Part shown: positions 1 to 64,000 of the stretch, piece by piece | How the letters are laid out: every line of letters begins with the position of its first letter | Position numbering within the stretch: position 1 is the stretch's first letter | From: Actinomadura macra NBRC 14102 | Lineage (GTDB): Bacteria > Actinomycetota > Actinomycetes > Streptosporangiales > Streptosporangiaceae | Assembly: GCF_001552215.1 (NCBI RefSeq) | Contig: NZ_BCQT01000018.1 | Coordinates: 124,001 to 188,000, forward strand | DNA length: 64,000 bases | Direction of reading: 5' to 3' | Made by a program: the position numbers and the translations under genes | The notes under the pieces: generated by a model | The model's input: only the letters and a program-made list of their open reading frames with translations | The model's database searches: none | What the model was told of the DNA's origin: nothing

Positions 1-2467
1 GCTGCACCGGCGTGACCTCAAGCGGCGCGTCCTGCGGGATGGGCACCAGCACGTTCGCGTTGAGCAGCACCCGCAGGAACGCGTCGGAGTCCCCGCCCTG
101 CGTCGCCTCGTACAGCTCCTGGTCGATGCGGTTGCCGGGTTCGAACTCGCGCTCCGCCGGGCGCAGCCGCGCCGCGGGCTCCGGCTCCGGCGCCGCGGGG
201 ACGGCCGGTCCCGCCGCCGGTGCGGGCGGCGCTTCGGCGATATGCGGCATTTCGGCCGCAGGCATTTCGGCCGGGACCGCGGGAGTCTCCGTGGCGGACG
301 CGGACACCTCCGTCACCGCTGGAGGGGGAGTCTGTGTCACTGCCGGAGGAGGAACCTGCGTCACTGCCGGGGGAACCTGTGTCACGGCCGGAGGGGGAAC
401 CTCGTCCACGGCGGGAGGGGGTGCCTCCGCCACGGGGGGCGCCGCGGCGGCGGGCTCCGGCGTGTCCTCGGGCACGCTCCGGGACGGGCCGCTCAGCACC
501 CGCACCTGCGCGCCGGGCATGGTCGCGTCGATCGGCGTGCCGGGGTTGAGGACCAGGGTCCAGTTCGTGTCCGGCCACGCCGACACCATCTCCAACAGGC
601 TCGGCATGACGAACCGTGACGAACCGATCGCCTCGTTCATCCACTTCAGCGACGTGAACAGCTGGATGCACACCTCTCCGTGGACGGCCACCGGCCGCCA
701 CGGGAAGTCGGCGTCGTCCGGCGCGATGCCCCAGGGCGTCTCCGGCTCCGCCGGGACGAGCACCTGCGCGCCGAGCAGCACCTTGAAGAAGGTGTCGGTG
801 TCACGCCGCTGCGCCGCGTCGAAGAGCCGCTGCTCCACGTCGTTCTGCGGTTCGAACCCCTCCGTCATCCGCTGCGCGGCGCGCTGGTCCGCCCACCGTG
901 CGAGCCCGGGCAACTGCTGCGCCAGGATCGTCCCGCCCGCCGGGGAACCGGAGTTGATCGCCAGCACCCACTCGGGGTCGGGCCAGTACCGCAGCGCCAC
1001 CGTGAACGGCAGCTTGATGTACTCCATCCCCGGTCCCGCGGCCTCGATCAGCCGCTCGGGCGAGGTGAACACGGGCACGACCGTCGCGCCGTCCACCTCC
1101 CGCGTCTGCCACGGGAAGCCGCTGCGGCCGGGCCGCAGCGTGTAGTCCATGTCCTCGGGCGTGGGCAGCAGCACCTCGGCCCCGGCCATGGTCTGGAGGA
1201 ACAGGTCATGGTCGTTGCTCGCGGCGGCCCGCAGCAGCTCCCGCTCGACCTCGTTGGCCGGCTGGAACGCCGGGCGGGGCTCCTCTCGTACGAGCTCCCG
1301 GTGCTGTGCCTGCAACTCCTCCCAGCCGGCGTCGTCCTCGGCGGGCGTGGCGGGCGTGGCGGGCGTGGCGGGCGTGGCGGGCTCGGCTGGTGCGGGCGGC
1401 GTGGCCGGTGCGGCGTGTTCACCATGCGGCGACGACAGGTCGGCCTGCGTCGCCAGCGGGTCCTGCGGCGCCGGGCCGCCTTGCGCGGACGGCCCGTCCG
1501 CGGGCGCACCAGTGGGGCCCGCGGCCTCGCCCTGTGCAGCCGGTGCAGTCGGCGGGGCGGGCGCCACCGGCGCCACCGGCGGGCCTGCCGGAGGCGTCTC
1601 GGCCAGCGGAGGGTGGGCACCGCCGGTTGAGGCGACACCCGGTGAGGAATGCGGGTCGTGACCGCGTGGTCCAGGCACGTTCTGCGGGGTGGGCCCGTCC
1701 ATGTCATCCATGGCGGACGGCCCGGCGACGTCCAGTGCCGCGGGCTCCTCCTGCGTCGGGGTTCCGAGGTGGGGGAACGCGCCACTGGCGGACGAGGGGC
1801 CGCTCGGTTCGGCGGCCCCGCCTCGCGCGGACGGGTCCACGTGCGCTGGAAGGTCGATCAGTGTCCTCGACGGATCCTGCGCGGGGGGCACGTCTTGGGT
1901 GGGTGTGTCGTTGCGCAGGTCGTGATCCGCGTGCTGCGGGGCGTCCTGGGGCACCTGACCGGTTGCCTCGACCTGAACGGTCGGTGCTGTGGATGCTGCG
2001 GGCGCGGGCGGTGCCATGAGGTCGGGTCGGCCGGCCTGGGGCGGCCGGCCGTCGCCCTCGGCGACCTGGCGGACGAACCAGGCGGGCATGCGGGCCTCGA
2101 TGGGGAGGGCGATGCCGGTGACGTCGCGGCCGGGGGCGTCGATGGCGAGCCACCAGCGGGCGTCGGGCCAGGTCTCGGCCAGCGCGGTGAAGCGGAGCGT
2201 GAGGTAGTGCCGGTAGGACGGGCCCAGGCAGGCGTGCATCGCCGAGGCCGAGGTGTAGGCCAGCACGTGGACGCGGCCGTCCTCCTCCTGGGTGGGCCAG
2301 GAGGGCTGGGCCTCGTTCGCGAGCACGTCGTCGATGACGTCCGGTGGGACGGGGACCACGAGCTCGCTGTCGGCGAGGAGGCGGAAGTAGCCCTCCTGAT
2401 CCCCGGCCCGGACGGTGTCCTGAAGCCGGCGCTCCAAGTCCGACGTGGGTCGCCAGGCGTCGGCCAC
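1..2467 (-). CDS. Multi-domain SseB-like protein (C-terminus beyond window)
   Basis: An open minus-strand frame runs from a GTG at 2467 (AGGGGG about 8 nt upstream) to the window edge, at least 822 codons, without a stop. It reads as four SseB-N-like modules: one at the N-terminus (EGYFRLLADSELVVPVP) and three after a long Pro/Ala-rich linker, each opening with a motif such as EPxNxxExxLxxAAxxxD and a LLxAxVLVP strand. SseB-type domains are found in actinobacterial and type III/type VII secretion-associated proteins of mostly unknown role. The linker contains short in-frame DNA repeats (ATP and VPPAVTQ units). It lies 61 bp downstream of the aminotransferase gene on the same strand, so both may share the SAM-IV-controlled transcript. 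An in-frame GTG 9 nt upstream is an alternative start. Function is not established. Confidence 0.8.
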   Translation of the reverse strand, partial: MADAWRPTSDLERRLQDTVRAGDQEGYFRLLADSELVVPVPPDVIDDVLANEAQPSWPTQEEDGRVHVLAYTSASAMHACLGPSYRHYLTLRFTALAETWPDARWWLAIDAPGRDVTGIALPIEARMPAWFVRQVAEGDGRPPQAGRPDLMAPPAPAASTAPTVQVEATGQVPQDAPQHADHDLRNDTPTQDVPPAQDPSRTLIDLPAHVDPSARGGAAEPSGPSSASGAFPHLGTPTQEEPAALDVAGPSAMDDMDGPTPQNVPGPRGHDPHSSPGVASTGGAHPPLAETPPAGPPVAPVAPAPPTAPAAQGEAAGPTGAPADGPSAQGGPAPQDPLATQADLSSPHGEHAAPATPPAPAEPATPATPATPATPAEDDAGWEELQAQHRELVREEPRPAFQPANEVERELLRAAASNDHDLFLQTMAGAEVLLPTPEDMDYTLRPGRSGFPWQTREVDGATVVPVFTSPERLIEAAGPGMEYIKLPFTVALRYWPDPEWVLAINSGSPAGGTILAQQLPGLARWADQRAAQRMTEGFEPQNDVEQRLFDAAQRRDTDTFFKVLLGAQVLVPAEPETPWGIAPDDADFPWRPVAVHGEVCIQLFTSLKWMNEAIGSSRFVMPSLLEMVSAWPDTNWTLVLNPGTPIDATMPGAQVRVLSGPSRSVPEDTPEPAAAAPPVAEAPPPAVDEVPPPAVTQVPPAVTQVPPPAVTQTPPPAVTEVSASATETPAVPAEMPAAEMPHIAEAPPAPAAGPAVPAAPEPEPAARLRPAEREFEPGNRIDQELYEATQGGDSDAFLRVLLNANVLVPIPQDAPLEVTPVQ
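1340..1381. repeat. 9-bp in-frame tandem repeat in SseB-like gene
   Basis: The unit GGCGGGCGT is repeated about four and a half times and encodes (ThrProAla)n on the minus strand. The unit length is a multiple of three, so copy-number change would lengthen the linker without breaking the frame. A second degenerate repeat at about 310-410 encodes PPAVTQV-type units. Confidence 0.85.
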
Positions 2468-2528
2468 GGTCGGCACCCCCTGATTCCTGTCGTGCTGTCC
2501 CCGGCCCGCCGGAGCGGAACTGCCTACG

Positions 2529-3815
2529 CTACATGGGCGAAGGGGACCAATCGTCCGAGTCCGCGAGTTCGCCGGTCAGACGGGTGAGCGCGGCGAGCAG
2601 ACGGTCGATGTGCTCCTCGGTGGTGCCGACGCCGAAGCTGGCGCGGACGGCGGTGCCGTCACCCGACAGCAGGTGCCGGACGAAGGGGTGCGCGCAGAAC
2701 TTGCCGTCGCGGACGCCGATGCCGTGCCGTCCCGACAGGGCGAGGGCGACCTCGCGCGCGGGGAGGCCGTCCACGGTGAAGGAGACGATGCCGACGCGGG
2801 CACCGCGGCCCCACAGGGTGAGCTCACGGACGCGGGGAATGGCCGCGAGACCGGAGCGCAGCCGGTTCAGGAGGCGTTCCTCGTGCGCGGCGAGCGCGTC
2901 CCAGTGCGGGACAAGGGCATCACACGCGGCGGCGAGCGCGATGGCGCCGAGGACGTTGGGGGTACCGGCCTCGTGGCGCTGCTCGGCGGCGGACGCCCAG
3001 CGGGTGCGGGAGGCGGTGACGGACGCGCTGGCGCCGCCGCCCTTGAGGTAGGGGTCGGCGGCGCGCAGCCAGTCGGACCGTCCGGCGAGGGCGCCCGCAC
3101 CGAACGGCGCGTAGAGCTTGTGGCCGGAGAACGCGACATAGTCCAGGCCGAGCTCGCTCATGTCGAGCGGGCGGTGCGGGACGAGTTGCGCCGCGTCCAC
3201 CGCGATGCGGGCGCCGTGCCGGTGCGCGACCTTGGCGAGCTCGCGGATCGGCCACAGCTCGCCGGTGACGTTGGACGCGGCGGTGACGACGAGCAGGCGC
3301 GGGCCGCAGGGGGCATCGGCGAGCGCCTGGTCGGCCAGGGTGATCGCCTCGGCGGGAGTCGCGGGGGCCGGGAGGCGGACGGCGCGCCGCCATGGCAGCA
3401 GGGACGCGTGGTGCTCGGTCTCGAACACCACGACCGTCGTGCCCCTGGGGGCGGCGTGCGCGAGGAGGTTCATCGCGTCGGTGGTGTTGCGGGTGAAGAC
3501 CACCGCGGCGCGTCGCCAGGCGCCGAGGAACTCGCGGACGGTGTCGCGCGCCTCCTCGTAGGCGTCGGTCGTCACCTGGGACGGGTAGCCCGCGCCGCGG
3601 TGGACGCTGCTGTAGTAGGGCAGCGCGCGGGTGACGGCCTCGTGCACCGCCTCCAGACACGGGGCGCTCGCGGCGTAGTCGAGGTTGGCGTACGGGACGC
3701 GGCGTCCGTCGTCGAGGGGGACGAGGGCGTCGGCTCCGATGACCTTCGGCCGAACCCGGACCCCGGGACCGTGCGTCACAGTGTGCGAGGAACGGACGGG
3801 GGCGAGGGTGGACAT
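2529..3815 (-). CDS. Class V aminotransferase / cysteine desulfurase-like enzyme
   Basis: 428 residues with the fold-type I PLP enzyme layout of the SufS/NifS/CsdA group: NLDYAASAP near the start, a PLP-contacting segment around TEHHASLLPW, the Asp of the AVDAAQLVPH strand, and SGHKLYAPFGAG with the Schiff-base Lys. The family removes sulfur from cysteine or catalyses related beta/gamma eliminations. The C-terminal half has a Cys (DGKFCAHP) where SufS-type enzymes carry a mobile catalytic Cys loop. A SAM-IV riboswitch occupies its leader, so expression should follow SAM level, which points to a role in methionine/cysteine sulfur flow rather than general Fe-S assembly. No suf genes are adjacent. 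The exact substrate cannot be read from the sequence. Confidence 0.88.
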   Translation of the reverse strand: MSTLAPVRSSHTVTHGPGVRVRPKVIGADALVPLDDGRRVPYANLDYAASAPCLEAVHEAVTRALPYYSSVHRGAGYPSQVTTDAYEEARDTVREFLGAWRRAAVVFTRNTTDAMNLLAHAAPRGTTVVVFETEHHASLLPWRRAVRLPAPATPAEAITLADQALADAPCGPRLLVVTAASNVTGELWPIRELAKVAHRHGARIAVDAAQLVPHRPLDMSELGLDYVAFSGHKLYAPFGAGALAGRSDWLRAADPYLKGGGASASVTASRTRWASAAEQRHEAGTPNVLGAIALAAACDALVPHWDALAAHEERLLNRLRSGLAAIPRVRELTLWGRGARVGIVSFTVDGLPAREVALALSGRHGIGVRDGKFCAHPFVRHLLSGDGTAVRASFGVGTTEEHIDRLLAALTRLTGELADSDDWSPSPM

Positions 3816-3845
3816 ACGGGACCTTTCGGGTCAGGGACCCGGGGA

Positions 3846-3966
3846 GCGGGCCCGCGCTTGCCGGGGCGCGGTATTGCGCCCGGCCAGGTCCTCACCCGGG
3901 GCACCCCATCGCGGACGAAGGGTTGCCGGCCAGCAAGCCGGGGCTTGACGCTGGCACTCATGACCT
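3846..3966 (-). promoter_or_regulatory. SAM-IV riboswitch
   Basis: On the minus strand the leader begins GGTCATGAGTGCCAGCG, followed by a CCCCGGCTTGCTGGCCGG helix, GCAACCC, and GGGGTGCCCCGGGTGA before the closing GGACC. This matches the conserved core of the actinobacterial SAM-IV class (shared SAM-binding core with SAM-I, different peripheral helices). It ends about 30 nt before the ATG of the aminotransferase gene, so a translational or termination switch is possible. The 3' boundary, including the downstream helices, is approximate. Confidence 0.85.
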
Positions 3967-4035
3967 AGTGCGGAAGTATATGCGGAGCCTGTCGGGGATC
4001 AGAAGGGCCCGTCGGAGATCGAGAGGGAGGGTGCG

Positions 4036-4419
4036 ATGCGGTACGGGGTGGTTCGGGCGCTAGCCGGGGGCGCGGTGGCGCTCGGCGCGTCCGGCCTGCT
4101 GGGCGGGTGCGGGGCGCTGGGCGGCGGAGACACCGGCCAGGTGTGCACCGACACGAGGAAAGCGTTCCAGCAGTACGTCACCCAGGTGCGGAGCGTGTCG
4201 GCGGCCGAACCCGGCCAATGGCGGCAGGCCACCGAGCAACTCGCGGGACGGCTGGACGGGCTCGCCGGCAAGACCGGCGACAGCGATCTGAAGAAGGCGC
4301 TCAAGACGGAGGCGGACCGGCTGCGCGCCGCCGCCACGGCCGTCGGCACCGGGGACGCGTCCCAGCTCAACACCGTGATCAGCGACACGCCCGCGCAGAT
4401 CGGCAAAGCCTGCGACTGA
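4036..4419 (+). CDS. Small secreted lipoprotein, unknown function
   Basis: 127 residues. The N-terminus has Arg at position 2, a hydrophobic stretch and a lipobox LLGGC, so signal peptidase II cleavage and lipid anchoring at about Cys27 are expected. The mature part is a short all-alpha domain (VCTDTRKAFQQYV, LAGRLDGLAGKTGD) with a second Cys near the N-terminus and one next to the C-terminus that could pair. The start has a good GAGGG Shine-Dalgarno. The gene converges on the PBP gene with only 20 bp between stops. No family is recognised. Confidence 0.75.
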   Translation: MRYGVVRALAGGAVALGASGLLGGCGALGGGDTGQVCTDTRKAFQQYVTQVRSVSAAEPGQWRQATEQLAGRLDGLAGKTGDSDLKKALKTEADRLRAAATAVGTGDASQLNTVISDTPAQIGKACD

Positions 4420-4439
4420 CTGCGCTCCGCCTCGCGCCG

Positions 4440-7091
4440 TCAGCCGTCGGTGCGGGGACGGCTCGGACCGCCGCCTCCGCCCGGATCAGTGCCGGAGCCG
4501 CCGTCGTCCCCGCCGTCGCCCGGCTCGTCCCCGCCTCCGCCGGGCTCGCTCGGGGAGTGCGTCGGAAGGCCGGTGGGAGGCGTCGGGATGTCGGGGCCGT
4601 CGGGCCCGTTGGACGGCGGGTCCTGTGACGGGAGGGACGTGCGCGGCGGCTCCGTCCCGCCCGGCCTGCCGCCGAACGTCGGCCCGTCGTAGCCGCCGCC
4701 GGTCTGCACCGAGGGCGAGCCGAAGGACTTATGCTCGTAGCCCTTGATGTTCACCGCGTCGCTCATGTACGAGTTCCAGATCTGCGCGGGGAGCTGGCCG
4801 CCATACGCGCCGTATCCGGGGATGTTCAGCGGCTTGTTGTCGGTGCGGAACATCGCGACGGTCGTCGCCATCTGCGGGATGAAGCCGTTGAACCAGATCG
4901 CGCGGCCCCCGTTGGTGGTGCCGGTCTTGCCGGCGACGTCGCGGCCGTCCGGGAGCTGCGCGGCGGTTCCGGTGCCGCCCTGGACGACCCGCTGCATCGC
5001 ATACGTCGCGTCGCGGGCGACCTGGGTGCTGAACGCCCGGTTGCTCTTCTCGGCGAACGTGCGCGCCTCGCCCTTGTTGTCGGTCACCGACTTGACCACG
5101 AACGGGGTCTTGTGGACGCCCTCGGCCGCGAACGTCCCGTACACCCCCGCCTGCTGGACGGGGTGCAGCGACACGACGCCGAGCGGGAATGTGGGTGCGG
5201 CCCGCTGCGCCGGGGTCATCTGGTCGGCGGGTATGCCCATCTTCTCTGCCATATCCGCGATCCGCCGGGTGCCGATGTCCTGGCCGAGGTTGACGTAGGC
5301 GGTGTTGATCGAGTGTTCGGTGGCGGTGACGAGGTTCACCTGCCCGAAGCTCTCACCGCTGTCGTTCTTGATCGGAGTGTTGTTGAAGTACTGCGGTGAG
5401 CTGCCGTTGTAGCTGCTCATCAGGCTCTTGCCGTCGTCCAGGGCGGCGGCCAGCGCGATCGGTTTGAAGCCGGAGCCGACCTGCGCGGTGTCGTAGAAGG
5501 CGCTGCTGGCCATCTCGTCCAGGTAGTCGCGGCCACCGTAGAAGGCGAGGACCTGCCCGGTGGACGGGTCGACCGACACCACCGCGGTGCGGATGCGCTT
5601 GCTCATTCCCTCCGGGGTGTTGGCGTCGACGGCCTGCTTCACCGCGTCCATCAGCCGCTTGTCGAACGTCGTGGTGATCTTCAGTCCGCTGCGGTTGATC
5701 TCGTCCTCGCTGTAGCCGCGGCGCTCGATGAGCTCCTTCTTGGCCACATTGACCATGTAGCCCTTCTGGCCCTTGAGAATGTCGGTGATCTTCTGCTTGA
5801 CCGGGAGCGGGAACTGCATCGCGGACGCCTCGGCCTGGGTGAGCGCGCCGTCCCGCACCATGTTGGCGACGACCGCGCGCCAGCGCTGCTCGGCGTAGGG
5901 ACGGTGCGCGCCGGTGGGGTCGGAGAAGTTGCTCGGCTGCTGGATCGCGGCGGCGAGGTAGGCGCCCTCCGCCGGGGTCAGCTCGGAGACGTCCTTGCCG
6001 TAGTACGCCTTGGCGGCGGCCTGCACCCCGTAGGCGTCGCGCCCGAAGTAGATGGTGTTGAGGTACTGCTCCAGGATCCAGTCCTTGGACTTCTCCCGGC
6101 CGACCTTCAGGGAGACCATGATCTCTTTGAGCTTGCGGGTGACGGACCGCTCCTTGCCGATGCCGCCGTAGTAGTTCCGGACCATCTGCTGCGTGATGGT
6201 GGATCCACCCTGGAGCTGCTCACCCGTCACCGTCGACCAGAACGCGCGTGTGGTGCCCTGCACGGATACGCCCGGGTCCTGGTAGAAGCTGCGGTTCTCC
6301 GCCGCGATCACCCCGTTCCGGACGCCCATGGGGATCTTGTCGAGGGTGACCGCGTCCCGGTTGACGCCCGTCTTGGCGATGAGCGTCTTGCCGTCGGAGT
6401 AGTAGAACGCCGGCCCCTGCGCGACCGCCTGCTCCTGCGGGGACGGGACCGGCGTGAACAGGTACGCGATGCCGAAAGCGGCGATGAAGAAGCCGATGAA
6501 GCCGAGGAGCAGGAACAGGAACCGTCGCGCGTACCGTGCCTTGCGGCTGCGCGGCTTCTTACCGCCCTTGCCGCCGGGCCCGCCCGGCGGCCGCCCGCCG
6601 CGGCCGCCCGCCGTCGAGGTCTCATGACGCCCGGTGGCCTCCGTGGGGTCCGCGGTGGGGTCCGTGGTGGTCGTGGGCTTCTCCGCTTCGGCGGCGTCTG
6701 TGGCGTCGGTGGGGGAGCTCAGGTTGTTCAGACCCTTTTCGGCTTCGGGGGTGTCGGCTTGGTCCTCGTGCGGGACGGCCTCGGTGAGGTTCTTGTGGCC
6801 GTTCTGAGATATGTCGCCTTCGTCGGAGAATTCTGATTCTCCGGAAGAATCCTGATCGCCGGGTTCCCGGTCGTCCATGGTCAGCGTGGCGCCGGCCCGT
6901 TTCGCCGGCGCCAGGGCGGCTTCGCCGGCCTGCGCCAGGTCCGTGACCTGCTCGCCTGCGGCCTGCTCGCCCGTGGTCTCCGCGGCGGCTTCGCTGCCGC
7001 CCAGCGGCGTCCTCGCCGCGGTGTCGTCCCGATTCACTTCGCCCTGCCCGCCGGGCGCGTCGCCCTCCGGGCCCTTTCTGCCGATGCTCAC
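4440..7091 (-). CDS. Bifunctional penicillin-binding protein (GT51 + transpeptidase)
   Basis: 883 residues, class A PBP (PBP1a/1b/PonA type) that polymerises and cross-links peptidoglycan. In order: a roughly 190-residue acidic/low-complexity cytoplasmic tail, one membrane segment (FLFLLLGFIGFFIAAFGIAY), the GT51 glycosyltransferase with AAENRSFY (catalytic Glu) and GGSTITQQMVRN, then the transpeptidase with the SxxK serine in GSGFKP, SIN in the SxN position, and KTGTT. The C-terminal tail is Pro/Gly-rich. The GTG start has a G-rich Shine-Dalgarno. The length is typical for actinobacterial PonA-type proteins with extended tails. Confidence 0.93.
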   Translation of the reverse strand: MSIGRKGPEGDAPGGQGEVNRDDTAARTPLGGSEAAAETTGEQAAGEQVTDLAQAGEAALAPAKRAGATLTMDDREPGDQDSSGESEFSDEGDISQNGHKNLTEAVPHEDQADTPEAEKGLNNLSSPTDATDAAEAEKPTTTTDPTADPTEATGRHETSTAGGRGGRPPGGPGGKGGKKPRSRKARYARRFLFLLLGFIGFFIAAFGIAYLFTPVPSPQEQAVAQGPAFYYSDGKTLIAKTGVNRDAVTLDKIPMGVRNGVIAAENRSFYQDPGVSVQGTTRAFWSTVTGEQLQGGSTITQQMVRNYYGGIGKERSVTRKLKEIMVSLKVGREKSKDWILEQYLNTIYFGRDAYGVQAAAKAYYGKDVSELTPAEGAYLAAAIQQPSNFSDPTGAHRPYAEQRWRAVVANMVRDGALTQAEASAMQFPLPVKQKITDILKGQKGYMVNVAKKELIERRGYSEDEINRSGLKITTTFDKRLMDAVKQAVDANTPEGMSKRIRTAVVSVDPSTGQVLAFYGGRDYLDEMASSAFYDTAQVGSGFKPIALAAALDDGKSLMSSYNGSSPQYFNNTPIKNDSGESFGQVNLVTATEHSINTAYVNLGQDIGTRRIADMAEKMGIPADQMTPAQRAAPTFPLGVVSLHPVQQAGVYGTFAAEGVHKTPFVVKSVTDNKGEARTFAEKSNRAFSTQVARDATYAMQRVVQGGTGTAAQLPDGRDVAGKTGTTNGGRAIWFNGFIPQMATTVAMFRTDNKPLNIPGYGAYGGQLPAQIWNSYMSDAVNIKGYEHKSFGSPSVQTGGGYDGPTFGGRPGGTEPPRTSLPSQDPPSNGPDGPDIPTPPTGLPTHSPSEPGGGGDEPGDGGDDGGSGTDPGGGGGPSRPRTDG

Positions 7092-7291
7092 AAGCCCCCC
7101 GTGATTATTGCGTTACTGACGATACCTGAGGGCGTCCATGCGTCGGGCAGCTCTGATTGAAGGCGGGCACAGCACGCTCTTGGCCTCATCAAGAAGAAGA
7201 CGACCGATGCCGTCGCCCGGTTGTCGTGACGCACGTCGCACAACCGGCGAATCGCCGTCCCGGGCGCCGGGGCCGCACGGGCCCGAACGTC

Positions 7292-7328
7292 GAGCGGCGG
7301 GGCGCCCCTACCGGACGCCCCGCCGCTC
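7292..7328 (-). terminator. Hairpin downstream of FKBP gene
   Basis: A perfect 13-bp inverted repeat (GAGCGGCGGGGCG, 11-nt loop) lies about 45 bp past the FKBP stop. There is no T-run, as is usual for GC-rich actinobacterial terminators. Confidence 0.7.
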
Positions 7329-7372
7329 CCTCCACCCCGGTGCCGCCGCCGAGGATTGACGGCGGCGGGGGA

Positions 7373-8515
7373 TCATTTGGCCATCTTGGCCAGGATGTCC
7401 ACGATGAACACGAGTGTGTCATCACCCTTGATACCAGCCTGGGGGTTGCCGTTCTTGCCGTACCCCTCGGCGGGCGGCAGCACGAGCATGACGCGGCTGC
7501 CGACCTTCGCACCCGTAAGGCCCTTGTCGAAACCGGGCACGGTGCCGCCGGTGCCGATCGGGAACTTCGCCGGCTGGCCCGACGTCCAGCTGGAGTCGAA
7601 GACCTTGCCGTCCTTCCAGAGCTGCCCCTGGTAGTTGACGACCGCCTCGTCGCCCTTGGCCAGCGCCGGGCCGGTCCCCTCGACGAGGGTCTTGACCTGA
7701 AGCTTGGACGGCGCGTCCTCCTTGGGCATCGTGACCTTGGGAGCCTTGCCCGCACCCTTGTCCTCGACCTTGGGCAGCTTCTTGTCGTCGAGCTTCTTCT
7801 CGGTGCCCTGCGGCGCCGCGCTCTTGCGGATGGTCGCCTGCACGTCCACGACGAACAGCACGGAGTCCTTGTTGGTGAGCCCGAGCTGCGAGCCCTGCTC
7901 ACCGAAGCCCATCGACGGCGGGATCTCCAGGATCACGCGGCTGCCCGCGGTCTGCCCGATGAGGCCCTTGTCCAGGCCCTTGACGCCGCTCTTGCCGACG
8001 ACGAGGGGCCGGTCGGGCTGCCCCTGCTGCTGCTGGTAGGACGAGCCGAGCTGCTTGCTGGTGCTCTTGTCCTTGGATTCGTCGGAGGTGGTCTTGGACC
8101 ACTGGTAGAAGACGTACTTGACGAACATGGTGTCGCCGTCGGCGATGGCGGGACCGTTGCCCTTGATGGCGGTGGTCACCTTGAGCTTGTCCGCCGGTTC
8201 GAGGCTCTTGGGGATCTTGACCTTGGGCTCGGCGGCAAACTTCCCGCTGACCGAGATGTCTGGTCCGGGGCGGGTGACCCAGTACGCGGTGCCGCCGATG
8301 ATGGCGGCGAGCGCGACGACGACCCCGGCGGTCGAGGCGATCCGCCGCTTGCGGGCCTGGGCCGCGGTCAGCCCGGAGGGCCGCGACGGTCCGCTGCCGC
8401 GTCCGGCGCTGATGCCGTGCGGGGTGAACTCCGGGCTCCGGATGTTCTTGGCGTTCGGGATCTTCGCCTTCGCCTTGACCGCCGGCTCGCCCCGGGGCTT
8501 GTCATCCTCGGACAT
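7373..8515 (-). CDS. Membrane-anchored tandem FKBP-type peptidyl-prolyl isomerase
   Basis: 380 residues: a basic cytoplasmic N-terminus, a single membrane segment (about residues 60-78, STAGVVVALAAIIGG), then two FKBP domains. The second is the more canonical (VNYQGQLWKDGKVFDSSW, FPIGTGGTVPGFDKGL, VGSRVMLVLPPAEGYG). The first keeps FVKYVFYQW and RVILEIPPSMGFG but its hydrophobic pocket residues differ, so it may be less active. FKBPs catalyse prolyl cis-trans isomerisation, here probably on the outside of the membrane during secretion folding. GAGGA precedes the ATG. The gene is divergent from xth across about 234 bp. Confidence 0.88.
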   Translation of the reverse strand: MSEDDKPRGEPAVKAKAKIPNAKNIRSPEFTPHGISAGRGSGPSRPSGLTAAQARKRRIASTAGVVVALAAIIGGTAYWVTRPGPDISVSGKFAAEPKVKIPKSLEPADKLKVTTAIKGNGPAIADGDTMFVKYVFYQWSKTTSDESKDKSTSKQLGSSYQQQQGQPDRPLVVGKSGVKGLDKGLIGQTAGSRVILEIPPSMGFGEQGSQLGLTNKDSVLFVVDVQATIRKSAAPQGTEKKLDDKKLPKVEDKGAGKAPKVTMPKEDAPSKLQVKTLVEGTGPALAKGDEAVVNYQGQLWKDGKVFDSSWTSGQPAKFPIGTGGTVPGFDKGLTGAKVGSRVMLVLPPAEGYGKNGNPQAGIKGDDTLVFIVDILAKMAK

Positions 8516-8749
8516 GTTTCCTCACTCGCTCCGGCTTCGACGACATCACGAACTGTGGCCACCCTGCCACCACCGGTCTAAGCGCAGCGTGAAAACCGTG
8601 CAAAGTAGCCGACCCGCAATCTACCGGTCAAAACCGTGGCCGGTGCCGGTCCGGGAGGGCACATGGCAGGGAACGGAAGCCGCCAGGATACTGCCGCGCG
8701 GCGGCGGTCTCACGTCACCCGGGGCCCACCGGGGTGGCAGGCTAGAAGA

Positions 8750-9451
8750 ATGCGCCTCGCGACCTGGAACGTCAATTCGGTCAAGGCACGGCTTCCGCGC
8801 CTGCTGACCTGGCTGGAGGAGACGAAACCGGACGTCCTGTGCCTCCAGGAGACCAAGTGCCACGCGGACACGTTCCCTTCGGCAGAAATGGCGGAACTGG
8901 GCTATGCCGCGGCGGCCCATGGCGACGGCCGCTGGAACGGCGTCGCGGTGCTCTCCAGAGTGGGCCTCGAAGATGTCTCAAGAGGTTTCCCAGGCGAGCC
9001 CGGCTATGGCGGCGAAGACGCGGACCTTCAAGCCGAGAAGACCGGGCAGGCCCAGCTTCCCGATCTCGCGGAGCCGGCCTTGCCCGGCCCGGAGGCGCGC
9101 GCGATCGGTGCCACATGTGGCGGGGTACGCGTCTGGTCTCTTTACGCTCCGAACGGACGCACTCCGGAGTCGGCCCACTACTCCTACAAGCTCGATTGGT
9201 TCAAGGCCCTGCGAGCGGCGCTGACCGAGGAGCTACGGCATGACCGTCCACTCGTGGCGTGCGGCGACTACAACGTGGCGCCCACGGACGCGGACGTGTG
9301 GGACCCGGCCGCCTTCCAGGGATCGACCCACGTCACCGCTCCGGAACGTCAGGCCCTGAGCGATCTGGAGGCTCTCGGCCTGCACGACGTCGTCCCCACC
9401 CCCATGAAGGGCCCTCACCCCTTTACTTACTGGGACCACAAGGTACCTTGA
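8750..9451 (+). pseudogene. xth: Exodeoxyribonuclease III, 5' part, interrupted by integrative element
   Basis: From the ATG at 8750 the frame encodes the N-terminal 229 residues of an Xth-type AP endonuclease/3'-5' exonuclease (LATWNVNSVKARLP, LQETK with the metal Glu, YAPNG, GDYNVAP with catalytic Asp and Asn). After FTYWD it runs into the integrated element and ends HKVP-stop. The region carrying the last metal Asp (MRIDL) and the catalytic SDH His is missing from this piece and lies at 17163-17333. An extra 25-30-residue Glu/Gln-rich insertion sits between GYGG and EARAIGATCGG compared with what I know of the family. The truncated product should be catalytically dead. Confidence 0.92.
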
Positions 9452-9454
9452 TGT
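9434..9454. other. attL of the integrative element
   Basis: The xth codon TGG is followed by GA (crossover), four bases, then the half-site AAGGT-N4-TGATGT at 9440-9454. It mirrors the attR half-site with exactly four bases between crossover and half-site on each side. Confidence 0.8.
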
Positions 9455-9530
9455 TACTTTTCTGTCGAGACACCAGACACAGAGAACCCCCCGGCCGCGT
9501 AAGTCGTGCTCGGGGGGATCGCCGTCTGAG

Positions 9531-10007
9531 TCAGTCGCGTTGTGCTCCCTCAGGCCAGATGACCCGCACAGGGACGCGGTGCTCGCGCGCGTAGGCGACC
9601 ACGTCGGCCGTGCCGCCGTAGCCACGTGCGGGCTGGCCGTCCCACACTGCCCACAGCTCATCGGCGTGATCGGTCATGTAGGCGCTAGCGGTCATGTGAG
9701 CCTCGGCGTCGGAGTCAACGAACTCCAGCCGATGGATGCTGCGGGCGGCAGAAAGAAGCCGGTCGTACTCCGGCTGCGCCTCGTCGGGGAGCCCGTCGCG
9801 GTACCGCTGGGCGGGCACGATGGCCTCGATGAAGCCGCCGTGCTCCACGATTGCGCGGGCGAAGATCTGGTCTGCTCCATCCGCGAGGCAGGACAGACCA
9901 GTGATGTCGCTTGCCATGGTGGCGAGCAGCTTTCGGATGGCTTGGTCAATCAGTCGATCCGTCTCAGGCGGCATACCCCGGTGACCGGACACGGCGATTC
10001 GTGGCAA
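9531..10007 (-). CDS. SLOG/LOG-like Rossmann nucleotide-binding protein
   Basis: 158 residues from a TTG start with GAGGAG 6 nt upstream. The sequence opens with a Rossmann strand and IAVSGHRGM, continues with LSCLADGADQIFARA and AIVPAQRY, and ends with DELWAVWDGQ-x-ARGYGGTADVV, the pattern of SLOG/YspA-type proteins that bind or process nucleotides and nucleotide-derived signals. It lies 10 bp downstream of the XRE/TPR regulator on the same strand, likely one operon. In SLOG-containing defence systems such proteins sense or cleave nucleotides. Here, in a small integrative element, a role in regulation or superinfection control is only inference. Confidence 0.65.
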   Translation of the reverse strand: MPRIAVSGHRGMPPETDRLIDQAIRKLLATMASDITGLSCLADGADQIFARAIVEHGGFIEAIVPAQRYRDGLPDEAQPEYDRLLSAARSIHRLEFVDSDAEAHMTASAYMTDHADELWAVWDGQPARGYGGTADVVAYAREHRVPVRVIWPEGAQRD

Positions 10008-10017
10008 GACTGCTCCT

Positions 10018-11289
10018 CTAAAGCAAAGTGGCGCGTAGGTGACGGTCGAACTCACGGACCTTGGGCGTAGTTGGGCCTGAGTACTCGCGTCGGAAGCGTC
10101 GGGCGCGCTGAATCACCCGCTCGGAGGCATAGGTGGTACCGATCTTGAGTGCGTCGATGCCGAGTTGAAAAGCCTCGTCCGCTTGGCTGGTGTCCCGGTC
10201 CTGCTCTCCTCCCTGCCTTACAGCGGTGGCCACTTCGAGCATGACGGCGGCTCGTTGCTTCGGCGCGGGCTGTGTGCTGGTCAGAGATTCGGCGAACGCC
10301 GTCAGGGCTTGGCTCGGCAGGTTGAGTCGCACGGACACCAGAGCCCGGTAACCGGCAAGCTTGGCATTGTCGAAGGGGAAGACCCACGGCCAAGGGGTGG
10401 CGGCCGAACGGTCCTCTTCTATGGCGTGTTCCGCCTTGAGAAGGGCCTCGGTGCTGCGGGCGTCACGTCCCTCCCTCTGCGTGGCGGCATGGGCAAGGGC
10501 TTCAAGTGACGCAAGCCACGCGCTGGGGGTGGCGTGCGGGCGGGGGCCGATCTGCTTGCGCGCTTCCGCTATCAGCGCGATGCCAAGATCGGGATCTTCT
10601 GCTTCGACCTCGAACGTGGCGAGGCTGCCGAGCATGTAGGCGGTGAGCAGGTCATGCCCGGCTTGGCGTGCCCGGTTGATCGCCATGCGGTAGTAGGTGC
10701 GCGCTGTTCCGATGTCGTGCATGTCCGTGTGCAGCCACGCGGCGAATCCTGCGGCCTCGCTGACGGCGGCTGCGATATCGGAGGCGAAGGGCGAGCGTCC
10801 CCCCTGGTTGTAGCGGCGATCGGCCAACTCGACGTGTGCGACTACGCCGCGAGCGAGTTCACGGGCTGGCGTCGTGGGGTCCAAGCGCCGTTGGCTGCCG
10901 GTGATGGCCGTCAGGGTGGGCGCGGTGGTCTCGTCGAACTCGGCGTGTGTGGGAAGAGGCAGCAAAGCCAGTGCTAGGGCCTTGCTGAAGTCTCGGCGTT
11001 TCGTGGGATCGTCACCTCCAACGTCGCCAAATCGGAGTAGTTGAAGCGGTATTCCGAGTTGGCGTGATATGTCCCGAACCTGGTCGATCGTGAGTGGCTG
11101 CGCGTGCCTAAGCACTTTGGAAATCCAGCTCTGGGAGTAGCCCAACGCTATGGCCAAGTCCGTTTGCGTCCATCGGCGCACGCGGCGAACCTCGTCCATC
11201 AGCGTGGGAAAGTCGCAGGTAGCCAGGGCTGCGGCGACCGTAGGCGTGGACCAGAACGCCAGTGGGGTGCTCTGTCCTTTCAGATCCAT
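10018..11289 (-). CDS. XRE-type HTH regulator with TPR-like C-terminal domain
   Basis: 423 residues. Residues about 30-80 form an HTH_3/XRE domain (RRWTQTDLAIALGYSQSWISKVLR). The rest is a helical array with TPR-like repeats (YYRMAINRARQAGHDLLTAY, AGYRALVSVRLNLPSQALTAF). This architecture is common in Streptomyces-type regulators and in AICE repressors, where the helical part may bind a peptide or other ligand. It is divergent from the small plus-strand gene cluster across about 160 bp (11290-11450), which probably holds both promoters and its operator. It is probably the element's maintenance/excision regulator. Confidence 0.8.
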   Translation of the reverse strand: MDLKGQSTPLAFWSTPTVAAALATCDFPTLMDEVRRVRRWTQTDLAIALGYSQSWISKVLRHAQPLTIDQVRDISRQLGIPLQLLRFGDVGGDDPTKRRDFSKALALALLPLPTHAEFDETTAPTLTAITGSQRRLDPTTPARELARGVVAHVELADRRYNQGGRSPFASDIAAAVSEAAGFAAWLHTDMHDIGTARTYYRMAINRARQAGHDLLTAYMLGSLATFEVEAEDPDLGIALIAEARKQIGPRPHATPSAWLASLEALAHAATQREGRDARSTEALLKAEHAIEEDRSAATPWPWVFPFDNAKLAGYRALVSVRLNLPSQALTAFAESLTSTQPAPKQRAAVMLEVATAVRQGGEQDRDTSQADEAFQLGIDALKIGTTYASERVIQRARRFRREYSGPTTPKVREFDRHLRATLL

Positions 11290-11450
11290 GAACTTAGGCT
11301 ACGTGGGTGTTCACGGCCTGCCCGTAGTCGTGACGGAACTTGCCCAAGTCGTCTCGGTGGTAATGGGTCCCTCGTCACAGCCCGTCCCGGCAGCATCGCT
11401 TTACAGCAACCCTCGACAGAAACACCTGCCCCACGAGGTGGTACCGGGAC

Positions 11451-11891
11451 ATGGGCATTCACGCGAAACGGACACAAACGACTCCGCCGACGACTCAACC
11501 ACCGGACGGAACCAACGCACGCCCGGCCCCTGCGGCCTTGGACGCGAACAAGGATCGTCCTCCGTGCGGTCTGTTGCCGGTGATCACTTCCGTTCATTCG
11601 GAACGCTTAGAGGCTCTCCGGGCGGTTCAAGGGTGTTTCTCAGACCTCCGTGTGCGGGACATGGCGTGCGTACTCGTCGAGGCGGACGGGTACCCGGCGC
11701 TCGCGGTTTCCCGCCTGGACGGCATCGGGGGCACGCTCACGCTGGGGTGTGGCTACGTCCCGGTACAAGGGCGGTGGTGGATCGTGACGCGTCGCGCGGA
11801 CGGTCGGACCGTGGGGCTTGCTCCGGTCCGGGAACCGCTCAAGGTGGCCCAAGTCGTGATTGCCGAGATGCGGCGGAGGACTGCTGCATGA
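11451..11891 (+). CDS. Hypothetical protein of the integrative element
   Basis: 146 residues by the ATG at 11451. The N-terminal 40 residues are Thr/Pro-rich and may not be translated, since there is no convincing Shine-Dalgarno there. The conserved-looking part is ERLEALRAVQ...GGTLTLGCGYVPVQGRWWIVTRR, an alpha/beta domain. Its stop overlaps the next start (ATGA), which supports it as a real gene in a three-gene plus-strand operon. No family recognised. Confidence 0.6.
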   Translation: MGIHAKRTQTTPPTTQPPDGTNARPAPAALDANKDRPPCGLLPVITSVHSERLEALRAVQGCFSDLRVRDMACVLVEADGYPALAVSRLDGIGGTLTLGCGYVPVQGRWWIVTRRADGRTVGLAPVREPLKVAQVVIAEMRRRTAA

Positions 11892-12019
11892 CGGCGGTAC
11901 AGAACGCGGCGACGATGATGCCGCTGCGCGAGCTCGCGGGACTGTTCGCCTTGACCCTGGTCTATGGCGCTGCGTGTGCGGGGTTCGGGTGGGTTGTCGG
12001 CTTCGTCGGGAGGGGCTGA
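11888..12019 (+). CDS. Small single-pass membrane protein
   Basis: 43 residues, start codon overlapping the previous stop by 4 bp. The C-terminal half is one hydrophobic segment (LAGLFALTLVYGAACAGFGW). It is too short for family assignment, and the coupling on both sides is the main evidence. Confidence 0.55.
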   Translation: MTAVQNAATMMPLRELAGLFALTLVYGAACAGFGWVVGFVGRG

Positions 12020-12020
12020 C

Positions 12021-12395
12021 GTGAGTCCTGCGACGATGCGGCCCGCGCAACTCGCCCAGACCGCTGCCGCCGCTTTCGAGGAGGTCATGGCGGCTCAAGA
12101 GCGGCCCCGGTCGACGATCCGGCACGTGACCGACACCGCCCGCGAGCGGGCGGAGGCAGCGCTCAAACAGGAACCAGAGGCGCCCGCGCTGGAAGCGTTC
12201 GGTGTGGCCTTCAACGAGGTCTCTGGGCACGTGCGGACCCTGCTGGACGAGGCCGGATACCTCCCGGGAACGGTCACCACGATCCGGGACCAGGCTCACA
12301 ACCTCGCCTACCAGGTGCACGCGACCGGGGACGCGTGGCATTCGGAGTTCCTGCGGGCGGCCCGCGCGCTCGTCCACGGCGGCCCGGACGGGTAG
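12021..12395 (+). CDS. Hypothetical helical protein of the integrative element
   Basis: 124 residues from a GTG at 12021, one base after the preceding stop. The composition is helical and charged (AAFEEVMAAQERPRSTIRHV, VRTLLDEAGYLPG) with no recognisable motif. It is the last gene before the long structured non-coding region. Confidence 0.6.
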   Translation: MSPATMRPAQLAQTAAAAFEEVMAAQERPRSTIRHVTDTARERAEAALKQEPEAPALEAFGVAFNEVSGHVRTLLDEAGYLPGTVTTIRDQAHNLAYQVHATGDAWHSEFLRAARALVHGGPDG

Positions 12396-12501
12396 CCCCC
12401 CAAGTCGTCCGCGTGGACGGAGCCGCCTAGCTCGGCGTCCTCACCACGCGGACAGAGCCCGCGCAAAGTCGGTCCTGTTCCCGGGCCGTTCGGTGCGGGC
12501 G

Positions 12502-12773
12502 GCGGACCCCGGAAGCGGCCTGGGGTGGTTCCCTTTCCGGGGTCCGCACTGAACGGCTCACGCGGAACGAGTCGAGACGTTCCCGCGTGAGCGGCGGGTC
12601 CCGGGGTGTTGCCCCTCCCCCGGGACCCGTGCCAAAGCGCCCGTGCCGAAGTGGTGGGTCCCTTCCGTACGGGTAGGCGGGCCCCGGGTGGGATGCGTCG
12701 CGGTGACCGCACCCTCCCGGGGCCCGTACCAAAGCTCACACGCTCGGGGCTGCAACCGGGACGAGCGTGTGAG
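12502..12773. repeat. Array of four perfect stem-loops
   Basis: Stems: 12502-12514/12535-12547 (13 bp); 12595-12606/12618-12629 (12 bp); 12678-12688/12716-12726 (11 bp); 12735-12746/12762-12773 (12 bp). The second and third are each followed by the related sequence CCGTRCCAAAGC, so they look like diverged copies of one unit. Confidence 0.85.
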
Positions 12774-13370
12774 TCCCGTCCAAGGGTCGTCCCCCCGGCG
12801 CCCCTTCGGGCGGGGAGGCTGTCCGACGCGAGACCCCCGTCCTTGTAGCGACTGGCGGGCGCGGTCCGTTAGACAGCACAGCGGCCCCCGGAACCCGACC
12901 CGGCATCGGGGTTTCGGGGGCCGTTCACCGAACACCCCGTGACCGCGAACCTTCTGCGCTCATCGCCTGGCAGCTCCCGGCGTGCTGTTCTCGTCCTAAG
13001 GAGCATCACGGGAAGTCCGGTGGCAACCCTGACCCGTACCGCAGGGCCGTTCACGGCCCGAGGAACGGAAGCAGGGGCGGCAGCGCGAGCCCCCAACCCC
13101 TCGCCTGGTCGCATCCGCGCGGCGAGTGACTTGAATCCCGGCCGGTCGAACCCGACAACCGCAGGGCCGCGGCTTCCCTTGCGTGCCGACATGGCGGGGC
13201 CGTCCGATGGCCGTAGGCCACCCCGAAGGGGCGACCGCAGGGAGTCAGCCGGCGCCGCGTGCACCCTTCCAGCCCAACCGGCGACGAGCTAGAAGCCGCT
13301 GCCCGGCCCGGTCGGCGAGGGGGATGCATCACCAGGGTTTGGCCCGGCCCTGCGCGGTGCGGTGCGGGCG

Positions 13371-13487
13371 GGCCGTCCACAGCGTTACCGGGGGCTGTGG
13401 GCGGGCGCCGCGCGCGAACGGCGCCCCAGCGCCGCACGCGCAAGCGCGTGCGGCCGTCCACCGGCCCCCGGTCGGCTGTGGGCGGGC
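13371..13487. repeat. Direct repeat with 81-bp period
   Basis: GGCCGTCCAC occurs at 13371 and 13452, and GGCTGTGGGCGGGC at 13393 and 13474. Both pairs are exactly 81 bp apart, which indicates a diverged tandem duplication with two conserved boxes. Confidence 0.8.
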
Positions 13488-13501
13488 CCCACCACGCGCG
13501 A

Positions 13502-13526
13502 GACCCCCGCGCGCAGCGCGGGGGTC
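13502..13526 (-). terminator. Terminator hairpin downstream of rep
   Basis: A perfect 11-bp stem (GACCCCCGCGC) with a 3-nt loop, 42 bp beyond the rep stop on the minus strand. Confidence 0.75.
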
Positions 13527-13568
13527 CTTGACTCTGTAGTGAAACTCCTCGACGGATGGTGGTCCGGG

Positions 13569-15005
13569 CTAGCTGGCCTTCTCCTGGTTCTCACTCTCGG
13601 TGATCTGGTTGCGGATGGCTCGGGCCTGCTGAACACGGTCGCGGGCCTGTTCCGCCCAGAAGTGTTCGCCATGCATGAGGCCGCTACCGAGGTAGGTCCA
13701 TCGACCGGTGGTGATGGTGGCGCGGCTCTCGTCGGGTTCGGGGAGTCCCTCGGCCTGGCGGGCCGCGTGGGCTGCGTGGTCGGCTCGGGCCTGGCGCAAC
13801 CGGGTCAACGTGACCGAGTAGCGGCGGGACTTGGACGAGAAATGCCCCCCGTACCCCAGCATGTGAGCCCACCCCCGTAGCCGTAGGTCGTGGTACGCGG
13901 GGAGGTCTGCCAAGGCGAAGCACGTCCAGATCATCCGGCGGGCGTGCTCGGACACCTTCAACGCGCGGATCTGGGTGGCGTACCGGATCGGCCGGTCGAC
14001 CGTGCCGGAGTCCTCGGCACCCTTGGTGGCGTACTTGGCGATGTAGCGGGCCACGTGCTTGTCGGCGATGCCCTCCAGCTCGGCTGCCACCTGGATCGGC
14101 TGGATGTCGAGTTGGCGGCCCCACCCCAGCGTCAACGTGCGGCCCTCCCCTCCGGGGTGCGGAACGTCCACGGCCACCTGTGCTGCGGCGGTGCGCAGCG
14201 TCCGGGCGAGTAGTTCGGCGCTGGCCCATGCGGGCGGGGGCTGGTCGGGTCCATCGGGGCCATCCAGACGGATCACGGCGTGGAAGTGGATCAACCCCCG
14301 CCGCTGGTACTCGATCACCCGGGCATACGACAGACGGGCCTGCTCTCGCAGAGCCTTGTGTGTGATCCCCAACTCGGCCGTGATCAGCCTCGGCACGGCG
14401 AGGGTGAGACGGCGCCACAGCTCGGGAGCGTGGGCGTTCCACAGCACGGCGGCCGGATAGTCGTAGCAGTCGGCGCAGATCGGCTGTCCGGCCTGCGGGT
14501 CGTCGGCCTGGTGGCGGCGGCCGCATCCCTCCTGGCGTCCGTGCTGGCAGGTCGGTCGGTCCTTGCGTGGACGGCACGCCAGCACCTTGCCCGCCTTCTC
14601 CCTGCGGGCGTGGACGGCGCCGAACGAGGGCGCGGTGAGGGTGAGGAACACGCGCGGGTGCCCGCTCACCTCGTCGGGGACTCCCTTCCCTCCGGTCAGC
14701 CCGGAGATGATCAGGTGATAGGTGTCGTCCCGGTACACCTCGGCGCACGCGGCACAACGGGACGCGCGACGGTTCCCGCACCCGGTGATCAGGAACCCGG
14801 TCGGCTCGTCGGCGGTGGAGTACGACTCGATCAACTCGCCCGTCTCACCGTCCACGGTCAGACGCTCACCGCGTAGCCGTACCGGCTGCTCACACCCACC
14901 GGCAGACTTGATCATCTCGTGCCAGCGATCAAAGTCCGGCATCGCCGCACGCTCAACGGCGGCGGCCACCTCGGCCGGTAGCTCCGGCATCTGCGGGGCG
15001 CTCAT
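13569..15005 (-). CDS. RepSA-like HUH rolling-circle replication initiator
   Basis: 478 residues. The start chosen is the ATG that overlaps the upstream stop (ATGA); the frame is open further up, but that part is a shadow of the small gene. Features: two Cys/His clusters (GCGNRRASRCAAC; TCQHGRQEGCG...ICADCYDYP), the metal-binding HUH motif in RGLIHFHAVIRLDG around residue 240, and a double-Tyr active-site helix in KHVARYIAKYATK. This is the signature of the replication initiators of pSAM2/RepSA-type AICEs and Streptomyces rolling-circle plasmids. It should nick an origin on the excised circle and allow autonomous replication. Confidence 0.88.
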   Translation of the reverse strand: MSAPQMPELPAEVAAAVERAAMPDFDRWHEMIKSAGGCEQPVRLRGERLTVDGETGELIESYSTADEPTGFLITGCGNRRASRCAACAEVYRDDTYHLIISGLTGGKGVPDEVSGHPRVFLTLTAPSFGAVHARREKAGKVLACRPRKDRPTCQHGRQEGCGRRHQADDPQAGQPICADCYDYPAAVLWNAHAPELWRRLTLAVPRLITAELGITHKALREQARLSYARVIEYQRRGLIHFHAVIRLDGPDGPDQPPPAWASAELLARTLRTAAAQVAVDVPHPGGEGRTLTLGWGRQLDIQPIQVAAELEGIADKHVARYIAKYATKGAEDSGTVDRPIRYATQIRALKVSEHARRMIWTCFALADLPAYHDLRLRGWAHMLGYGGHFSSKSRRYSVTLTRLRQARADHAAHAARQAEGLPEPDESRATITTGRWTYLGSGLMHGEHFWAEQARDRVQQARAIRNQITESENQEKAS

Positions 15006-15232
15006 GCGGCGCCCTGCATCGGGTTGGCCTGCTCGTCGGCGGCGGCCTGGAGCTGGTCGGGTTCGGCGTTCGTGGCGGTGTCGGTCAGAACTACGTTGAA
15101 GATGGTCGCGATGCGCGTCCACTTGGCTTCGGTCCAGCGGGGTGACTTGGCGGCCTGGCGCTTGCCCCATTCACGGGCCTGCGGGCTGGGCTCCAACCTG
15201 GGCAACTCCTTCTCCCTCTCGTGAGGGAGCAC
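15002..15232 (-). CDS. Small protein between integrase and rep
   Basis: Up to 76 residues. The core PSPQAREWGKRQAAKSPRWTEA followed by KWTRIATIFNV resembles the short proteins commonly encoded before rep in Streptomyces integrative elements. It lacks a clear excisionase-type winged-helix motif. The start is uncertain: the GTG at 15232 has no Shine-Dalgarno, whereas a TTG at 15196 has AAGGAG 9 nt upstream and would give 64 residues. It is coupled to rep by a 4-bp overlap. Confidence 0.6.
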   Translation of the reverse strand: MLPHEREKELPRLEPSPQAREWGKRQAAKSPRWTEAKWTRIATIFNVVLTDTATNAEPDQLQAAADEQANPMQGAA

Positions 15233-15573
15233 GCGCGACTACCAGAACAGAGAAGTGATCTACGAGAGTAATTAGATTTCACGTCTAATAAGCTGGAGTT
15301 TTTTTTGGCTGCTATGTGCGGGGCCGTCCCTACTGGCCCCGGGTGCCGGTGCCTACCCGGCTTCACTCGGTGTCCTGGTGTCCCTTTGAGCGCGGGCTCC
15401 CGATCACCAGGAATACCCGATGCCGTCCAAGATCGAACCTGCGAAGATCCCCGTCGCGTAGGAGTTTCTACCGTTTGTGGTTGTCCGTTGATGACCGCTG
15501 GTATCCATTGGCGTCCACTGGTGACTGGTGGCGTCTGGCTGCACGTCGTGAAAGAGTGACGTAGGTCATAAAG
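15233..15573. other. Leader region before the small gene and rep
   Basis: No gene supported. It contains an AT-rich patch with the inverted repeat ATTAGA-N7-TCTAAT (15271-15289), a 9-base T-run around 15299-15307, and several imperfect GGTGTCC/CCACTGG boxes. This is the likely promoter/operator zone of the rep operon. Confidence 0.5.
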
Positions 15574-15604
15574 GACGCCCCAGGATCCGCGCTCCTGGGG
15601 CGTC
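15574..15604 (-). terminator. Integrase terminator
   Basis: A perfect 12-bp stem (GACGCCCCAGGA) with a 7-nt loop, 16 bp beyond the integrase stop. Confidence 0.75.
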
Positions 15605-15620
15605 TGGGCAAGGTTGGTGA

Positions 15621-17120
15621 TCACTCACGCCAGACGAGTTCCAACAGATCGGGATTGAACGGTCGGCGGCCCTTGCCCGCCGGATGAACGATCACCGCAT
15701 GTAGTGCTTCCCGGATGTAGCCGCGCTTCTGTGAGAGGTCCAGACGATCCTCGTCGGTCTCGGAGTACCAACGGCGGCGGATCGCAGTCAGGTCTTGGGC
15801 TGCCCGTTGGGCGGTCAGGTTGAAGCGCTCTTGGTCGGCCCTCAGCTGCTGGATCTCGGGTTCGAGTCGCTCGACCTCTGTGAAGAACAACGTGTTGGAG
15901 ATCGTGTGCTTCGCGAAGCGCAAGCGAAGCTCGCGCATCTGTTCCTGCTTCATCTCCAACTCGCGCTCTCCGAGCCAGGGGCCGACATCTGTTGGGCCCG
16001 TCGTCCGCTCCTCAAGCTTCGCCAAGACGGCCTCGGTGACGAATTCGTCTACTACGTCACCCCGGCGGGTGAGCCGACCGCAACCACCAATCGCAGGTGC
16101 CTTGCACAGGTACCGGTGGTAGTCGGCATTGGTGACCTGCCCTGCGCGAAGTGGTCGGTGGCATAGCGTGCCGTCGTCCAGGACGACACCGCATCGTGCG
16201 ATGGCGCTCAGCAGGTAGGAGTGTTCACGAAAGTCTCGCGGAAGTTGGCCCTGGTCCCCTCCGAAGCGGTCGATGACCTTGCCCTTTCGCTCGGCGAAGA
16301 TCGCGTGTAGAGCCTGCCACTGGCCGGGAGTGATGATCGGTTCCCACTGCCCCGACACCGGTTCGCCTCGGTCGTCCATGATCAGTTCACCGCGAATCAT
16401 GCGCCATCCGCATAGGCGCGGGTTCTTCAGGACACGGGACAGACTCACGTGGACCCAATCGTTCCCGCGTGGTGTCTTGACGCCCTTGCGCTGCCACTCG
16501 TTGCACAGGGCCGTTACAGATCCGCCTGCCAGTACTCGGAGGGCTGCCTGGCGGAGGAGGGGAGCCTCGACGGGATGCAGCGTCTTCCGGTCTTCCAGCC
16601 ATCCGAAGGGACGGTTACCAGGCAGGATGTTGCCCTCCCGTGCGCGGGCGCGGTGCCACTCACGTGCTCGTCGGCGCATCTTCTTGATCTCCATACGAGA
16701 GATCACGGCGCCCATGAGACCCATGCTCTCGACGTCTTCGCTGTAGAGGTCCTTGAAGCCTCGGGCGTCGGCGTAGACCCTGCCCTCCTCAAAGGTCAGC
16801 GCGTCCACGAAGCGTTCGTAGTCTCCGGTACGGCGGACGAGTCGATCGTCGGCCACCACGATGCACCCCATGACGCGGGTGCCGTCTGCGAGTTGGCCTG
16901 TGCGGAGTACTCCAAGCATCTCCTCGAACTCGTCGCGGATCACTCCGTCCTTCATCGCTGACTTGTCGTTGTCGGCGAACCTGGCCACGATCTTGCAGCC
17001 AAGTCGCTTGGCGGTGAGTTCGTTGACGCGTCGTTGGTCCTTGACGGTGTGCTCGTCCTTGCTCTTGTCGGCGCTCGCTCGGGCGTAGTCCACGACGGAA
17101 ATCAGGTCACTCTCGGTCAT
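15621..17120 (-). CDS. int: Large serine recombinase (integrase)
   Basis: 499 residues. The resolvase-type catalytic domain is at the N-terminus (DYARAS, nucleophile Ser16; ADDRLVRRTGDY; helix E region around IISRMEIKKMRRRAREWH), followed by a recombinase domain (NRPFGWLED, VTALCNEWQRKGVKTPRG, LKNPRLCGWR), a zinc-ribbon region (ARCGVVLDDGTLC, YLCKAPAIGGCG) and a coiled-coil segment (about 370-450). This is the layout of phiC31/AICE-type integrases that act on short non-identical att sites with a 2-bp crossover. It starts 43 bp from attR. It is the only recombinase in the element, and no obvious recombination directionality factor is adjacent. Confidence 0.93.
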   Translation of the reverse strand: MTESDLISVVDYARASADKSKDEHTVKDQRRVNELTAKRLGCKIVARFADNDKSAMKDGVIRDEFEEMLGVLRTGQLADGTRVMGCIVVADDRLVRRTGDYERFVDALTFEEGRVYADARGFKDLYSEDVESMGLMGAVISRMEIKKMRRRAREWHRARAREGNILPGNRPFGWLEDRKTLHPVEAPLLRQAALRVLAGGSVTALCNEWQRKGVKTPRGNDWVHVSLSRVLKNPRLCGWRMIRGELIMDDRGEPVSGQWEPIITPGQWQALHAIFAERKGKVIDRFGGDQGQLPRDFREHSYLLSAIARCGVVLDDGTLCHRPLRAGQVTNADYHRYLCKAPAIGGCGRLTRRGDVVDEFVTEAVLAKLEERTTGPTDVGPWLGERELEMKQEQMRELRLRFAKHTISNTLFFTEVERLEPEIQQLRADQERFNLTAQRAAQDLTAIRRRWYSETDEDRLDLSQKRGYIREALHAVIVHPAGKGRRPFNPDLLELVWRE

Positions 17121-17143
17121 CTCTACGGAGCCTCCCTAGAGGT

Positions 17144-17164
17144 ACATCAGAACACCTTCTAGGA
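17144..17164. other. attR of the integrative element
   Basis: The half-site ACATCA-N4-ACCTT (17144-17158) is followed by four bases and the GA crossover at 17163-17164. It is the inverted counterpart of the attL half-site (11 of 11 boxed bases match). Confidence 0.8.
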
Positions 17165-17333
17165 TTACCGGGCCGGCATGTTCCACAAGAACATGGGCAT
17201 GCGCATCGACCTCTTCTATGCGAACGAGTCGCTTGCCGGCAAGGTCGGTTCCGCCTACGTGGACCGTGAGGCGCGCAAGGGCAAGGGGCCCTCTGATCAT
17301 GCTCCGGTGGTCGTCGACGTCGACCTCGGCTGA
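17163..17333 (+). pseudogene. xth: Exodeoxyribonuclease III, 3' part
   Basis: 56 codons that complete the gene cut at 9435: DYRAGMFHKNMGMRIDL (metal Asp), then GKGPSDHAPVV with the catalytic Asp-His pair, then stop. There is no start or promoter of its own, since the integrase is transcribed away from it. Joined to the 5' piece at GA the frame is unbroken and gives a 284-residue enzyme. Its 3' end overlaps the convergent methyltransferase gene by 37 bp. Confidence 0.92.
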
Positions 17334-17896
17334 TCGGAGAGGCGGGCCAGCAGCCGACGTTTGCCGTTCTCGGGAAGATCGGTCTGCCCCAGGACGGTGA
17401 ATCCGTCCGGAAGCAGGGAGGCGGGTTCGCCGTCGGCCAGGCACCACTTGTCGGGAAGCGACGGGCGGGTGCGCTTCGCGTCCAGGGTGAACGCCTCCCA
17501 GCCGAGCAGTCCGCCCGGTACTACGGCGCGGGCGGCGGGCTCGAAAAGCGCACGGTCCCAGTAGCCGGTGCACAGGACGAGCGCGTAGGCGCCCGCCTGG
17601 GGACGCCAGGCGTCGAGATCGGCCTCCTCGATCGAGATGAGCTCAGCGAGGCCGCGACGGCGCGCCTCGGCGGCGAGGCGCCGCAGGGCGACGTCGGAGA
17701 CGTCCACGGCGAGGACGCTTCGCCCGCTCTGGGCGACCAACAGCGCGCTCCCGGACGGTCCCGATGCCAGATCAAGCATGGGGCCGTCCGGGAGCGCAAG
17801 CGACAGCGCACGCGCCGCCAGCGGATGCGCCGTGAACGGCGTCTCCGCACTGCCCTCGTATTTGGTGTTCCACCGCTTCCGGTCCGTGTCGGCCAC
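17297..17896 (-). CDS. Class I SAM-dependent methyltransferase
   Basis: 199 residues with the Rossmann methyltransferase core: WNTKYEGSAET at the start, motif I MLDLASGPSGSALLVA, an acidic end of beta2 (LAVDVSD), and a post-motif segment YALVLCTGYWDRALF. The compact size and N-terminal RWNxKY pattern recall TehB/thiopurine-type small methyltransferases. It overlaps the xth 3' remnant tail to tail by 37 bp. The substrate is unknown. Confidence 0.8.
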   Translation of the reverse strand: MADTDRKRWNTKYEGSAETPFTAHPLAARALSLALPDGPMLDLASGPSGSALLVAQSGRSVLAVDVSDVALRRLAAEARRRGLAELISIEEADLDAWRPQAGAYALVLCTGYWDRALFEPAARAVVPGGLLGWEAFTLDAKRTRPSLPDKWCLADGEPASLLPDGFTVLGQTDLPENGKRRLLARLSDQPRSTSTTTGA

Positions 17897-17941
17897 GCGC
17901 CGAACTTTACGCCCGCCCCCGCCGGCGTCGGCCGGTGCCGG

Positions 17942-18709
17942 TCAGCGGCGCTCGGCTATGAGCAGCATGAACATGGCGGTCGGGAATCCCTGGCGCCACC
18001 ACGGGTCATCGGTCAGCTGCTCTTGCGTCGGGTGAGGCTCACGCAGGTCCGCGATGACGAACCCGGCGTCTCGGAGCGTTCCAGAGTAGAACTCCAGCGG
18101 CCTCAGCCACGATGTGATCATCGCCGGTGATTCCAGGCCGTCCACCAGGAAGTGCTGGTCGATGCCCCGTGAGGCGAAGTAGCGCGTCGCCGGGACGGCA
18201 TGCATGGCGCCCCGCTCGGAGTGCTCGACATAGAAACAGGGGTGCAGGGTGAGGATGATCAGTCGCCCGCCGGGCTTCAGCACCCGCCCGAACTCGATGA
18301 TCGCGTCCGTCGGGTCCTGTAGATGACTGAACAGGTGGTTGCAGACGACGAGGTCGAAGCCCTTGTCCTCCACGGGCATCGCGTCGACGCTCGCGCAGGT
18401 GAACGTCAGGGTGCCGCCGGGTGAGTCCTGGTGCACGGCCCCCGCCGCGTCGACCAGGCTCTGACAGACGTCGACACCGACGACGTCCGCGCCCCGGGAT
18501 GCCAGCGTGCGGGCGAAGTAGCCCTCACCGCACCCGGCGTCCAGGATCCGCAGGCCCTCGCACGGCCCGACCGCGTCCAGGACGGCCGCGTCCGTCAGTT
18601 CGTTGCGGTACCGGTCCCGGCGTTCACGGATGATCTTCACCCAGTACTCGGCATTGGACTCCCATCTCTTCTGTGTCAGATTCGCGATCGCTCGCGCCGT
18701 GTCTTCCAC
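17942..18709 (-). CDS. Class I SAM-dependent methyltransferase (Methyltransf_11 type)
   Basis: 255 residues from a GTG at 18709 with a strong GGGAGGGGAG upstream; the longer open frame is a shadow of the previous gene. Motif I is ILDAGCGEGYFARTLA, beta2 ends VVGVD, beta4 region FDLVVCNHLFSHLQD, and VLKPGGRLIILTLHPCF marks motif III. The C-terminal region includes a substrate lid. It follows the HTH protein by 26 bp and is probably cotranscribed with it. The substrate is not inferable; the pattern fits small-molecule O- or C-methylation. Confidence 0.82.
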   Translation of the reverse strand: MEDTARAIANLTQKRWESNAEYWVKIIRERRDRYRNELTDAAVLDAVGPCEGLRILDAGCGEGYFARTLASRGADVVGVDVCQSLVDAAGAVHQDSPGGTLTFTCASVDAMPVEDKGFDLVVCNHLFSHLQDPTDAIIEFGRVLKPGGRLIILTLHPCFYVEHSERGAMHAVPATRYFASRGIDQHFLVDGLESPAMITSWLRPLEFYSGTLRDAGFVIADLREPHPTQEQLTDDPWWRQGFPTAMFMLLIAERR

Positions 18710-18735
18710 CAGCTCCCCTCCCTCGGCATGGGGGT

Positions 18736-19782
18736 TCAAACCATGCCCTTGAGCCGCCTCACCAGTGCGTGGCAGGTGTCGCGGATTTTTCTGTCCTGGC
18801 AATCGGCCCCGCGCAGTTCCAGCGTCAGGATCAGCTCGTTGAGCTTTCCGCCGAACGTGGGGTCGCGTTTCAGGGCCAGCGGGATGTACGTCGACGCCAG
18901 GTAGTACACGTAGGCGTCGTTGTAGACGACGATCTCCCGCAAGACCTCTCGTGCCGTGTTGACGAGCACCAGGGAGCTGGGCAGTGTGAAGTCGGAGCTT
19001 ATTCGGCCATCGCGCGAGTAGGTGGGGAAGGCCCATTCCTCAAGGGCCGCGTACACGGGGGTCGTGTCGAGTTCCTTGCGGTACCGCTCGGCGAGCTCGA
19101 GGTCGCCGGAGCTGATGAGGTAGCCCATGACGACCCCGCGCATCATGAATGCGGTCTGCCGTCCGGGCACCTCGAAGCCGAGATCGGCCTCCAGCGCCCC
19201 CGTCACCTTGCTGACCTGGTGCGTGAGGACGTTCAGCGCCAGGATCGAGTGGAACGAGTACGTCTTGCGGTTCAGCCGGGGAGCCAGGTCGATCGACGAC
19301 TCGTACAGTTTCTGGGGGTCGTCGAGCAGCCCCTCGCCCGGCTGGGTGGAGTAGAGGGCCGAGAGCGCGCGGTCCTGTTCACGTCCCCAGAAACGGGCGA
19401 TGAAGGAGGAGGTCTTCTGGGTCGCCTGGCCGCGCATGATGTGCAGCCCGGCTTCCAACGCGTTCAGCAGATGCTGCTGGGAGACGGTGGAGTTCTCGAA
19501 CGCCTTCAGATCGACCGTGAGCCCCTCGGAGTGCAGGTCGGCCACAAGGCTGTCCCGGCGCTTACGGACGGAGTGCGCCATCGAGTACTCGGCGATTCCC
19601 GGTACCGACGACATGAGGCTCTGCAGGGATCTCCCGCTGACCCTGTCGAGCCATTCTGTGTTGTCCCAAAGTCGGAATATGGTGCTCTCGTCCAGCCCGG
19701 AGAAGGCCGCGACGTCGGACATGTTGAGACCCATGTCCTTGGTGATTTCGGAGAGAGACCTCGGCTCGCCGTCCGTTGTCAT
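18736..19782 (-). CDS. Predicted HTH DNA-binding protein with helical C-terminal domain
   Basis: About 348 residues from ATG 19782; an upstream in-frame start at 19893 is possible. The N-terminus (LSEITKDMGLNMSDVAAFSG then LDESTIFRLWD) reads as a helix-turn-helix of the XRE kind. The rest is helical with no motif I recognise (HLLNALEAGLHIMRG, ELAERYRKELDTTPVY). It immediately precedes the methyltransferase at 17942, so it may regulate or partner with that enzyme. Confidence 0.6.
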   Translation of the reverse strand: MTTDGEPRSLSEITKDMGLNMSDVAAFSGLDESTIFRLWDNTEWLDRVSGRSLQSLMSSVPGIAEYSMAHSVRKRRDSLVADLHSEGLTVDLKAFENSTVSQQHLLNALEAGLHIMRGQATQKTSSFIARFWGREQDRALSALYSTQPGEGLLDDPQKLYESSIDLAPRLNRKTYSFHSILALNVLTHQVSKVTGALEADLGFEVPGRQTAFMMRGVVMGYLISSGDLELAERYRKELDTTPVYAALEEWAFPTYSRDGRISSDFTLPSSLVLVNTAREVLREIVVYNDAYVYYLASTYIPLALKRDPTFGGKLNELILTLELRGADCQDRKIRDTCHALVRRLKGMV

Positions 19783-19902
19783 GACTCGCCCTTGGACCTG
19801 GACTTGGTGGAAGTCCGATCCTAGCGAAGCCTCAGACGGGCGGAACAGGTCGTGGGTCCGGGAAGGCTTCCGGTCACTGAGCGTTAATATCATGGCGGAG
19901 TG

Positions 19903-20796
19903 TCACTCTGGCTTGCGTCCGATGAAGCCGGCAAGAGGTAGCGGTTCCCCACCGGAGATGATCGGCGGGTGCGTGCGAGAGTCGTCGAGTATTTCCAGGC
20001 CGGCGCGTATTTCCAGGCCGGCGCAGATGTCGGCGATCTCGTCCGGGCCGCGGGGTGTGAACGGCACGCCCGCCTCCCGGAAGAGCACGGCGACGGTGTC
20101 CAGGGCGGGCGTTCGCTCGACATGGGTGAGCGCGACGTGACTGCCCGGCGCGAGACCCGCCACCAGCTCGCCGAGGACGCCGCGCGGGTCGTCCTCGTCG
20201 GTCAGGAAGTGCAGGACGCCGAACAACAGCACCCCGGCCGGCCGCCCGAAATCGATCACCCGCCGCAGCTCGGGATGCGCCAGCAGGGCGGCGGGCTCGC
20301 GGACGTCGGCGGCGACCGCGCACGTCCCCGCGTTCACGGCGAGAAGTGCCCGTGCGTGCGCGATCACCATCGGGTCGTTGTCGACGTAGCCGACCCGGCA
20401 GGCCGGATCGGTGCCCCGCAGCGCCCCCGCGACGCCATCCGTGCCGGGAAGCCCGCATCCCACGTCGATGAACTGCCGCAGCCCGATCTCCCGCGCGAGG
20501 TGACCGACGGCGTGCTCGGTGAACGCCCGGTTCGCCTGGACGAGCCGGGAGATGATCGGAGCCTTCAACAGCGCCCACTCCACCATCTCCCGGTCCACCG
20601 CGTAGTTGTCCTTGCCGCCGAGGAGGTAGTCGTTCATCCTGGCGGCGCTGGGGGCCGGTGCGCTGAGCCCTGGCCGGACCTCTGGCCGGTCGAGACCGGC
20701 CGGAGTCTCCGGGTGCCGATGGGCGTCCTCCATGAGGGAGGCGACGGCCCATCGGCTCAGGTTGAGCACCGACCCGGTGTTCACGGCAATCGCCAT
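19903..20796 (-). CDS. DUF574-family SAM-dependent methyltransferase
   Basis: 297 residues. The signature RMNDYLLGGKDNYAVDRE and FIDVGCGLPGTDGV, with YVDNDPMVIAHARALL, define the actinobacterial SAM_MT/DUF574 family, which has expanded in Streptomyces and Actinomadura and has mostly unknown substrates. The start is uncertain: ATG 20796 lies directly behind AGAAGG, and GTG 20784 or ATG 20733 are alternatives. It overlaps the HATPase gene by 16 bp, a pairing typical of these families. The C-terminal part contains a duplicated hexapeptide from an 18-bp tandem repeat. Confidence 0.85.
   Translation of the reverse strand: MAIAVNTGSVLNLSRWAVASLMEDAHRHPETPAGLDRPEVRPGLSAPAPSAARMNDYLLGGKDNYAVDREMVEWALLKAPIISRLVQANRAFTEHAVGHLAREIGLRQFIDVGCGLPGTDGVAGALRGTDPACRVGYVDNDPMVIAHARALLAVNAGTCAVAADVREPAALLAHPELRRVIDFGRPAGVLLFGVLHFLTDEDDPRGVLGELVAGLAPGSHVALTHVERTPALDTVAVLFREAGVPFTPRGPDEIADICAGLEIRAGLEILDDSRTHPPIISGGEPLPLAGFIGRKPE
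19989..20024. repeat. 18-bp perfect tandem duplication in DUF574 gene
   Basis: GTATTTCCAGGCCGGCGC occurs twice head to tail, duplicating GLEIRA in the protein without frame change. The perfect identity suggests a recent event. Confidence 0.9.
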
Positions 20797-21308
20797 CCTT
20801 CTCTGATGGCCACTCCGAACCAGAAGGTGGACGTCCCGTTCCGGTTGCGATGGGTGCCGTGGTCAGCGGCGAGCGCCCGCATCAGAACCAGCCCCCGTGC
20901 GTGGTTCTGCGAGGGCTCTTCCGGCAGCCGGGCCTGCCCCCGCAGACCACCGCCGTCGGTGACCTCGACCCGGACGAAGCGGTCGATGTGCAGTGCGGAC
21001 AACATGACGGTCCCGTCCCGGCGCGGCCGGGCGTAGAGAACCGAACTGGTGATGGCCTCGCTGGTCAACAGCTCCAGGTCGGCGAGTTCGGACCGGGCGG
21101 CGCCGAAGTACTGGCCGACCAGTTCGCGGACATAGGAGCGGCCGAGCCGAACGGCGGCCGGTGTCGCGGCGAGATCGATCTCGCCGAGGAGGCGCCCGGT
21201 TGACTTGCCGTTGTTCCAGGCGGACGAGGTTGCGAGTTCCAGCGAAGGAGCGGGGGCCGGGGCCGGTACCAGGACCGGGGTTCCCGACCATGCGTCTGGT
21301 GCGTTCAT
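20781..21308 (-). CDS. HATPase-type anti-sigma regulatory protein
   Basis: 175 residues from ATG 21308; ATG 21353 is also possible and neither has a good Shine-Dalgarno. It shows the GHKL ATPase fold of RsbW/SpoIIAB-like proteins: LTSEAITSSVLYA (N-box with Glu, though the usual Asn is replaced by Ser), VEVTDGGGL (G1 box), HARGLVLMRALAADHG (G2 region). Such proteins are abundant in actinobacteria and usually bind sigma factors or anti-sigma antagonists. The N-box substitution weakens the prediction that it binds ATP. It is translationally linked to the DUF574 gene. Confidence 0.78.
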   Translation of the reverse strand: MNAPDAWSGTPVLVPAPAPAPSLELATSSAWNNGKSTGRLLGEIDLAATPAAVRLGRSYVRELVGQYFGAARSELADLELLTSEAITSSVLYARPRRDGTVMLSALHIDRFVRVEVTDGGGLRGQARLPEEPSQNHARGLVLMRALAADHGTHRNRNGTSTFWFGVAIREGWRLP

Positions 21309-21385
21309 GGCAGCGACGGCTTCACGTCTCCGTGTCGGGCTGTAAGCGAACATTGCTTCCAATGGCCTGCTGGGAGTCGGACATC

Positions 21386-21484
21386 GGCCCTTGCATGCGG
21401 GCCGGAAGAGACGCGCCCACACGACAGTCACTTTTACGCACGGCACCCGGGTCAGTCACCGACGCTTGCGCGCATGCAAGGGCC
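21386..21484. repeat. 14-bp inverted repeat with GCATGC core
   Basis: GGCCCTTGCATGCG at 21386-21399 is inverted perfectly at 21471-21484, 71 bp apart, upstream of the HATPase gene. It is a candidate pair of operator boxes or a looped leader. Confidence 0.7.
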
Positions 21485-21877
21485 CTATGTCACCCTGCGA
21501 AGGGTTACTCTGTGTAATTAATCCGTGACTCGCGTCTCCTGCGGGCACCCCCTGCCGCCAGGCACGCGACGAGTCGCCCGAAGGATGTCCGGAGTCGCCT
21601 GAGCTGCGGTTTCGGGCAACTTTCGGCCCCCGTAAACCCTCAATTCGGGTCAGTACAGAGCCAGTCCGGGAGGAGGGGAGCGGCCGGCGAGGTTCAGCGT
21701 GCCGGGGGACGCCGGAAGCGCACGGGACGTGCGGGACGCAGCGTGCCAGAACGGCGATCGATCTGTCGCCGAAATTGCGAGTTCTGCTCACGATTCTGCT
21801 CTGTCCGCCGAACGTGACCGTCTCCCGGAAACACACCCGACTGACAGTTCGTGGGAGACGCGTCGCCGAAATCGGTC

Positions 21878-21944
21878 TTGACAACCCTGCGCGTTTGCGT
21901 GATACCACCTCGCCGGGCGATCGGTGAGGAACGTCTAACGTTCC
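21878..21944 (+). promoter_or_regulatory. Promoter-like site followed by a palindrome
   Basis: TTGACA (21878) and GATACC (21901) are separated by exactly 17 bp. GGAACGT-CTA-ACGTTCC (21928-21944) follows about 20 bp later. No plus-strand gene lies downstream, so the transcript would be non-coding or antisense to the DUF5682 gene end. Confidence 0.4.
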
Positions 21945-22004
21945 GGTCAGGCGGCTACGCCCTCCGTGTTCGGGACGAGGAAACGGAACCGCTCGCTCAG
22001 ACGT

Positions 22005-22046
22005 GGTCAAGGGCGAGCCGCCAGGTGAGCCCTTGGGCCGGGTTTG
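22005..22046. repeat. 42-bp palindromic dispersed repeat, copy 1
   Basis: Matches 47603-47644 in 38 of 42 positions without gaps. It forms a 7-bp stem (CAAGGGC/GCCCTTG) with a 14-nt loop. A degraded third copy follows at about 22070-22112 and overlaps the stop codon of the DUF5682 gene. Confidence 0.75.
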
Positions 22047-22086
22047 CAGTAAACACAGCCGGGGTTGCCGGTCAAGGCGCGAGCCG

Positions 22087-24993
22087 CTAGACCAGCACCC
22101 GGGCCGGGCTTGCGGTCAATACCTCTGCGATCCCGGCAGGAGCCTGGGGGTGGGCGGCCAGCAGCGCCTTCACCGCTGGATTTCCGGACGGGGCCGCGGG
22201 CACCTCCCATCCCCCATGCCCCAGCAGCGTGGCGACGGCATCGCAGGTCGACGGGTGGGTGGCCAGCAACCCGGTCACCGGCCCCGGCGCGGCGACGGAC
22301 ACGGGCGGCACCGTCCCTGCCGACGTGCCCGCGGCCGTCCCTGCCGCCGTCCAGGGCGGCTCCCACGCGTCCACGGCGGGCAGCGCGGCGGGGAACGTCC
22401 GGGCGGCCTCCCGGACGAGCACCGGTACCAGCTCGCGTGCGTGTTCCCGCAGCGTCGTGATCAGGCTGGGCAGCCACGGCAGCAGGACGGTGTCCGGCAG
22501 CCGGGCGAACGCCTTCGACATGACCTCGACGATGAGCGGCGCCAGCACCGGGAACGGTTCGAGCGCCTGCACGAACCCGCTCATGTAGAGCGGGAACGCC
22601 GGGATGACCAGGGGGTTTGCGAGCAGTTCGTCGCAGCGCCGCCGCAGCTCGGCGAGCGGCGCCAGGCCGAGCTGCGACTGCGCGGCCCACAGCAGCGCGA
22701 CCTTGGCGGGCGCCTCGGGATGCGACTGCCGGACGGCGAGTTCGAGCTGGGCGTGGTCGCAGCCGAGCGACAGCGCGAGGCTCTCCATCCCGAACAGGAA
22801 CCCGAGCATGGCGGCGACCTGCCGCACGCCGGTGTCCTCGTCCACGAACGCGGTCGGCAGCAGCGTGCAGTAGTGCGCGTAGCCCTCGGTCACGAACGCC
22901 TTGCACCACGCCGGAAGCTCCGGTTCCGTGGCGCGGTAGTGGGCGAGCAGCCGCCGGACGCGGCGCAGCACCTCCGGTGCGTCGTCCACCGTGCGTTCGG
23001 CGGCCAGCAACTCCACCGCACGCGCGCCGAGCTCATCGGGGAGCCGCCGCCCGCCGAGGTAGAGGACGGCGTTCTCGACGGCTTCCAGCGCGCCGGCGGC
23101 GGTCGCCTTCGGCCCCCACACCGCCCGCCGGAGCCGCTGTTCCAGTACCTGCTCGACGGTGACGCCCTCGTAGCCCAGTTCGACGATCGAGCGCTGGTTG
23201 CGGCCGATCGCGAGGTCCCAGCTCTCCTGGATGGAGCGCTCGCCGAGCTTCCTCGACCCCATGATGGGGCGGACGGCGCCGTCGGGCAGCAGCCTCCGCA
23301 GGATCCAGAGCAGCCGCGAGCAGGGCGCGAGGGCCGGGTCCGCGTCGAGGTTCAGCAGCGCCCGCTGGATGGTGCGCTTCTGGAGGTCCAGGCCGAGCGG
23401 CTCCAGCCGGTCCAGGACGTCCCGAGCCAGCGGTGGCAGCGATTCGTAGCCGACCGAGCCGATCCGGTCGCCGCCGAGGAGGATCTCGCACAGCCGCCGT
23501 ACGTCCCGGCGGCCGGGCACCGAGTCCTTCTCGATACAGGTGATCGCTGCGTCCTGGAAGTCGTACGGCGTCGGGCGTGCCCGGCCCCGCATCCCCGCCA
23601 GCAGGATCGAGGTCTCGAACACCGCGATGGCGTCGGCCGTGCTGGACAGGTAGCCGTTGCGACGCGCCAGCCGGACGATGTCGACGCACCAGCCGAGCAG
23701 CTCCGCCTCGTCCAGGCCGTCCAGGACGGGTGGGCTCGACAGGTATCCCGACAGCCGGTCGGCGACCGGCCCGTCCACGACCGGCGCCACGGCCGGCGCG
23801 GACGCCCGCTTCGACTTCCTCGCCGGTGCCGTGCCGCCCTTCTGCCCGTCCAGCCGGAACGGTGTCACGCCGCCGCGCTTCAACGCCTTCGCGAACGTCG
23901 CCGCCGCGATCGACACCGAACCCGACGCGAGCCCGAACTGCGCCTCGATCGCCGAGTGGCTGGACGGGATCAGCCCGTACCGCCAGCGCGTCGCCGTCCG
24001 CGGGCTGATCTCGTACGGTTCCGCGTCCGCCGACAGCCCGAACTGCTCGACCCGGCTGGCGGCGTGGAACGCGCCGCACACGTACAGGCAGTCCGACGGG
24101 GCGGTGCCGGTGGCCGCGAGGTGCTCGCGCATCCGCGTCCACATGTACCGTTCGCGGTCCTCGTCGCGGCGGTCACGGTCGCCGCGGGTGGGGCGCAGCC
24201 GCCGGAAGAGGCTGCCGATCAGCACCATGACCTGCCGGTAGGTGTCGTAGTCGGCGCCGTACAGCGGCTGCTCGACGTACTGGTCCCACCATTCCGACCA
24301 GTGCCGCACCCTTCCGTGGTGCAGCAGGTGCGCCTCCAGCTCGGCGAAGCCGGGGCGCAGGTCGCCGATCTCGACCCCGACCGCGTCGCCGTGCAGCGCC
24401 GCGTCGCCGTCCTCGGTGCCGGGTTCGTCCTCGGTACCGGTTTCGGCCTCGGACGCCGGTGTGTCCGCCGGCTCCCACTGGTACACGTGGTCGGTGGACC
24501 GGTCGACCAGGACGATCTCGACGCCCGGGGTGTCCAGCGCGTACGCGATGGCCTGGTACTCCGCCGACGCCTCGGTGATCGGCGCGATGACGCTGAGCGG
24601 TGCCCAGGCCATCGGGAAGCCGTCCGGCTCGCTCGCGAACGCCTGCAACGCCACCGGCAGCCGGCAGTTGCGCAGTTCGTCCAGCAGCGGCGCCATGTCC
24701 TCGCACAGCTCCAGGTAGATGACCGACGGCCGCTTGTCGCGCAGCCGCCGCGCCATCGCCAGCGCCGACGCGGGCGAGTGGTGGCACACCGGGAAGATCT
24801 CCAGCCGCTCGCCGAGCGCGCGGCCGACGTCCTCGACCATCCCCGTGAGGATCCCCGACACCGCGTCCTGCCCGCCGAAGACCCGCGCGGCGTCCTGGAG
24901 CTGGTCCCGCAGCGCGCCGAACGCGCTCCCGGCGGTGGCGCCGGTGGCGGCGCCGGCGGTGGTGGCGCCGTCCGCGCCGATGTCGACGCTCAC
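22087..24993 (-). CDS. DUF5682-family protein
   Basis: 968 residues. The N-terminal third has EIFPVCHHSPASALAMARRL, IYLELCEDMAPLL and YVCGAFHAASRV, conserved-looking Cys/His-containing strands of the DUF5682 (TraB/ChaN-like) type. The long C-terminal part is helical and ends with two short repeats (LLATHPSTCDAVATLLG / LLAAHPQAPAGIAEVL). It is the last gene of the SWIM-VWA-MoxR operon and overlaps the MoxR stop by 4 bp. DUF5682 genes are known neighbours of MoxR/VWA pairs. Biochemical activity is unknown. The stop codon lies inside a degraded copy of the palindromic repeat. Confidence 0.78.
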   Translation of the reverse strand: MSVDIGADGATTAGAATGATAGSAFGALRDQLQDAARVFGGQDAVSGILTGMVEDVGRALGERLEIFPVCHHSPASALAMARRLRDKRPSVIYLELCEDMAPLLDELRNCRLPVALQAFASEPDGFPMAWAPLSVIAPITEASAEYQAIAYALDTPGVEIVLVDRSTDHVYQWEPADTPASEAETGTEDEPGTEDGDAALHGDAVGVEIGDLRPGFAELEAHLLHHGRVRHWSEWWDQYVEQPLYGADYDTYRQVMVLIGSLFRRLRPTRGDRDRRDEDRERYMWTRMREHLAATGTAPSDCLYVCGAFHAASRVEQFGLSADAEPYEISPRTATRWRYGLIPSSHSAIEAQFGLASGSVSIAAATFAKALKRGGVTPFRLDGQKGGTAPARKSKRASAPAVAPVVDGPVADRLSGYLSSPPVLDGLDEAELLGWCVDIVRLARRNGYLSSTADAIAVFETSILLAGMRGRARPTPYDFQDAAITCIEKDSVPGRRDVRRLCEILLGGDRIGSVGYESLPPLARDVLDRLEPLGLDLQKRTIQRALLNLDADPALAPCSRLLWILRRLLPDGAVRPIMGSRKLGERSIQESWDLAIGRNQRSIVELGYEGVTVEQVLEQRLRRAVWGPKATAAGALEAVENAVLYLGGRRLPDELGARAVELLAAERTVDDAPEVLRRVRRLLAHYRATEPELPAWCKAFVTEGYAHYCTLLPTAFVDEDTGVRQVAAMLGFLFGMESLALSLGCDHAQLELAVRQSHPEAPAKVALLWAAQSQLGLAPLAELRRRCDELLANPLVIPAFPLYMSGFVQALEPFPVLAPLIVEVMSKAFARLPDTVLLPWLPSLITTLREHARELVPVLVREAARTFPAALPAVDAWEPPWTAAGTAAGTSAGTVPPVSVAAPGPVTGLLATHPSTCDAVATLLGHGGWEVPAAPSGNPAVKALLAAHPQAPAGIAEVLTASPARVLV

Positions 24994-26108
24994 GACAGGG
25001 TCGAGATCGCCTGGCGGCCGCCCTCAAGGAAGCCCGTCCACGGGCCGCCGCCCTCCTTCTTGCTGCGCGGCTCGACGACGCCATGCCAGAACTTGTTCAG
25101 GATCGCGAGATCCTCCGGGCTGCGGCGCGCGAGCGATCCGACCAGGGACCCGCCGAGCGTCTCCGCGCGCAGGGTCGCGTCGCCGAAGAACTGGCTGTGC
25201 AGGATGGCGTCCTCCAGCACGCCGATCTGCTCGGCGGTGGACAGCGCCGACTCCAGCTTCTCGTCGTCGCTGGTGGCGGACGCCGCCGCGGCACGCAGGT
25301 CGGCGAAGCTCTGCAACAGCACGTCCAGCAGCGTCGGCGGCAGCTCCAGCTCGATGCTGTGCCGGCGCAGCAGCTCGCTCGTCCGGAACCGGACGATCTC
25401 CGCCTCGCTGCGTTTGTTGGTCACCACCGGGATGCGGACGAAGTTGAACCGCCGTTTCAGGGCCGACGACAGGTCGTTGACGCCCCGGTCGCGGCTGTTG
25501 GCCGTCGCGATGATCGAGAACCCGGGCTTGGCGAACACGATGTTGTCGTCGTCCAGCTCCGGGATGGACACGTACTTCTCCGACAGGATCGAGATCAGCG
25601 CGTCCTGGACGTCGCTGGTGGAGCGGGTGAGCTCCTCGAACCGGCCGATCACCCCCGCCTCCATCGCCGTCATGATCGGCGAGGGGATCATCGACTGCCG
25701 GGACTGCCCCTTGGCGATCACCATGGAGACGTTCCAGGAGTACTTGATGTGGTCCTCGGTCGTCCCCGCCGTGCCCTGCACGACCAGCGTCGAGTTCCGG
25801 CTGATCGCGGCCGACAGCAGCTCGGCGAGCCAGCTCTTGCCCGTCCCGGGGTCGCCGATGAGCAGCAGTCCCCGGTCGGACGCCAGCGTCACGATCGCGC
25901 GCTCGACGAAGCTCCGGTCACCGAACCATTTCTGCGGGATCTCGCGGTCCAGGCCGTCCGCGCGCTCGGAGCCGAGCACGAACAGCCGCACCATCTTCGG
26001 GCTGAGCCGCCACGAGAACGGCTTGGGGGAGTCGTCGATCGACTCCAGCCAGTCGAGTTCCTCGGCGTACTTCACCTCGGCGGGCGCGCGCAGCATGTCG
26101 TCGGTCAT
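24990..26108 (-). CDS. MoxR-type AAA+ ATPase
   Basis: 372 residues from ATG 26108 with GGAG upstream. Walker A is GDPGTGKS (about 85-92), the Walker B region reads GVIGRFEELTR, sensor 1 is ATANSRDRG, and ALKRRFNFV supplies the arginine finger. The C-terminal helical lid follows. MoxR ATPases remodel or load protein complexes together with VWA metal-ion-adhesion proteins, and the VWA partner is the adjacent upstream gene (32 bp). It is translationally coupled to DUF5682. Confidence 0.9.
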   Translation of the reverse strand: MTDDMLRAPAEVKYAEELDWLESIDDSPKPFSWRLSPKMVRLFVLGSERADGLDREIPQKWFGDRSFVERAIVTLASDRGLLLIGDPGTGKSWLAELLSAAISRNSTLVVQGTAGTTEDHIKYSWNVSMVIAKGQSRQSMIPSPIMTAMEAGVIGRFEELTRSTSDVQDALISILSEKYVSIPELDDDNIVFAKPGFSIIATANSRDRGVNDLSSALKRRFNFVRIPVVTNKRSEAEIVRFRTSELLRRHSIELELPPTLLDVLLQSFADLRAAAASATSDDEKLESALSTAEQIGVLEDAILHSQFFGDATLRAETLGGSLVGSLARRSPEDLAILNKFWHGVVEPRSKKEGGGPWTGFLEGGRQAISTLS

Positions 26109-26140
26109 GATGTCTCCGTGAGTTGTCAGGTGGCCGGGCG

Positions 26141-27430
26141 TCAGTCGAGGAAGGTCTTCAGCTCTGCGACGAGCTTGCGGATGTGCCCGGAGATCACGGG
26201 CGTGCCGAGGTTCTTGAAGCGCTCGCGGAACCACGGATTCACGATCTGCGTTCCCGAGCTGTTCACCGAGCCCACCGGGATGAACTTCACGCCGGAGCGG
26301 TGCACGGCCTCGATCCCGTCGAACAGCGGCTGGGACCGGTCGAACTCGTAGAAGTCGGAGATCCACACCAGCACGGTGTTCCGCGGGTCGGTGATCTTCG
26401 GTCGCGCCATCTCCATGGCGACGGGGCCATCGTTGCCGCCCCCGAGGTTCGTGCGCAGCAGCACCTCGAACGGGTCGGCCACCCACGGCGTGAGGTCGAG
26501 CGCCCGCGTGTCATAAGCGATCAGGTGCACGTCGACCTTCGGCAGCCCCGCGAAGATGGACGCGAGGATCGTGCAGTTCACCATCGAGTCGACCATCGAC
26601 CCTGACTGGTCGACCACCACGATCATCTTCGCGGGCGTCGTCCGTTTCGCGGTGTGCCGGTAGAACAGCCGGTCGACGTAGAGCCGCTCGTCCTCCGGGC
26701 TCCAGTTCGTGAGGTTCTTCCAGATCGTCCGTTCGAGGTCGAGGTTGCGGAACACCCGCTTGGGCGGGACGGACCGGTCGATGGTCCCGGCGCTCGTCTG
26801 CTGCACCTGCGTTCGCAGCACCTCGGCGACCTCGTCCACGAACCGGCGGATCAGCGCCTTGGCGTTGGCCAGCGCGACCCCCGACAGGTTCGCCTTGTCG
26901 CGCAGCAACTGCTCGATCAGCGACATGCTCGGCGTCAGCCGGCTCGCGAGCCGCGGGTCGGCCAGCACCTCCCGCAGCTGCATCCGCCTGACCAGGTCGC
27001 CTTCGAGCTCGGACAGCACGCCGCCCGCCTGCGCGGCGCCCTCCTCGCCGAGTGCCTGCCTGAGCCACCCCGCGTCCTTCTGCCAATCGGCGAGCTGGTT
27101 CGCGCTGACGTTGCCGGCCCCCGTGCAGAACACGTTGAGTAGCAGCTTGGAGACCAGCGCCGCACGCCGCACCCGCTCGGCGGGCTCACCCGCCTCGTCC
27201 GCCCCCTCGCGCGGAGCCATCAGGTCGTTCATCTCGGTGGCGAGGTCGGGGAAGCGCTGCACGATGGTGTCGACCGAGACGCCGGGATCGAGCAGCGCGG
27301 GCGGGAGACCGAGATCGTCGACGATCGCGACGCTCGCCGACTCCAGTGACGGCTGCTCCTCGGGGTCGAAGACGCGGGCCAGCAGCCGCCAGTAGAGCAC
27401 CTGCCGCCGGTTGTCATCAGCATCGCTCAT
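26141..27430 (-). CDS. VWA-domain protein (MoxR partner)
   Basis: 429 residues: a helical N-terminal half (about 1-260), then a von Willebrand A domain starting MIVVVDQSGSM (intact MIDAS DxSxS), with TNLGGGNDG for the MIDAS Thr loop and VWISDFYEF for the third loop. In MoxR-VWA pairs the VWA protein binds a metal-coordinated client. The start overlaps the preceding stop by 4 bp. Confidence 0.9.
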   Translation of the reverse strand: MSDADDNRRQVLYWRLLARVFDPEEQPSLESASVAIVDDLGLPPALLDPGVSVDTIVQRFPDLATEMNDLMAPREGADEAGEPAERVRRAALVSKLLLNVFCTGAGNVSANQLADWQKDAGWLRQALGEEGAAQAGGVLSELEGDLVRRMQLREVLADPRLASRLTPSMSLIEQLLRDKANLSGVALANAKALIRRFVDEVAEVLRTQVQQTSAGTIDRSVPPKRVFRNLDLERTIWKNLTNWSPEDERLYVDRLFYRHTAKRTTPAKMIVVVDQSGSMVDSMVNCTILASIFAGLPKVDVHLIAYDTRALDLTPWVADPFEVLLRTNLGGGNDGPVAMEMARPKITDPRNTVLVWISDFYEFDRSQPLFDGIEAVHRSGVKFIPVGSVNSSGTQIVNPWFRERFKNLGTPVISGHIRKLVAELKTFLD

Positions 27431-28803
27431 TTGCGCAGCAACCGTCCCGCCCGCTCGCGCAGCACGGCCACGACGTCCCCGGAGCGCGCCACCGCCTTCA
27501 CGACCTTGGGGTCGGTCGCGCCGAGCGCCCAGTCACCGCCATGCGCCTCGACCGGCTTCTTCTTCACCGTCGCCTGGACGGCGAGGGGCTGGAGCCGCCA
27601 CGCACCGCCGTCCCAGCGGACGAGCCCCACGCAGGCCGACGACGCGGCCACCAGCGCGGGGGTGAGAGGCCCGCAGGACGGGAGCCGATCCACCTCGACC
27701 TCGATCCGGTGGCCGTCCAGCACCCAGGTGGTGCCGTCCACCGTGTATCCCTCCAGCAGCACGGGCTCGGAGATCCGGGCCGGGTGCCGGTCCAGCGGCG
27801 GGACGGCCGGGGCGACGGCCTCACCGAGCATCAGCCGCGCGGTCGCGAACGGGTCGGCCGCCGCGTCGGGACGCGCCCTGGAGTCGTCCCACAGGAGGTG
27901 GCCGTCGCGCAGGGTGAGGTCTTCGACGGCGACGCCGCGGCGCTCGGCGAGCGCCTTCATCAGCACCGGGTGCCCGCCGAACAGCTGCCAGACCGCCGGG
28001 CCGACGATCGTGTCGACCTTCGCGGCGGCGACACCCGTCCGCACCAGCCGCGGCCGCGCGCCGGGCGACTCCAGGACGCCGTGCACCTCCACCTGGACGG
28101 CCGTGCCGTGCTCGTGGACGTCCACGCCGAGGGGGAGCAGGCGCCCGGTCACGGTCTCCGCGGGCCCGCGGGGGAAGGCCGAGTGCGACAGCAGCACGCC
28201 GCGCGCCCACAGGTCGGCCCACCGTCGCACGGGCAGCCGCTCCAGCGTCGCGACCGGGCACGACGCCCGCAGCTCCGCGGCCAGGCCGTCCAGCAGGACG
28301 CCCAGCCGCCGCAGCCGGGGCTCGGCGAGCACCGCTTCGAGCGTCTGGTCGGAGGCCGACACCAGGTCGTGGTCGACGCCGCGCCATCCCGCGATGGCCA
28401 GCTCGTTCAGCCAGGACCGGCAGCCGCTGAGCAGGTTCTCCGGGACGCCCTCGGTCTCCCCGGGGCCGTCCCAGCCGTCCCGCTCCCGCCCGAGCGCATC
28501 GTCCAGACGCGACAGGAGCGCGTCGTGGACGGCCCCGAACAGGGCGCCGCGCGCCCCGGCGAGCGCGGCGAGCTGCTCGTCCCCGACCGACCCGGCGGTG
28601 AGCTTCCCGAGCGCCTCACCCGCCGGCCGCCCGAGCGGCGAGCCGTCCAGTGCCCCGGCGAGCGCGCCGAGCGCCGCCGCGCGCCGCTCGTCGAGGCGCC
28701 CGAGCCCGTGCACGAGCGCGTCGTCGAACCCGTCGGCGAGACCGAGCGCCTCGTCCACTCCCGCCGGTGGTTCGGCCAGTTCCGCGAGCTGTACCGCGAG
28801 CAT
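27427..28803 (-). CDS. Uncharacterised operon protein between SWIM and VWA genes
   Basis: 458 residues from ATG 28803, sharing one base with the SWIM stop. It is rich in Ala/Gly/Leu with repeated GRLDERRAAALGALAGA-like helices, then a beta-rich part (LLPLGVDVHEHGTAVQVEVHG, ISEPVLLEGYTVDGTTWVL). No catalytic motif is apparent. In other actinobacteria a DUF of this size (for example DUF5691) sits at this place in SWIM/MoxR clusters, but I cannot confirm that this is that family. It probably forms part of the same complex. Confidence 0.65.
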   Translation of the reverse strand: MLAVQLAELAEPPAGVDEALGLADGFDDALVHGLGRLDERRAAALGALAGALDGSPLGRPAGEALGKLTAGSVGDEQLAALAGARGALFGAVHDALLSRLDDALGRERDGWDGPGETEGVPENLLSGCRSWLNELAIAGWRGVDHDLVSASDQTLEAVLAEPRLRRLGVLLDGLAAELRASCPVATLERLPVRRWADLWARGVLLSHSAFPRGPAETVTGRLLPLGVDVHEHGTAVQVEVHGVLESPGARPRLVRTGVAAAKVDTIVGPAVWQLFGGHPVLMKALAERRGVAVEDLTLRDGHLLWDDSRARPDAAADPFATARLMLGEAVAPAVPPLDRHPARISEPVLLEGYTVDGTTWVLDGHRIEVEVDRLPSCGPLTPALVAASSACVGLVRWDGGAWRLQPLAVQATVKKKPVEAHGGDWALGATDPKVVKAVARSGDVVAVLRERAGRLLRK

Positions 28804-29297
28804 CAGCCCACCGCCCCGGTGGCGGGGAACCAGTGCATCTCCACCAGCGGCTCGGCGGTGCCGGGCAGCTCCAGATACGCCAGGTGCCGGAGGAACCGGC
28901 TGAAGACGACGGCCGCGGGCGCCGGCTCCTTCGTCCCGTTCAGCCCGCTCATGAGGCTCTCGCCCGCACCGACCTCGACCTTCAGGTAGCGCGCCACCCG
29001 GTCGAGGCCGTACTGCCGCACCGCCTCGTCCGCCAGCGCGTGCAGGTGCTTGCACGGGTACGTCCCGCTCAGCCCGCCGCACGGCCGGTTGTTGTTGGTA
29101 CTGCAACTGAACCCGTGCGTCTTCGCCGCGATGGACGAGACGTACACGCGGGCGATGTCCGACCCGCTCGACACCACGCCTTGCAGCCGCCCGTCCGCCA
29201 GTTCGACGAACGGCACCTTGGCGAGCTTGCGCGGTTCGGCGGGTGGCACCACCCGCACCGCGCTGCGCCGTTCCCACGCGGTACTGTCCGCGCTCAT
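28803..29297 (-). CDS. SWIM zinc-finger protein
   Basis: 164 residues from ATG 29297 (a start at 29330 is possible). The zinc-binding element is HGFSCS-N-C-N7-CKHLHAL, a SWIM-type CxC-like/CxH arrangement; the first Cys pair is spaced more widely than the textbook CxCxnCxH. SWIM domains bind DNA or protein. It is the first gene of the five-gene operon and so probably its target-recognition part. Confidence 0.78.
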   Translation of the reverse strand: MSADSTAWERRSAVRVVPPAEPRKLAKVPFVELADGRLQGVVSSGSDIARVYVSSIAAKTHGFSCSTNNNRPCGGLSGTYPCKHLHALADEAVRQYGLDRVARYLKVEVGAGESLMSGLNGTKEPAPAAVVFSRFLRHLAYLELPGTAEPLVEMHWFPATGAVG

Positions 29298-29361
29298 CTG
29301 CTCCCGACCCCCAGCCAGAACGACGATCATGAACCGGAAAAGCTACCGGGACCCGAACCGC

Positions 29362-29388
29362 GCAGGGGTTCGAATCCCTCAGCCGCCA
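29362..29388 (+). other. tRNA 3'-end-like fragment
   Basis: GCAGGGGTTCGAATCCCTC followed by AGCCGCCA has the T-loop TTCGAAT, a partial T-stem and an acceptor-like 3' strand with discriminator A. The matching 5' acceptor GGCGGCT and an anticodon arm are absent upstream, so it is not a working tRNA. It lies in the 135-bp gap between two minus-strand operons. Confidence 0.55.
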
Positions 29389-29431
29389 GAACACTCCCAG
29401 CCGGGTCCGACAGTCCAATCCGCCGCCCGGC

Positions 29432-30400
29432 TCAGCGGGAGAGGGCGACCAGGCTCAGGAAGAGGTGCATGGACTCCACGTGCCAGAACGCGGAGTGCGC
29501 GCCGGTGAACGACAGCCCTCCGGCGCGCCGGTAGCGCCAGCTCGCGTCCACGTTCACGATCCGCGACCCGAGGTCGGCCCGGCGGTAGTCCTCGTTCGCG
29601 GGACGCAGCCGGATCGAGGTGATCTCGCCCGCGGGGGCCTCGGCGCCGACACTGCCGATGCCCGGCGTGCCCTCCGCTTTCCGGTGCCAGAGCCCGGCCG
29701 CATGGTCGGAGTCGGACCGCGTCAGCACGATCGGGCAGTTGATCGGCGCGTCTCCGAGCAGCCTCGGGAACGCCGTGGCGAAGGCGTCCGGCGGCGCGGC
29801 CATCTGGAAGACGAGCAGACTGTCGACCGTGTAGGGGTAGGCGGCGTCGCGCCAGGGCCAGTCCAGCGTGGGCGGGCGGCGCGGGTCGGCGGCCTCCTGG
29901 ATCGCCTGGCAGAGGAAGCGTCCGCCGAACGAATGACCGGCGCAGTGGAGGTACTGGCCGGTGGCGCTGCGCAGGCGGGCGGGGCCGCGCGCCGGGGGCC
30001 GCCGGTTCCGGTTCAGATAGCCGAGGAGCTGCGCGATGACGGTGGCGGCCTCTCCTTGCGTGGTCATCGCGTGCGCACGATCCCGGATCCGCTCGTACCC
30101 CAGGCGGTTCCACGCGCTCATGGACGGCCAGCGGACGATCACGTTGTACGGACGGTAGGCGGCCAGCGCCGGATACCGGTCGGGGGCCGTCTCCCAGCGC
30201 GACCGGACACCGTCGAAGAACCGCCGCGCCTTCCGCTGCGACGTACGCCATCCGTGCACGAAGACGACGACGTCGGTGGCCTCGCGCGGAACGCGCACAT
30301 GCCGGTGGAGCGTGTCGGGGACCGCGCGGGCGCCGACCGGGCGTCCGGTCTCCGGATCCAGGAGCGAGCCCCGCGCATCGAGGTCGAGCAGGACGGTCAC
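29432..30400 (-). CDS. Alpha/beta hydrolase coupled to CHAT protease gene
   Basis: 322 residues from a GTG that overlaps the CHAT stop (GTGA). VVVFVHGWRTS is the oxyanion strand, CAGHSFGG carries the nucleophile Ser157, and a late HSAFWHVESMH segment supplies candidate His residues. There is no signal peptide, so it acts inside the cell. The family includes lipases, esterases and peptidases. Its position as the last gene of a STAND-CHAT operon suggests an effector, perhaps a lipase activated by CHAT cleavage; this is inference. RSDSDHA could hold the acid. Confidence 0.78.
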   Translation of the reverse strand: MTVLLDLDARGSLLDPETGRPVGARAVPDTLHRHVRVPREATDVVVFVHGWRTSQRKARRFFDGVRSRWETAPDRYPALAAYRPYNVIVRWPSMSAWNRLGYERIRDRAHAMTTQGEAATVIAQLLGYLNRNRRPPARGPARLRSATGQYLHCAGHSFGGRFLCQAIQEAADPRRPPTLDWPWRDAAYPYTVDSLLVFQMAAPPDAFATAFPRLLGDAPINCPIVLTRSDSDHAAGLWHRKAEGTPGIGSVGAEAPAGEITSIRLRPANEDYRRADLGSRIVNVDASWRYRRAGGLSFTGAHSAFWHVESMHLFLSLVALSR

Positions 30401-31671
30401 ACGACCTCCAAGGTCTCGGCGGGCGCCAGGTGCGTGTCGAGCCCTCGATAGAGCGAGATCGCCAACCCGAGCGGATTGGCGTAGTCCAGCAGAAGGCGCC
30501 GTGCAAGCAGGTGCACGACGTCTCCGATGCGGGTCCCGCGCTCGAAGAACAGCCGGAAGAACTCCATGGCGTAGTCGCGGGCGAACCGCGGCGTCACGTC
30601 GACCTGGGGGCCGACCAGGCAGTTCGCGCCGGCGCCCAGCAGCAGTTTGCCGAACGACGGGTGGTACATCGAGCCGAGCCGTCCGCCCTTGCAGGCGTTG
30701 AAGAAGATCACGGGTCCGGAGCCGAGCCGCTGCCCGCCCAGCCAGCCGGCCAGGTCGCTTTCCGAGACGGCCTCCCCGTCGCCCAGCTCGAACTTCGTCG
30801 GCCCGGAGCCGCCCTGACCATCCGATGAGGCGTGCAACCCGAAGTAGCTGATCTCGTCCTCCAACTGCCCGTTCCGGTAGGCGCGGGCCAGGGAGTGCCA
30901 GTCGCTGCGGACGTCCGTCCGCCGGGCGTGCTCCCGGAAGAAATCGATCATCGGTGCGACGCAGCGGGCTCTCGGGAAGTCCTCGTCCAGCCGGGGATCG
31001 ACGTTCATGCCCACCAGCGGCCGGTCTCCCGCCCGGCACAACCGGGAGTCGAACTGCGCGTCCCGTTCCGTCACGTGTTCGAGCAGGTGCCGGCATCCCC
31101 AGAAGCCCAGCGGGTCGCAGTCGGCGTCGGGGTCGTAGAAGTCGGCTTCCGAGTCCGTCGGGGTGTAGAGCATCGCCCAGGGGATCGACAGCATGTCCGC
31201 CCGGACCCTGATGCGCTGCTGCCCGGTGTTGAGCGCGTGGACGAGGACCTCGGAGATCTCCGCCATCTTCTCGCCGTCCTGGAAGAGGTGCCGGAACAGC
31301 AGGGTGCCCTTCCAGGCCAGCCTGCGCCTCATGTTCTGCTGGTCGGCGACGGGGATCACCCTGGAGACGTCGAAGTGGTTCTCGAACGGATACTCGCCCC
31401 GCTCGCCCTGGTAATAGGAGATGACCTGTTCGTCCCAGGTCTCGATCACCTCCCGGACGGTCTTCTCGATCACCTCCCTGGGCTGGCGCAGCATGCCCTC
31501 AAGCTCGCCGCCGCCGTCCTCGCCGAACCCCGTCCATCTCATGAGCAGCCGGAGTCGGTCGCCGAACTGGTCGAAACGCAGCTCTATCGTGCGGCTGCGG
31601 CACAGCTCGTTGGTCGGGATGCGGCGCTTGCTGTTGTCGTAGGTGGAACGGAAAGGGGGGTCTTCGGTCAT
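30397..31671 (-). CDS. CHAT-domain (caspase-like) protease
   Basis: 424 residues from ATG 31671, overlapping the NB-ARC stop by 4 bp; the longer open frame is a shadow. The N-terminal 200 residues are a helical/beta region with no family I know. The CHAT fold follows: FGLHASSDG with catalytic His280, then VIFFNACKGG with catalytic Cys327, and GAGANCLVGPQVDVTP. CHAT proteases are caspase relatives found in bacterial conflict and cell-death systems (for example the Craspase protease). Here the likely activator is the double NB-ARC protein encoded immediately upstream. Confidence 0.88.
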   Translation of the reverse strand: MTEDPPFRSTYDNSKRRIPTNELCRSRTIELRFDQFGDRLRLLMRWTGFGEDGGGELEGMLRQPREVIEKTVREVIETWDEQVISYYQGERGEYPFENHFDVSRVIPVADQQNMRRRLAWKGTLLFRHLFQDGEKMAEISEVLVHALNTGQQRIRVRADMLSIPWAMLYTPTDSEADFYDPDADCDPLGFWGCRHLLEHVTERDAQFDSRLCRAGDRPLVGMNVDPRLDEDFPRARCVAPMIDFFREHARRTDVRSDWHSLARAYRNGQLEDEISYFGLHASSDGQGGSGPTKFELGDGEAVSESDLAGWLGGQRLGSGPVIFFNACKGGRLGSMYHPSFGKLLLGAGANCLVGPQVDVTPRFARDYAMEFFRLFFERGTRIGDVVHLLARRLLLDYANPLGLAISLYRGLDTHLAPAETLEVV

Positions 31672-34600
31672 CGATGCGTACTCGCTCCGGCTTCCGCTGT
31701 CACGTCGAAGTCCCCCGTGATCTCGTGCAGCAGGAACCCGGTCCTCGCCTCGTACACCCTGACGCGCACGGCCAGCGCGCCGGGATGCCCGGGGGTGAAG
31801 GCGAAGGTGAGCGGCCGGTCGATCCCGTCCGGCGTCAGGACGCCGGTCCGCGACGCGGGACGCACGGGCAGGTCCCCGGCCAGGACGATCACCCGCATTT
31901 CCAGCCGCGAGGGGATCGGTGTCGCCTCGCCCCCCTCCTGCCAGCTGATATCGACGCCGAGCGTCTCGGGGCCGTCGGCGTGCATCGGCTCGTCGCGCTC
32001 GCGCCGGGCGGTGACGAAGAGCCCCGGCAACTCGTCGTCCCCGGCATCGGCGGCGACGGGCGGTCCGTCGTCCGCGCGGGGCCCGGCGATATGCCCGGGC
32101 ACCGGACCGAGCGCCCGCCGGACGAGCCGGGCGCGGAGCCGGCGGCGCATGGCCCTCGCCGCGACCTCGTCGCCGTGCCGTGCGAAGAGCCGCTCCGCGC
32201 GGCGATAGTCCTCCAGCGCCCCGGTGAGGTCGCCCGCCTGCCGGCGCGCGTCGGCGAGCAGCGACAGCGTCACCGCGAACGAGTAGGTCTCGTGCTCGGT
32301 GAACCACCGCCCGGCCCTCTCCAGGGACGAGATGGCGGCACGCTGGTCGCCGAGCCGCAGCAGCACCTCGCCCCGGATCTGCGCGAGGCCCGCGGCCTGC
32401 CGCCGCGCGCCGACGTCGGGCACCTCGCACAGGATCCGCTGCGCGTCGTCCAGCTGCCGCACGCACTCCTCGGTCTGCCCCGCGTACAGGAGCGCCCGCG
32501 CGTAGGCGAGCCGGGCGCGCACCCGCCCGATCGGACGTCCGATCCGGTCGAAGGACCGGACCGCCCGCCCGGCGAGGGTCGTCACCTCCTCGGCGTCCGG
32601 CGTCCGTCCGTGTCCGCGGGGCCTGGACGCGCGGCAGTGCAGGTACAGCTCGACGCGTTCCCCGTCGAGCGCGGCCCCGTCGGCGAGTTCCTCGCGGCAC
32701 AGCACGCGCGCAGCGTCCAGCGCCCGCTCCGCGACGGTCACGTCCCGCCGCCGTCTGGCGCGGCGCGCCTCCAGCACCCCCGCGAGGATGCGCGATGCGG
32801 GTGGCTCGTCGGAGCCGAGTTCGGGGACGGACGCGCCGGACACCCAGCGGCCGGCGCCGTGGCCAGTGCCGCGTCCCGCGCGCGCCTCGTGCTGCACGGC
32901 GCACAGGAGCAGCCCTTCGGCGCCGACCTCGGCGTGGGCGTCGGTGGGGGAGACGGCGCGGATGGCCTCGTCGGCCTCCCGGTGCAGGCCGATCTCGTGC
33001 AGCGCGTGGCCGAGCCGGCGCCCCACCTCGACGCGGCGGGTCCCCGACAGCGGCATCTCCTCCAGCGAGCGCAGCTCACTGATGGCCAGGGGGTAGTCGG
33101 TGACCGTGCTTAGGTAGCCCGCCCGGGCGATCCGGACGTCGATCTCCCCCTCGACGGAACCCTCCGTCCGCGCGGACTCCACGGCGAGGGCGAACGCCTC
33201 GCGGACGGTCTGGTGCCGGACCGGGGAGGCATAGCAGTCGCCGATCCGCGCCGCGATGTGCCGGCAGGCCGCGTGCGCCTCCCGCCGGTGCGCCTCGTGG
33301 ACGGTACGGACGAGGTTCCCGAACTCGGCGCGCACCCACGCGGGCAGATGATCGGCGATCATCGACTCCCAGCCGGGGATCTCGGGGAACCAGGTGTCGG
33401 GCGCGTCGTCGGTCCAGGGCGGCTGGATCTCGGGAATGTCGAGCCTGGCGAGCACCCGCAGTGATCCTGTGAGGTAGGCGTGCCGGAACCGCGACCGGGC
33501 CTGGACGAGCCTGGCGCGCGTGATGTCGCCGCAGGCGATCTGCCGCCTGGCGAAGAGCCGCATCAGCGGGCTGAGGCGGTAGCGCGCGAAACCGGCGACG
33601 TCCTGGCCCTGGATGTCCAGGAGCCCGACCCTGCTGAGGGACGTCATCAGGTTCCCCGCCTGGTCGGAGCCGATGCCGAGCAGGGGTTGGAGCACCCAGG
33701 GGACGAACGTCCGCGACTCCGGGATCGTCAACAGCAGCAGAGCCTCGCGCTCCTCCTGCTCCAGGTCGGCGTACTCGCTCTCGAACCGCTCCGCCACGTC
33801 CCGGCCGCCGTAGCGCAGGAACTCCAGCCGCCTCCCCTCGTCGCGCAGATGCGCGAGGGTCGGCTCCAGCCCGTGCCGCCGCGACCGGTCGGCGGCCACC
33901 CGCAGCGCGTTCGTCTGGCGACCGCACAGCTCGACGGCCTCGGCGACGAGATGGGGCGGCGGCGGGCCGTCCGTGCCGGCCGACCAGCGGAAGATCCGGG
34001 TCGCCTCGTCCTCGCTCGGGACGCCGAGGGCCACGGTGTGCTGCGCGCGGCCCGCCATGAGGCCGGCCCTGCTGGTGATGATGACCGTGCAGCCGCTCTC
34101 GGCGGGCAGGACGGCCAGGACCTGCTCCAGGCTGCGCGCCGCGTCGAGCACGATCAGCATGTCCCGATGGACGGTCACGGCGCGGAACATCCCCGCGAGC
34201 GACTGCGCGTCCAGCCCCTCCAGTTCCCCTTTCGTGCGGCCGAGTTGCCGCAGCAGGTCGTACAAGATGTCCCGGGGCGGGCGGGGCCCACCGGCCGTTC
34301 CCATGTTGGTGAAGAGCTGCCACTTCCCGTAGCTCGGGCCGATGCGCAGCGCGAGCTGCTGGGCCAGCGCCGTCTTCCCGACCCCCGGGGGCCCATGGAT
34401 CGCCAGGACCAGGGGCGTGCCCGGCGGATGGTCCCGCCTCCAGGTGTCATGGTGGTCCGTCAACTCCCGGAGCTGCTCCTCCCGGCCGTGGAAGGAGGGC
34501 AGCTCGATCCGCTGGGGCCGCGCCACCGGCACGAGCGGGGTCTGCCGGCTCCGGAACGGGACGAGCCCGAGCAGGAACGCGCCGAGCACCAGTGCCGCGA

Positions 34601-37115
34601 ACTGTAACTGCGGGTCGGGCAGCAGCAGCTGGAGGGCGAGTGCCGCGACCGCGACCGATCCGGTGACGACGTCCCACAGCCGCGGCGGGGAGGCGAGGCC
34701 CGGCCGGCGCGGGAGACGCCACCGGCGGGGGAGGCGGCCGGTGCTGTGCCTGCGTCGCCGCCGGCTCTCTCCCCAGAGCCGGAGCTTGGCCGGCCGGACG
34801 AACCATAACCGCGTCCGGTGCCGCGCCTGGGTGGCCAGCGACCATCCCCGGATGTACTCCAGCTGAAAGTAGGACGCGCGTACCTCGCGCAGCAGCCTGC
34901 GGCTGTCTCCGTAGCGGGCCCGGACCTCGTAGGCCAGCGCCAGTTCCATTCTGGCGTGTGTCCAGATCAGCAGATCCCCGCAGTTGCTGAACGTCTCCAC
35001 GGACTGCCGCAGGACGCGCACCGCCTCCCTGGCACGCTCGCTCCGCAGGTAGAGGCGGCCGAGTTCGTACTGGCAATGGGCCACCCCGAAGCGATGCCTG
35101 AGCTGCGTGAACGCGTCCAGGGACTGGAGTGCGTACCGCTCCGCCGCCTCGCGTTCGAGCCGCTCGATCGCGATGCCCGCGCGCAGGTGGTCGATCCACG
35201 GGGTGTACAGGGACTGCCGGCCGCTCTTGGCGATGTGCTCCTCGGCCTCGTCCAGGATCTCGAAGGCGGCGGGGTGGTCCCTGCCGATCGAGAGCACCCG
35301 CGCGTGCGTCCACAGCACGGCGGGCAGCAGGTGGCCGCACTCCGCCGGGTAGGTCTCGCAGTGATGCCTGGCTTCGAGGCAGTCCTGGAGCGCTTTGATC
35401 GCGTCGTCCGGTGCGCCGCGCGTGCAGAGCGCCATGGCGTTCGCGAGCAGGGCGTGGACCTGCTCGGGACGGTTCTCCAGGACCTGCGCCATCTTCACCG
35501 CCTCCGCGGCGTGCTCGACGGACGCCTCCAGCCGGTTGCGGTGCCGTTCGATGCGGCTGAGACAGCGCCGCGCCTGGGCGATGCTCGCCGCGTCGTTCAG
35601 GGCGCGGTAGGCCAGGTCTTCGGCGACGAGGAGTTCGCCCAGCTCCGCGTACAGCTCGGCGAGTGCCGCGCAGGCGAGGGCCTCGTCCGTGCGCTTCCCC
35701 TCCGCCCGGGAGGCTCCCATGGCCTCGCGCATGGCGTAGATGGCCAGGGTGAAACCGCCGTGCTCCTGGAGCAGTTCGTCGAGGCTCTGGGTCCGGTCGT
35801 GCGGTGGCTGCGGAGGGCCCCCGCCCTCCGGCCCGGCGGGCGAGGAGCCGCTGCGGCGAGGGCGCTGCGGCGTGCCGCGCAGCAGGGCGGCGTACTTGAG
35901 GACGGTCTCCTCAACCCGGTACGACGTTGCGGCGGAGTTCGGGTTGTAGCGTTCGATCAGCCCGGCGTCGGCGAGCCGCGCGGCGAGGCGCCCGGCGTGC
36001 CGCTCGTCCGTCCCCAGCACCCGGCTGAGCATCCGCGGCGTGAAATGCGGGCGCTCCAGCCTGTACAGGGCGCTCAGTGCGTCCTGCTCGTTGCTGGTGA
36101 GAAGCGCGTAGACGGCGTCGAACCAGCGAGGCTGCTGGTCGTCGCCGTGCCGCAGCAGGGAGACGGGGACTCCGGCGGGGGGCCGCGCCTGGGACAGGAC
36201 GAGTTGCAGGGCCCAGTTCGGCCGGCTGGCCAGGGCCGTGCCCGCCATGCGTAACGCCAGCGGTTGCCCCTGGCACTGGCGGGCCAGCGCCTTCGACTGG
36301 TCCAGCTCGTTGTCCACCCGTTGCGCGCCGATCGTGTTCCGCAGCAGGTCGAGGGCCTCGTCGTGGCGGAGAGCCATGAGCGAGATGTCGGTGGCCGGGG
36401 AGCCCGCCAGCCGGGGCCTGCGTGGACAGGTCGCGATCAGCAGGCTTCTGGGGCCGCTCGGCAGGAGCGGTGTGAGATCGAAGTCCGGGCCGACGTCGTC
36501 GAGCACGATCAGCACTCGGCCCGAGGTCAGCTCGGCATAGCGTTTCCTGAGCGCGGCCTCGCCGGACGGCAGTTCCTCGTCGGGCTTCTTCAGCGCCCGG
36601 ACGAACTTCTCCAGGATCTGTTCGGTGAGGTCGGACGGATTGTCCTCGTGCCATACCCGCATGTAGAGCTGACCGTCGTGGAACTTGCCGGCGACCTGGT
36701 GCGCGAATGTGATCGCCAACGCCGACTTCCCGATTCCGCCGGGGCCGTGGATGATCGCGATCGATGTGCGGGACCGGCGCGCGGGCGGGAGTTCGTCTTT
36801 CAGCCTGCGGATCTCGTCGACCCGCCCGACGAAGACGGGTGGGGCGGGCGGGAGTTCCCGGGGGACGAGGTATTCGTGTTCGGACGCCTGGGGTTCGGTG
36901 GCGCCGAAGGGGACGACCGTGTTCAGCGATTGCATCCGCGAGCGGATGGTCATGCTGCTGAAGACGAACATGACGAGGACCAGAATGGCGGTGATGTAGA
37001 GACTTTTTTCACGGGGGAGCGAGGTGGCCGCGAGCAGAACTAAGAGGATCAGCGGCAGCGCGACTATGAATCGGATATTTCGCCCAGAAGGGTCGCCACC
37101 AAACTCTGTCTTCAT
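31668..37115 (-). CDS. Membrane-anchored double NB-ARC/TPR STAND protein
   Basis: 1815 residues from ATG 37115 (an alternative start lies 10 codons upstream). Order: two membrane helices at the N-terminus (about 14-55); NB-ARC 1 with GPGGIGKS (about 124-131) and RVLIVLDDV; winged helix; a TPR array (about 440-800); a second hydrophobic pair (around 815-850); NB-ARC 2 with GPPGVGKT (about 908) and DMLIVLDAA; a further TPR array; and a C-terminal beta-sandwich-like domain (LTFAFTPGHPGALAVRVRVYE). STAND NTPases oligomerise when their repeats sense a target. Two complete ATPase-repeat units in one chain are uncommon. NB-ARC 2 lacks the second Asp of the classic LDD motif. Confidence 0.88.
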   Translation of the reverse strand: MKTEFGGDPSGRNIRFIVALPLILLVLLAATSLPREKSLYITAILVLVMFVFSSMTIRSRMQSLNTVVPFGATEPQASEHEYLVPRELPPAPPVFVGRVDEIRRLKDELPPARRSRTSIAIIHGPGGIGKSALAITFAHQVAGKFHDGQLYMRVWHEDNPSDLTEQILEKFVRALKKPDEELPSGEAALRKRYAELTSGRVLIVLDDVGPDFDLTPLLPSGPRSLLIATCPRRPRLAGSPATDISLMALRHDEALDLLRNTIGAQRVDNELDQSKALARQCQGQPLALRMAGTALASRPNWALQLVLSQARPPAGVPVSLLRHGDDQQPRWFDAVYALLTSNEQDALSALYRLERPHFTPRMLSRVLGTDERHAGRLAARLADAGLIERYNPNSAATSYRVEETVLKYAALLRGTPQRPRRSGSSPAGPEGGGPPQPPHDRTQSLDELLQEHGGFTLAIYAMREAMGASRAEGKRTDEALACAALAELYAELGELLVAEDLAYRALNDAASIAQARRCLSRIERHRNRLEASVEHAAEAVKMAQVLENRPEQVHALLANAMALCTRGAPDDAIKALQDCLEARHHCETYPAECGHLLPAVLWTHARVLSIGRDHPAAFEILDEAEEHIAKSGRQSLYTPWIDHLRAGIAIERLEREAAERYALQSLDAFTQLRHRFGVAHCQYELGRLYLRSERAREAVRVLRQSVETFSNCGDLLIWTHARMELALAYEVRARYGDSRRLLREVRASYFQLEYIRGWSLATQARHRTRLWFVRPAKLRLWGESRRRRRHSTGRLPRRWRLPRRPGLASPPRLWDVVTGSVAVAALALQLLLPDPQLQFAALVLGAFLLGLVPFRSRQTPLVPVARPQRIELPSFHGREEQLRELTDHHDTWRRDHPPGTPLVLAIHGPPGVGKTALAQQLALRIGPSYGKWQLFTNMGTAGGPRPPRDILYDLLRQLGRTKGELEGLDAQSLAGMFRAVTVHRDMLIVLDAARSLEQVLAVLPAESGCTVIITSRAGLMAGRAQHTVALGVPSEDEATRIFRWSAGTDGPPPPHLVAEAVELCGRQTNALRVAADRSRRHGLEPTLAHLRDEGRRLEFLRYGGRDVAERFESEYADLEQEEREALLLLTIPESRTFVPWVLQPLLGIGSDQAGNLMTSLSRVGLLDIQGQDVAGFARYRLSPLMRLFARRQIACGDITRARLVQARSRFRHAYLTGSLRVLARLDIPEIQPPWTDDAPDTWFPEIPGWESMIADHLPAWVRAEFGNLVRTVHEAHRREAHAACRHIAARIGDCYASPVRHQTVREAFALAVESARTEGSVEGEIDVRIARAGYLSTVTDYPLAISELRSLEEMPLSGTRRVEVGRRLGHALHEIGLHREADEAIRAVSPTDAHAEVGAEGLLLCAVQHEARAGRGTGHGAGRWVSGASVPELGSDEPPASRILAGVLEARRARRRRDVTVAERALDAARVLCREELADGAALDGERVELYLHCRASRPRGHGRTPDAEEVTTLAGRAVRSFDRIGRPIGRVRARLAYARALLYAGQTEECVRQLDDAQRILCEVPDVGARRQAAGLAQIRGEVLLRLGDQRAAISSLERAGRWFTEHETYSFAVTLSLLADARRQAGDLTGALEDYRRAERLFARHGDEVAARAMRRRLRARLVRRALGPVPGHIAGPRADDGPPVAADAGDDELPGLFVTARRERDEPMHADGPETLGVDISWQEGGEATPIPSRLEMRVIVLAGDLPVRPASRTGVLTPDGIDRPLTFAFTPGHPGALAVRVRVYEARTGFLLHEITGDFDVTAEAGASTHR

Positions 37116-37280
37116 CAAGACCCCCGTTGACCGATCGTGCCCCAATGGTGAGGCATCGAAGGCCGGATGTCATCGTCACAGGAAGGGCGTACAAGAAGCT
37201 GTGCGATTTCGGTTCAGGTGAATCGAGCGGGGATCGTGGCCGAAACCGGGACGTGCTCGGGAAGATCACTAATAGCCGCG

Positions 37281-37805
37281 CTAGACCGGCCCGCGCGCCG
37301 CCTGCTGAGAGCTGAGAAGTGCGCTGAAGAACGTTTCAGCCTCCCCCCGCCGCAGGTCCAGGAGCAGTGTCATCAACTCCTGGGCGGCCTGGTCGCGCAG
37401 GGCCGCCATGTCCGGCGCCGCCGATCTCGCGATGTCGGCGTCCTTGCGTTTCCACGTGACGTAGGCGTCGTGCACGACGATCTCGGTGTTGCGGAGCATC
37501 ACCCAGAGTTGGTCCCAGTGGTAGAAGGAGCGCAGCGCGGTCAGCACCGAGATCGTGACTCCGGCCAGGGCGAGGACCACCGACTTGCCGTCGTACTTCA
37601 GCCCCGCGGCCAGGGGCAAACCCGCGCCGATCAGGATGACCAGGATGCTGGTCACCCGGAAGAAGCGCCGGTGCCACCGCGCCCGAAGATCGTAGAAATC
37701 GCGGACCTTGAGCGCGTACGCCTCGACCGACGCGGGGAAACCCGCGTCCGGGGGCACCAGGGGCGGCTGGAATTTCGGTGGTCCGGAGGAACGCGCGAGT
37801 CGCAT
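37281..37805 (-). CDS. SLATT/DUF4231-like two-TM protein
   Basis: 174 residues: a short Pro-rich start, a helix rich in Arg/Tyr (YALKVRDFYDLRARWHRRFF), two membrane helices with a tight turn (about 50-68 and 74-94) and a C-terminal helix with many charged residues. This is the pattern of the SLATT superfamily (SMODS- and SLOG-associated 2TM effectors, DUF4231 included), proposed to make membrane pores in nucleotide-signalled or STAND-linked defence. It is first in line before the double NB-ARC gene (166-bp gap), so cotranscription is plausible. Confidence 0.68.
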   Translation of the reverse strand: MRLARSSGPPKFQPPLVPPDAGFPASVEAYALKVRDFYDLRARWHRRFFRVTSILVILIGAGLPLAAGLKYDGKSVVLALAGVTISVLTALRSFYHWDQLWVMLRNTEIVVHDAYVTWKRKDADIARSAAPDMAALRDQAAQELMTLLLDLRRGEAETFFSALLSSQQAARGPV

Positions 37806-37961
37806 CCAGATGTTCCGTTCTCCGCGGGCTATCGGTGGTTCTCTCCACTCTCATACACTCTTGGAACGTACCCATCGAAGAAGAACTCGTCAGCGAGTCT
37901 CACGGCGCTTTCCTCCTGCGCCGCCGAGCACACCGCGAACGCGATCACCATCGCCGCGCTT

Positions 37962-38933
37962 TCACCGGGTCGAACGGGGCAGGCGCGAGAGCCAGCCGTC
38001 CAGGACGCCGTAGGCCGTCCGCCGCGCCTCGTCCCCGGACAGGAGCACGTCGTGCACGGCGTCCCGCACGACCTGGACGGTGACGTCCGCGCCGAGGCGC
38101 GGCGCCAGCCTCCTGATCGCCGCGACGTCGAGCACGCAGTCCGAACGGCGCAGCAGGGCGGGCGACGCCCGGCGGCCGCTGCTGCGAGAACTGCACAGCA
38201 CCAGCACGGGCACCGTGATACCGAGACCGGCGTGCACGGTCCGCTGCCCTGCGTGGACCGCCGCGAGCCACCCCAGCCGCAGCCGGGTGCCGCTCGTCGA
38301 CTTCCAGTCCTCGTCGAAGTCCCATATCCCGTCATGGGCCCGGTGCAGGCTCCGCGGATAACGGGGGGACATCTGTCCGGGAAAGGCCGCCAGCGGCCGG
38401 CGGCTCGCGGCCCGACTCAACAGCGGATCCAGCACCGCGCGCATCGCCAGCGGCACTCCGCTGCTGAGGAACGGGCTATTGAGACACAGCGCGGAGACAG
38501 GCCCTCCCGGCTCCTGCACAGCCAGCCATAATGCGCTGACGAGCCCGCCCATGGAGTGGCCTAAAAGGAGAACGTCGTCATGCCCGTCCCCCTCTGATAC
38601 GACCCGTATGGCGGCGTCGAGGTCGTCCAGGTAGTCGCTGAGGGAACGGCAGTGAAGCCGCGTTTGATGAGGGCGCCAGGAACGGCCGCACTTACGCAGA
38701 TCCAAGGCGTAGAAGTCGCGTCCCCGCGCGACGAGGAAATCCGCGAGTTCGGTATTGAAGAAGTAGTCGTTGTATCCGTGCAGGCACAGGACCGCGCCGG
38801 CCCCTCCACCCGGTGCCGCCCGCCGGACGAGGGTCGCGCACACGGGCCCCTCGCCGTCCTCGCCCATGGGCAGCTCGATCGCCTCATAGCCGGGCCCGAG
38901 TACGTCGGGCCGCGCGTCGGACCATGGGCTCAC
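37962..38933 (-). CDS. Alpha/beta hydrolase (Hydrolase_4/monoglyceride-lipase type)
   Basis: 323 residues, cytoplasmic. AVLCLHGYNDYF gives the HG oxyanion motif, FYALDLRKCGRS the DLRxxGxS motif of serine aminopeptidase S33/monoacylglycerol lipases, LLGHSMGG the nucleophile, and DAVHDVLLS the catalytic His near the C-terminus. It sits between the CHAT-like gene (51-bp gap) and the SLATT gene (156-bp gap) on the same strand. Whether it belongs to the upstream kinase/CHAT-like pair, to the STAND operon or to neither is open. Confidence 0.82.
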   Translation of the reverse strand: MSPWSDARPDVLGPGYEAIELPMGEDGEGPVCATLVRRAAPGGGAGAVLCLHGYNDYFFNTELADFLVARGRDFYALDLRKCGRSWRPHQTRLHCRSLSDYLDDLDAAIRVVSEGDGHDDVLLLGHSMGGLVSALWLAVQEPGGPVSALCLNSPFLSSGVPLAMRAVLDPLLSRAASRRPLAAFPGQMSPRYPRSLHRAHDGIWDFDEDWKSTSGTRLRLGWLAAVHAGQRTVHAGLGITVPVLVLCSSRSSGRRASPALLRRSDCVLDVAAIRRLAPRLGADVTVQVVRDAVHDVLLSGDEARRTAYGVLDGWLSRLPRSTR

Positions 38934-38984
38934 GACCGCAGCCTAGGCGAGAAAGGGAGTTCGCGCCCAGGAGGTCCTTCCCCT

Positions 38985-39905
38985 CTAGGGCGCCGGATGC
39001 AGGACGGTCGTGAACCACCGGCTCCAGTCGAGTTGGGGCTTCTGGAGCTGGGCGAGGTGGAGTGCGGTTTCGAGGGCCCCTTGCAGTTCGCTCTCCCCGG
39101 CATGACCCCCCGCCAATGCCGCCAGTTCCCCCAGGACATGCGGGTAGAGGACGGCGGCATGGCCGGGCGGGACGGCATCAGAACTGCCGAGGAAGGCCAC
39201 CGGACGGTCGAGGCTGCGTCTCAGCGCCCTCGTATGGGCCGCCGAGGCGCCGTCCTCGCAGCCGAGGACGATGACGCGGGTGCGCAGACCGGTGCCGTCG
39301 GCGCCGCGCAGGTCGGTGAGGTCCAGCCCACCGACCAGCAGGCGCGTGGACGCGGAGTGGCAGTGGTCGTCCAGGAGGACGACCGGTGCCGTCCGGATGG
39401 CCTCCCGGCGGCGGTCCGGGTTGTCGGTGACGCACAGGTGGACGTCCAGCGCGGCGAGCCCGGAACACTGCTCGTCCACCGTGCGGAGGCGCCGGGCGAT
39501 CCCGGTGGTCCGGCTGCGGGTGACGAGTGCGACGGGCAGGGGGCGCGGCAGCGCCCCGTTCGGAGCGGGCGCGACGCGCGGAAGGAACGCGGGCAGGTGC
39601 GGCAGCAGGTGTTCGGCCTCCCTGTCGTGAACCTTCACGTTGAGGGACCCGGAGCCGTCGGCCCTGACCTCGCACTCGATGGTCAGGACGACGTCCGCCA
39701 GCGGATCCTGCGGCTCGCCGTCCGGCTCCCGGCCGCTGTCGATGACCCCGGTGACCGTTCCGGTGAGGGCGGTGATCGTGCCGACCGTGATCCAGGCCAG
39801 CACATTCCCCTGTAGGTCGGTCGCGATGTTGACCGCGACGCCCAGCGCGGACGCCGACACGGCGGTGGCGAGGCCGACGAGCAACGGCCGGACCCTGCGG
39901 CTCAT
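38985..39905 (-). CDS. Membrane-anchored CHAT-like protein
   Basis: 306 residues. Two membrane helices (about 7-27 and 34-55) are followed by a soluble domain with VVLLDDHCHSAS, then LDLTDLRGADG, VIVLGCEDGAS and RPVAFLGSSDAVPPGHA. The spacing of His181/His183 and Cys216 and the LGCEDG motif resemble the H...(L)xxCxxG pattern of CHAT peptidases, so I read it as a divergent CHAT-type fold. The match is by eye only. It overlaps the pseudokinase stop by 4 bp and is thus cotranslated with it. Confidence 0.6.
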   Translation of the reverse strand: MSRRVRPLLVGLATAVSASALGVAVNIATDLQGNVLAWITVGTITALTGTVTGVIDSGREPDGEPQDPLADVVLTIECEVRADGSGSLNVKVHDREAEHLLPHLPAFLPRVAPAPNGALPRPLPVALVTRSRTTGIARRLRTVDEQCSGLAALDVHLCVTDNPDRRREAIRTAPVVLLDDHCHSASTRLLVGGLDLTDLRGADGTGLRTRVIVLGCEDGASAAHTRALRRSLDRPVAFLGSSDAVPPGHAAVLYPHVLGELAALAGGHAGESELQGALETALHLAQLQKPQLDWSRWFTTVLHPAP

Positions 39906-41956
39906 GGCCGCGCCCTGGCGAGCCCCTCGCGGGCCCGCGCCATGATCTGTTCCAGCCCGCCCGCGGATCCCTCGGCGTCGAGGACGGCGGCGAAGATCGT
40001 CTCCGCCTGATGCAGGTCGCCGTCCCGCAGGTAGAGGAAGCCGAGGTTGGTCCCCGCCCGGAGTGTCGCCGGATGGCCGGGCCCGAGCGTGCGGATGCGG
40101 ACGTCGCGGACCTCCCGGAGCCGGGCGAGGGCCTCGTCCAGCCGTCCGCGATCGGCGAGCAGCGCGGCAAGGCCCGCCTGCGCGACGAGCGTCTGCGGGT
40201 GGTCGCCGCCGAGGATGGCGCGGGAGCGTTCAAAGGACTCCCGTAACAGCGCCTCAGCCCTCTCGGGCTCCCCGAGATCGCGCTGCACCGCCCCGAGGTT
40301 GGCTTGGAGGGCCAGAGTCCTCGCGTCGTCGGGCCCGAAGGACCCCACGGCGGTCTCCAGCGCCTTCGCCGCATCCCGGGCGGCCTTCTCCAGCCGTCCA
40401 GCGCCGTGCAGCGCCACGGCCAGGTTCCCGCGGATGACCGCGTCCGCCGGACGCCCGCTCGCCGCGGCCGAGAGCGACGCCCGGAGCTGGTCGGGGCCGG
40501 CGAGCCCGCGTTCGAACCGGAGAGCGGCGAGGTTGGCCCGCACGCGGCGCCCCACATCCGCGGAGGAGTTCTCCAGGGCCGCGGACAAGGCGGTGTCGGC
40601 GGCTTCGGGTCTGCCGAGCCCGCGCAGCGCCACGCCCAGATTGTTCCGGGCGATCACCGCCTGCGGATCGTCCGCCGCGAGCGAGCCCACGAGGTCGCGG
40701 AGGGCCGTCTCCGCCGCGCCGTACTCCGCTCTGCCGATCAACCGCAGCGCCTCGGCGTTGCGCCGCCCGACCCGGCGGTGGTCGGCCGTGATCCGCCACC
40801 GCCGGAGGCGGACGGCGAGGACGTAGACCATAGCGATCACGGCGGCGATGGCGATCGGCGCCAGCGCGACCCACGACCGGCCTGTCCGCGTGCTCCAGAC
40901 GACCCCTGCGGTGCAGGCGAGGATGAGCACCAGTGCCATGAGTGCCGAGCGCCAGGGGGACTGCCCTGTCCCCCTCCCACTGAAAGGAGGAATGATCCCC
41001 GAGGCAGGCCGGGGTCGTGGGGCCGTGTAAGGCTGCTGCGGGATCGGCGCGGGCCGCGAGGCCATCCCGGCCCCCTCGGGCGGCCCCGTGTCGCCGCCCG
41101 GCCGCACCGCCGGTGGCGCCCGGTGCGTGCGGGTGGAGGTCGTGTCCCACTCGTCGTCGAGGTCGAGGTCGAGGTCGTCGTCGGCGTCACCGGTCATCCG
41201 GACCAGCGCGTCGGCGGTGGGACGGTCGGCCGGAGCCTTGGCCATCGCCGAGCGGAGCATCGGGAGCATCGCGTCCGGCACGCCGTCCAGGTCGGGCGTG
41301 CCACGCATGATGTTGAGGAGGATCGACTCGAACGGGCCGGAGCCGAACGGCGGCCGCCCGGTCGCGGCATAGGCGAGGGTGCCCGCCCATGCGTGCACGT
41401 CCGAGGGCGGCCCCGATGCGCCGCCCTCGATGATCTCCGGCGCGAGGTAGCCGCCGGTACTCCCGATCATGATGCCGGTGGCGGTCAGCCGGGTCGAGTC
41501 GGCGAACTGGCCGAGGCCGAGGCCAACGCCGACGATCATCGGTCCGCCGCTGGTCATCAGCACGTTGCCGGGTGTCATGTCGTGGTGGACGATCCCGGCG
41601 CGGTGGAGCGCCGCCATCGCCGACGCGAGGCCGGCGGCCAGCATCCACAGGTCCCGCCCGCCGAGCGGGCCCAGCGTCTCGACGGTCTCCTCAAGCGTCC
41701 GTCCCCGCACGTAACGGGTCACGATGTAGGGCAGGTCGGCGTCGAGGTCGGCGTCGAGAACCTCCGCGATGTGCGGTTCGCGTACCTGTCGGAGCGCCGC
41801 TGCCACGCGTCCCAGCCGGTGGCGCACCGTCTCGTCGATCCCGGGTGCGAGTACCCGCACCACCACCGCGCGATCGTCCGGGGCCGTCGCGAGGTACATG
41901 ACGCCCATGGCGTCTTCGCCGAGCGTCCGGAGCACCAGGTAGCCGCCGATACGCAT
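39902..41956 (-). CDS. Ser/Thr pseudokinase with membrane segments and TPR array
   Basis: 684 residues. The kinase-like domain (1-255) has a P-loop LGEDAMGVMYLA, but the beta3 VAIK Lys is Arg34 (VVVRVL) and the DFG Asp is replaced (IVGVGLG, Gly143). HRD is HHD (124-126) with the catalytic-loop Asn131 kept, and LAPE and DVHAWAGTLAYAATGRPPF are intact. After an acidic/Pro-rich linker come two membrane helices (337-353, 362-382) and tetratricopeptide repeats (395-680) of the kinesin-light-chain kind (RTLALQANLGAVQRDLGEPE). Two missing catalytic residues argue for a non-catalytic scaffold or sensor. Confidence 0.85.
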   Translation of the reverse strand: MRIGGYLVLRTLGEDAMGVMYLATAPDDRAVVVRVLAPGIDETVRHRLGRVAAALRQVREPHIAEVLDADLDADLPYIVTRYVRGRTLEETVETLGPLGGRDLWMLAAGLASAMAALHRAGIVHHDMTPGNVLMTSGGPMIVGVGLGLGQFADSTRLTATGIMIGSTGGYLAPEIIEGGASGPPSDVHAWAGTLAYAATGRPPFGSGPFESILLNIMRGTPDLDGVPDAMLPMLRSAMAKAPADRPTADALVRMTGDADDDLDLDLDDEWDTTSTRTHRAPPAVRPGGDTGPPEGAGMASRPAPIPQQPYTAPRPRPASGIIPPFSGRGTGQSPWRSALMALVLILACTAGVVWSTRTGRSWVALAPIAIAAVIAMVYVLAVRLRRWRITADHRRVGRRNAEALRLIGRAEYGAAETALRDLVGSLAADDPQAVIARNNLGVALRGLGRPEAADTALSAALENSSADVGRRVRANLAALRFERGLAGPDQLRASLSAAASGRPADAVIRGNLAVALHGAGRLEKAARDAAKALETAVGSFGPDDARTLALQANLGAVQRDLGEPERAEALLRESFERSRAILGGDHPQTLVAQAGLAALLADRGRLDEALARLREVRDVRIRTLGPGHPATLRAGTNLGFLYLRDGDLHQAETIFAAVLDAEGSAGGLEQIMARAREGLARARP

Positions 41957-42147
41957 GCCCGGCCCCTTAAAGGAATGGTGATGGAGGGGTCTAGTTCAAG
42001 TTATCGCTTCTCATAGCCTTCGGGGGAGAGAACAATGGGTCATGCGGCCACCACGGCAGGCCGATGCAATCGCACAACCCCAACCCCTCGCTCCCGCACC
42101 GATAAGGCCGTGCCCGTTCCGGGGCGCGGATACGAGAGGGGAGGGGC

Positions 42148-43530
42148 ATGACTTCCACGCATATCGACGCAGCGGCGGTGACGGAACTGCACACCGGGTT
42201 CGCGGGCGACGTCATTCAGCCAGGCGATCCCGGATACGACGAGGCCAGGACGCTGTTCAACGCGATGATCGACCGGCGCCCGGCCCTCATCGCCCAGTGC
42301 GCGAACGACGACGACGTCGTACGCGCGGTGCGGACCGGGCGCGACCTCGGCCTGGAGATCGCCGTGCGCGGTGGCGGGCACGGGGTCGCCGGCACCGCGC
42401 TCAGCGAGGGCGGCCTGGTCGTCGACCTGCGCCGGATGGACGCGATTACCATCGACCCCGAGGCCGGGACGGCCCGGGTCGGCGGCGGCGCGACGATGGG
42501 ACTCATGGACCGCGCGACCGAGCCGTACGGCATGATCGTGATGGGCGGACGGGTCTCCACGACGGGTGTCGGCGGCTTCACGCTCGGTGGCGGCTCGGGC
42601 TGGCTCGAACGCAAGTACGGTCTGGCCTGCGACCACCTCCTGGAGGTGGAGGTCGTCACGGCGGCGGGCGAGAAGATCAGGGCGAGCGCGGACGAGAACC
42701 CGGACCTGTTCTGGGCGCTGCACGGCGGCGGCGGCAACTTCGGCGTGGCCACCTCGTTCACGTTCCGGCTGCACGAGTTGGCGACGGTGACGCTGGCGTT
42801 CCTGCTGTGGCCACCGGAAGCGGGCGCCGAGATCGCGCTGGCCTACCGCGACTGCATGGCGAACGCGCCCGATGATCTCGGCGGTGCGGCCCTGTACCTG
42901 ACACCGCCCCCCGAGGAGTTCGTCCCCGAGGAGATGGTGGGCAAGCTGGCCTTCGCGACCCTGCTGATCTACGCCGGGACGGGGGAGGACGCGGATGCCG
43001 CACTGGCGCCGATGATGGAGCTCGGGCACACCGGGGGCGTCGTCCTGGAGATGCCGTACGCGGACATGCAGTGCATGTTCGACGACCCGCCCGGACTCCG
43101 GAACTACTGGTCGGCGGAGTACCTGCACGGGGTGCCGGACGAGGCGATCGCGGCGTTCGCGGCACGCGCGTCCGAGATGGTCGTGCCGTCACCGTCGCTG
43201 CACACCCTGCTCCCGGGCGGCGGCGCGATGGCGGACGCCGGCGCCGACTACCCGATCCCGTGGCGGAAGGCGCCGTGGGTCGCTCACCCGCTCGCCCTCT
43301 GGGAGGACGAGGCGGACGACGAGCGCGCCATCGCCTGGGTGCACAACGTGCGGGCGGCCGTGAAGCCCTGGTCGACGGGGGCGGTCTACCTGAATTTCAT
43401 CGGGGACGAGGGCCGGACCCGGGTGAAGGCGGGGCTCGGCGCCGACAACTACCGGCGCCTCGCGGACGTGAAATCCCGCTACGACCCCGGCAACCTGTTC
43501 CACTTGAACCAGAACATCAGGCCGAACTGA
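42148..43530 (+). CDS. FAD-binding BBE-type oxidoreductase
   Basis: 460 residues: PCMH FAD-binding domain with VRGGGHGVAG (His for 8-alpha-N1-histidyl FAD linkage), GGATMGLMDRATE, VGGFTLGGGSGWLERKYGL, and the C-terminal BBE motif NYRRLADVKSRYDPGNLFH. The Cys used for the second covalent link in bicovalent enzymes is not evident in the RVSTTGVGG stretch, so monocovalent FAD is expected. The family oxidises sugars, alkaloids or polyketides. AGGGGAGGGGC precedes the ATG. It is divergent from the pseudokinase gene. Confidence 0.88.
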   Translation: MTSTHIDAAAVTELHTGFAGDVIQPGDPGYDEARTLFNAMIDRRPALIAQCANDDDVVRAVRTGRDLGLEIAVRGGGHGVAGTALSEGGLVVDLRRMDAITIDPEAGTARVGGGATMGLMDRATEPYGMIVMGGRVSTTGVGGFTLGGGSGWLERKYGLACDHLLEVEVVTAAGEKIRASADENPDLFWALHGGGGNFGVATSFTFRLHELATVTLAFLLWPPEAGAEIALAYRDCMANAPDDLGGAALYLTPPPEEFVPEEMVGKLAFATLLIYAGTGEDADAALAPMMELGHTGGVVLEMPYADMQCMFDDPPGLRNYWSAEYLHGVPDEAIAAFAARASEMVVPSPSLHTLLPGGGAMADAGADYPIPWRKAPWVAHPLALWEDEADDERAIAWVHNVRAAVKPWSTGAVYLNFIGDEGRTRVKAGLGADNYRRLADVKSRYDPGNLFHLNQNIRPN

Positions 43531-43583
43531 AAAGCGGGCAAAGGCGTTTCAGGTCGCCGTATCGTTCGGTAACCTCGGGGACA

Positions 43584-43673
43584 GGCCGAGAGGCGCTGCA
43601 ACGGGCTCCACGCCCGCCACGCTCGGCCCGACGGGCGGCTCGCGTCGTCCTCCCTGGACACAAGGGCGCCTCC
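43584..43673 (+). promoter_or_regulatory. SAH riboswitch
   Basis: GGCCGAGAGGCGCTGCAACGG, then a GGGC/GCCC helix, GCCACGCTCGGCC, and a closing GGGCGCCTC that pairs with GAGGCGC. This is the conserved core of the S-adenosylhomocysteine riboswitch, which turns genes on when SAH accumulates. It ends 20 nt before the metH GTG, with the Shine-Dalgarno (GGGAGG) just after it. Confidence 0.85.
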
Positions 43674-43692
43674 CAGAAACGGGAGGTGGCCA

Positions 43693-47286
<3,594 letters not shown>

Positions 47287-47447
47287 ATACGGAGCGGGCG
47301 TGCCCAGCGGGCGCGCCCGTCCCGTACGGGTGGGAGCCTTCCTCATCTCTCGACGGTGGGGAGATAGCGGAAGCTCTTTTCTGGCAATCCACGCAAATGG
47401 AATGCGCAGTTTTGCGTGCCCTTTTCCGGCGTTGTAGCGTCCCATTG

Positions 47448-47509
47448 CGACGTGTCACCGCCTCCGCTGTCATTCGCTGATCGCTTCCCAGACGGGCGGT
47501 GACACGTCG
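47448..47509. repeat. Perfect 15-bp inverted repeat
   Basis: CGACGTGTCACCGCC at 47448-47462 is repeated in inverse at 47495-47509 with a 32-bp spacer. It could be a metH terminator, an operator pair, or the ends of a tiny mobile cassette. Confidence 0.75.
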
Positions 47510-47602
47510 TCTTCACCAGGCCAGATCGTGAAGCAGGGCCTTCACCACGTTCCGTCTCGCAGGGGCCTCAGCCGTCACGCGGTGACGCGCTCGCCCGAGC
47601 AC

Positions 47603-47644
47603 GGTCAGGGGCGAGCCGCCAGGCGAGCCCCTGGGCCGGGGTTG
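47603..47644. repeat. 42-bp palindromic dispersed repeat, copy 2
   Basis: Same sequence as 22005-22046 except four positions. Two of the changes (A to G and T to C) are partners in the stem, so pairing is kept. Confidence 0.75.
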
Positions 47645-47725
47645 TCCTAACACAAGTCCTAGGCCGATGGGACGTGCTGGATCGGGTCTCGCGGCCGACG
47701 CGGACGCGGTGGCCGGCGGAGCAGC

Positions 47726-49138
47726 ATGGTCGTCATGACCACGACCCATCAGTCCCCGGTCGCCCGGGAGACGGCGGCGCGCACGGCGGGATCCACTCCC
47801 GGCTGGGCCGCGCTGCTCGCCGCGTCCATCGGGCAGTTCCTCGTCGTCCTCGACATCTCCGTCGTCAACGTGGCACTGCCCGACATGCGCTCGGGCCTCG
47901 GGCTCGGCGCCACCGGTCTCCAGTGGGTCGTCAACGCCTACTCGCTGACCTTCGCCGGGTTCCTCCTGCTCGGCGGGCGGGCCGCCGACCTCCTCGGGCG
48001 CAAGCGCGTCTTCGTCGCCGGCCTCGGCCTGTTCACCGCCGCCAGCCTCGCCGGCGGTCTCGCGCAGGACGCGGGGATGCTGGTCGGCGCCCGCGCCGTG
48101 CAGGGGCTCGGCGCCGCGATCATCGCCCCGGTGACGCTCTCCCTCATCACCGCCACCTTCCCCGCGGGGCCGGCCCGCACGAAGGCCATCGCCATGTGGA
48201 CGGCCGTCGGCACCGCCGGCGGCGCCACCGGCGGGCTCGTCGGCGGGCTGCTGACCGACTACCTCGACTGGCGCTGGGTCCTGCTGATCAACGTGCCGAT
48301 CGGCGCCGTCGTGGCCGTGATCGCCGCCCTGTGGCTCCGCGACGAGCGCGCCCCCGGGCCCCGTCCGCGCCTCGACCTGCCCGGCGCCGTCCTCGTCACC
48401 GCCGGGGTCGGCCTGCTCGCCTTCGGCATCGGCGAGACACAGACCCATGGCCGGACGGCCGCGCTCTCCCTCGCGGCGGGGGCGCTGCTGCTGGCCCTGT
48501 TCGTCGCCGTCGAGGCACGCGTCGCCCAGCCGCTCGTCCAGCTCCGGCTGTTCCGCCTGCGGAGCGTCGCGGTCGGCAACCTCGCCACCCTGGTCAGCAC
48601 GATGGCCGGCTTCGCGCTCTGGTACTTCCTCTCGCTCTACATGCAGAACGTCCTGCACTACAGCGCGGTGCGCACCGGGCTGTCGTTCCTGCCGCACACC
48701 GCGGGCATCATCATCGGCTCCAAGCTCGCCCCCACCCTCATGGCCCGCATGGACGCGCGGCTGCTCGCGGGGATCGGCGGCCTCCTGACCGCGGCCGGTT
48801 TCGGCTGGCAGAGCGCCGTCCTGGACGTCCACGGCACGTTCCTCGGCTCCATCCTCGGCCCCGGCTTCGTCATGGCACTCGGCTTCGGGCTCCTGATGAC
48901 CCCGCTGGTGGAGGCGTCCACCGCCGGGACGAGCCGCTCCGAGGCCGGTGCCGTCGCCGGCATCGTCAACACCTCCCGCACCATCGGCGGCGCCATCGGC
49001 CTCACCGTCCTCGCCACGGCCGCCGCCCGCTCCGGCGCCGACCTGACCGCCGGCTACACCACGGCCTTCCTCACCGCGGCGGTCATCACCGCCGCCGGCA
49101 CGGCCCTGGTCGTCTTCCTGCCCCGCTCCCAGCGCTGA
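47726..49138 (+). CDS. MFS multidrug exporter, DHA2 (EmrB/QacA) type
   Basis: 470 residues with 14 predicted membrane helices. FLVVLDISVVNVALP is the TM1 motif D1 of the DHA2 family, GRAADLLGRKRVF is motif A, and GAAIIAPVTLSLI with GGATGGLVGGLLTD is motif C. It exports drugs, dyes or natural products by proton antiport. GGAG lies 4 nt before the ATG. No TetR-type regulator is adjacent, but a decayed NarL-type regulator lies just downstream. Confidence 0.92.
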   Translation: MVVMTTTHQSPVARETAARTAGSTPGWAALLAASIGQFLVVLDISVVNVALPDMRSGLGLGATGLQWVVNAYSLTFAGFLLLGGRAADLLGRKRVFVAGLGLFTAASLAGGLAQDAGMLVGARAVQGLGAAIIAPVTLSLITATFPAGPARTKAIAMWTAVGTAGGATGGLVGGLLTDYLDWRWVLLINVPIGAVVAVIAALWLRDERAPGPRPRLDLPGAVLVTAGVGLLAFGIGETQTHGRTAALSLAAGALLLALFVAVEARVAQPLVQLRLFRLRSVAVGNLATLVSTMAGFALWYFLSLYMQNVLHYSAVRTGLSFLPHTAGIIIGSKLAPTLMARMDARLLAGIGGLLTAAGFGWQSAVLDVHGTFLGSILGPGFVMALGFGLLMTPLVEASTAGTSRSEAGAVAGIVNTSRTIGGAIGLTVLATAAARSGADLTAGYTTAFLTAAVITAAGTALVVFLPRSQR

Positions 49139-49157
49139 GGCCTGGACGTGGCACCGG

Positions 49158-49261
49158 TCAAGGAGTCACCAGGCCGGCCTGGTAGGCGGCGATGACGAGG
49201 TGGACGCGGTCGCGCCCGCCTGGAGCGAGCCGTAGATGTACTCGTCGTCATGAGCAGGGTG
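49158..49261 (-). pseudogene. Remnant of a NarL/LuxR-family response regulator
   Basis: The minus strand reads HDDEYIYGSLQAGA (end of a receiver domain) in one frame and, after the shared GGGCGCG, RDRVHLVIAAYQAGLVTP-stop (C-terminus of a LuxR HTH domain) in another. A deletion between short GC repeats, joining receiver and HTH tail out of frame, explains it. It is too short for a functional gene. Confidence 0.5.
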
Positions 49262-49279
49262 GACGGCGGCCGGGAGGGG

Positions 49280-50011
49280 TCAGCGGCTCGTGCCGGTACC
49301 GATGATCTCCAGGATCTGGGCGCGGTAGGCGGTGACGTCGCCGTAGATGGCGGGAGAGGTCGCGCAGGGATCGGCGGTGCCGCGGCTGGTCGCGCCGATC
49401 AGCTTCCAGGCTCCCGGCCCACCGGTCACGGCGGGCCCGCCGGAGTCGCCGTAACAGGCGCCCTTACCGCCGCCGCCGTTGACGCACAGCTCGGTCGCGC
49501 CGGTGATCCCGGAGCAGCGGTTGTCGTCGACGATGCTGGTATCGAGTTGCTGGAGGTTGACGGGTGCGCCACCGCAGCCGCGGGTCGCGCACGTCTGCCC
49601 CCAGCCGATGATCCTGCTGGCCACGCCGATCGGCGCGTCGGCGGCGATCTCGATGGGCGCCGAGGTCGCGGCGGAGGACAACTGCAGCAGGGCGACGTCT
49701 CCGCCGACCGCCCGCCGGGCGGCGACCTTCACGACCTCGCCGCCGGCGTTGTAGGTCTTGGTGCCGATGCGCACCTGGGCGGGCTGACCGCAGTGGCCCG
49801 CGGTGACCACCCAGCGCGGAGCGACGAGCGAGCCGCCACAGGAGTGGTTGCCGCCGCTGCCCTGGAGCGACGCCATGAACGAGTAGGTCTCGGTGGCGGG
49901 CACGCCGCCGACGATGCCGGAGGGGGGCGGCGGCTCGGCGCTCGCCATCGACGTGCCGGACAGGGTCATGAAGGCCAGGGGCACCGCGGCCAGTAGTCTG
50001 CGCTTTCTCAT
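49280..50011 (-). CDS. Secreted trypsin-like serine protease (S1)
   Basis: 243 residues: Sec signal peptide (RKRRLLAAVPLAFMTL then SMASA), a short propeptide, IVGG mature N-terminus, TAGHC (His), GGDVALLQL (Asp) and GDSGGP (Ser). Six Cys residues in chymotrypsin-like positions suggest three disulfides. It is a secreted digestive-type protease, and the specificity-pocket residue lies in the ACYGDSGGP stretch. Palindromes at 50140 and 50214 lie in its upstream region. Confidence 0.93.
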   Translation of the reverse strand: MRKRRLLAAVPLAFMTLSGTSMASAEPPPPSGIVGGVPATETYSFMASLQGSGGNHSCGGSLVAPRWVVTAGHCGQPAQVRIGTKTYNAGGEVVKVAARRAVGGDVALLQLSSAATSAPIEIAADAPIGVASRIIGWGQTCATRGCGGAPVNLQQLDTSIVDDNRCSGITGATELCVNGGGGKGACYGDSGGPAVTGGPGAWKLIGATSRGTADPCATSPAIYGDVTAYRAQILEIIGTGTSR

Positions 50012-50139
50012 GAGCGGGGACGTCCTTTCACGCGAGCGGGGGGCGTGCCGACCGCAGGGCCCTGCCGGTCACCGGCCGCACGGCGGTTCTGGGAGCGGGT
50101 ACGCCGCGCGACCGGTCACCCGACTATTGACCAAGAGTT

Positions 50140-50151
50140 TGGAAATTTCCA
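50140..50151. promoter_or_regulatory. GGAAATTTCC palindrome upstream of protease
   Basis: TGGAAATTTCCA, a perfect 12-bp palindrome about 130 bp upstream of the protease start. It shares the GGAAA-TTTCC core with the palindrome before the chitinase. Confidence 0.45.
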
Positions 50152-50213
50152 TTTCCAGAATTTGTGCGAATCGGTCCAATAGAAGGAGGTGTGCGCTGAG
50201 AAGGGGGAACGAC

Positions 50214-50258
50214 CTGCGAAAATTCCAGGGACCAGCCGGGGTAACTGAATTTTCGCAG
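50214..50258. repeat. 12-bp AT-rich inverted repeat
   Basis: CTGCGAAAATTC at 50214-50225 and its exact inverse at 50247-50258, 21 bp apart. It is a candidate operator or leader hairpin. Confidence 0.7.
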
Positions 50259-50336
50259 ATTTTCACATCCGGAGAGCCCGGCCGCGGAAGGGTGCTGGAT
50301 CGAGGTGTCGCGCGAGCGCATTCTGAACAGGAGAAG

Positions 50337-50377
50337 GGCGCGGCCTACGTTCGGGGCAGGGGAACGTAGGCCGCGCC
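50337..50377 (-). terminator. Chitinase terminator
   Basis: A perfect 16-bp stem (GGCGCGGCCTACGTTC) with a 9-nt loop, 22 bp past the chitinase stop. Confidence 0.85.
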
Positions 50378-50398
50378 GGGAGCTTGATCAGGGGCGGA

Positions 50399-51400
50399 TC
50401 AGAAACCGGCCGTGATCTTGGAGAACTCCCAGGGTTGCTGGTCGGTACCACTGCAGGTCTCAGTGGTGCCACCGCCCGGGCAGGGGCGGTCGCGGTTCAC
50501 CGACCAGAACGTGAAGCGGACGAGGCCCTTGGACTTGGCCCAGTCGCGGATCTTCGTCCAGGTGGCGGTCGTGGTGAGCTCCTTCTGGTCCGACATGCCG
50601 TTCATGCCGGAGATGCCCATGTGCTTGTAGGCGACCTCGTCCGTCCACTTGAAGGCGGACTTCAGGGCGTCCCTCAGGCCGTCGGACGCCTTGATGGTGT
50701 TGCCGTACATGTCGGAGCCGCCGTTGAAGTCGAACGGCATGATCGTGAACACGTCGACATCGGCCTGCAGCTTCGCCGACTGGTCGATGAGACGCTTGCC
50801 CGTGGCGTTCGGCCCGCTCGTGAGGGTGGGGAACGTGAGGATCGTCTGGATGCCGGGGTTCTTCTGCTTGACGATCTTCAGGGCGCCGAGAATGCGGTCC
50901 TGGACGGTCGCGTTCTCGAACTCGTCGGTGTTCTCGATGTCGATGTCGATGGCCTTGAGCTTGAAGGCGTCGATCACCTTCTGGTACGCGCCCGCGAGCG
51001 CTTCGGCCGAGGTGCAGTTCGGGCCGAGCTTGTTGCCCGACCAGCCGCCGATGGACGGCAGCACGTCACCGCCGGCCGCGCGGATCTTCGCGATCGTCTT
51101 CTCGTCAACTCCGCCGGTCAGCGGGCGCTGGCCGTCCCATCCGGGGTTGCAGCCACCGCTGGACAGGATGAACGCCATCGTGAACCACTTGACCCCGCTG
51201 GCGGTCATGACCGTGGTCGGGTCAGGCGGGTTGCCCCATCCCATGTACAGGTACGGGGCGGCGGCTCCGACGGCCGACTTCTCGGTAGCGGAGGGCTTGG
51301 TGACGGGCGTGGTGGTCGGAGCGGCGTGCGCCGAACCGGGCACCATCAGGGCGAGGTCCAGCGCGCAGAGCGCGGCGAGGACGGGCAGGAATCTTTTCAA
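50399..51400 (-). CDS. Secreted GH18 chitinase
   Basis: 333 residues from a TTG at 51400 with GGGAG 6 nt upstream; a GTG at 51430 would add 10 residues. A Sec signal peptide ([18 protein letters not shown]) with AHA cleavage site is followed by a Thr/Pro/Ser linker and a GH18 barrel: [17 protein letters not shown] (the DxxDxDxE-like active site with catalytic Glu), TIMPFDFNG, and [11 protein letters not shown]. It hydrolyses chitin or related beta-1,4 GlcNAc polymers outside the cell. No carbohydrate-binding module is attached. Confidence 0.9.
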
Positions 51401-51749
51401 CTTTCGCTCCCGGGTAGGAGACGCGGACACGGCGGGAATCCCCCGGAACCCCGAGTTCGGTCAGGATGGGCGACACAGAGCACGGGCTGGCGGGGAGCGG
51501 GCCACTTTCGACCTCGAATCAATAGGAAAGTTTCCTATAAGTTCGCCTGCACAGTAACCAGCGCGTCGCCGTGGAGCAACCCCCTGTACCATCCGGAGCC
51601 GCGCCGTTTTCCGACCACCCCAGCTGACAGACCGAACCACCCCGCCCCCAGCGAAATTCGGCACAATATGACAAGGCGTGGGGAGGCGGCTGGCAGGGAA
51701 TGGGAAAAGGCGGCATCGCGGGGGTGCGATGCCGCCCGAGTGACGACGT
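51401..51749. other. Chitinase upstream region
   Basis: About 350 bp without a gene. The only clear element is the 17-bp palindrome at 51522. The stretch 51600-51700 shows nothing I can assign. Confidence 0.6.
51522..51538. promoter_or_regulatory. Palindromic operator upstream of chitinase
   Basis: ATAGGAAA-G-TTTCCTAT, perfect 8-bp arms, about 120 bp upstream of the chitinase start. It is a likely binding site for a repressor or activator of secreted hydrolases. It is not a DasR-type TGGTCTAGACCA box. Confidence 0.6.
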
Positions 51750-52475
51750 TCAGCAGCCGAGGACGTCGGCCAGATGGGTGAAGCCGGAGACGGTGAGATC
51801 GCTCGCGGTGTCGGACGCGCGGTCGGCGGTGCGCGCGGGACCCTTCTCCAGGGGACGCTCCAGGAACGCGGTGCCGAGCCCGGCCGCGCGGGCGCCGTCG
51901 ATGTCCCACGTGTGGCAGGCGACCATGAGGACCTGCGCGGGAGCGACGTCCAGCAGTCTCGCGGCGGTGAGGTACGGCTGAGGTGCGGGCTTGTAGGCGC
52001 GCGCCAGCTCCGCCGACAGGACGCAGTCGAAGGGCAGGGCCGCCGCCTTGATGAGGTGGGTCATCAGGGCGAACCCGCCGTTGGACAGCGCGGCCACGAC
52101 ATGGCGTCGCCGCAGCCGCGCCAGCCCGTCCGCCGCGTCCTCCCACGCGGGCAGCCGATGCCAGGCGCGGACGAGCCGGTCGCGTGCGGCGCCGTCGAAC
52201 GCGTCCGCGAGACCGCGGTCATCGAGGAGCCCGTCCAGCGATTCGCGGTGCAGCGTGTCGAGGTAGGCCCAGTCACGCTCACCGTCGTTCACGCGTCGCA
52301 TGGACGGCAGGTAGCGGTCGCGCCACTCGTCGGCGAAGCCTCCGCCGTCCAGGCGCACGCCGAGCTCCGCGGCGACCGCGCCCACCTGGTCGGCGACGCC
52401 GGTGCGCCAGTCGACGGTGGTGCCGAAGATGTCGCAGGCCACGACCCGGACCCCGGCCGTGTCGAATTCCGTCAT
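51750..52475 (-). CDS. HAD-superfamily hydrolase, haloacid dehalogenase type II-like
   Basis: 241 residues from ATG 52475 with GAGGTG upstream. HAD motifs: CDIFGTTVDW (nucleophile Asp, though the usual second Asp is replaced by Phe-Gly-Thr as in type II dehalogenases), ALSNGG (motif II), YKPAPQPY (motif III Lys), and CHTWDIDGARAAG (motif IV). That pattern belongs to L-2-haloacid dehalogenase-like enzymes. Whether it acts on haloacids or phosphates cannot be decided from the sequence. Confidence 0.85.
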   Translation of the reverse strand: MTEFDTAGVRVVACDIFGTTVDWRTGVADQVGAVAAELGVRLDGGGFADEWRDRYLPSMRRVNDGERDWAYLDTLHRESLDGLLDDRGLADAFDGAARDRLVRAWHRLPAWEDAADGLARLRRRHVVAALSNGGFALMTHLIKAAALPFDCVLSAELARAYKPAPQPYLTAARLLDVAPAQVLMVACHTWDIDGARAAGLGTAFLERPLEKGPARTADRASDTASDLTVSGFTHLADVLGC

Positions 52476-52511
52476 GAGCACCTCGCAGACCGACCCGCCT
52501 CCCTTCTATCA

Positions 52512-52544
52512 CGGGCCTCCGTCCCTGGTGGGGACGGAGGCCCG
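52512..52544 (-). terminator. acs terminator
   Basis: A perfect 14-bp stem (CGGGCCTCCGTCCC) with a 5-nt loop, immediately beyond the acs stop. Confidence 0.85.
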
Positions 52545-52551
52545 GGTGCGG

Positions 52552-54522
<1,971 letters not shown>

Positions 54523-54556
54523 GGTGTCGTTCTCCTTCCGATCTCGCGGGTCGCGG

Positions 54557-55192
54557 CTAGCGGACGGGCCAGGTGGGCATCACGGTGCGCTTCCAGGTCG
54601 AGTTCGTGACCGTGGCGAAGGAGGTGTACCAGGCCAGTACCGCGGTGGCCAGGCCGAGGTAGCCGCCGACCTTCGTCATGTCGGCGTTGACGGCCAGGTC
54701 GCCGATCGCGAGGCAGACGAACGTGACGGTCAGGAAGACGAACACGGCCGCGACCGCGCCGCTCACCCGGAGCGAGGCGATCGTCATGTACGCCGTGAAG
54801 ATCGTCCAGCCGAGTAGGAAGACGCCGACGGCGTGGGTGGCCTGGTCCGCGGTGGCGCCGGTCGGCTTGTAGAAGAACAGGATTCCGGCGAAGGCGAGCC
54901 AGAAGGCCCCGTAGGAAGTGAACGCGAGCGCGCCGAAGGTGTTGTCCTTCCTGAACTCCCACATTCCGGCGGCGAATTGCGCGAGCCCGCCGTAGAACAG
55001 CGCCAGTCCGAGAACGACGCTCTTCGTCCCCACTTCGAGGATGCCGGCGTTGACGCAGCTCAGCACAAATGTCGTCAGGGCGAATGCGGCCAGTCCCAGC
55101 GGACCGGGATCGGCGATTCCGGGTGCGGGTGCATGAGTCGGAGCCTGGGTCGGGGCCGGAGCCTGGAGCCTGCCCGCATCGATGTCGGCCAT
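54557..55192 (-). CDS. Acetate/succinate transporter of GPR1/FUN34/SatP family
   Basis: 211 residues: a Pro/Ala-rich 28-residue N-terminus, then six membrane helices. ADPGPLGLAAFALTT corresponds to the family signature NPAPLGL, and GGLAQFAAGMWEFRKDNTFG and SYGAFWLAF are typical. It takes up acetate as anion/proton symporter or channel. GGGAGGG precedes the ATG. It lies 34 bp upstream of acs and is probably cotranscribed with it. Confidence 0.92.
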   Translation of the reverse strand: MADIDAGRLQAPAPTQAPTHAPAPGIADPGPLGLAAFALTTFVLSCVNAGILEVGTKSVVLGLALFYGGLAQFAAGMWEFRKDNTFGALAFTSYGAFWLAFAGILFFYKPTGATADQATHAVGVFLLGWTIFTAYMTIASLRVSGAVAAVFVFLTVTFVCLAIGDLAVNADMTKVGGYLGLATAVLAWYTSFATVTNSTWKRTVMPTWPVR

Positions 55193-55352
55193 TGTTCCCT
55201 CCCATCGCGCGTCTGGCGACGCGCCTATTTACTAGGGCGAACATAAGGCTGCGGAGTTGGGCGAAATAGAGCATGTCAGAGCAGATCGGCAAGTGGTGAC
55301 ACCCGGGCGACGGCGTGCGCCCGCCGCCGAGCGAACGGTCCGTCCACCGCGA

Positions 55353-57095
55353 TCAGCGGTCCACCCGGCGCGGGTCGCCGGTGTCCGGCCGCACCGACTC
55401 GGGGGCGTGCATCCGCACCATCACCGACGCGATGCCGGGCCGCAACCGCCGCCGGGTCAGCCGGGACACGACGATCATGACCAGGAACGCGATCGGGACG
55501 GTCAGCGCGGACGGCTCGGCCAGCAACTCGCGCGGCCATCCGCGCAGGGCGGGAACCAGCGTCGAGACGATCACCGCGGCGGTGGCCAGGCCGCCGCCGG
55601 CGACCAGGCCCGCAGCGGCCCCCGCGGCGGTGAGCCCGCGCCACCAGATCCCGAGCAGGAGCAGCGGGCAGAACGAGGACGCCGCGACCGCGAACGGCAG
55701 TCCCACCGCGCGTGCGATCGGCACGCCGCCGGTCGACACCGCGATGGCGAACGGGACGCAGATCGCCGCCACCGTGCCGATGCGGAACGGATGGTAGCGG
55801 CGCAGCCCGGACAGGATGTCCTGGGCGAGCACCCCGGCGACCGACATGGTGAGCCCGGACGAGGTGGACAGGAACGCCGCGAACGCGCCGGCCGTCACCA
55901 GGGCGCCGAGCAGCCGTCCCGCCAGGCCGGGCACCAGATGGCCGGGCAGCAGCAGGACGATCGCGTCGGTGTCGCCGGTCACCAGCAGCTCCGGGGCGTA
56001 GATCCGGCCCAGCGCGCCGTACGCGGTGGGCAGCAGGTAGAAGCCGCCGAGCAGGCCGAGGACGGCGAGCGCCGTGCGCCGTGCGGCCCGCCCGTCCGGG
56101 TTGGTGTAGAAGCGCACGAGGATGTGCGGCAGCCCCATCGTCCCCAGGAACGTCGCGATGACCAGCGAGTACGTTGCGTACAGCGGGTGCCCGTGCCCGT
56201 TCGCGCCGTTGAGTGGTGACGCCCACGCACGGTTGCCCTCGATCGCCGAGCCGTCCATCACCGGCGCGGCGGCACCGGCGGGGAAGGTGAGGTGAGCGTC
56301 CGCCGCCACCGTGTGCCGCCCGGCCGCGAGCGGCAGCGCGCCGCCGGCCCGCCGCCCGTCCACCGTGCCGTGCGCGGTCACCGCCACGGGGGCGCGCACC
56401 CTGACGCGTGTCGCGGTGTCGAACCGCACCGTCGTGGCCGACGGGAACACCGGCACGTCGTGGTCCGTCACCTGCGGCGCGCCCTGACCGGACCAGGCGA
56501 ACCCGATGAACAGCAGCGGGATCGTGATCGCCGTGATCTTCACGCAGTACTGGAACGCCTGCACCGCGGTGATGCTGCGCATCCCGCCGACGGACACGCT
56601 GGCGACGACGACCGTGACGATGATCAGTGCGCCCAGCCAGGGCGGCGCGCCGGTGATCACGTGCAGGGTCAGTCCCGCGCCGCGCAGCTGGGGGACGAGG
56701 TACAGCCAGCCGACGACGACCACGAGCACGCTCGCCATCCGGCGCACCGCCGGGGACCCGAGCCGCGCCTCGGCGAAGTCCGGCAGCGTGTACGCGCCCG
56801 AGCGGCGCAGCGGCGCCGCCACGAGCAGCAGCAGGACGAGGTATCCGGCGGTGTAGCCGACCGGGTACCACAGCATGTCGGCGCCATAGGCCATGACCAG
56901 ACCCGCGACGCCGAGGAACGACGCCGCCGACAGGTACTCCCCGCTGATCGCCGAGGCGTTCCAGGTCGCCGACACGGTCCGGGAGGCGACGTAGAAGTCC
57001 GACGTCGTCCGCGACCGGCGGAGCCCACGGCTGCCGATCAGGACGGTGACCACCGTGACCACCGCGATGGCGACGATGGCGTAGCCGGCGCTCAC
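55353..57095 (-). CDS. Sodium:solute symporter, ActP/MctP-like
   Basis: 580 residues from GTG 57095, overlapping the previous stop (GTGA); longer open frames upstream are shadows. SSS family: TTSDFYVASRTVSATWNASA, ISGEYLSAASFLGVAGL, and GTMGLPHILVRFYTNPDGRAARRT match cation/acetate symporters. A roughly 90-residue extracytoplasmic insertion (VPVFPSATTVRF...SAIEGNRAW) lies between helices 6 and 7 and is absent from the E. coli protein as I know it. It probably takes up acetate, pyruvate or other short monocarboxylates with Na+. Confidence 0.9.
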   Translation of the reverse strand: MSAGYAIVAIAVVTVVTVLIGSRGLRRSRTTSDFYVASRTVSATWNASAISGEYLSAASFLGVAGLVMAYGADMLWYPVGYTAGYLVLLLLVAAPLRRSGAYTLPDFAEARLGSPAVRRMASVLVVVVGWLYLVPQLRGAGLTLHVITGAPPWLGALIIVTVVVASVSVGGMRSITAVQAFQYCVKITAITIPLLFIGFAWSGQGAPQVTDHDVPVFPSATTVRFDTATRVRVRAPVAVTAHGTVDGRRAGGALPLAAGRHTVAADAHLTFPAGAAAPVMDGSAIEGNRAWASPLNGANGHGHPLYATYSLVIATFLGTMGLPHILVRFYTNPDGRAARRTALAVLGLLGGFYLLPTAYGALGRIYAPELLVTGDTDAIVLLLPGHLVPGLAGRLLGALVTAGAFAAFLSTSSGLTMSVAGVLAQDILSGLRRYHPFRIGTVAAICVPFAIAVSTGGVPIARAVGLPFAVAASSFCPLLLLGIWWRGLTAAGAAAGLVAGGGLATAAVIVSTLVPALRGWPRELLAEPSALTVPIAFLVMIVVSRLTRRRLRPGIASVMVRMHAPESVRPDTGDPRRVDR

Positions 57096-57559
57096 GAACG
57101 GTCGACCAGGTCCTCGAAGGCGCGCTCGTTGCGCTCGGCTTGGCGCACGTAGAGCACCGCGCCCGCGACCATCACCGGATACACGAGCACGCCGAGCAGC
57201 AGCCAGGGCAGCGGTAGTCCCGCGACCTGGACGTCCCGTACCGGCGGCACGAACGCGAACAGCAGCGGCAGCGCGCCGAGCAGCACCCCGAACAGCGCGC
57301 ACACCCGGATCGCCAGATGCAGTTGCACGCGCATCAGCGACCGGATCATCAGGTCGCCGAGCTGTGTCTGCTCGTGCAGGTCGCGCCGTCCGCCGGCGCC
57401 CGGCCGCAGCACCGCCGCCCGCCCTCCGGACCGTTCCACCGTGACTCGCCGCGCGGTCAGGTCCCCCGCGGTCAGGGTGTCCAGGCCCGGGACGTCCAGG
57501 TCCGGAACGTCCAGGTCCGGGATGTCCGGATCCGGGATGTCCGGTACGGGGGCGGTCAT
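57092..57559 (-). CDS. Small two-TM partner of the symporter (DUF485-like)
   Basis: 155 residues. The N-terminal 30 residues repeat PDxPDxD units (PDIPDPDIPDLDVPD). The C-terminal half has two membrane helices (CALFGVLLGALPLLFAFV, LLLGVLVYPVMVAGAVLYV) followed by RQAERNERAFEDLV. The size and place directly before an ActP-like gene match YjcH/DUF485 proteins. It overlaps its neighbours on both sides by 4 bp. The N-terminal repeat is specific to this protein. Confidence 0.75.
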   Translation of the reverse strand: MTAPVPDIPDPDIPDLDVPDLDVPGLDTLTAGDLTARRVTVERSGGRAAVLRPGAGGRRDLHEQTQLGDLMIRSLMRVQLHLAIRVCALFGVLLGALPLLFAFVPPVRDVQVAGLPLPWLLLGVLVYPVMVAGAVLYVRQAERNERAFEDLVDRS

Positions 57560-58419
57560 AGCCGGGACGCGCCCGGCCTGGCGCTGCGGACGAGGCGGTC
57601 CCGCAGGGCGCGGGTGTTGCGGCGGCTGACCGGGAGCCGCATGTCACCGACGCGGATCGCGCACCGGCCCGACTCGACGTACATCTCGTCGATGTAGGCG
57701 AGCGCGACCAGGTGCGAGCGGTGCACGCGGATGAAGCCCGCGTCGCTCCACGCATCCTCCAGCGCGGTGAGCGAGGTGCGGACGAGGTAGCTCTCCTGCC
57801 GCGTGTGCCGGCGCGCGTAGTCGCCGTGCGCCTCGGCGTACCGGACCTCCGAGCGCCGGACGAACCGGGTGACGCCGACCAGCTCGACCGGGATCGTCTC
57901 GTCGTCGGTGGTCACGGCGGGGCCCGGCCGCCCGGTCACCGCCTCGACGACCCGGCGGACGGCCTCGGCCAGCCGCTCCTGGCCGACCGGCTTGAGCAGG
58001 TAGTCGACCGCGCCCAGCTCGAACGCCTCCACCGCGTGCGTCTCGTACGCCGTCACAAAGACGATCTTCGGTGGGCGCTCGAAGTGGGCGAGCACGCGGG
58101 CGAGGTCGAGCCCGGACAGCCCCGGCATGCGGATGTCGAGGAACAGTGCCGCCACGGCGGAGTCCTCCAGCGCGCGCAGCGCGGCGGCCCCGGTGGACGC
58201 CGTGGACACCCGCCGCACCCGGTGGTCGGCGGCCAGCAGGTACGCCAGATCCTCGATCGCGGGCAGTTCGTCGTCCACGACGAGGACGTGCAGGCCCTCG
58301 TCCGGTTCCTGTACCTCCTGGCCGTGCTCTTGTGGAAGGACAGGCCCCCACGCCCCCCGGGATGATCTGTGCTCCTGTGGGGGGACGACCCCCCACGCCC
58401 CTCGGACCGAACCCGTCAT
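57556..58419 (-). CDS. LytTR-family response regulator
   Basis: 287 residues. A receiver domain (VLVVDDELPAIED; phosphoacceptor Asp in LFLDIRMPGLSG; switch Thr in FVTAYETHAVEAF; Lys in DYLLKPV) is followed by a LytTR DNA-binding domain (VRYAEAHGDYARRHTRQ, FIRVHRSHLVALAYIDEM). The N-terminus has an unusual 36-residue extension with two RGAWGxVxPQEH units from a 45-bp DNA repeat. It is coupled to the LytS-type kinase by ATGA overlap. Such pairs (BtsSR, YpdAB type) respond to pyruvate-like carbon sources and switch on the adjacent transporter. Confidence 0.92.
   Translation of the reverse strand: MTGSVRGAWGVVPPQEHRSSRGAWGPVLPQEHGQEVQEPDEGLHVLVVDDELPAIEDLAYLLAADHRVRRVSTASTGAAALRALEDSAVAALFLDIRMPGLSGLDLARVLAHFERPPKIVFVTAYETHAVEAFELGAVDYLLKPVGQERLAEAVRRVVEAVTGRPGPAVTTDDETIPVELVGVTRFVRRSEVRYAEAHGDYARRHTRQESYLVRTSLTALEDAWSDAGFIRVHRSHLVALAYIDEMYVESGRCAIRVGDMRLPVSRRNTRALRDRLVRSARPGASRL
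58324..58405. repeat. 45-bp imperfect tandem repeat inside LytTR gene
   Basis: Two units beginning GTGCTCYTGTGG (58324 and 58369) with GC-rich hairpin potential, in frame, encoding the duplicated N-terminal motif. Confidence 0.75.
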
Positions 58420-59600
58420 GAGACGCTCACCCCCGCCTTGTACTTCGGGATCCGCAGGCTCACCTTCGTTCCGGCGCCCGGCCCGGTCTGGATGACCAGG
58501 CCGAACGCGGTGCCGTACACCTGGCGCAGCCGCTCGTCGACATTGACGAGACCGACCGAGTCACCGCCCGGCCGCTCGCCGTCCAGCGCCCGCCGGATGC
58601 GTTCGGGGTCCATGCCGACGCCGTCGTCCTCCACGCTGAGCAGGCACTCCTGCCCGGCGTCCTCCGCCACGATCGTGACGTGCCCGACGCCGGTCTTGAG
58701 CTCCAGCCCGTGCCGGACGGCGTTCTCCACCAGCGGCTGGACGCACAGGAACGGCACTGCGACAGGCAGCACCTCCGGGGCGATCCGCAGGCTCACCCGG
58801 AGCCGGTCGCCGAACCGCGCGTGCTCCAGCAGCAGGTACCGGTCGATCGAGCGCAGCTCCTCGGCGAGCGTGGTGAAGTCGCCGTGGTTGCGGAAGGAGT
58901 AGCGGGTGAAGTGCGCGAACTCCAACAGCAACTCCCGCGCCCGGTCCGGTTGCGTGCGGACGAACGCCACGATCGTCGTCAGCGAGTTGTAGATGAAGTG
59001 CGGGGAGATCTGCGCGCGCAGCGCCCGCACCTCCATCTCGGCGAGCCGGGTACGGGAACGGTCCAGCTCGGCGAGTTCGAGCTGGGTGGAGACCCAGCGG
59101 GCGGTCTCGCCGACGGCGCGTACCAGGCCGGCGGTGGCGGCGGAGTCGTAGGCGGCGAGGGTGCCCACGATGTGGTCGCCGGCCGTCAGCGGCGCGATCA
59201 CCGCGTGCAGGAGCGGGCAGTCGGGGTCGGTGCAGGCCACCTGGTCGGACTTGAGCACCTCGCTGCGGCCGGTGCCCACCGGGCGGCGGGCGTGCCGGAC
59301 GGCGTCGCAGGCGTGCCGTTCACCGGTTCCGTCCCACGCGAGCAGGGACTGGCCGTCGGTGACCGCGACCGCCTGGCAGCCGAGGAGGGCCCGCAGGTGC
59401 CGGGCGGCGCGTCCGGCGCCCTGGGCGTCGAGGCCGCCGCGCAGCGAGCGCGCCGCGACGGAGACGGTGTGCAGCGTCTGGTAGGTCGCCTGTTCCGCCG
59501 GCCCGCCGAGATATCGGCGCGACCGCGTCACGACGCGCAGGAGCGTGCCGACCGCCAGGACCGCGCCGGTGATAACGAGTGTGGCCAGTGTCGTCTGCAT
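58416..59600 (-). CDS. LytS-type sensor histidine kinase
   Basis: 394 residues from ATG 59600. One N-terminal membrane helix (LVITGAVLAVGTLLRVV) is followed by a GAF-like domain (LLGCQAVAVTDGQSLLAW, CTDPDCPLLHAVIAPL with several Cys), then the His_kinase domain ALRAQISPHFIYNSLTTIV (phosphoacceptor His) and HATPase (VQPLVENAVRHGLE, VEDDGVGMDPE, GVGLVN-like GDSVGLVNVDERL). It has no multi-TM 5TM_LytS sensor, so sensing is probably through the GAF domain. It is first gene of the four-gene acetate/monocarboxylate operon. Confidence 0.92.
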   Translation of the reverse strand: MQTTLATLVITGAVLAVGTLLRVVTRSRRYLGGPAEQATYQTLHTVSVAARSLRGGLDAQGAGRAARHLRALLGCQAVAVTDGQSLLAWDGTGERHACDAVRHARRPVGTGRSEVLKSDQVACTDPDCPLLHAVIAPLTAGDHIVGTLAAYDSAATAGLVRAVGETARWVSTQLELAELDRSRTRLAEMEVRALRAQISPHFIYNSLTTIVAFVRTQPDRARELLLEFAHFTRYSFRNHGDFTTLAEELRSIDRYLLLEHARFGDRLRVSLRIAPEVLPVAVPFLCVQPLVENAVRHGLELKTGVGHVTIVAEDAGQECLLSVEDDGVGMDPERIRRALDGERPGGDSVGLVNVDERLRQVYGTAFGLVIQTGPGAGTKVSLRIPKYKAGVSVS

Positions 59601-59740
59601 CCGCACACGCCCTTGATCGCAATTGCGGCAACTATGACACGCCCGTTTCGGGCAGATCAATGGCGGGTTTCGGAGATTGAACGAACGGCTGGACTGCGGG
59701 TCGTGGCCGGCCCCGCAGCCCAGCACGCTTCTCGTGGTGA

Positions 59741-61387
59741 CTAGTGGTTGAAGGGGGTGAGCGCGTTCCAGAACCCGCAGTGGTGCTGCTTCCCAATCTC
59801 CGTGGTCAGCTCGCTGTCACCTGCGGGTGCCATTGACAGGACCTGCTGCTCGCGCTTGGTGAACTTCGGCCAGTACGGCGCGCCGTCCACGGTCGGGCTG
59901 CCGGTGCGCGCGAAGCCCGTCCACTGCGCGGTGATCTGGTTGCCGAGCGCCTGCTGGTTCGGGTTCGGCGGAACGGGGCCGGGCGCGAGGAACTGGTTCT
60001 CGCCGACGTGGAACGAGCCGTTCGGCTTGGTCTTGTCGAGCCAGGACGCGGGCGGGGCGTCGGCGTTGTCGGTCTGGTAGGCGTACACGGTCAGGTGCTT
60101 GGCGAGGCGCTGGTCGTTGAGCAGCGCCGGGCAGACGGAGTTGGAGTCGGCGACGAGCGTCCGGTAGGCGATGAACGCCGACGGCTCCGGGAACCGCTTG
60201 ATCGGGTAGAGGTCGAACACGGCGGCGGCGTGGGGGCCGTACTGCTGCCGGACGAGCCGCTGGTAGTCGGCCGGGGTGTCGGCGTTCTCCAACTGGGTCT
60301 CATCGCGGTCCACGCCGTGCATGAGCGTGACGTCGTTGACCTTGCCCTTCTTGAACGCCTCCGCGGGCGACATCGGCAGCGTCCGGCCGTCCGCGATGGG
60401 CGCGATGGTGCCCTTGTCCGGTCCGAGCCCGTCACCCGACCTGTCGAGCAGCGTCTGCACCGGCACGTTGCGCAGGCAGGCGGCCGTGGCGGCCGAGCCA
60501 CAGCCGAGGGCTTGCGCGAATCGCGCCCCGGTCCGCTCGGCCTGCTTGAGCGTCGGCAGTTCCGACTTGCAGTCGCCCGGCTGCCAGGAGGTGTTGACGG
60601 TGCCGCCGCGCAGCGAGTTGTACTCGCCGCTCTGCGCGATGCCCTTCTGGAACAGGCCCTTCGAGCCGGGCGAGGCGGTGTTGGCGCAGACGCTCGCGCC
60701 GCCCGCGGACGCGCCGTAGATGGTGACGTTGTCCGGGTCCCCGCCGAACTTGGCGATGTTGCGCTTCACCCAGCGCAGCGACTCCTGCTGGTCCTGGATG
60801 GCCCAGTTCCCCGAGTTCGGGCCGAGCGACTCGTGGGCCATGAACCCGAAGATGCCGAGCCGGTAGTTCACCCCGACCTGGACGACATTGCCCGCCCGCG
60901 CGAGGTGGCTGCCGTCCGCCGGCCTGCCGAGCAGCCACCCGCCGCCGTGGAACTCGACCATCACCGGCAGTTTCTTGCCGCGCGGGGACGCCGGTGCCCG
61001 GACGTTGACGTTGAGGCAGTCCTCGTTGACCGAACCGGCACCGAGCGCGTTCGACTGCGGGCAGTTCGGCCCGCTCGTGGTCGCCGGGTAGGTGGCCGTC
61101 CAGGCGGGGCGCTTGCGCGGCGCGGCCCAGCGCAGGTTCCCGACCGGAGCGGCGGCGTAGGGGACGCCCAACCAGGACTTGACGCCGTCCGCGACGACGC
61201 CGCAGACGGGCCCGGTGTCGGTCCGGACGGCGGTCCCGTCCGCGCAGTCGTCCGCGGCCGCCTGCGCGGTGGTGCCCGAGGCCGCGGGCAGCGCACCGGT
61301 CAAGGAGGTCAGGAGTAGGGCGACCGAGGTCGCTGCGGCGGCGATCACTGAAGTGATGACCGGATTTCGGAGACGCTTCGGCTTCAT
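59741..61387 (-). CDS. Secreted type-B carboxylesterase
   Basis: 548 residues from ATG 61387 (AAGGAG 7 nt upstream). A long Sec signal peptide (NPVITSVIAAAATSVALLLT) is followed by a carboxylesterase B domain: VEFHGGGWLLG (oxyanion hole), NVTIYGASAGGASVC (nucleophile Ser), EDCLNVNV, and DRDETQLEN for the acid region. A His near the C-terminus is expected for the triad (FHVGENQFL region). It hydrolyses esters outside the cell. Confidence 0.9.
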   Translation of the reverse strand: MKPKRLRNPVITSVIAAAATSVALLLTSLTGALPAASGTTAQAAADDCADGTAVRTDTGPVCGVVADGVKSWLGVPYAAAPVGNLRWAAPRKRPAWTATYPATTSGPNCPQSNALGAGSVNEDCLNVNVRAPASPRGKKLPVMVEFHGGGWLLGRPADGSHLARAGNVVQVGVNYRLGIFGFMAHESLGPNSGNWAIQDQQESLRWVKRNIAKFGGDPDNVTIYGASAGGASVCANTASPGSKGLFQKGIAQSGEYNSLRGGTVNTSWQPGDCKSELPTLKQAERTGARFAQALGCGSAATAACLRNVPVQTLLDRSGDGLGPDKGTIAPIADGRTLPMSPAEAFKKGKVNDVTLMHGVDRDETQLENADTPADYQRLVRQQYGPHAAAVFDLYPIKRFPEPSAFIAYRTLVADSNSVCPALLNDQRLAKHLTVYAYQTDNADAPPASWLDKTKPNGSFHVGENQFLAPGPVPPNPNQQALGNQITAQWTGFARTGSPTVDGAPYWPKFTKREQQVLSMAPAGDSELTTEIGKQHHCGFWNALTPFNH

Positions 61388-61915
61388 ACGGTTGCTCCTT
61401 GTCATGGACGACGGAGCGGACGTCGTCACCCAGCGGAATGCGCCTTGACGTGCGGGAGGTCTGCGGGAGATCGGGTGGAGGTCGGGTCGGCGAACCGACG
61501 ATAAGACGCCCGTACGGATCGGGACAGTCCTCCTGGCGGCGCCTTCGGCAAGCGGTGAGTCCGCGTCGCCCGCGGGTGACGCGCCCCGATGAACGGTCGA
61601 TTAACCGCGATTAGCGCCTTTTCATGACCTGTCACGACCCGTCGGGTGGCGTGCTGACAGCGCGGCCACCGTCCTGGCGAGCGGGAGGAAGTGGGGCAAA
61701 GCCACCATCGATTGTCCGCCCATCGTGCTGATCGCACCGTTCGTCCGCCGAAGACAGGGCGCTCAGCGCACGGAACCGGCTGCTCGACGCAGCGCCGCCA
61801 CGCCCCTCTTCGCGCCGCCACCTGATCATGTCACGCTCCGCCCAGTCCATATACGCCCCAGTACGGGCGGGACCGATCGGGGAGCGGGCAGCAGCGGACA
61901 GAAGGGACCTGTGAG
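61388..61915. other. Divergent promoter region between two secreted hydrolase genes
   Basis: About 530 bp. It should hold promoters for both genes. An AT-richer stretch lies at about 61595-61630 with CGATTAACCGCGATTAGCG, a short direct repeat of GATTA. The minus-strand open frame of 131 codons here has no Shine-Dalgarno or motif. Confidence 0.55.
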
Positions 61916-63835
61916 ATGAGACGACGGCGTGACACGGGGAGACGGCGTGCCGCGAGCGGGCGTGCCGGTCAGGGTCGTGCGACGAGCAGACCCGCCGGAG
62001 CGGGCCCCGGACGGCTGCTGGTCCTCGCCACCGCCGCCCTCGCGCTGGGCGGCACCGCGGCGATCCCGGGCGCGGCGGCCTCCGCCGACACCCCCCGCAC
62101 GGCGCAGCGCTGTGACTTCACCGAGCAGAAGGACGTCGCCACGAAGATGCGCGACGGTACGGTCCTGCGCTCGAACGTTCTCACCCCGACGGGCGGCGGC
62201 GACTTCCCCGTCATCCTCATGCGGCTGCCGTACAACAAGGAGCGCGCCGAGGACATCTTCTACGACCGGCCGACCCGGTACGCCTCCGCCTGCTACGTCG
62301 TCGTGGTGCAGGACGTCCGCGGTCAGTACAAGTCGGACGGCGATTTCTACCCCTACCGCAGCGAGGGCACGGACGGCTACGACACGATCGAGTGGGCCGC
62401 CCGGCTCCCGCACTCGAACGGCAAGGTCGGGATGTACGGCTTCTCCTATCCCGGCCTCACCCAGTGGATGCCCGCCACGCTGCGGCCGCCGCACCTCGTC
62501 ACGATCATCCCGGCGTTCACCTCGTCCGACTACTACGACGGCTGGACCTACGAAGGCGGCGCGATGTACCAGTCGTTCACGCAGGCGTGGCCGCTCAGCT
62601 CGCTCGCCAACAGCTCCGTCCGCAAGTACCCGGACGGGGCGAAGCTCGACGCGGAGATGAACGCGGCGAGCCGGCACCTGTTCAGCACGTGGTACCGGTC
62701 GCTGCCGCTGAACGCGTTCCCGCCGCTGTACCCGAAGGACCACCGGGTCGCGCCGTACTACTACGACTGGATCAAGCACCCGAGCAACGACGCGTACTGG
62801 CAGCGCTGGAGCATCCGCACGCGCTACCCGCAGGTGACGGTCCCGTCGCTGAACTTCGGCGGCTGGTACGACATCTTCCTGGACGGCACCGCCGAGAACT
62901 TCGCCGGGATGCGCGCCAAGGGCGGCTCGCAGGCCGCACGACAGGGCAGCACGCTGCTGCTCGGCCCGTGGACCCACGGCGGGCACGGCAGCCGGTCGGG
63001 CGCGGTGGACTTCGGCCCCGAGGCCGCCGTCGACATCGACGCGCTGCAACTGCGCTGGTTCGACCACTGGCTCAAGGGCGTCCAGAACGGGGTGGAGAAG
63101 GACCCGGCGGTCAAGGTCTTCGTCATGGGCGCGAACAAGTGGCGCACCGCGAACGCCTGGCCGATCCCCGGCACCGTGAACACGAAGTACTACCTGAACA
63201 GCGACGGCGACGCGAACACGCTCACCGGCAGCGGCACGCTGAGCACGACACCTCCCTCAGGTCGCGGACAGACCGACCGCTACCGTTACGACCCGGACAA
63301 CCCGGTGCCGAGCTTCGGCGGGCGTTTCCAGGACTCGGTCCCCGGCGGCCCCCAGGACCAGCGGCTCATCGAGCAGCGCCCCGACGTCCTCGTCTACAAC
63401 ACGCCCGCGCTGGAGAAGGACACCGAGGTCACCGGCCCGATCTCGGTCACGCTGTACGCGTCCTCGTCCGCCCACGACACCGACTGGACGGCCAAGCTCA
63501 CCGACGTCTCCCCGGACGGCGCCTCGATGCTCGTCCAGTACGGCATCCAGCGGGCCCGCTACCGCAACTCGCTGGAGCACCCGTCCCTGATCAAGCCGGG
63601 GAAGGTCGAGAAGTACACGATCAAGATCTGGCCGACCGGCAACGTCTTCAAGGCCGGGCACCGGATGCGGCTGGAGATCTCCAGCAGCAACTTCCCGATG
63701 TACGACCGCAACCCGAACACCGGCCACACGTTCGGGACCGACCGCCACACCCGCGTGGCGGACCAGACGATCTACCACGACGCCGCCCACCCGTCCTCGA
63801 TCGAACTCCCGATCCAGCCGACGCCGGTCGGCTGA
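61916..63835 (+). CDS. CocE/NonD-family (S15-type) secreted hydrolase
   Basis: 639 residues. A long Arg-rich N-region with an RRRR stretch and a hydrophobic core (LLVLATAALALGGTAAI) looks Tat-like, though no clean twin-Arg box is visible. Peptidase S15/CocE domain: VVVVQDVRGQYKSDGDF, KVGMYGFSYPGLTQW (nucleophile Ser), and LLLGPWTHGGHG (His). A C-terminal jelly-roll domain (PISVTLYASSSAHDTDW, ADQTIYHD) follows. Members hydrolyse esters or Xaa-Pro peptides, with substrate not predictable. Confidence 0.9.
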   Translation: MRRRRDTGRRRAASGRAGQGRATSRPAGAGPGRLLVLATAALALGGTAAIPGAAASADTPRTAQRCDFTEQKDVATKMRDGTVLRSNVLTPTGGGDFPVILMRLPYNKERAEDIFYDRPTRYASACYVVVVQDVRGQYKSDGDFYPYRSEGTDGYDTIEWAARLPHSNGKVGMYGFSYPGLTQWMPATLRPPHLVTIIPAFTSSDYYDGWTYEGGAMYQSFTQAWPLSSLANSSVRKYPDGAKLDAEMNAASRHLFSTWYRSLPLNAFPPLYPKDHRVAPYYYDWIKHPSNDAYWQRWSIRTRYPQVTVPSLNFGGWYDIFLDGTAENFAGMRAKGGSQAARQGSTLLLGPWTHGGHGSRSGAVDFGPEAAVDIDALQLRWFDHWLKGVQNGVEKDPAVKVFVMGANKWRTANAWPIPGTVNTKYYLNSDGDANTLTGSGTLSTTPPSGRGQTDRYRYDPDNPVPSFGGRFQDSVPGGPQDQRLIEQRPDVLVYNTPALEKDTEVTGPISVTLYASSSAHDTDWTAKLTDVSPDGASMLVQYGIQRARYRNSLEHPSLIKPGKVEKYTIKIWPTGNVFKAGHRMRLEISSSNFPMYDRNPNTGHTFGTDRHTRVADQTIYHDAAHPSSIELPIQPTPVG

Positions 63836-63927
63836 CCCTCCGCCGGGCGCCCACCCCCCGGGGCGCCCGGCCTTCCGCCGGGAATGGGTTTGCCCGCGGC
63901 GCCGGCGCCTGCCTAGCCTCAGTCGAC

Positions 63928-64000
63928 GTGACTGACGACACGGCGGCGATCAACCGCGCCAACTGGGACGTCTGGGCCGCCGCGCACGGGCAGGACGCGT
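63928..64000 (+). CDS. Start of a SAM-dependent methyltransferase (partial)
   Basis: A GTG at 63928 begins TDDTAAINRANWDVWAAAHG, the usual N-terminus of Methyltransf_11/25-type enzymes (the RANWDxxA motif). The rest lies outside the window. Confidence 0.6.
   Translation, partial: MTDDTAAINRANWDVWAAAHGQDA

Follow-up and report, generated by a model that had tools for sequence, protein, structure and literature searches.

A kinase-fold/TPR membrane protein and an overlapping gene for a membrane-anchored partner with a predicted CHAT-like fold in Actinomadura macra

The gene pair and the kinase-TPR protein

The window analysed here is the whole 64,000-nucleotide stretch of DNA from Actinomadura macra NBRC 14102, a member of the genus Actinomadura with a genome of 9.04 Mb. 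On its minus strand, a gene at 39902..41956 encodes a protein of 684 amino acids, recognized from its open reading frame, its Pkinase and TPR matches and a structural model, in which a kinase-fold domain is followed by a transmembrane (TM) hairpin and a TPR region. It is joined by a 4-nt ATGA overlap to a second minus-strand gene at 38985..39905, delimited by its open reading frame and an alignment of 10 family members, whose product is a membrane-anchored partner protein of 306 amino acids. A first-pass annotation, made from the letters of the DNA, had placed the two overlapping genes at the same coordinates and in the same frames. The 4-nt overlap is present at all eight unsplit loci of the family (the window, G059, G021, G055, G042, G048, G041 and G233), counting G042 and G041 with the partner start chosen at the overlap, and also in G037, at a contig start. 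Because the overlapping pair recurs in relatives, its arrangement in the window is not a matter of chance.

The kinase domain comprises residues 1-262 of the first protein (41171..41956, minus strand) and gives a Pfam Pkinase match at 1.6e-20. The model of the 684-residue protein has a mean pLDDT of 79.0, and its kinase part adopts a kinase fold, with a VIA Z of 30.5 to PknA over 260 residues. The nearest kinase relative found is the AfsK-like paralog L120 of the same genome, which shares 62% identity and has intact motifs. Compared with this paralog, five motifs are altered in the window kinase, which reads GEDAMG, VVVRVL, HHDMTPGN and GVG where the paralog reads GEGGMG, VAIKVL, HRDMKPGN and DFG. 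The earlier proposal of a pseudokinase, with R34 in place of the Lys and G143 in place of the DFG-Asp while the Asp of HHD126, N131 and the APE motif (APE172) are retained, was borne out by this comparison. Three more changes were observed beyond those it had listed, affecting the glycine loop (GEDAMG), the HRD-Arg (HHD) and the KPxN lysine (MTPGN). The assignment of the window domain as a pseudokinase is thus supported by its predicted fold together with the loss of catalytic motifs in its sequence. AfsK itself carries a beta-propeller. The top NCBIfam model of the paralog is AfsK, at 240 bits against 150 bits for the window protein, and by the equivalog cut-off of that model (1300) neither of them is a full-length AfsK. 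Like the AfsK-like Ser/Thr kinases of actinobacteria, the window domain groups with an AfsK-like Actinomadura kinase; unlike them, it has altered catalytic motifs and is fused to a TM-TPR region.

The state of the kinase differs widely among the 10 CHAT-bearing pairs: it is intact in three (G037 and the first of two kinase domains in each of G042 and G048), degenerate in five (the window, G059, G021, G055 and G041) and a remnant or absent in two (G019 and G233), the N-terminal input region of the 884-residue G233 protein having no Pfam match. Given the intact kinases in some sister pairs, the pseudokinase is better regarded as the state of the window and of some other lineages, and the claim stands for the window and fails as a general feature of the pair; in the three pairs with intact kinases signalling may proceed by phosphorylation.

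Two TM helices at residues ~338-381 (40814..40945, minus strand) follow the kinase domain, as judged by Kyte-Doolittle peaks of 2.13 and 2.61 and by model helices 334-358 and 366-408. The remainder of the protein, residues ~413-684 (39905..40720, minus strand), is a predicted TPR superhelix, with Pfam matches to TPR_12 (1.9e-33) and TPR_10 and with paired helices in residues 412-682 of the model. These repeats match the general TPR_10 and TPR_12 models as well as TPR models of the FxSxx system, so TPRs of the CHAT-docking kind are not singled out. The listed matches in the structure comparison of the kinase-TPR model cover the kinase domain, and the TPR part was barely probed by it.

The membrane-anchored partner

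Residues 1-95 of the partner (39621..39905, minus strand) form a 2TM plus beta-hairpin module, delimited by the family alignment and by its occurrence in other genera without a CHAT domain. Two N-terminal hydrophobic stretches with Kyte-Doolittle maxima of 1.91 and 1.43 coincide with the two TM helices proposed at first pass, and the model places helices at residues 7-32 and 35-58, within an N-terminal part of low confidence (pLDDT mostly <60). As the TM segments of both proteins look like hairpins, a cytosolic position is expected for the kinase, the TPRs and the CHAT-fold domain alike. Related pairs in G073 and in G227, G331 and G338 (two other genera) share the gene order, the TM-TPR part and the 2TM/beta-hairpin module with the window pair and differ from it in having no CHAT-fold domain; among them the kinase is intact in G227, changed only from K to R in G073, and degenerate in G331 and G338. 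Since such pairs exist without any CHAT domain, the 2TM/beta-hairpin seems to be the core module of the partner. The module also adjoins other kinds of genes, and in the class sample a match to it was found in 3 of 394 genomes.

The C-terminal domain, residues 115-306 (38988..39563, minus strand), was assigned from predicted structure, comparison with PDB entries and the alignment. An AlphaFold2 model of the partner, built from the alignment of the 10 family members, is confident in this domain, with ten-residue blocks from residue 121 onward averaging 77 to 97. Foldseek E-values were modest (4e-4 to DdvA, 5e-3 to separase), and VIA-align 2 comparison of residues 115-304 gave Z of about 9 to 13 to CHAT, separase and caspase entries: 12.9 for DdvA, 12.7 for SAVED-CHAT, 11.8 for Csx29 (8eex), 10.3-12.0 for separases, 10.2 for TPR-CHAT (7y85) and about 9.5 for caspases. 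By title, the 50 matches listed are CHAT, separase, gingipain, paracaspase, C11-protease and caspase entries plus two DdvA entries. The predicted fold is therefore related to that of caspases and CHATs, and a clan-CD (caspase/CHAT/separase) fold of residues 115-306 is supported by the model. The closest structure is that of DdvA (8rw5/8rot; Z 12.9 over 160 residues, rmsd 3.0), by its entry titles a transmembrane anti-sigma factor. No sigma factor was present among the five window proteins scanned, and a literature search did not find a publication on the DdvA structure.

Sequence profiles did not recognize the same domain. None of the 10 family members matched Pfam CHAT (PF12770) at E up to 10, while PF12770 is matched at four other places in the same genome, away from the pair locus; hhalign against 27 CHATs of relatives gave probabilities of 0.1 and 0.3%, an essentially negative result; and nothing significant was matched in Pfam, NCBIfam or PADLOC. 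On the absent profile match and the hhalign result, the domain was rejected as a sequence member of the Pfam CHAT family. The description of the domain as CHAT-like is thus upheld by its predicted fold and not by sequence profiles.

Within this domain D179, D180, C182, C216, H224 and H249 are invariant in all 10 members. H181 is present in seven, being replaced by Arg in G055 and G233, which form one clade, and by Val in G019, so that, if ancestral, it was lost in two lineages. H183 occurs in the window only among the 10 aligned members; with H183 unique to the window and H181 lost in three of the 10, the H-x-H that had been read as a catalytic motif is ruled out as such. CHATs usually carry a His-Gly motif. 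In the model strand 175-180 is followed directly by H181, and strand 211-216 ends in C216; clan CD carries its dyad at such positions (His and Cys after strands 3 and 4), and H181/C216 is the candidate pair. They are 35 residues apart in the window and 30-39 in the family. A motif search in bona fide CHATs of relatives gave a dyad spacing of 40-51 in 24 of 27, with the pattern finding no dyad in the other three and the value of 51 probably reflecting a mis-picked His. The spacing in the family is shorter, and the resemblance to a CHAT dyad that had been noted in this respect is only roughly true. All three members that have an intact kinase retain H181, and every member lacking it has a kinase that is degenerate, a remnant or absent, small as these numbers are.

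Distribution, co-inheritance and locus history

The pair family was found in 9 of 65 genus genomes, after dropping a tenth listed genome, G036, for its weak match (20.6 bits). At the level of the order, 24 of 345 genomes matched, 10 with full or near-full matches and 14 with the N-terminal part only; a search of 298 genomes gave 15 with matches, 10 of them weak or partial and five full or near-full (G000, G055, G019, G037 and G233); and in the class sample 4 of 394 genomes had a match to the full profile (E up to 0.01), full-length only in the window's own genome. In two cases the pair is interrupted by assembly: the G019 partner is split over two contigs, and in G037 the kinase-TPR gene is at the end of one contig and the partner at the end of another, which we counted as one pair. 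A plasmid-borne system was also considered and was rejected, as tblastn against 72,556 plasmid records returned no match.

The window, G059 and G021 are united by the TM-TPR tree (100/100; G037 not in the tree), and the window, G037, G059 and G021 by the partner tree (99/99), so the two trees agree for the window clade. Kinases matching at E up to 1e-60 occur in all 65 genus genomes, and seven of those paralogs were included in the kinase tree, from which five fragmentary rows were omitted. There the window kinase falls inside the AfsK-like clade (99/99; 100/99 in a rerun with three further long rows omitted), separated from the kinases of G059 and G021 (100/98). That the window kinase sits among AfsK-like kinases while the TM-TPR region and the partner keep the company of G059 and G021 suggests kinase replacement. 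AU tests gave p of 0.013 for the grouping {window, G059, G021}, 0.041 for {window, G037, G059, G021} and 0.073 for {window, G037}, the last not being rejected, and the groupings were picked after the first tree had been seen. With this moderate support, the kinase module was probably replaced in the window lineage.

One genome, G014, shows the locus with the pair missing. The order metH, FAD oxidoreductase, hydrolase, SLATT, NB-ARC is conserved, the flanks are 84% and 90% identical in DNA sequence, and 14 bases separate the matching flanks; what G014 lacks corresponds to window positions 38954-41940, that is, both genes apart from the first 16 nt of the first. The check on genomic co-occurrence thus found that the two genes occur together and are absent jointly from the same locus in this relative. 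Considering the presence of the pair in the wider clade, loss in G014 would be the simpler history, with gain as the less economical alternative.

Candidates for further parts of the same unit were the alpha/beta-hydrolase, SLATT and double NB-ARC genes that lie downstream; they were rejected, all three being present in G014 without the pair. No match to these genes is listed within the ~20 kb surrounding the pair in either G021 or G059, and a SLATT relative is found in G009, a genome without the pair. As the adjacent hydrolase-SLATT-NB-ARC genes stand without the pair in G014, linkage of the pair to defence is not established. A relative of the FAD oxidoreductase (E up to 1e-180) occurs in 10 of 65 genus genomes; the first gene of the pair adjoins it in four (G000, G021, G037 and G059), and in the other six a search of the 1.5-kb flanks did not find it.

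A possible membrane switch and its alternatives

From its sequence and modelled structure, the pair looks like a membrane-bound variant of TPR-CHAT switches. Like TPR-CHAT/Csx29 (Craspase), it combines TPRs with a CHAT-fold domain that a partner might control, and the fold match points the same way; unlike Craspase, the window pair has its TPRs and its CHAT-fold domain on two separate TM-anchored proteins rather than on one, has a kinase-fold input and lacks a CHAT sequence-family match. No Cas7-11 was found among the five window proteins scanned. Another system to compare is EACC1-caspase, a different membrane two-gene caspase system described in PMC7159879, which is likewise two-gene, membrane-associated and actinobacterial, with a caspase-superfamily domain on one protein; the window pair differs in its anchor, a pair of hydrophobic helices in the same protein as the CHAT-fold domain, and in its kinase-TPR partner. 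Identity with that system is ruled out, as neither gene of the pair matched EACC1 (PF19953) at E up to 1. EACC1 does occur elsewhere in the same genome, in one place beside a caspase-like ORF. According to the survey in PMC7159879, the effectors of vWA-MoxR systems include disrupted kinases, relatives of actinobacterial kinases fused to beta-propellers or PASTA domains, and caspase domains that are mostly inactive, the share of inactive ones among vWA effectors being given as about 70%. The window pair follows this theme while standing, by the features tested, outside the systems described there. A literature search did not find the kinase-TPR/CHAT-fold pair; its sparse coverage of the subscription literature leaves absence unproven.

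We propose, at roughly even confidence, that the pair works as a modular two-gene membrane switch whose TPR and CHAT-fold domains lie in the cytosol, with proteolysis, ligand and biological role being conjectural. Judging from the comparison of relatives, its constant core would be the TPR scaffold and the 2TM partner, with an exchangeable input domain and an optional CHAT-fold output. The first protein would present a kinase-fold input in the cytosol, then a TM hairpin and, again on the cytosolic side, a TPR superhelix, and the second a 2TM/beta-hairpin anchor carrying a cytosolic CHAT-fold output domain, the two perhaps held together in the membrane by contacts between TPR and 2TM parts. In the window lineage, the former AfsK-like kinase might act as a binding, docking or conformational sensor rather than as a phosphotransferase. 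A signal on this domain would then lead the TPR part to release or reshape the CHAT-fold domain, which might act on a substrate close to the membrane, in the simplest case by H181/C216 proteolysis where both residues are kept; members without H181 would have to work by binding. Counting for such a switch are the fold matches, the shared overlap, the agreeing trees, the joint absence in G014, the five-motif decay of the kinase relative to its paralog and the published precedent of disrupted kinases and mostly inactive caspases as vWA-MoxR effectors. Counting against it are the absence of CHAT profile support, the lack of H181 in two lineages, the intact kinases in three of the 10 pairs and, as regards a role in defence, the presence of the neighbouring hydrolase-SLATT-NB-ARC genes in G014 without the pair.

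Three rival readings compete with this one. The CHAT-fold domain could be without catalysis and bind peptides or partners; the two halves would then both be scaffolds, and the pair would work by assembling or sequestering something, such as a regulator. We consider this a serious competitor, somewhat less probable than the switch. The replacement of H181 by Arg or Val, the short H181-C216 spacing relative to CHATs, the preponderance of inactive vWA-system effector caspases cited above and the top structural match to DdvA, an anti-sigma factor by its entry title, would all fit a pseudoenzyme; the invariance of C216 and the retention of H181 in every intact-kinase member speak against it. The intact motifs of G037, of the first domains of G042 and G048 and of the CHAT-less G227 could instead indicate that an ancestral active Ser/Thr kinase led the system by phosphorylating the partner or the TPRs, leaving the window copy a decayed relic kept for its TPR part. 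This we think improbable, because the kinase ranges from intact to absent while the TM-TPR region and the partner stay, and because the window kinase domain has kept its reading frame open and is predicted with confidence to adopt a kinase fold. Marginally less probable still is that the 2TM module itself has the effector role, as a small hairpin that would disrupt membranes unless restrained by the TPRs, with the CHAT domain as an optional processing or anchoring add-on. Its occurrence by itself beside kinase-TM-TPR genes in two other genera would agree with this, as would the faint, non-significant echo of SLATT_1 (E 0.54) in a stand-alone 2TM protein in an NCBIfam scan, in which the window partner had no SLATT profile match; against it, the module has other gene neighbours too, which would be expected of a general anchor.

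Returning to the membrane switch, we may consider its most specific version, one that we hold only tentatively and rate below the purely binding role of the CHAT-fold domain. A captured AfsK-like kinase on a membrane TPR scaffold, having lost catalysis, might now sense a ligand or a partner kinase and thereby unleash a membrane-tethered caspase-fold protease. Input and output enzymes would be swappable, or killed and kept as pseudoenzymes, with the intermediates still visible in sister genomes.

If the switch model is correct, the pair would add to the TPR-CHAT switches a membrane-anchored, two-protein form with a pseudokinase input. Its relatives would provide a natural series for testing each part, running from an intact kinase through a tandem of kinase plus pseudokinase, a pseudokinase and a remnant to a replaced input domain, and including pairs with and without the CHAT-fold domain. 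It would also bear on why actinobacterial signalling and conflict systems retain dead kinases and dead caspases.

Variants of the first gene of the pair

Two of the compared stretches, L019 (10680-13586) and L020 (10484-13402), carry what we read from motifs as double-kinase versions of the first gene, in both of which an intact kinase is followed by a pseudokinase (HRN, DYG) and then by the TM-TPR part. In the relative G233, the upstream gene of the pair (L126:9757-12408, minus strand) has, in place of the kinase, an N-terminal region without a Pfam match; judged by eye, this region appears to contain hydrophobic segments too. The kinase-TPR gene of another compared genome, G313 (L121), appears to be broken into two overlapping frames, possibly by a frameshift or a sequencing error.

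Gene neighbourhoods of the pair

Downstream of the pair in the window, on the same strand (31668-38933), lie genes for an alpha/beta-hydrolase, a SLATT (DUF4231) protein and an 1825-aa protein composed of two NB-ARC/TPR halves. At the equivalent locus of the relative G014 all three are there, with about 80-88% protein identity to those of the window, and the pair is missing. In Actinomadura terrae, SWIM-like, vWA-like and MoxR-like genes and more large genes, recognized by eye only, lie downstream of the pair (L001:9000-16400).

Kinase and EACC1 genes elsewhere in the genome

Away from the pair, the window's own genome has an EACC1 domain gene (L039 and L134, G000:C10:353335-354116) adjoined by a caspase-like ORF. 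The same genome contains three kinase genes in tandem (L120, G000:C14:12000-16500); the last has pseudokinase-like motifs (AHGDLGPGTV), and no kinase closer to that of the window was found than the middle one.
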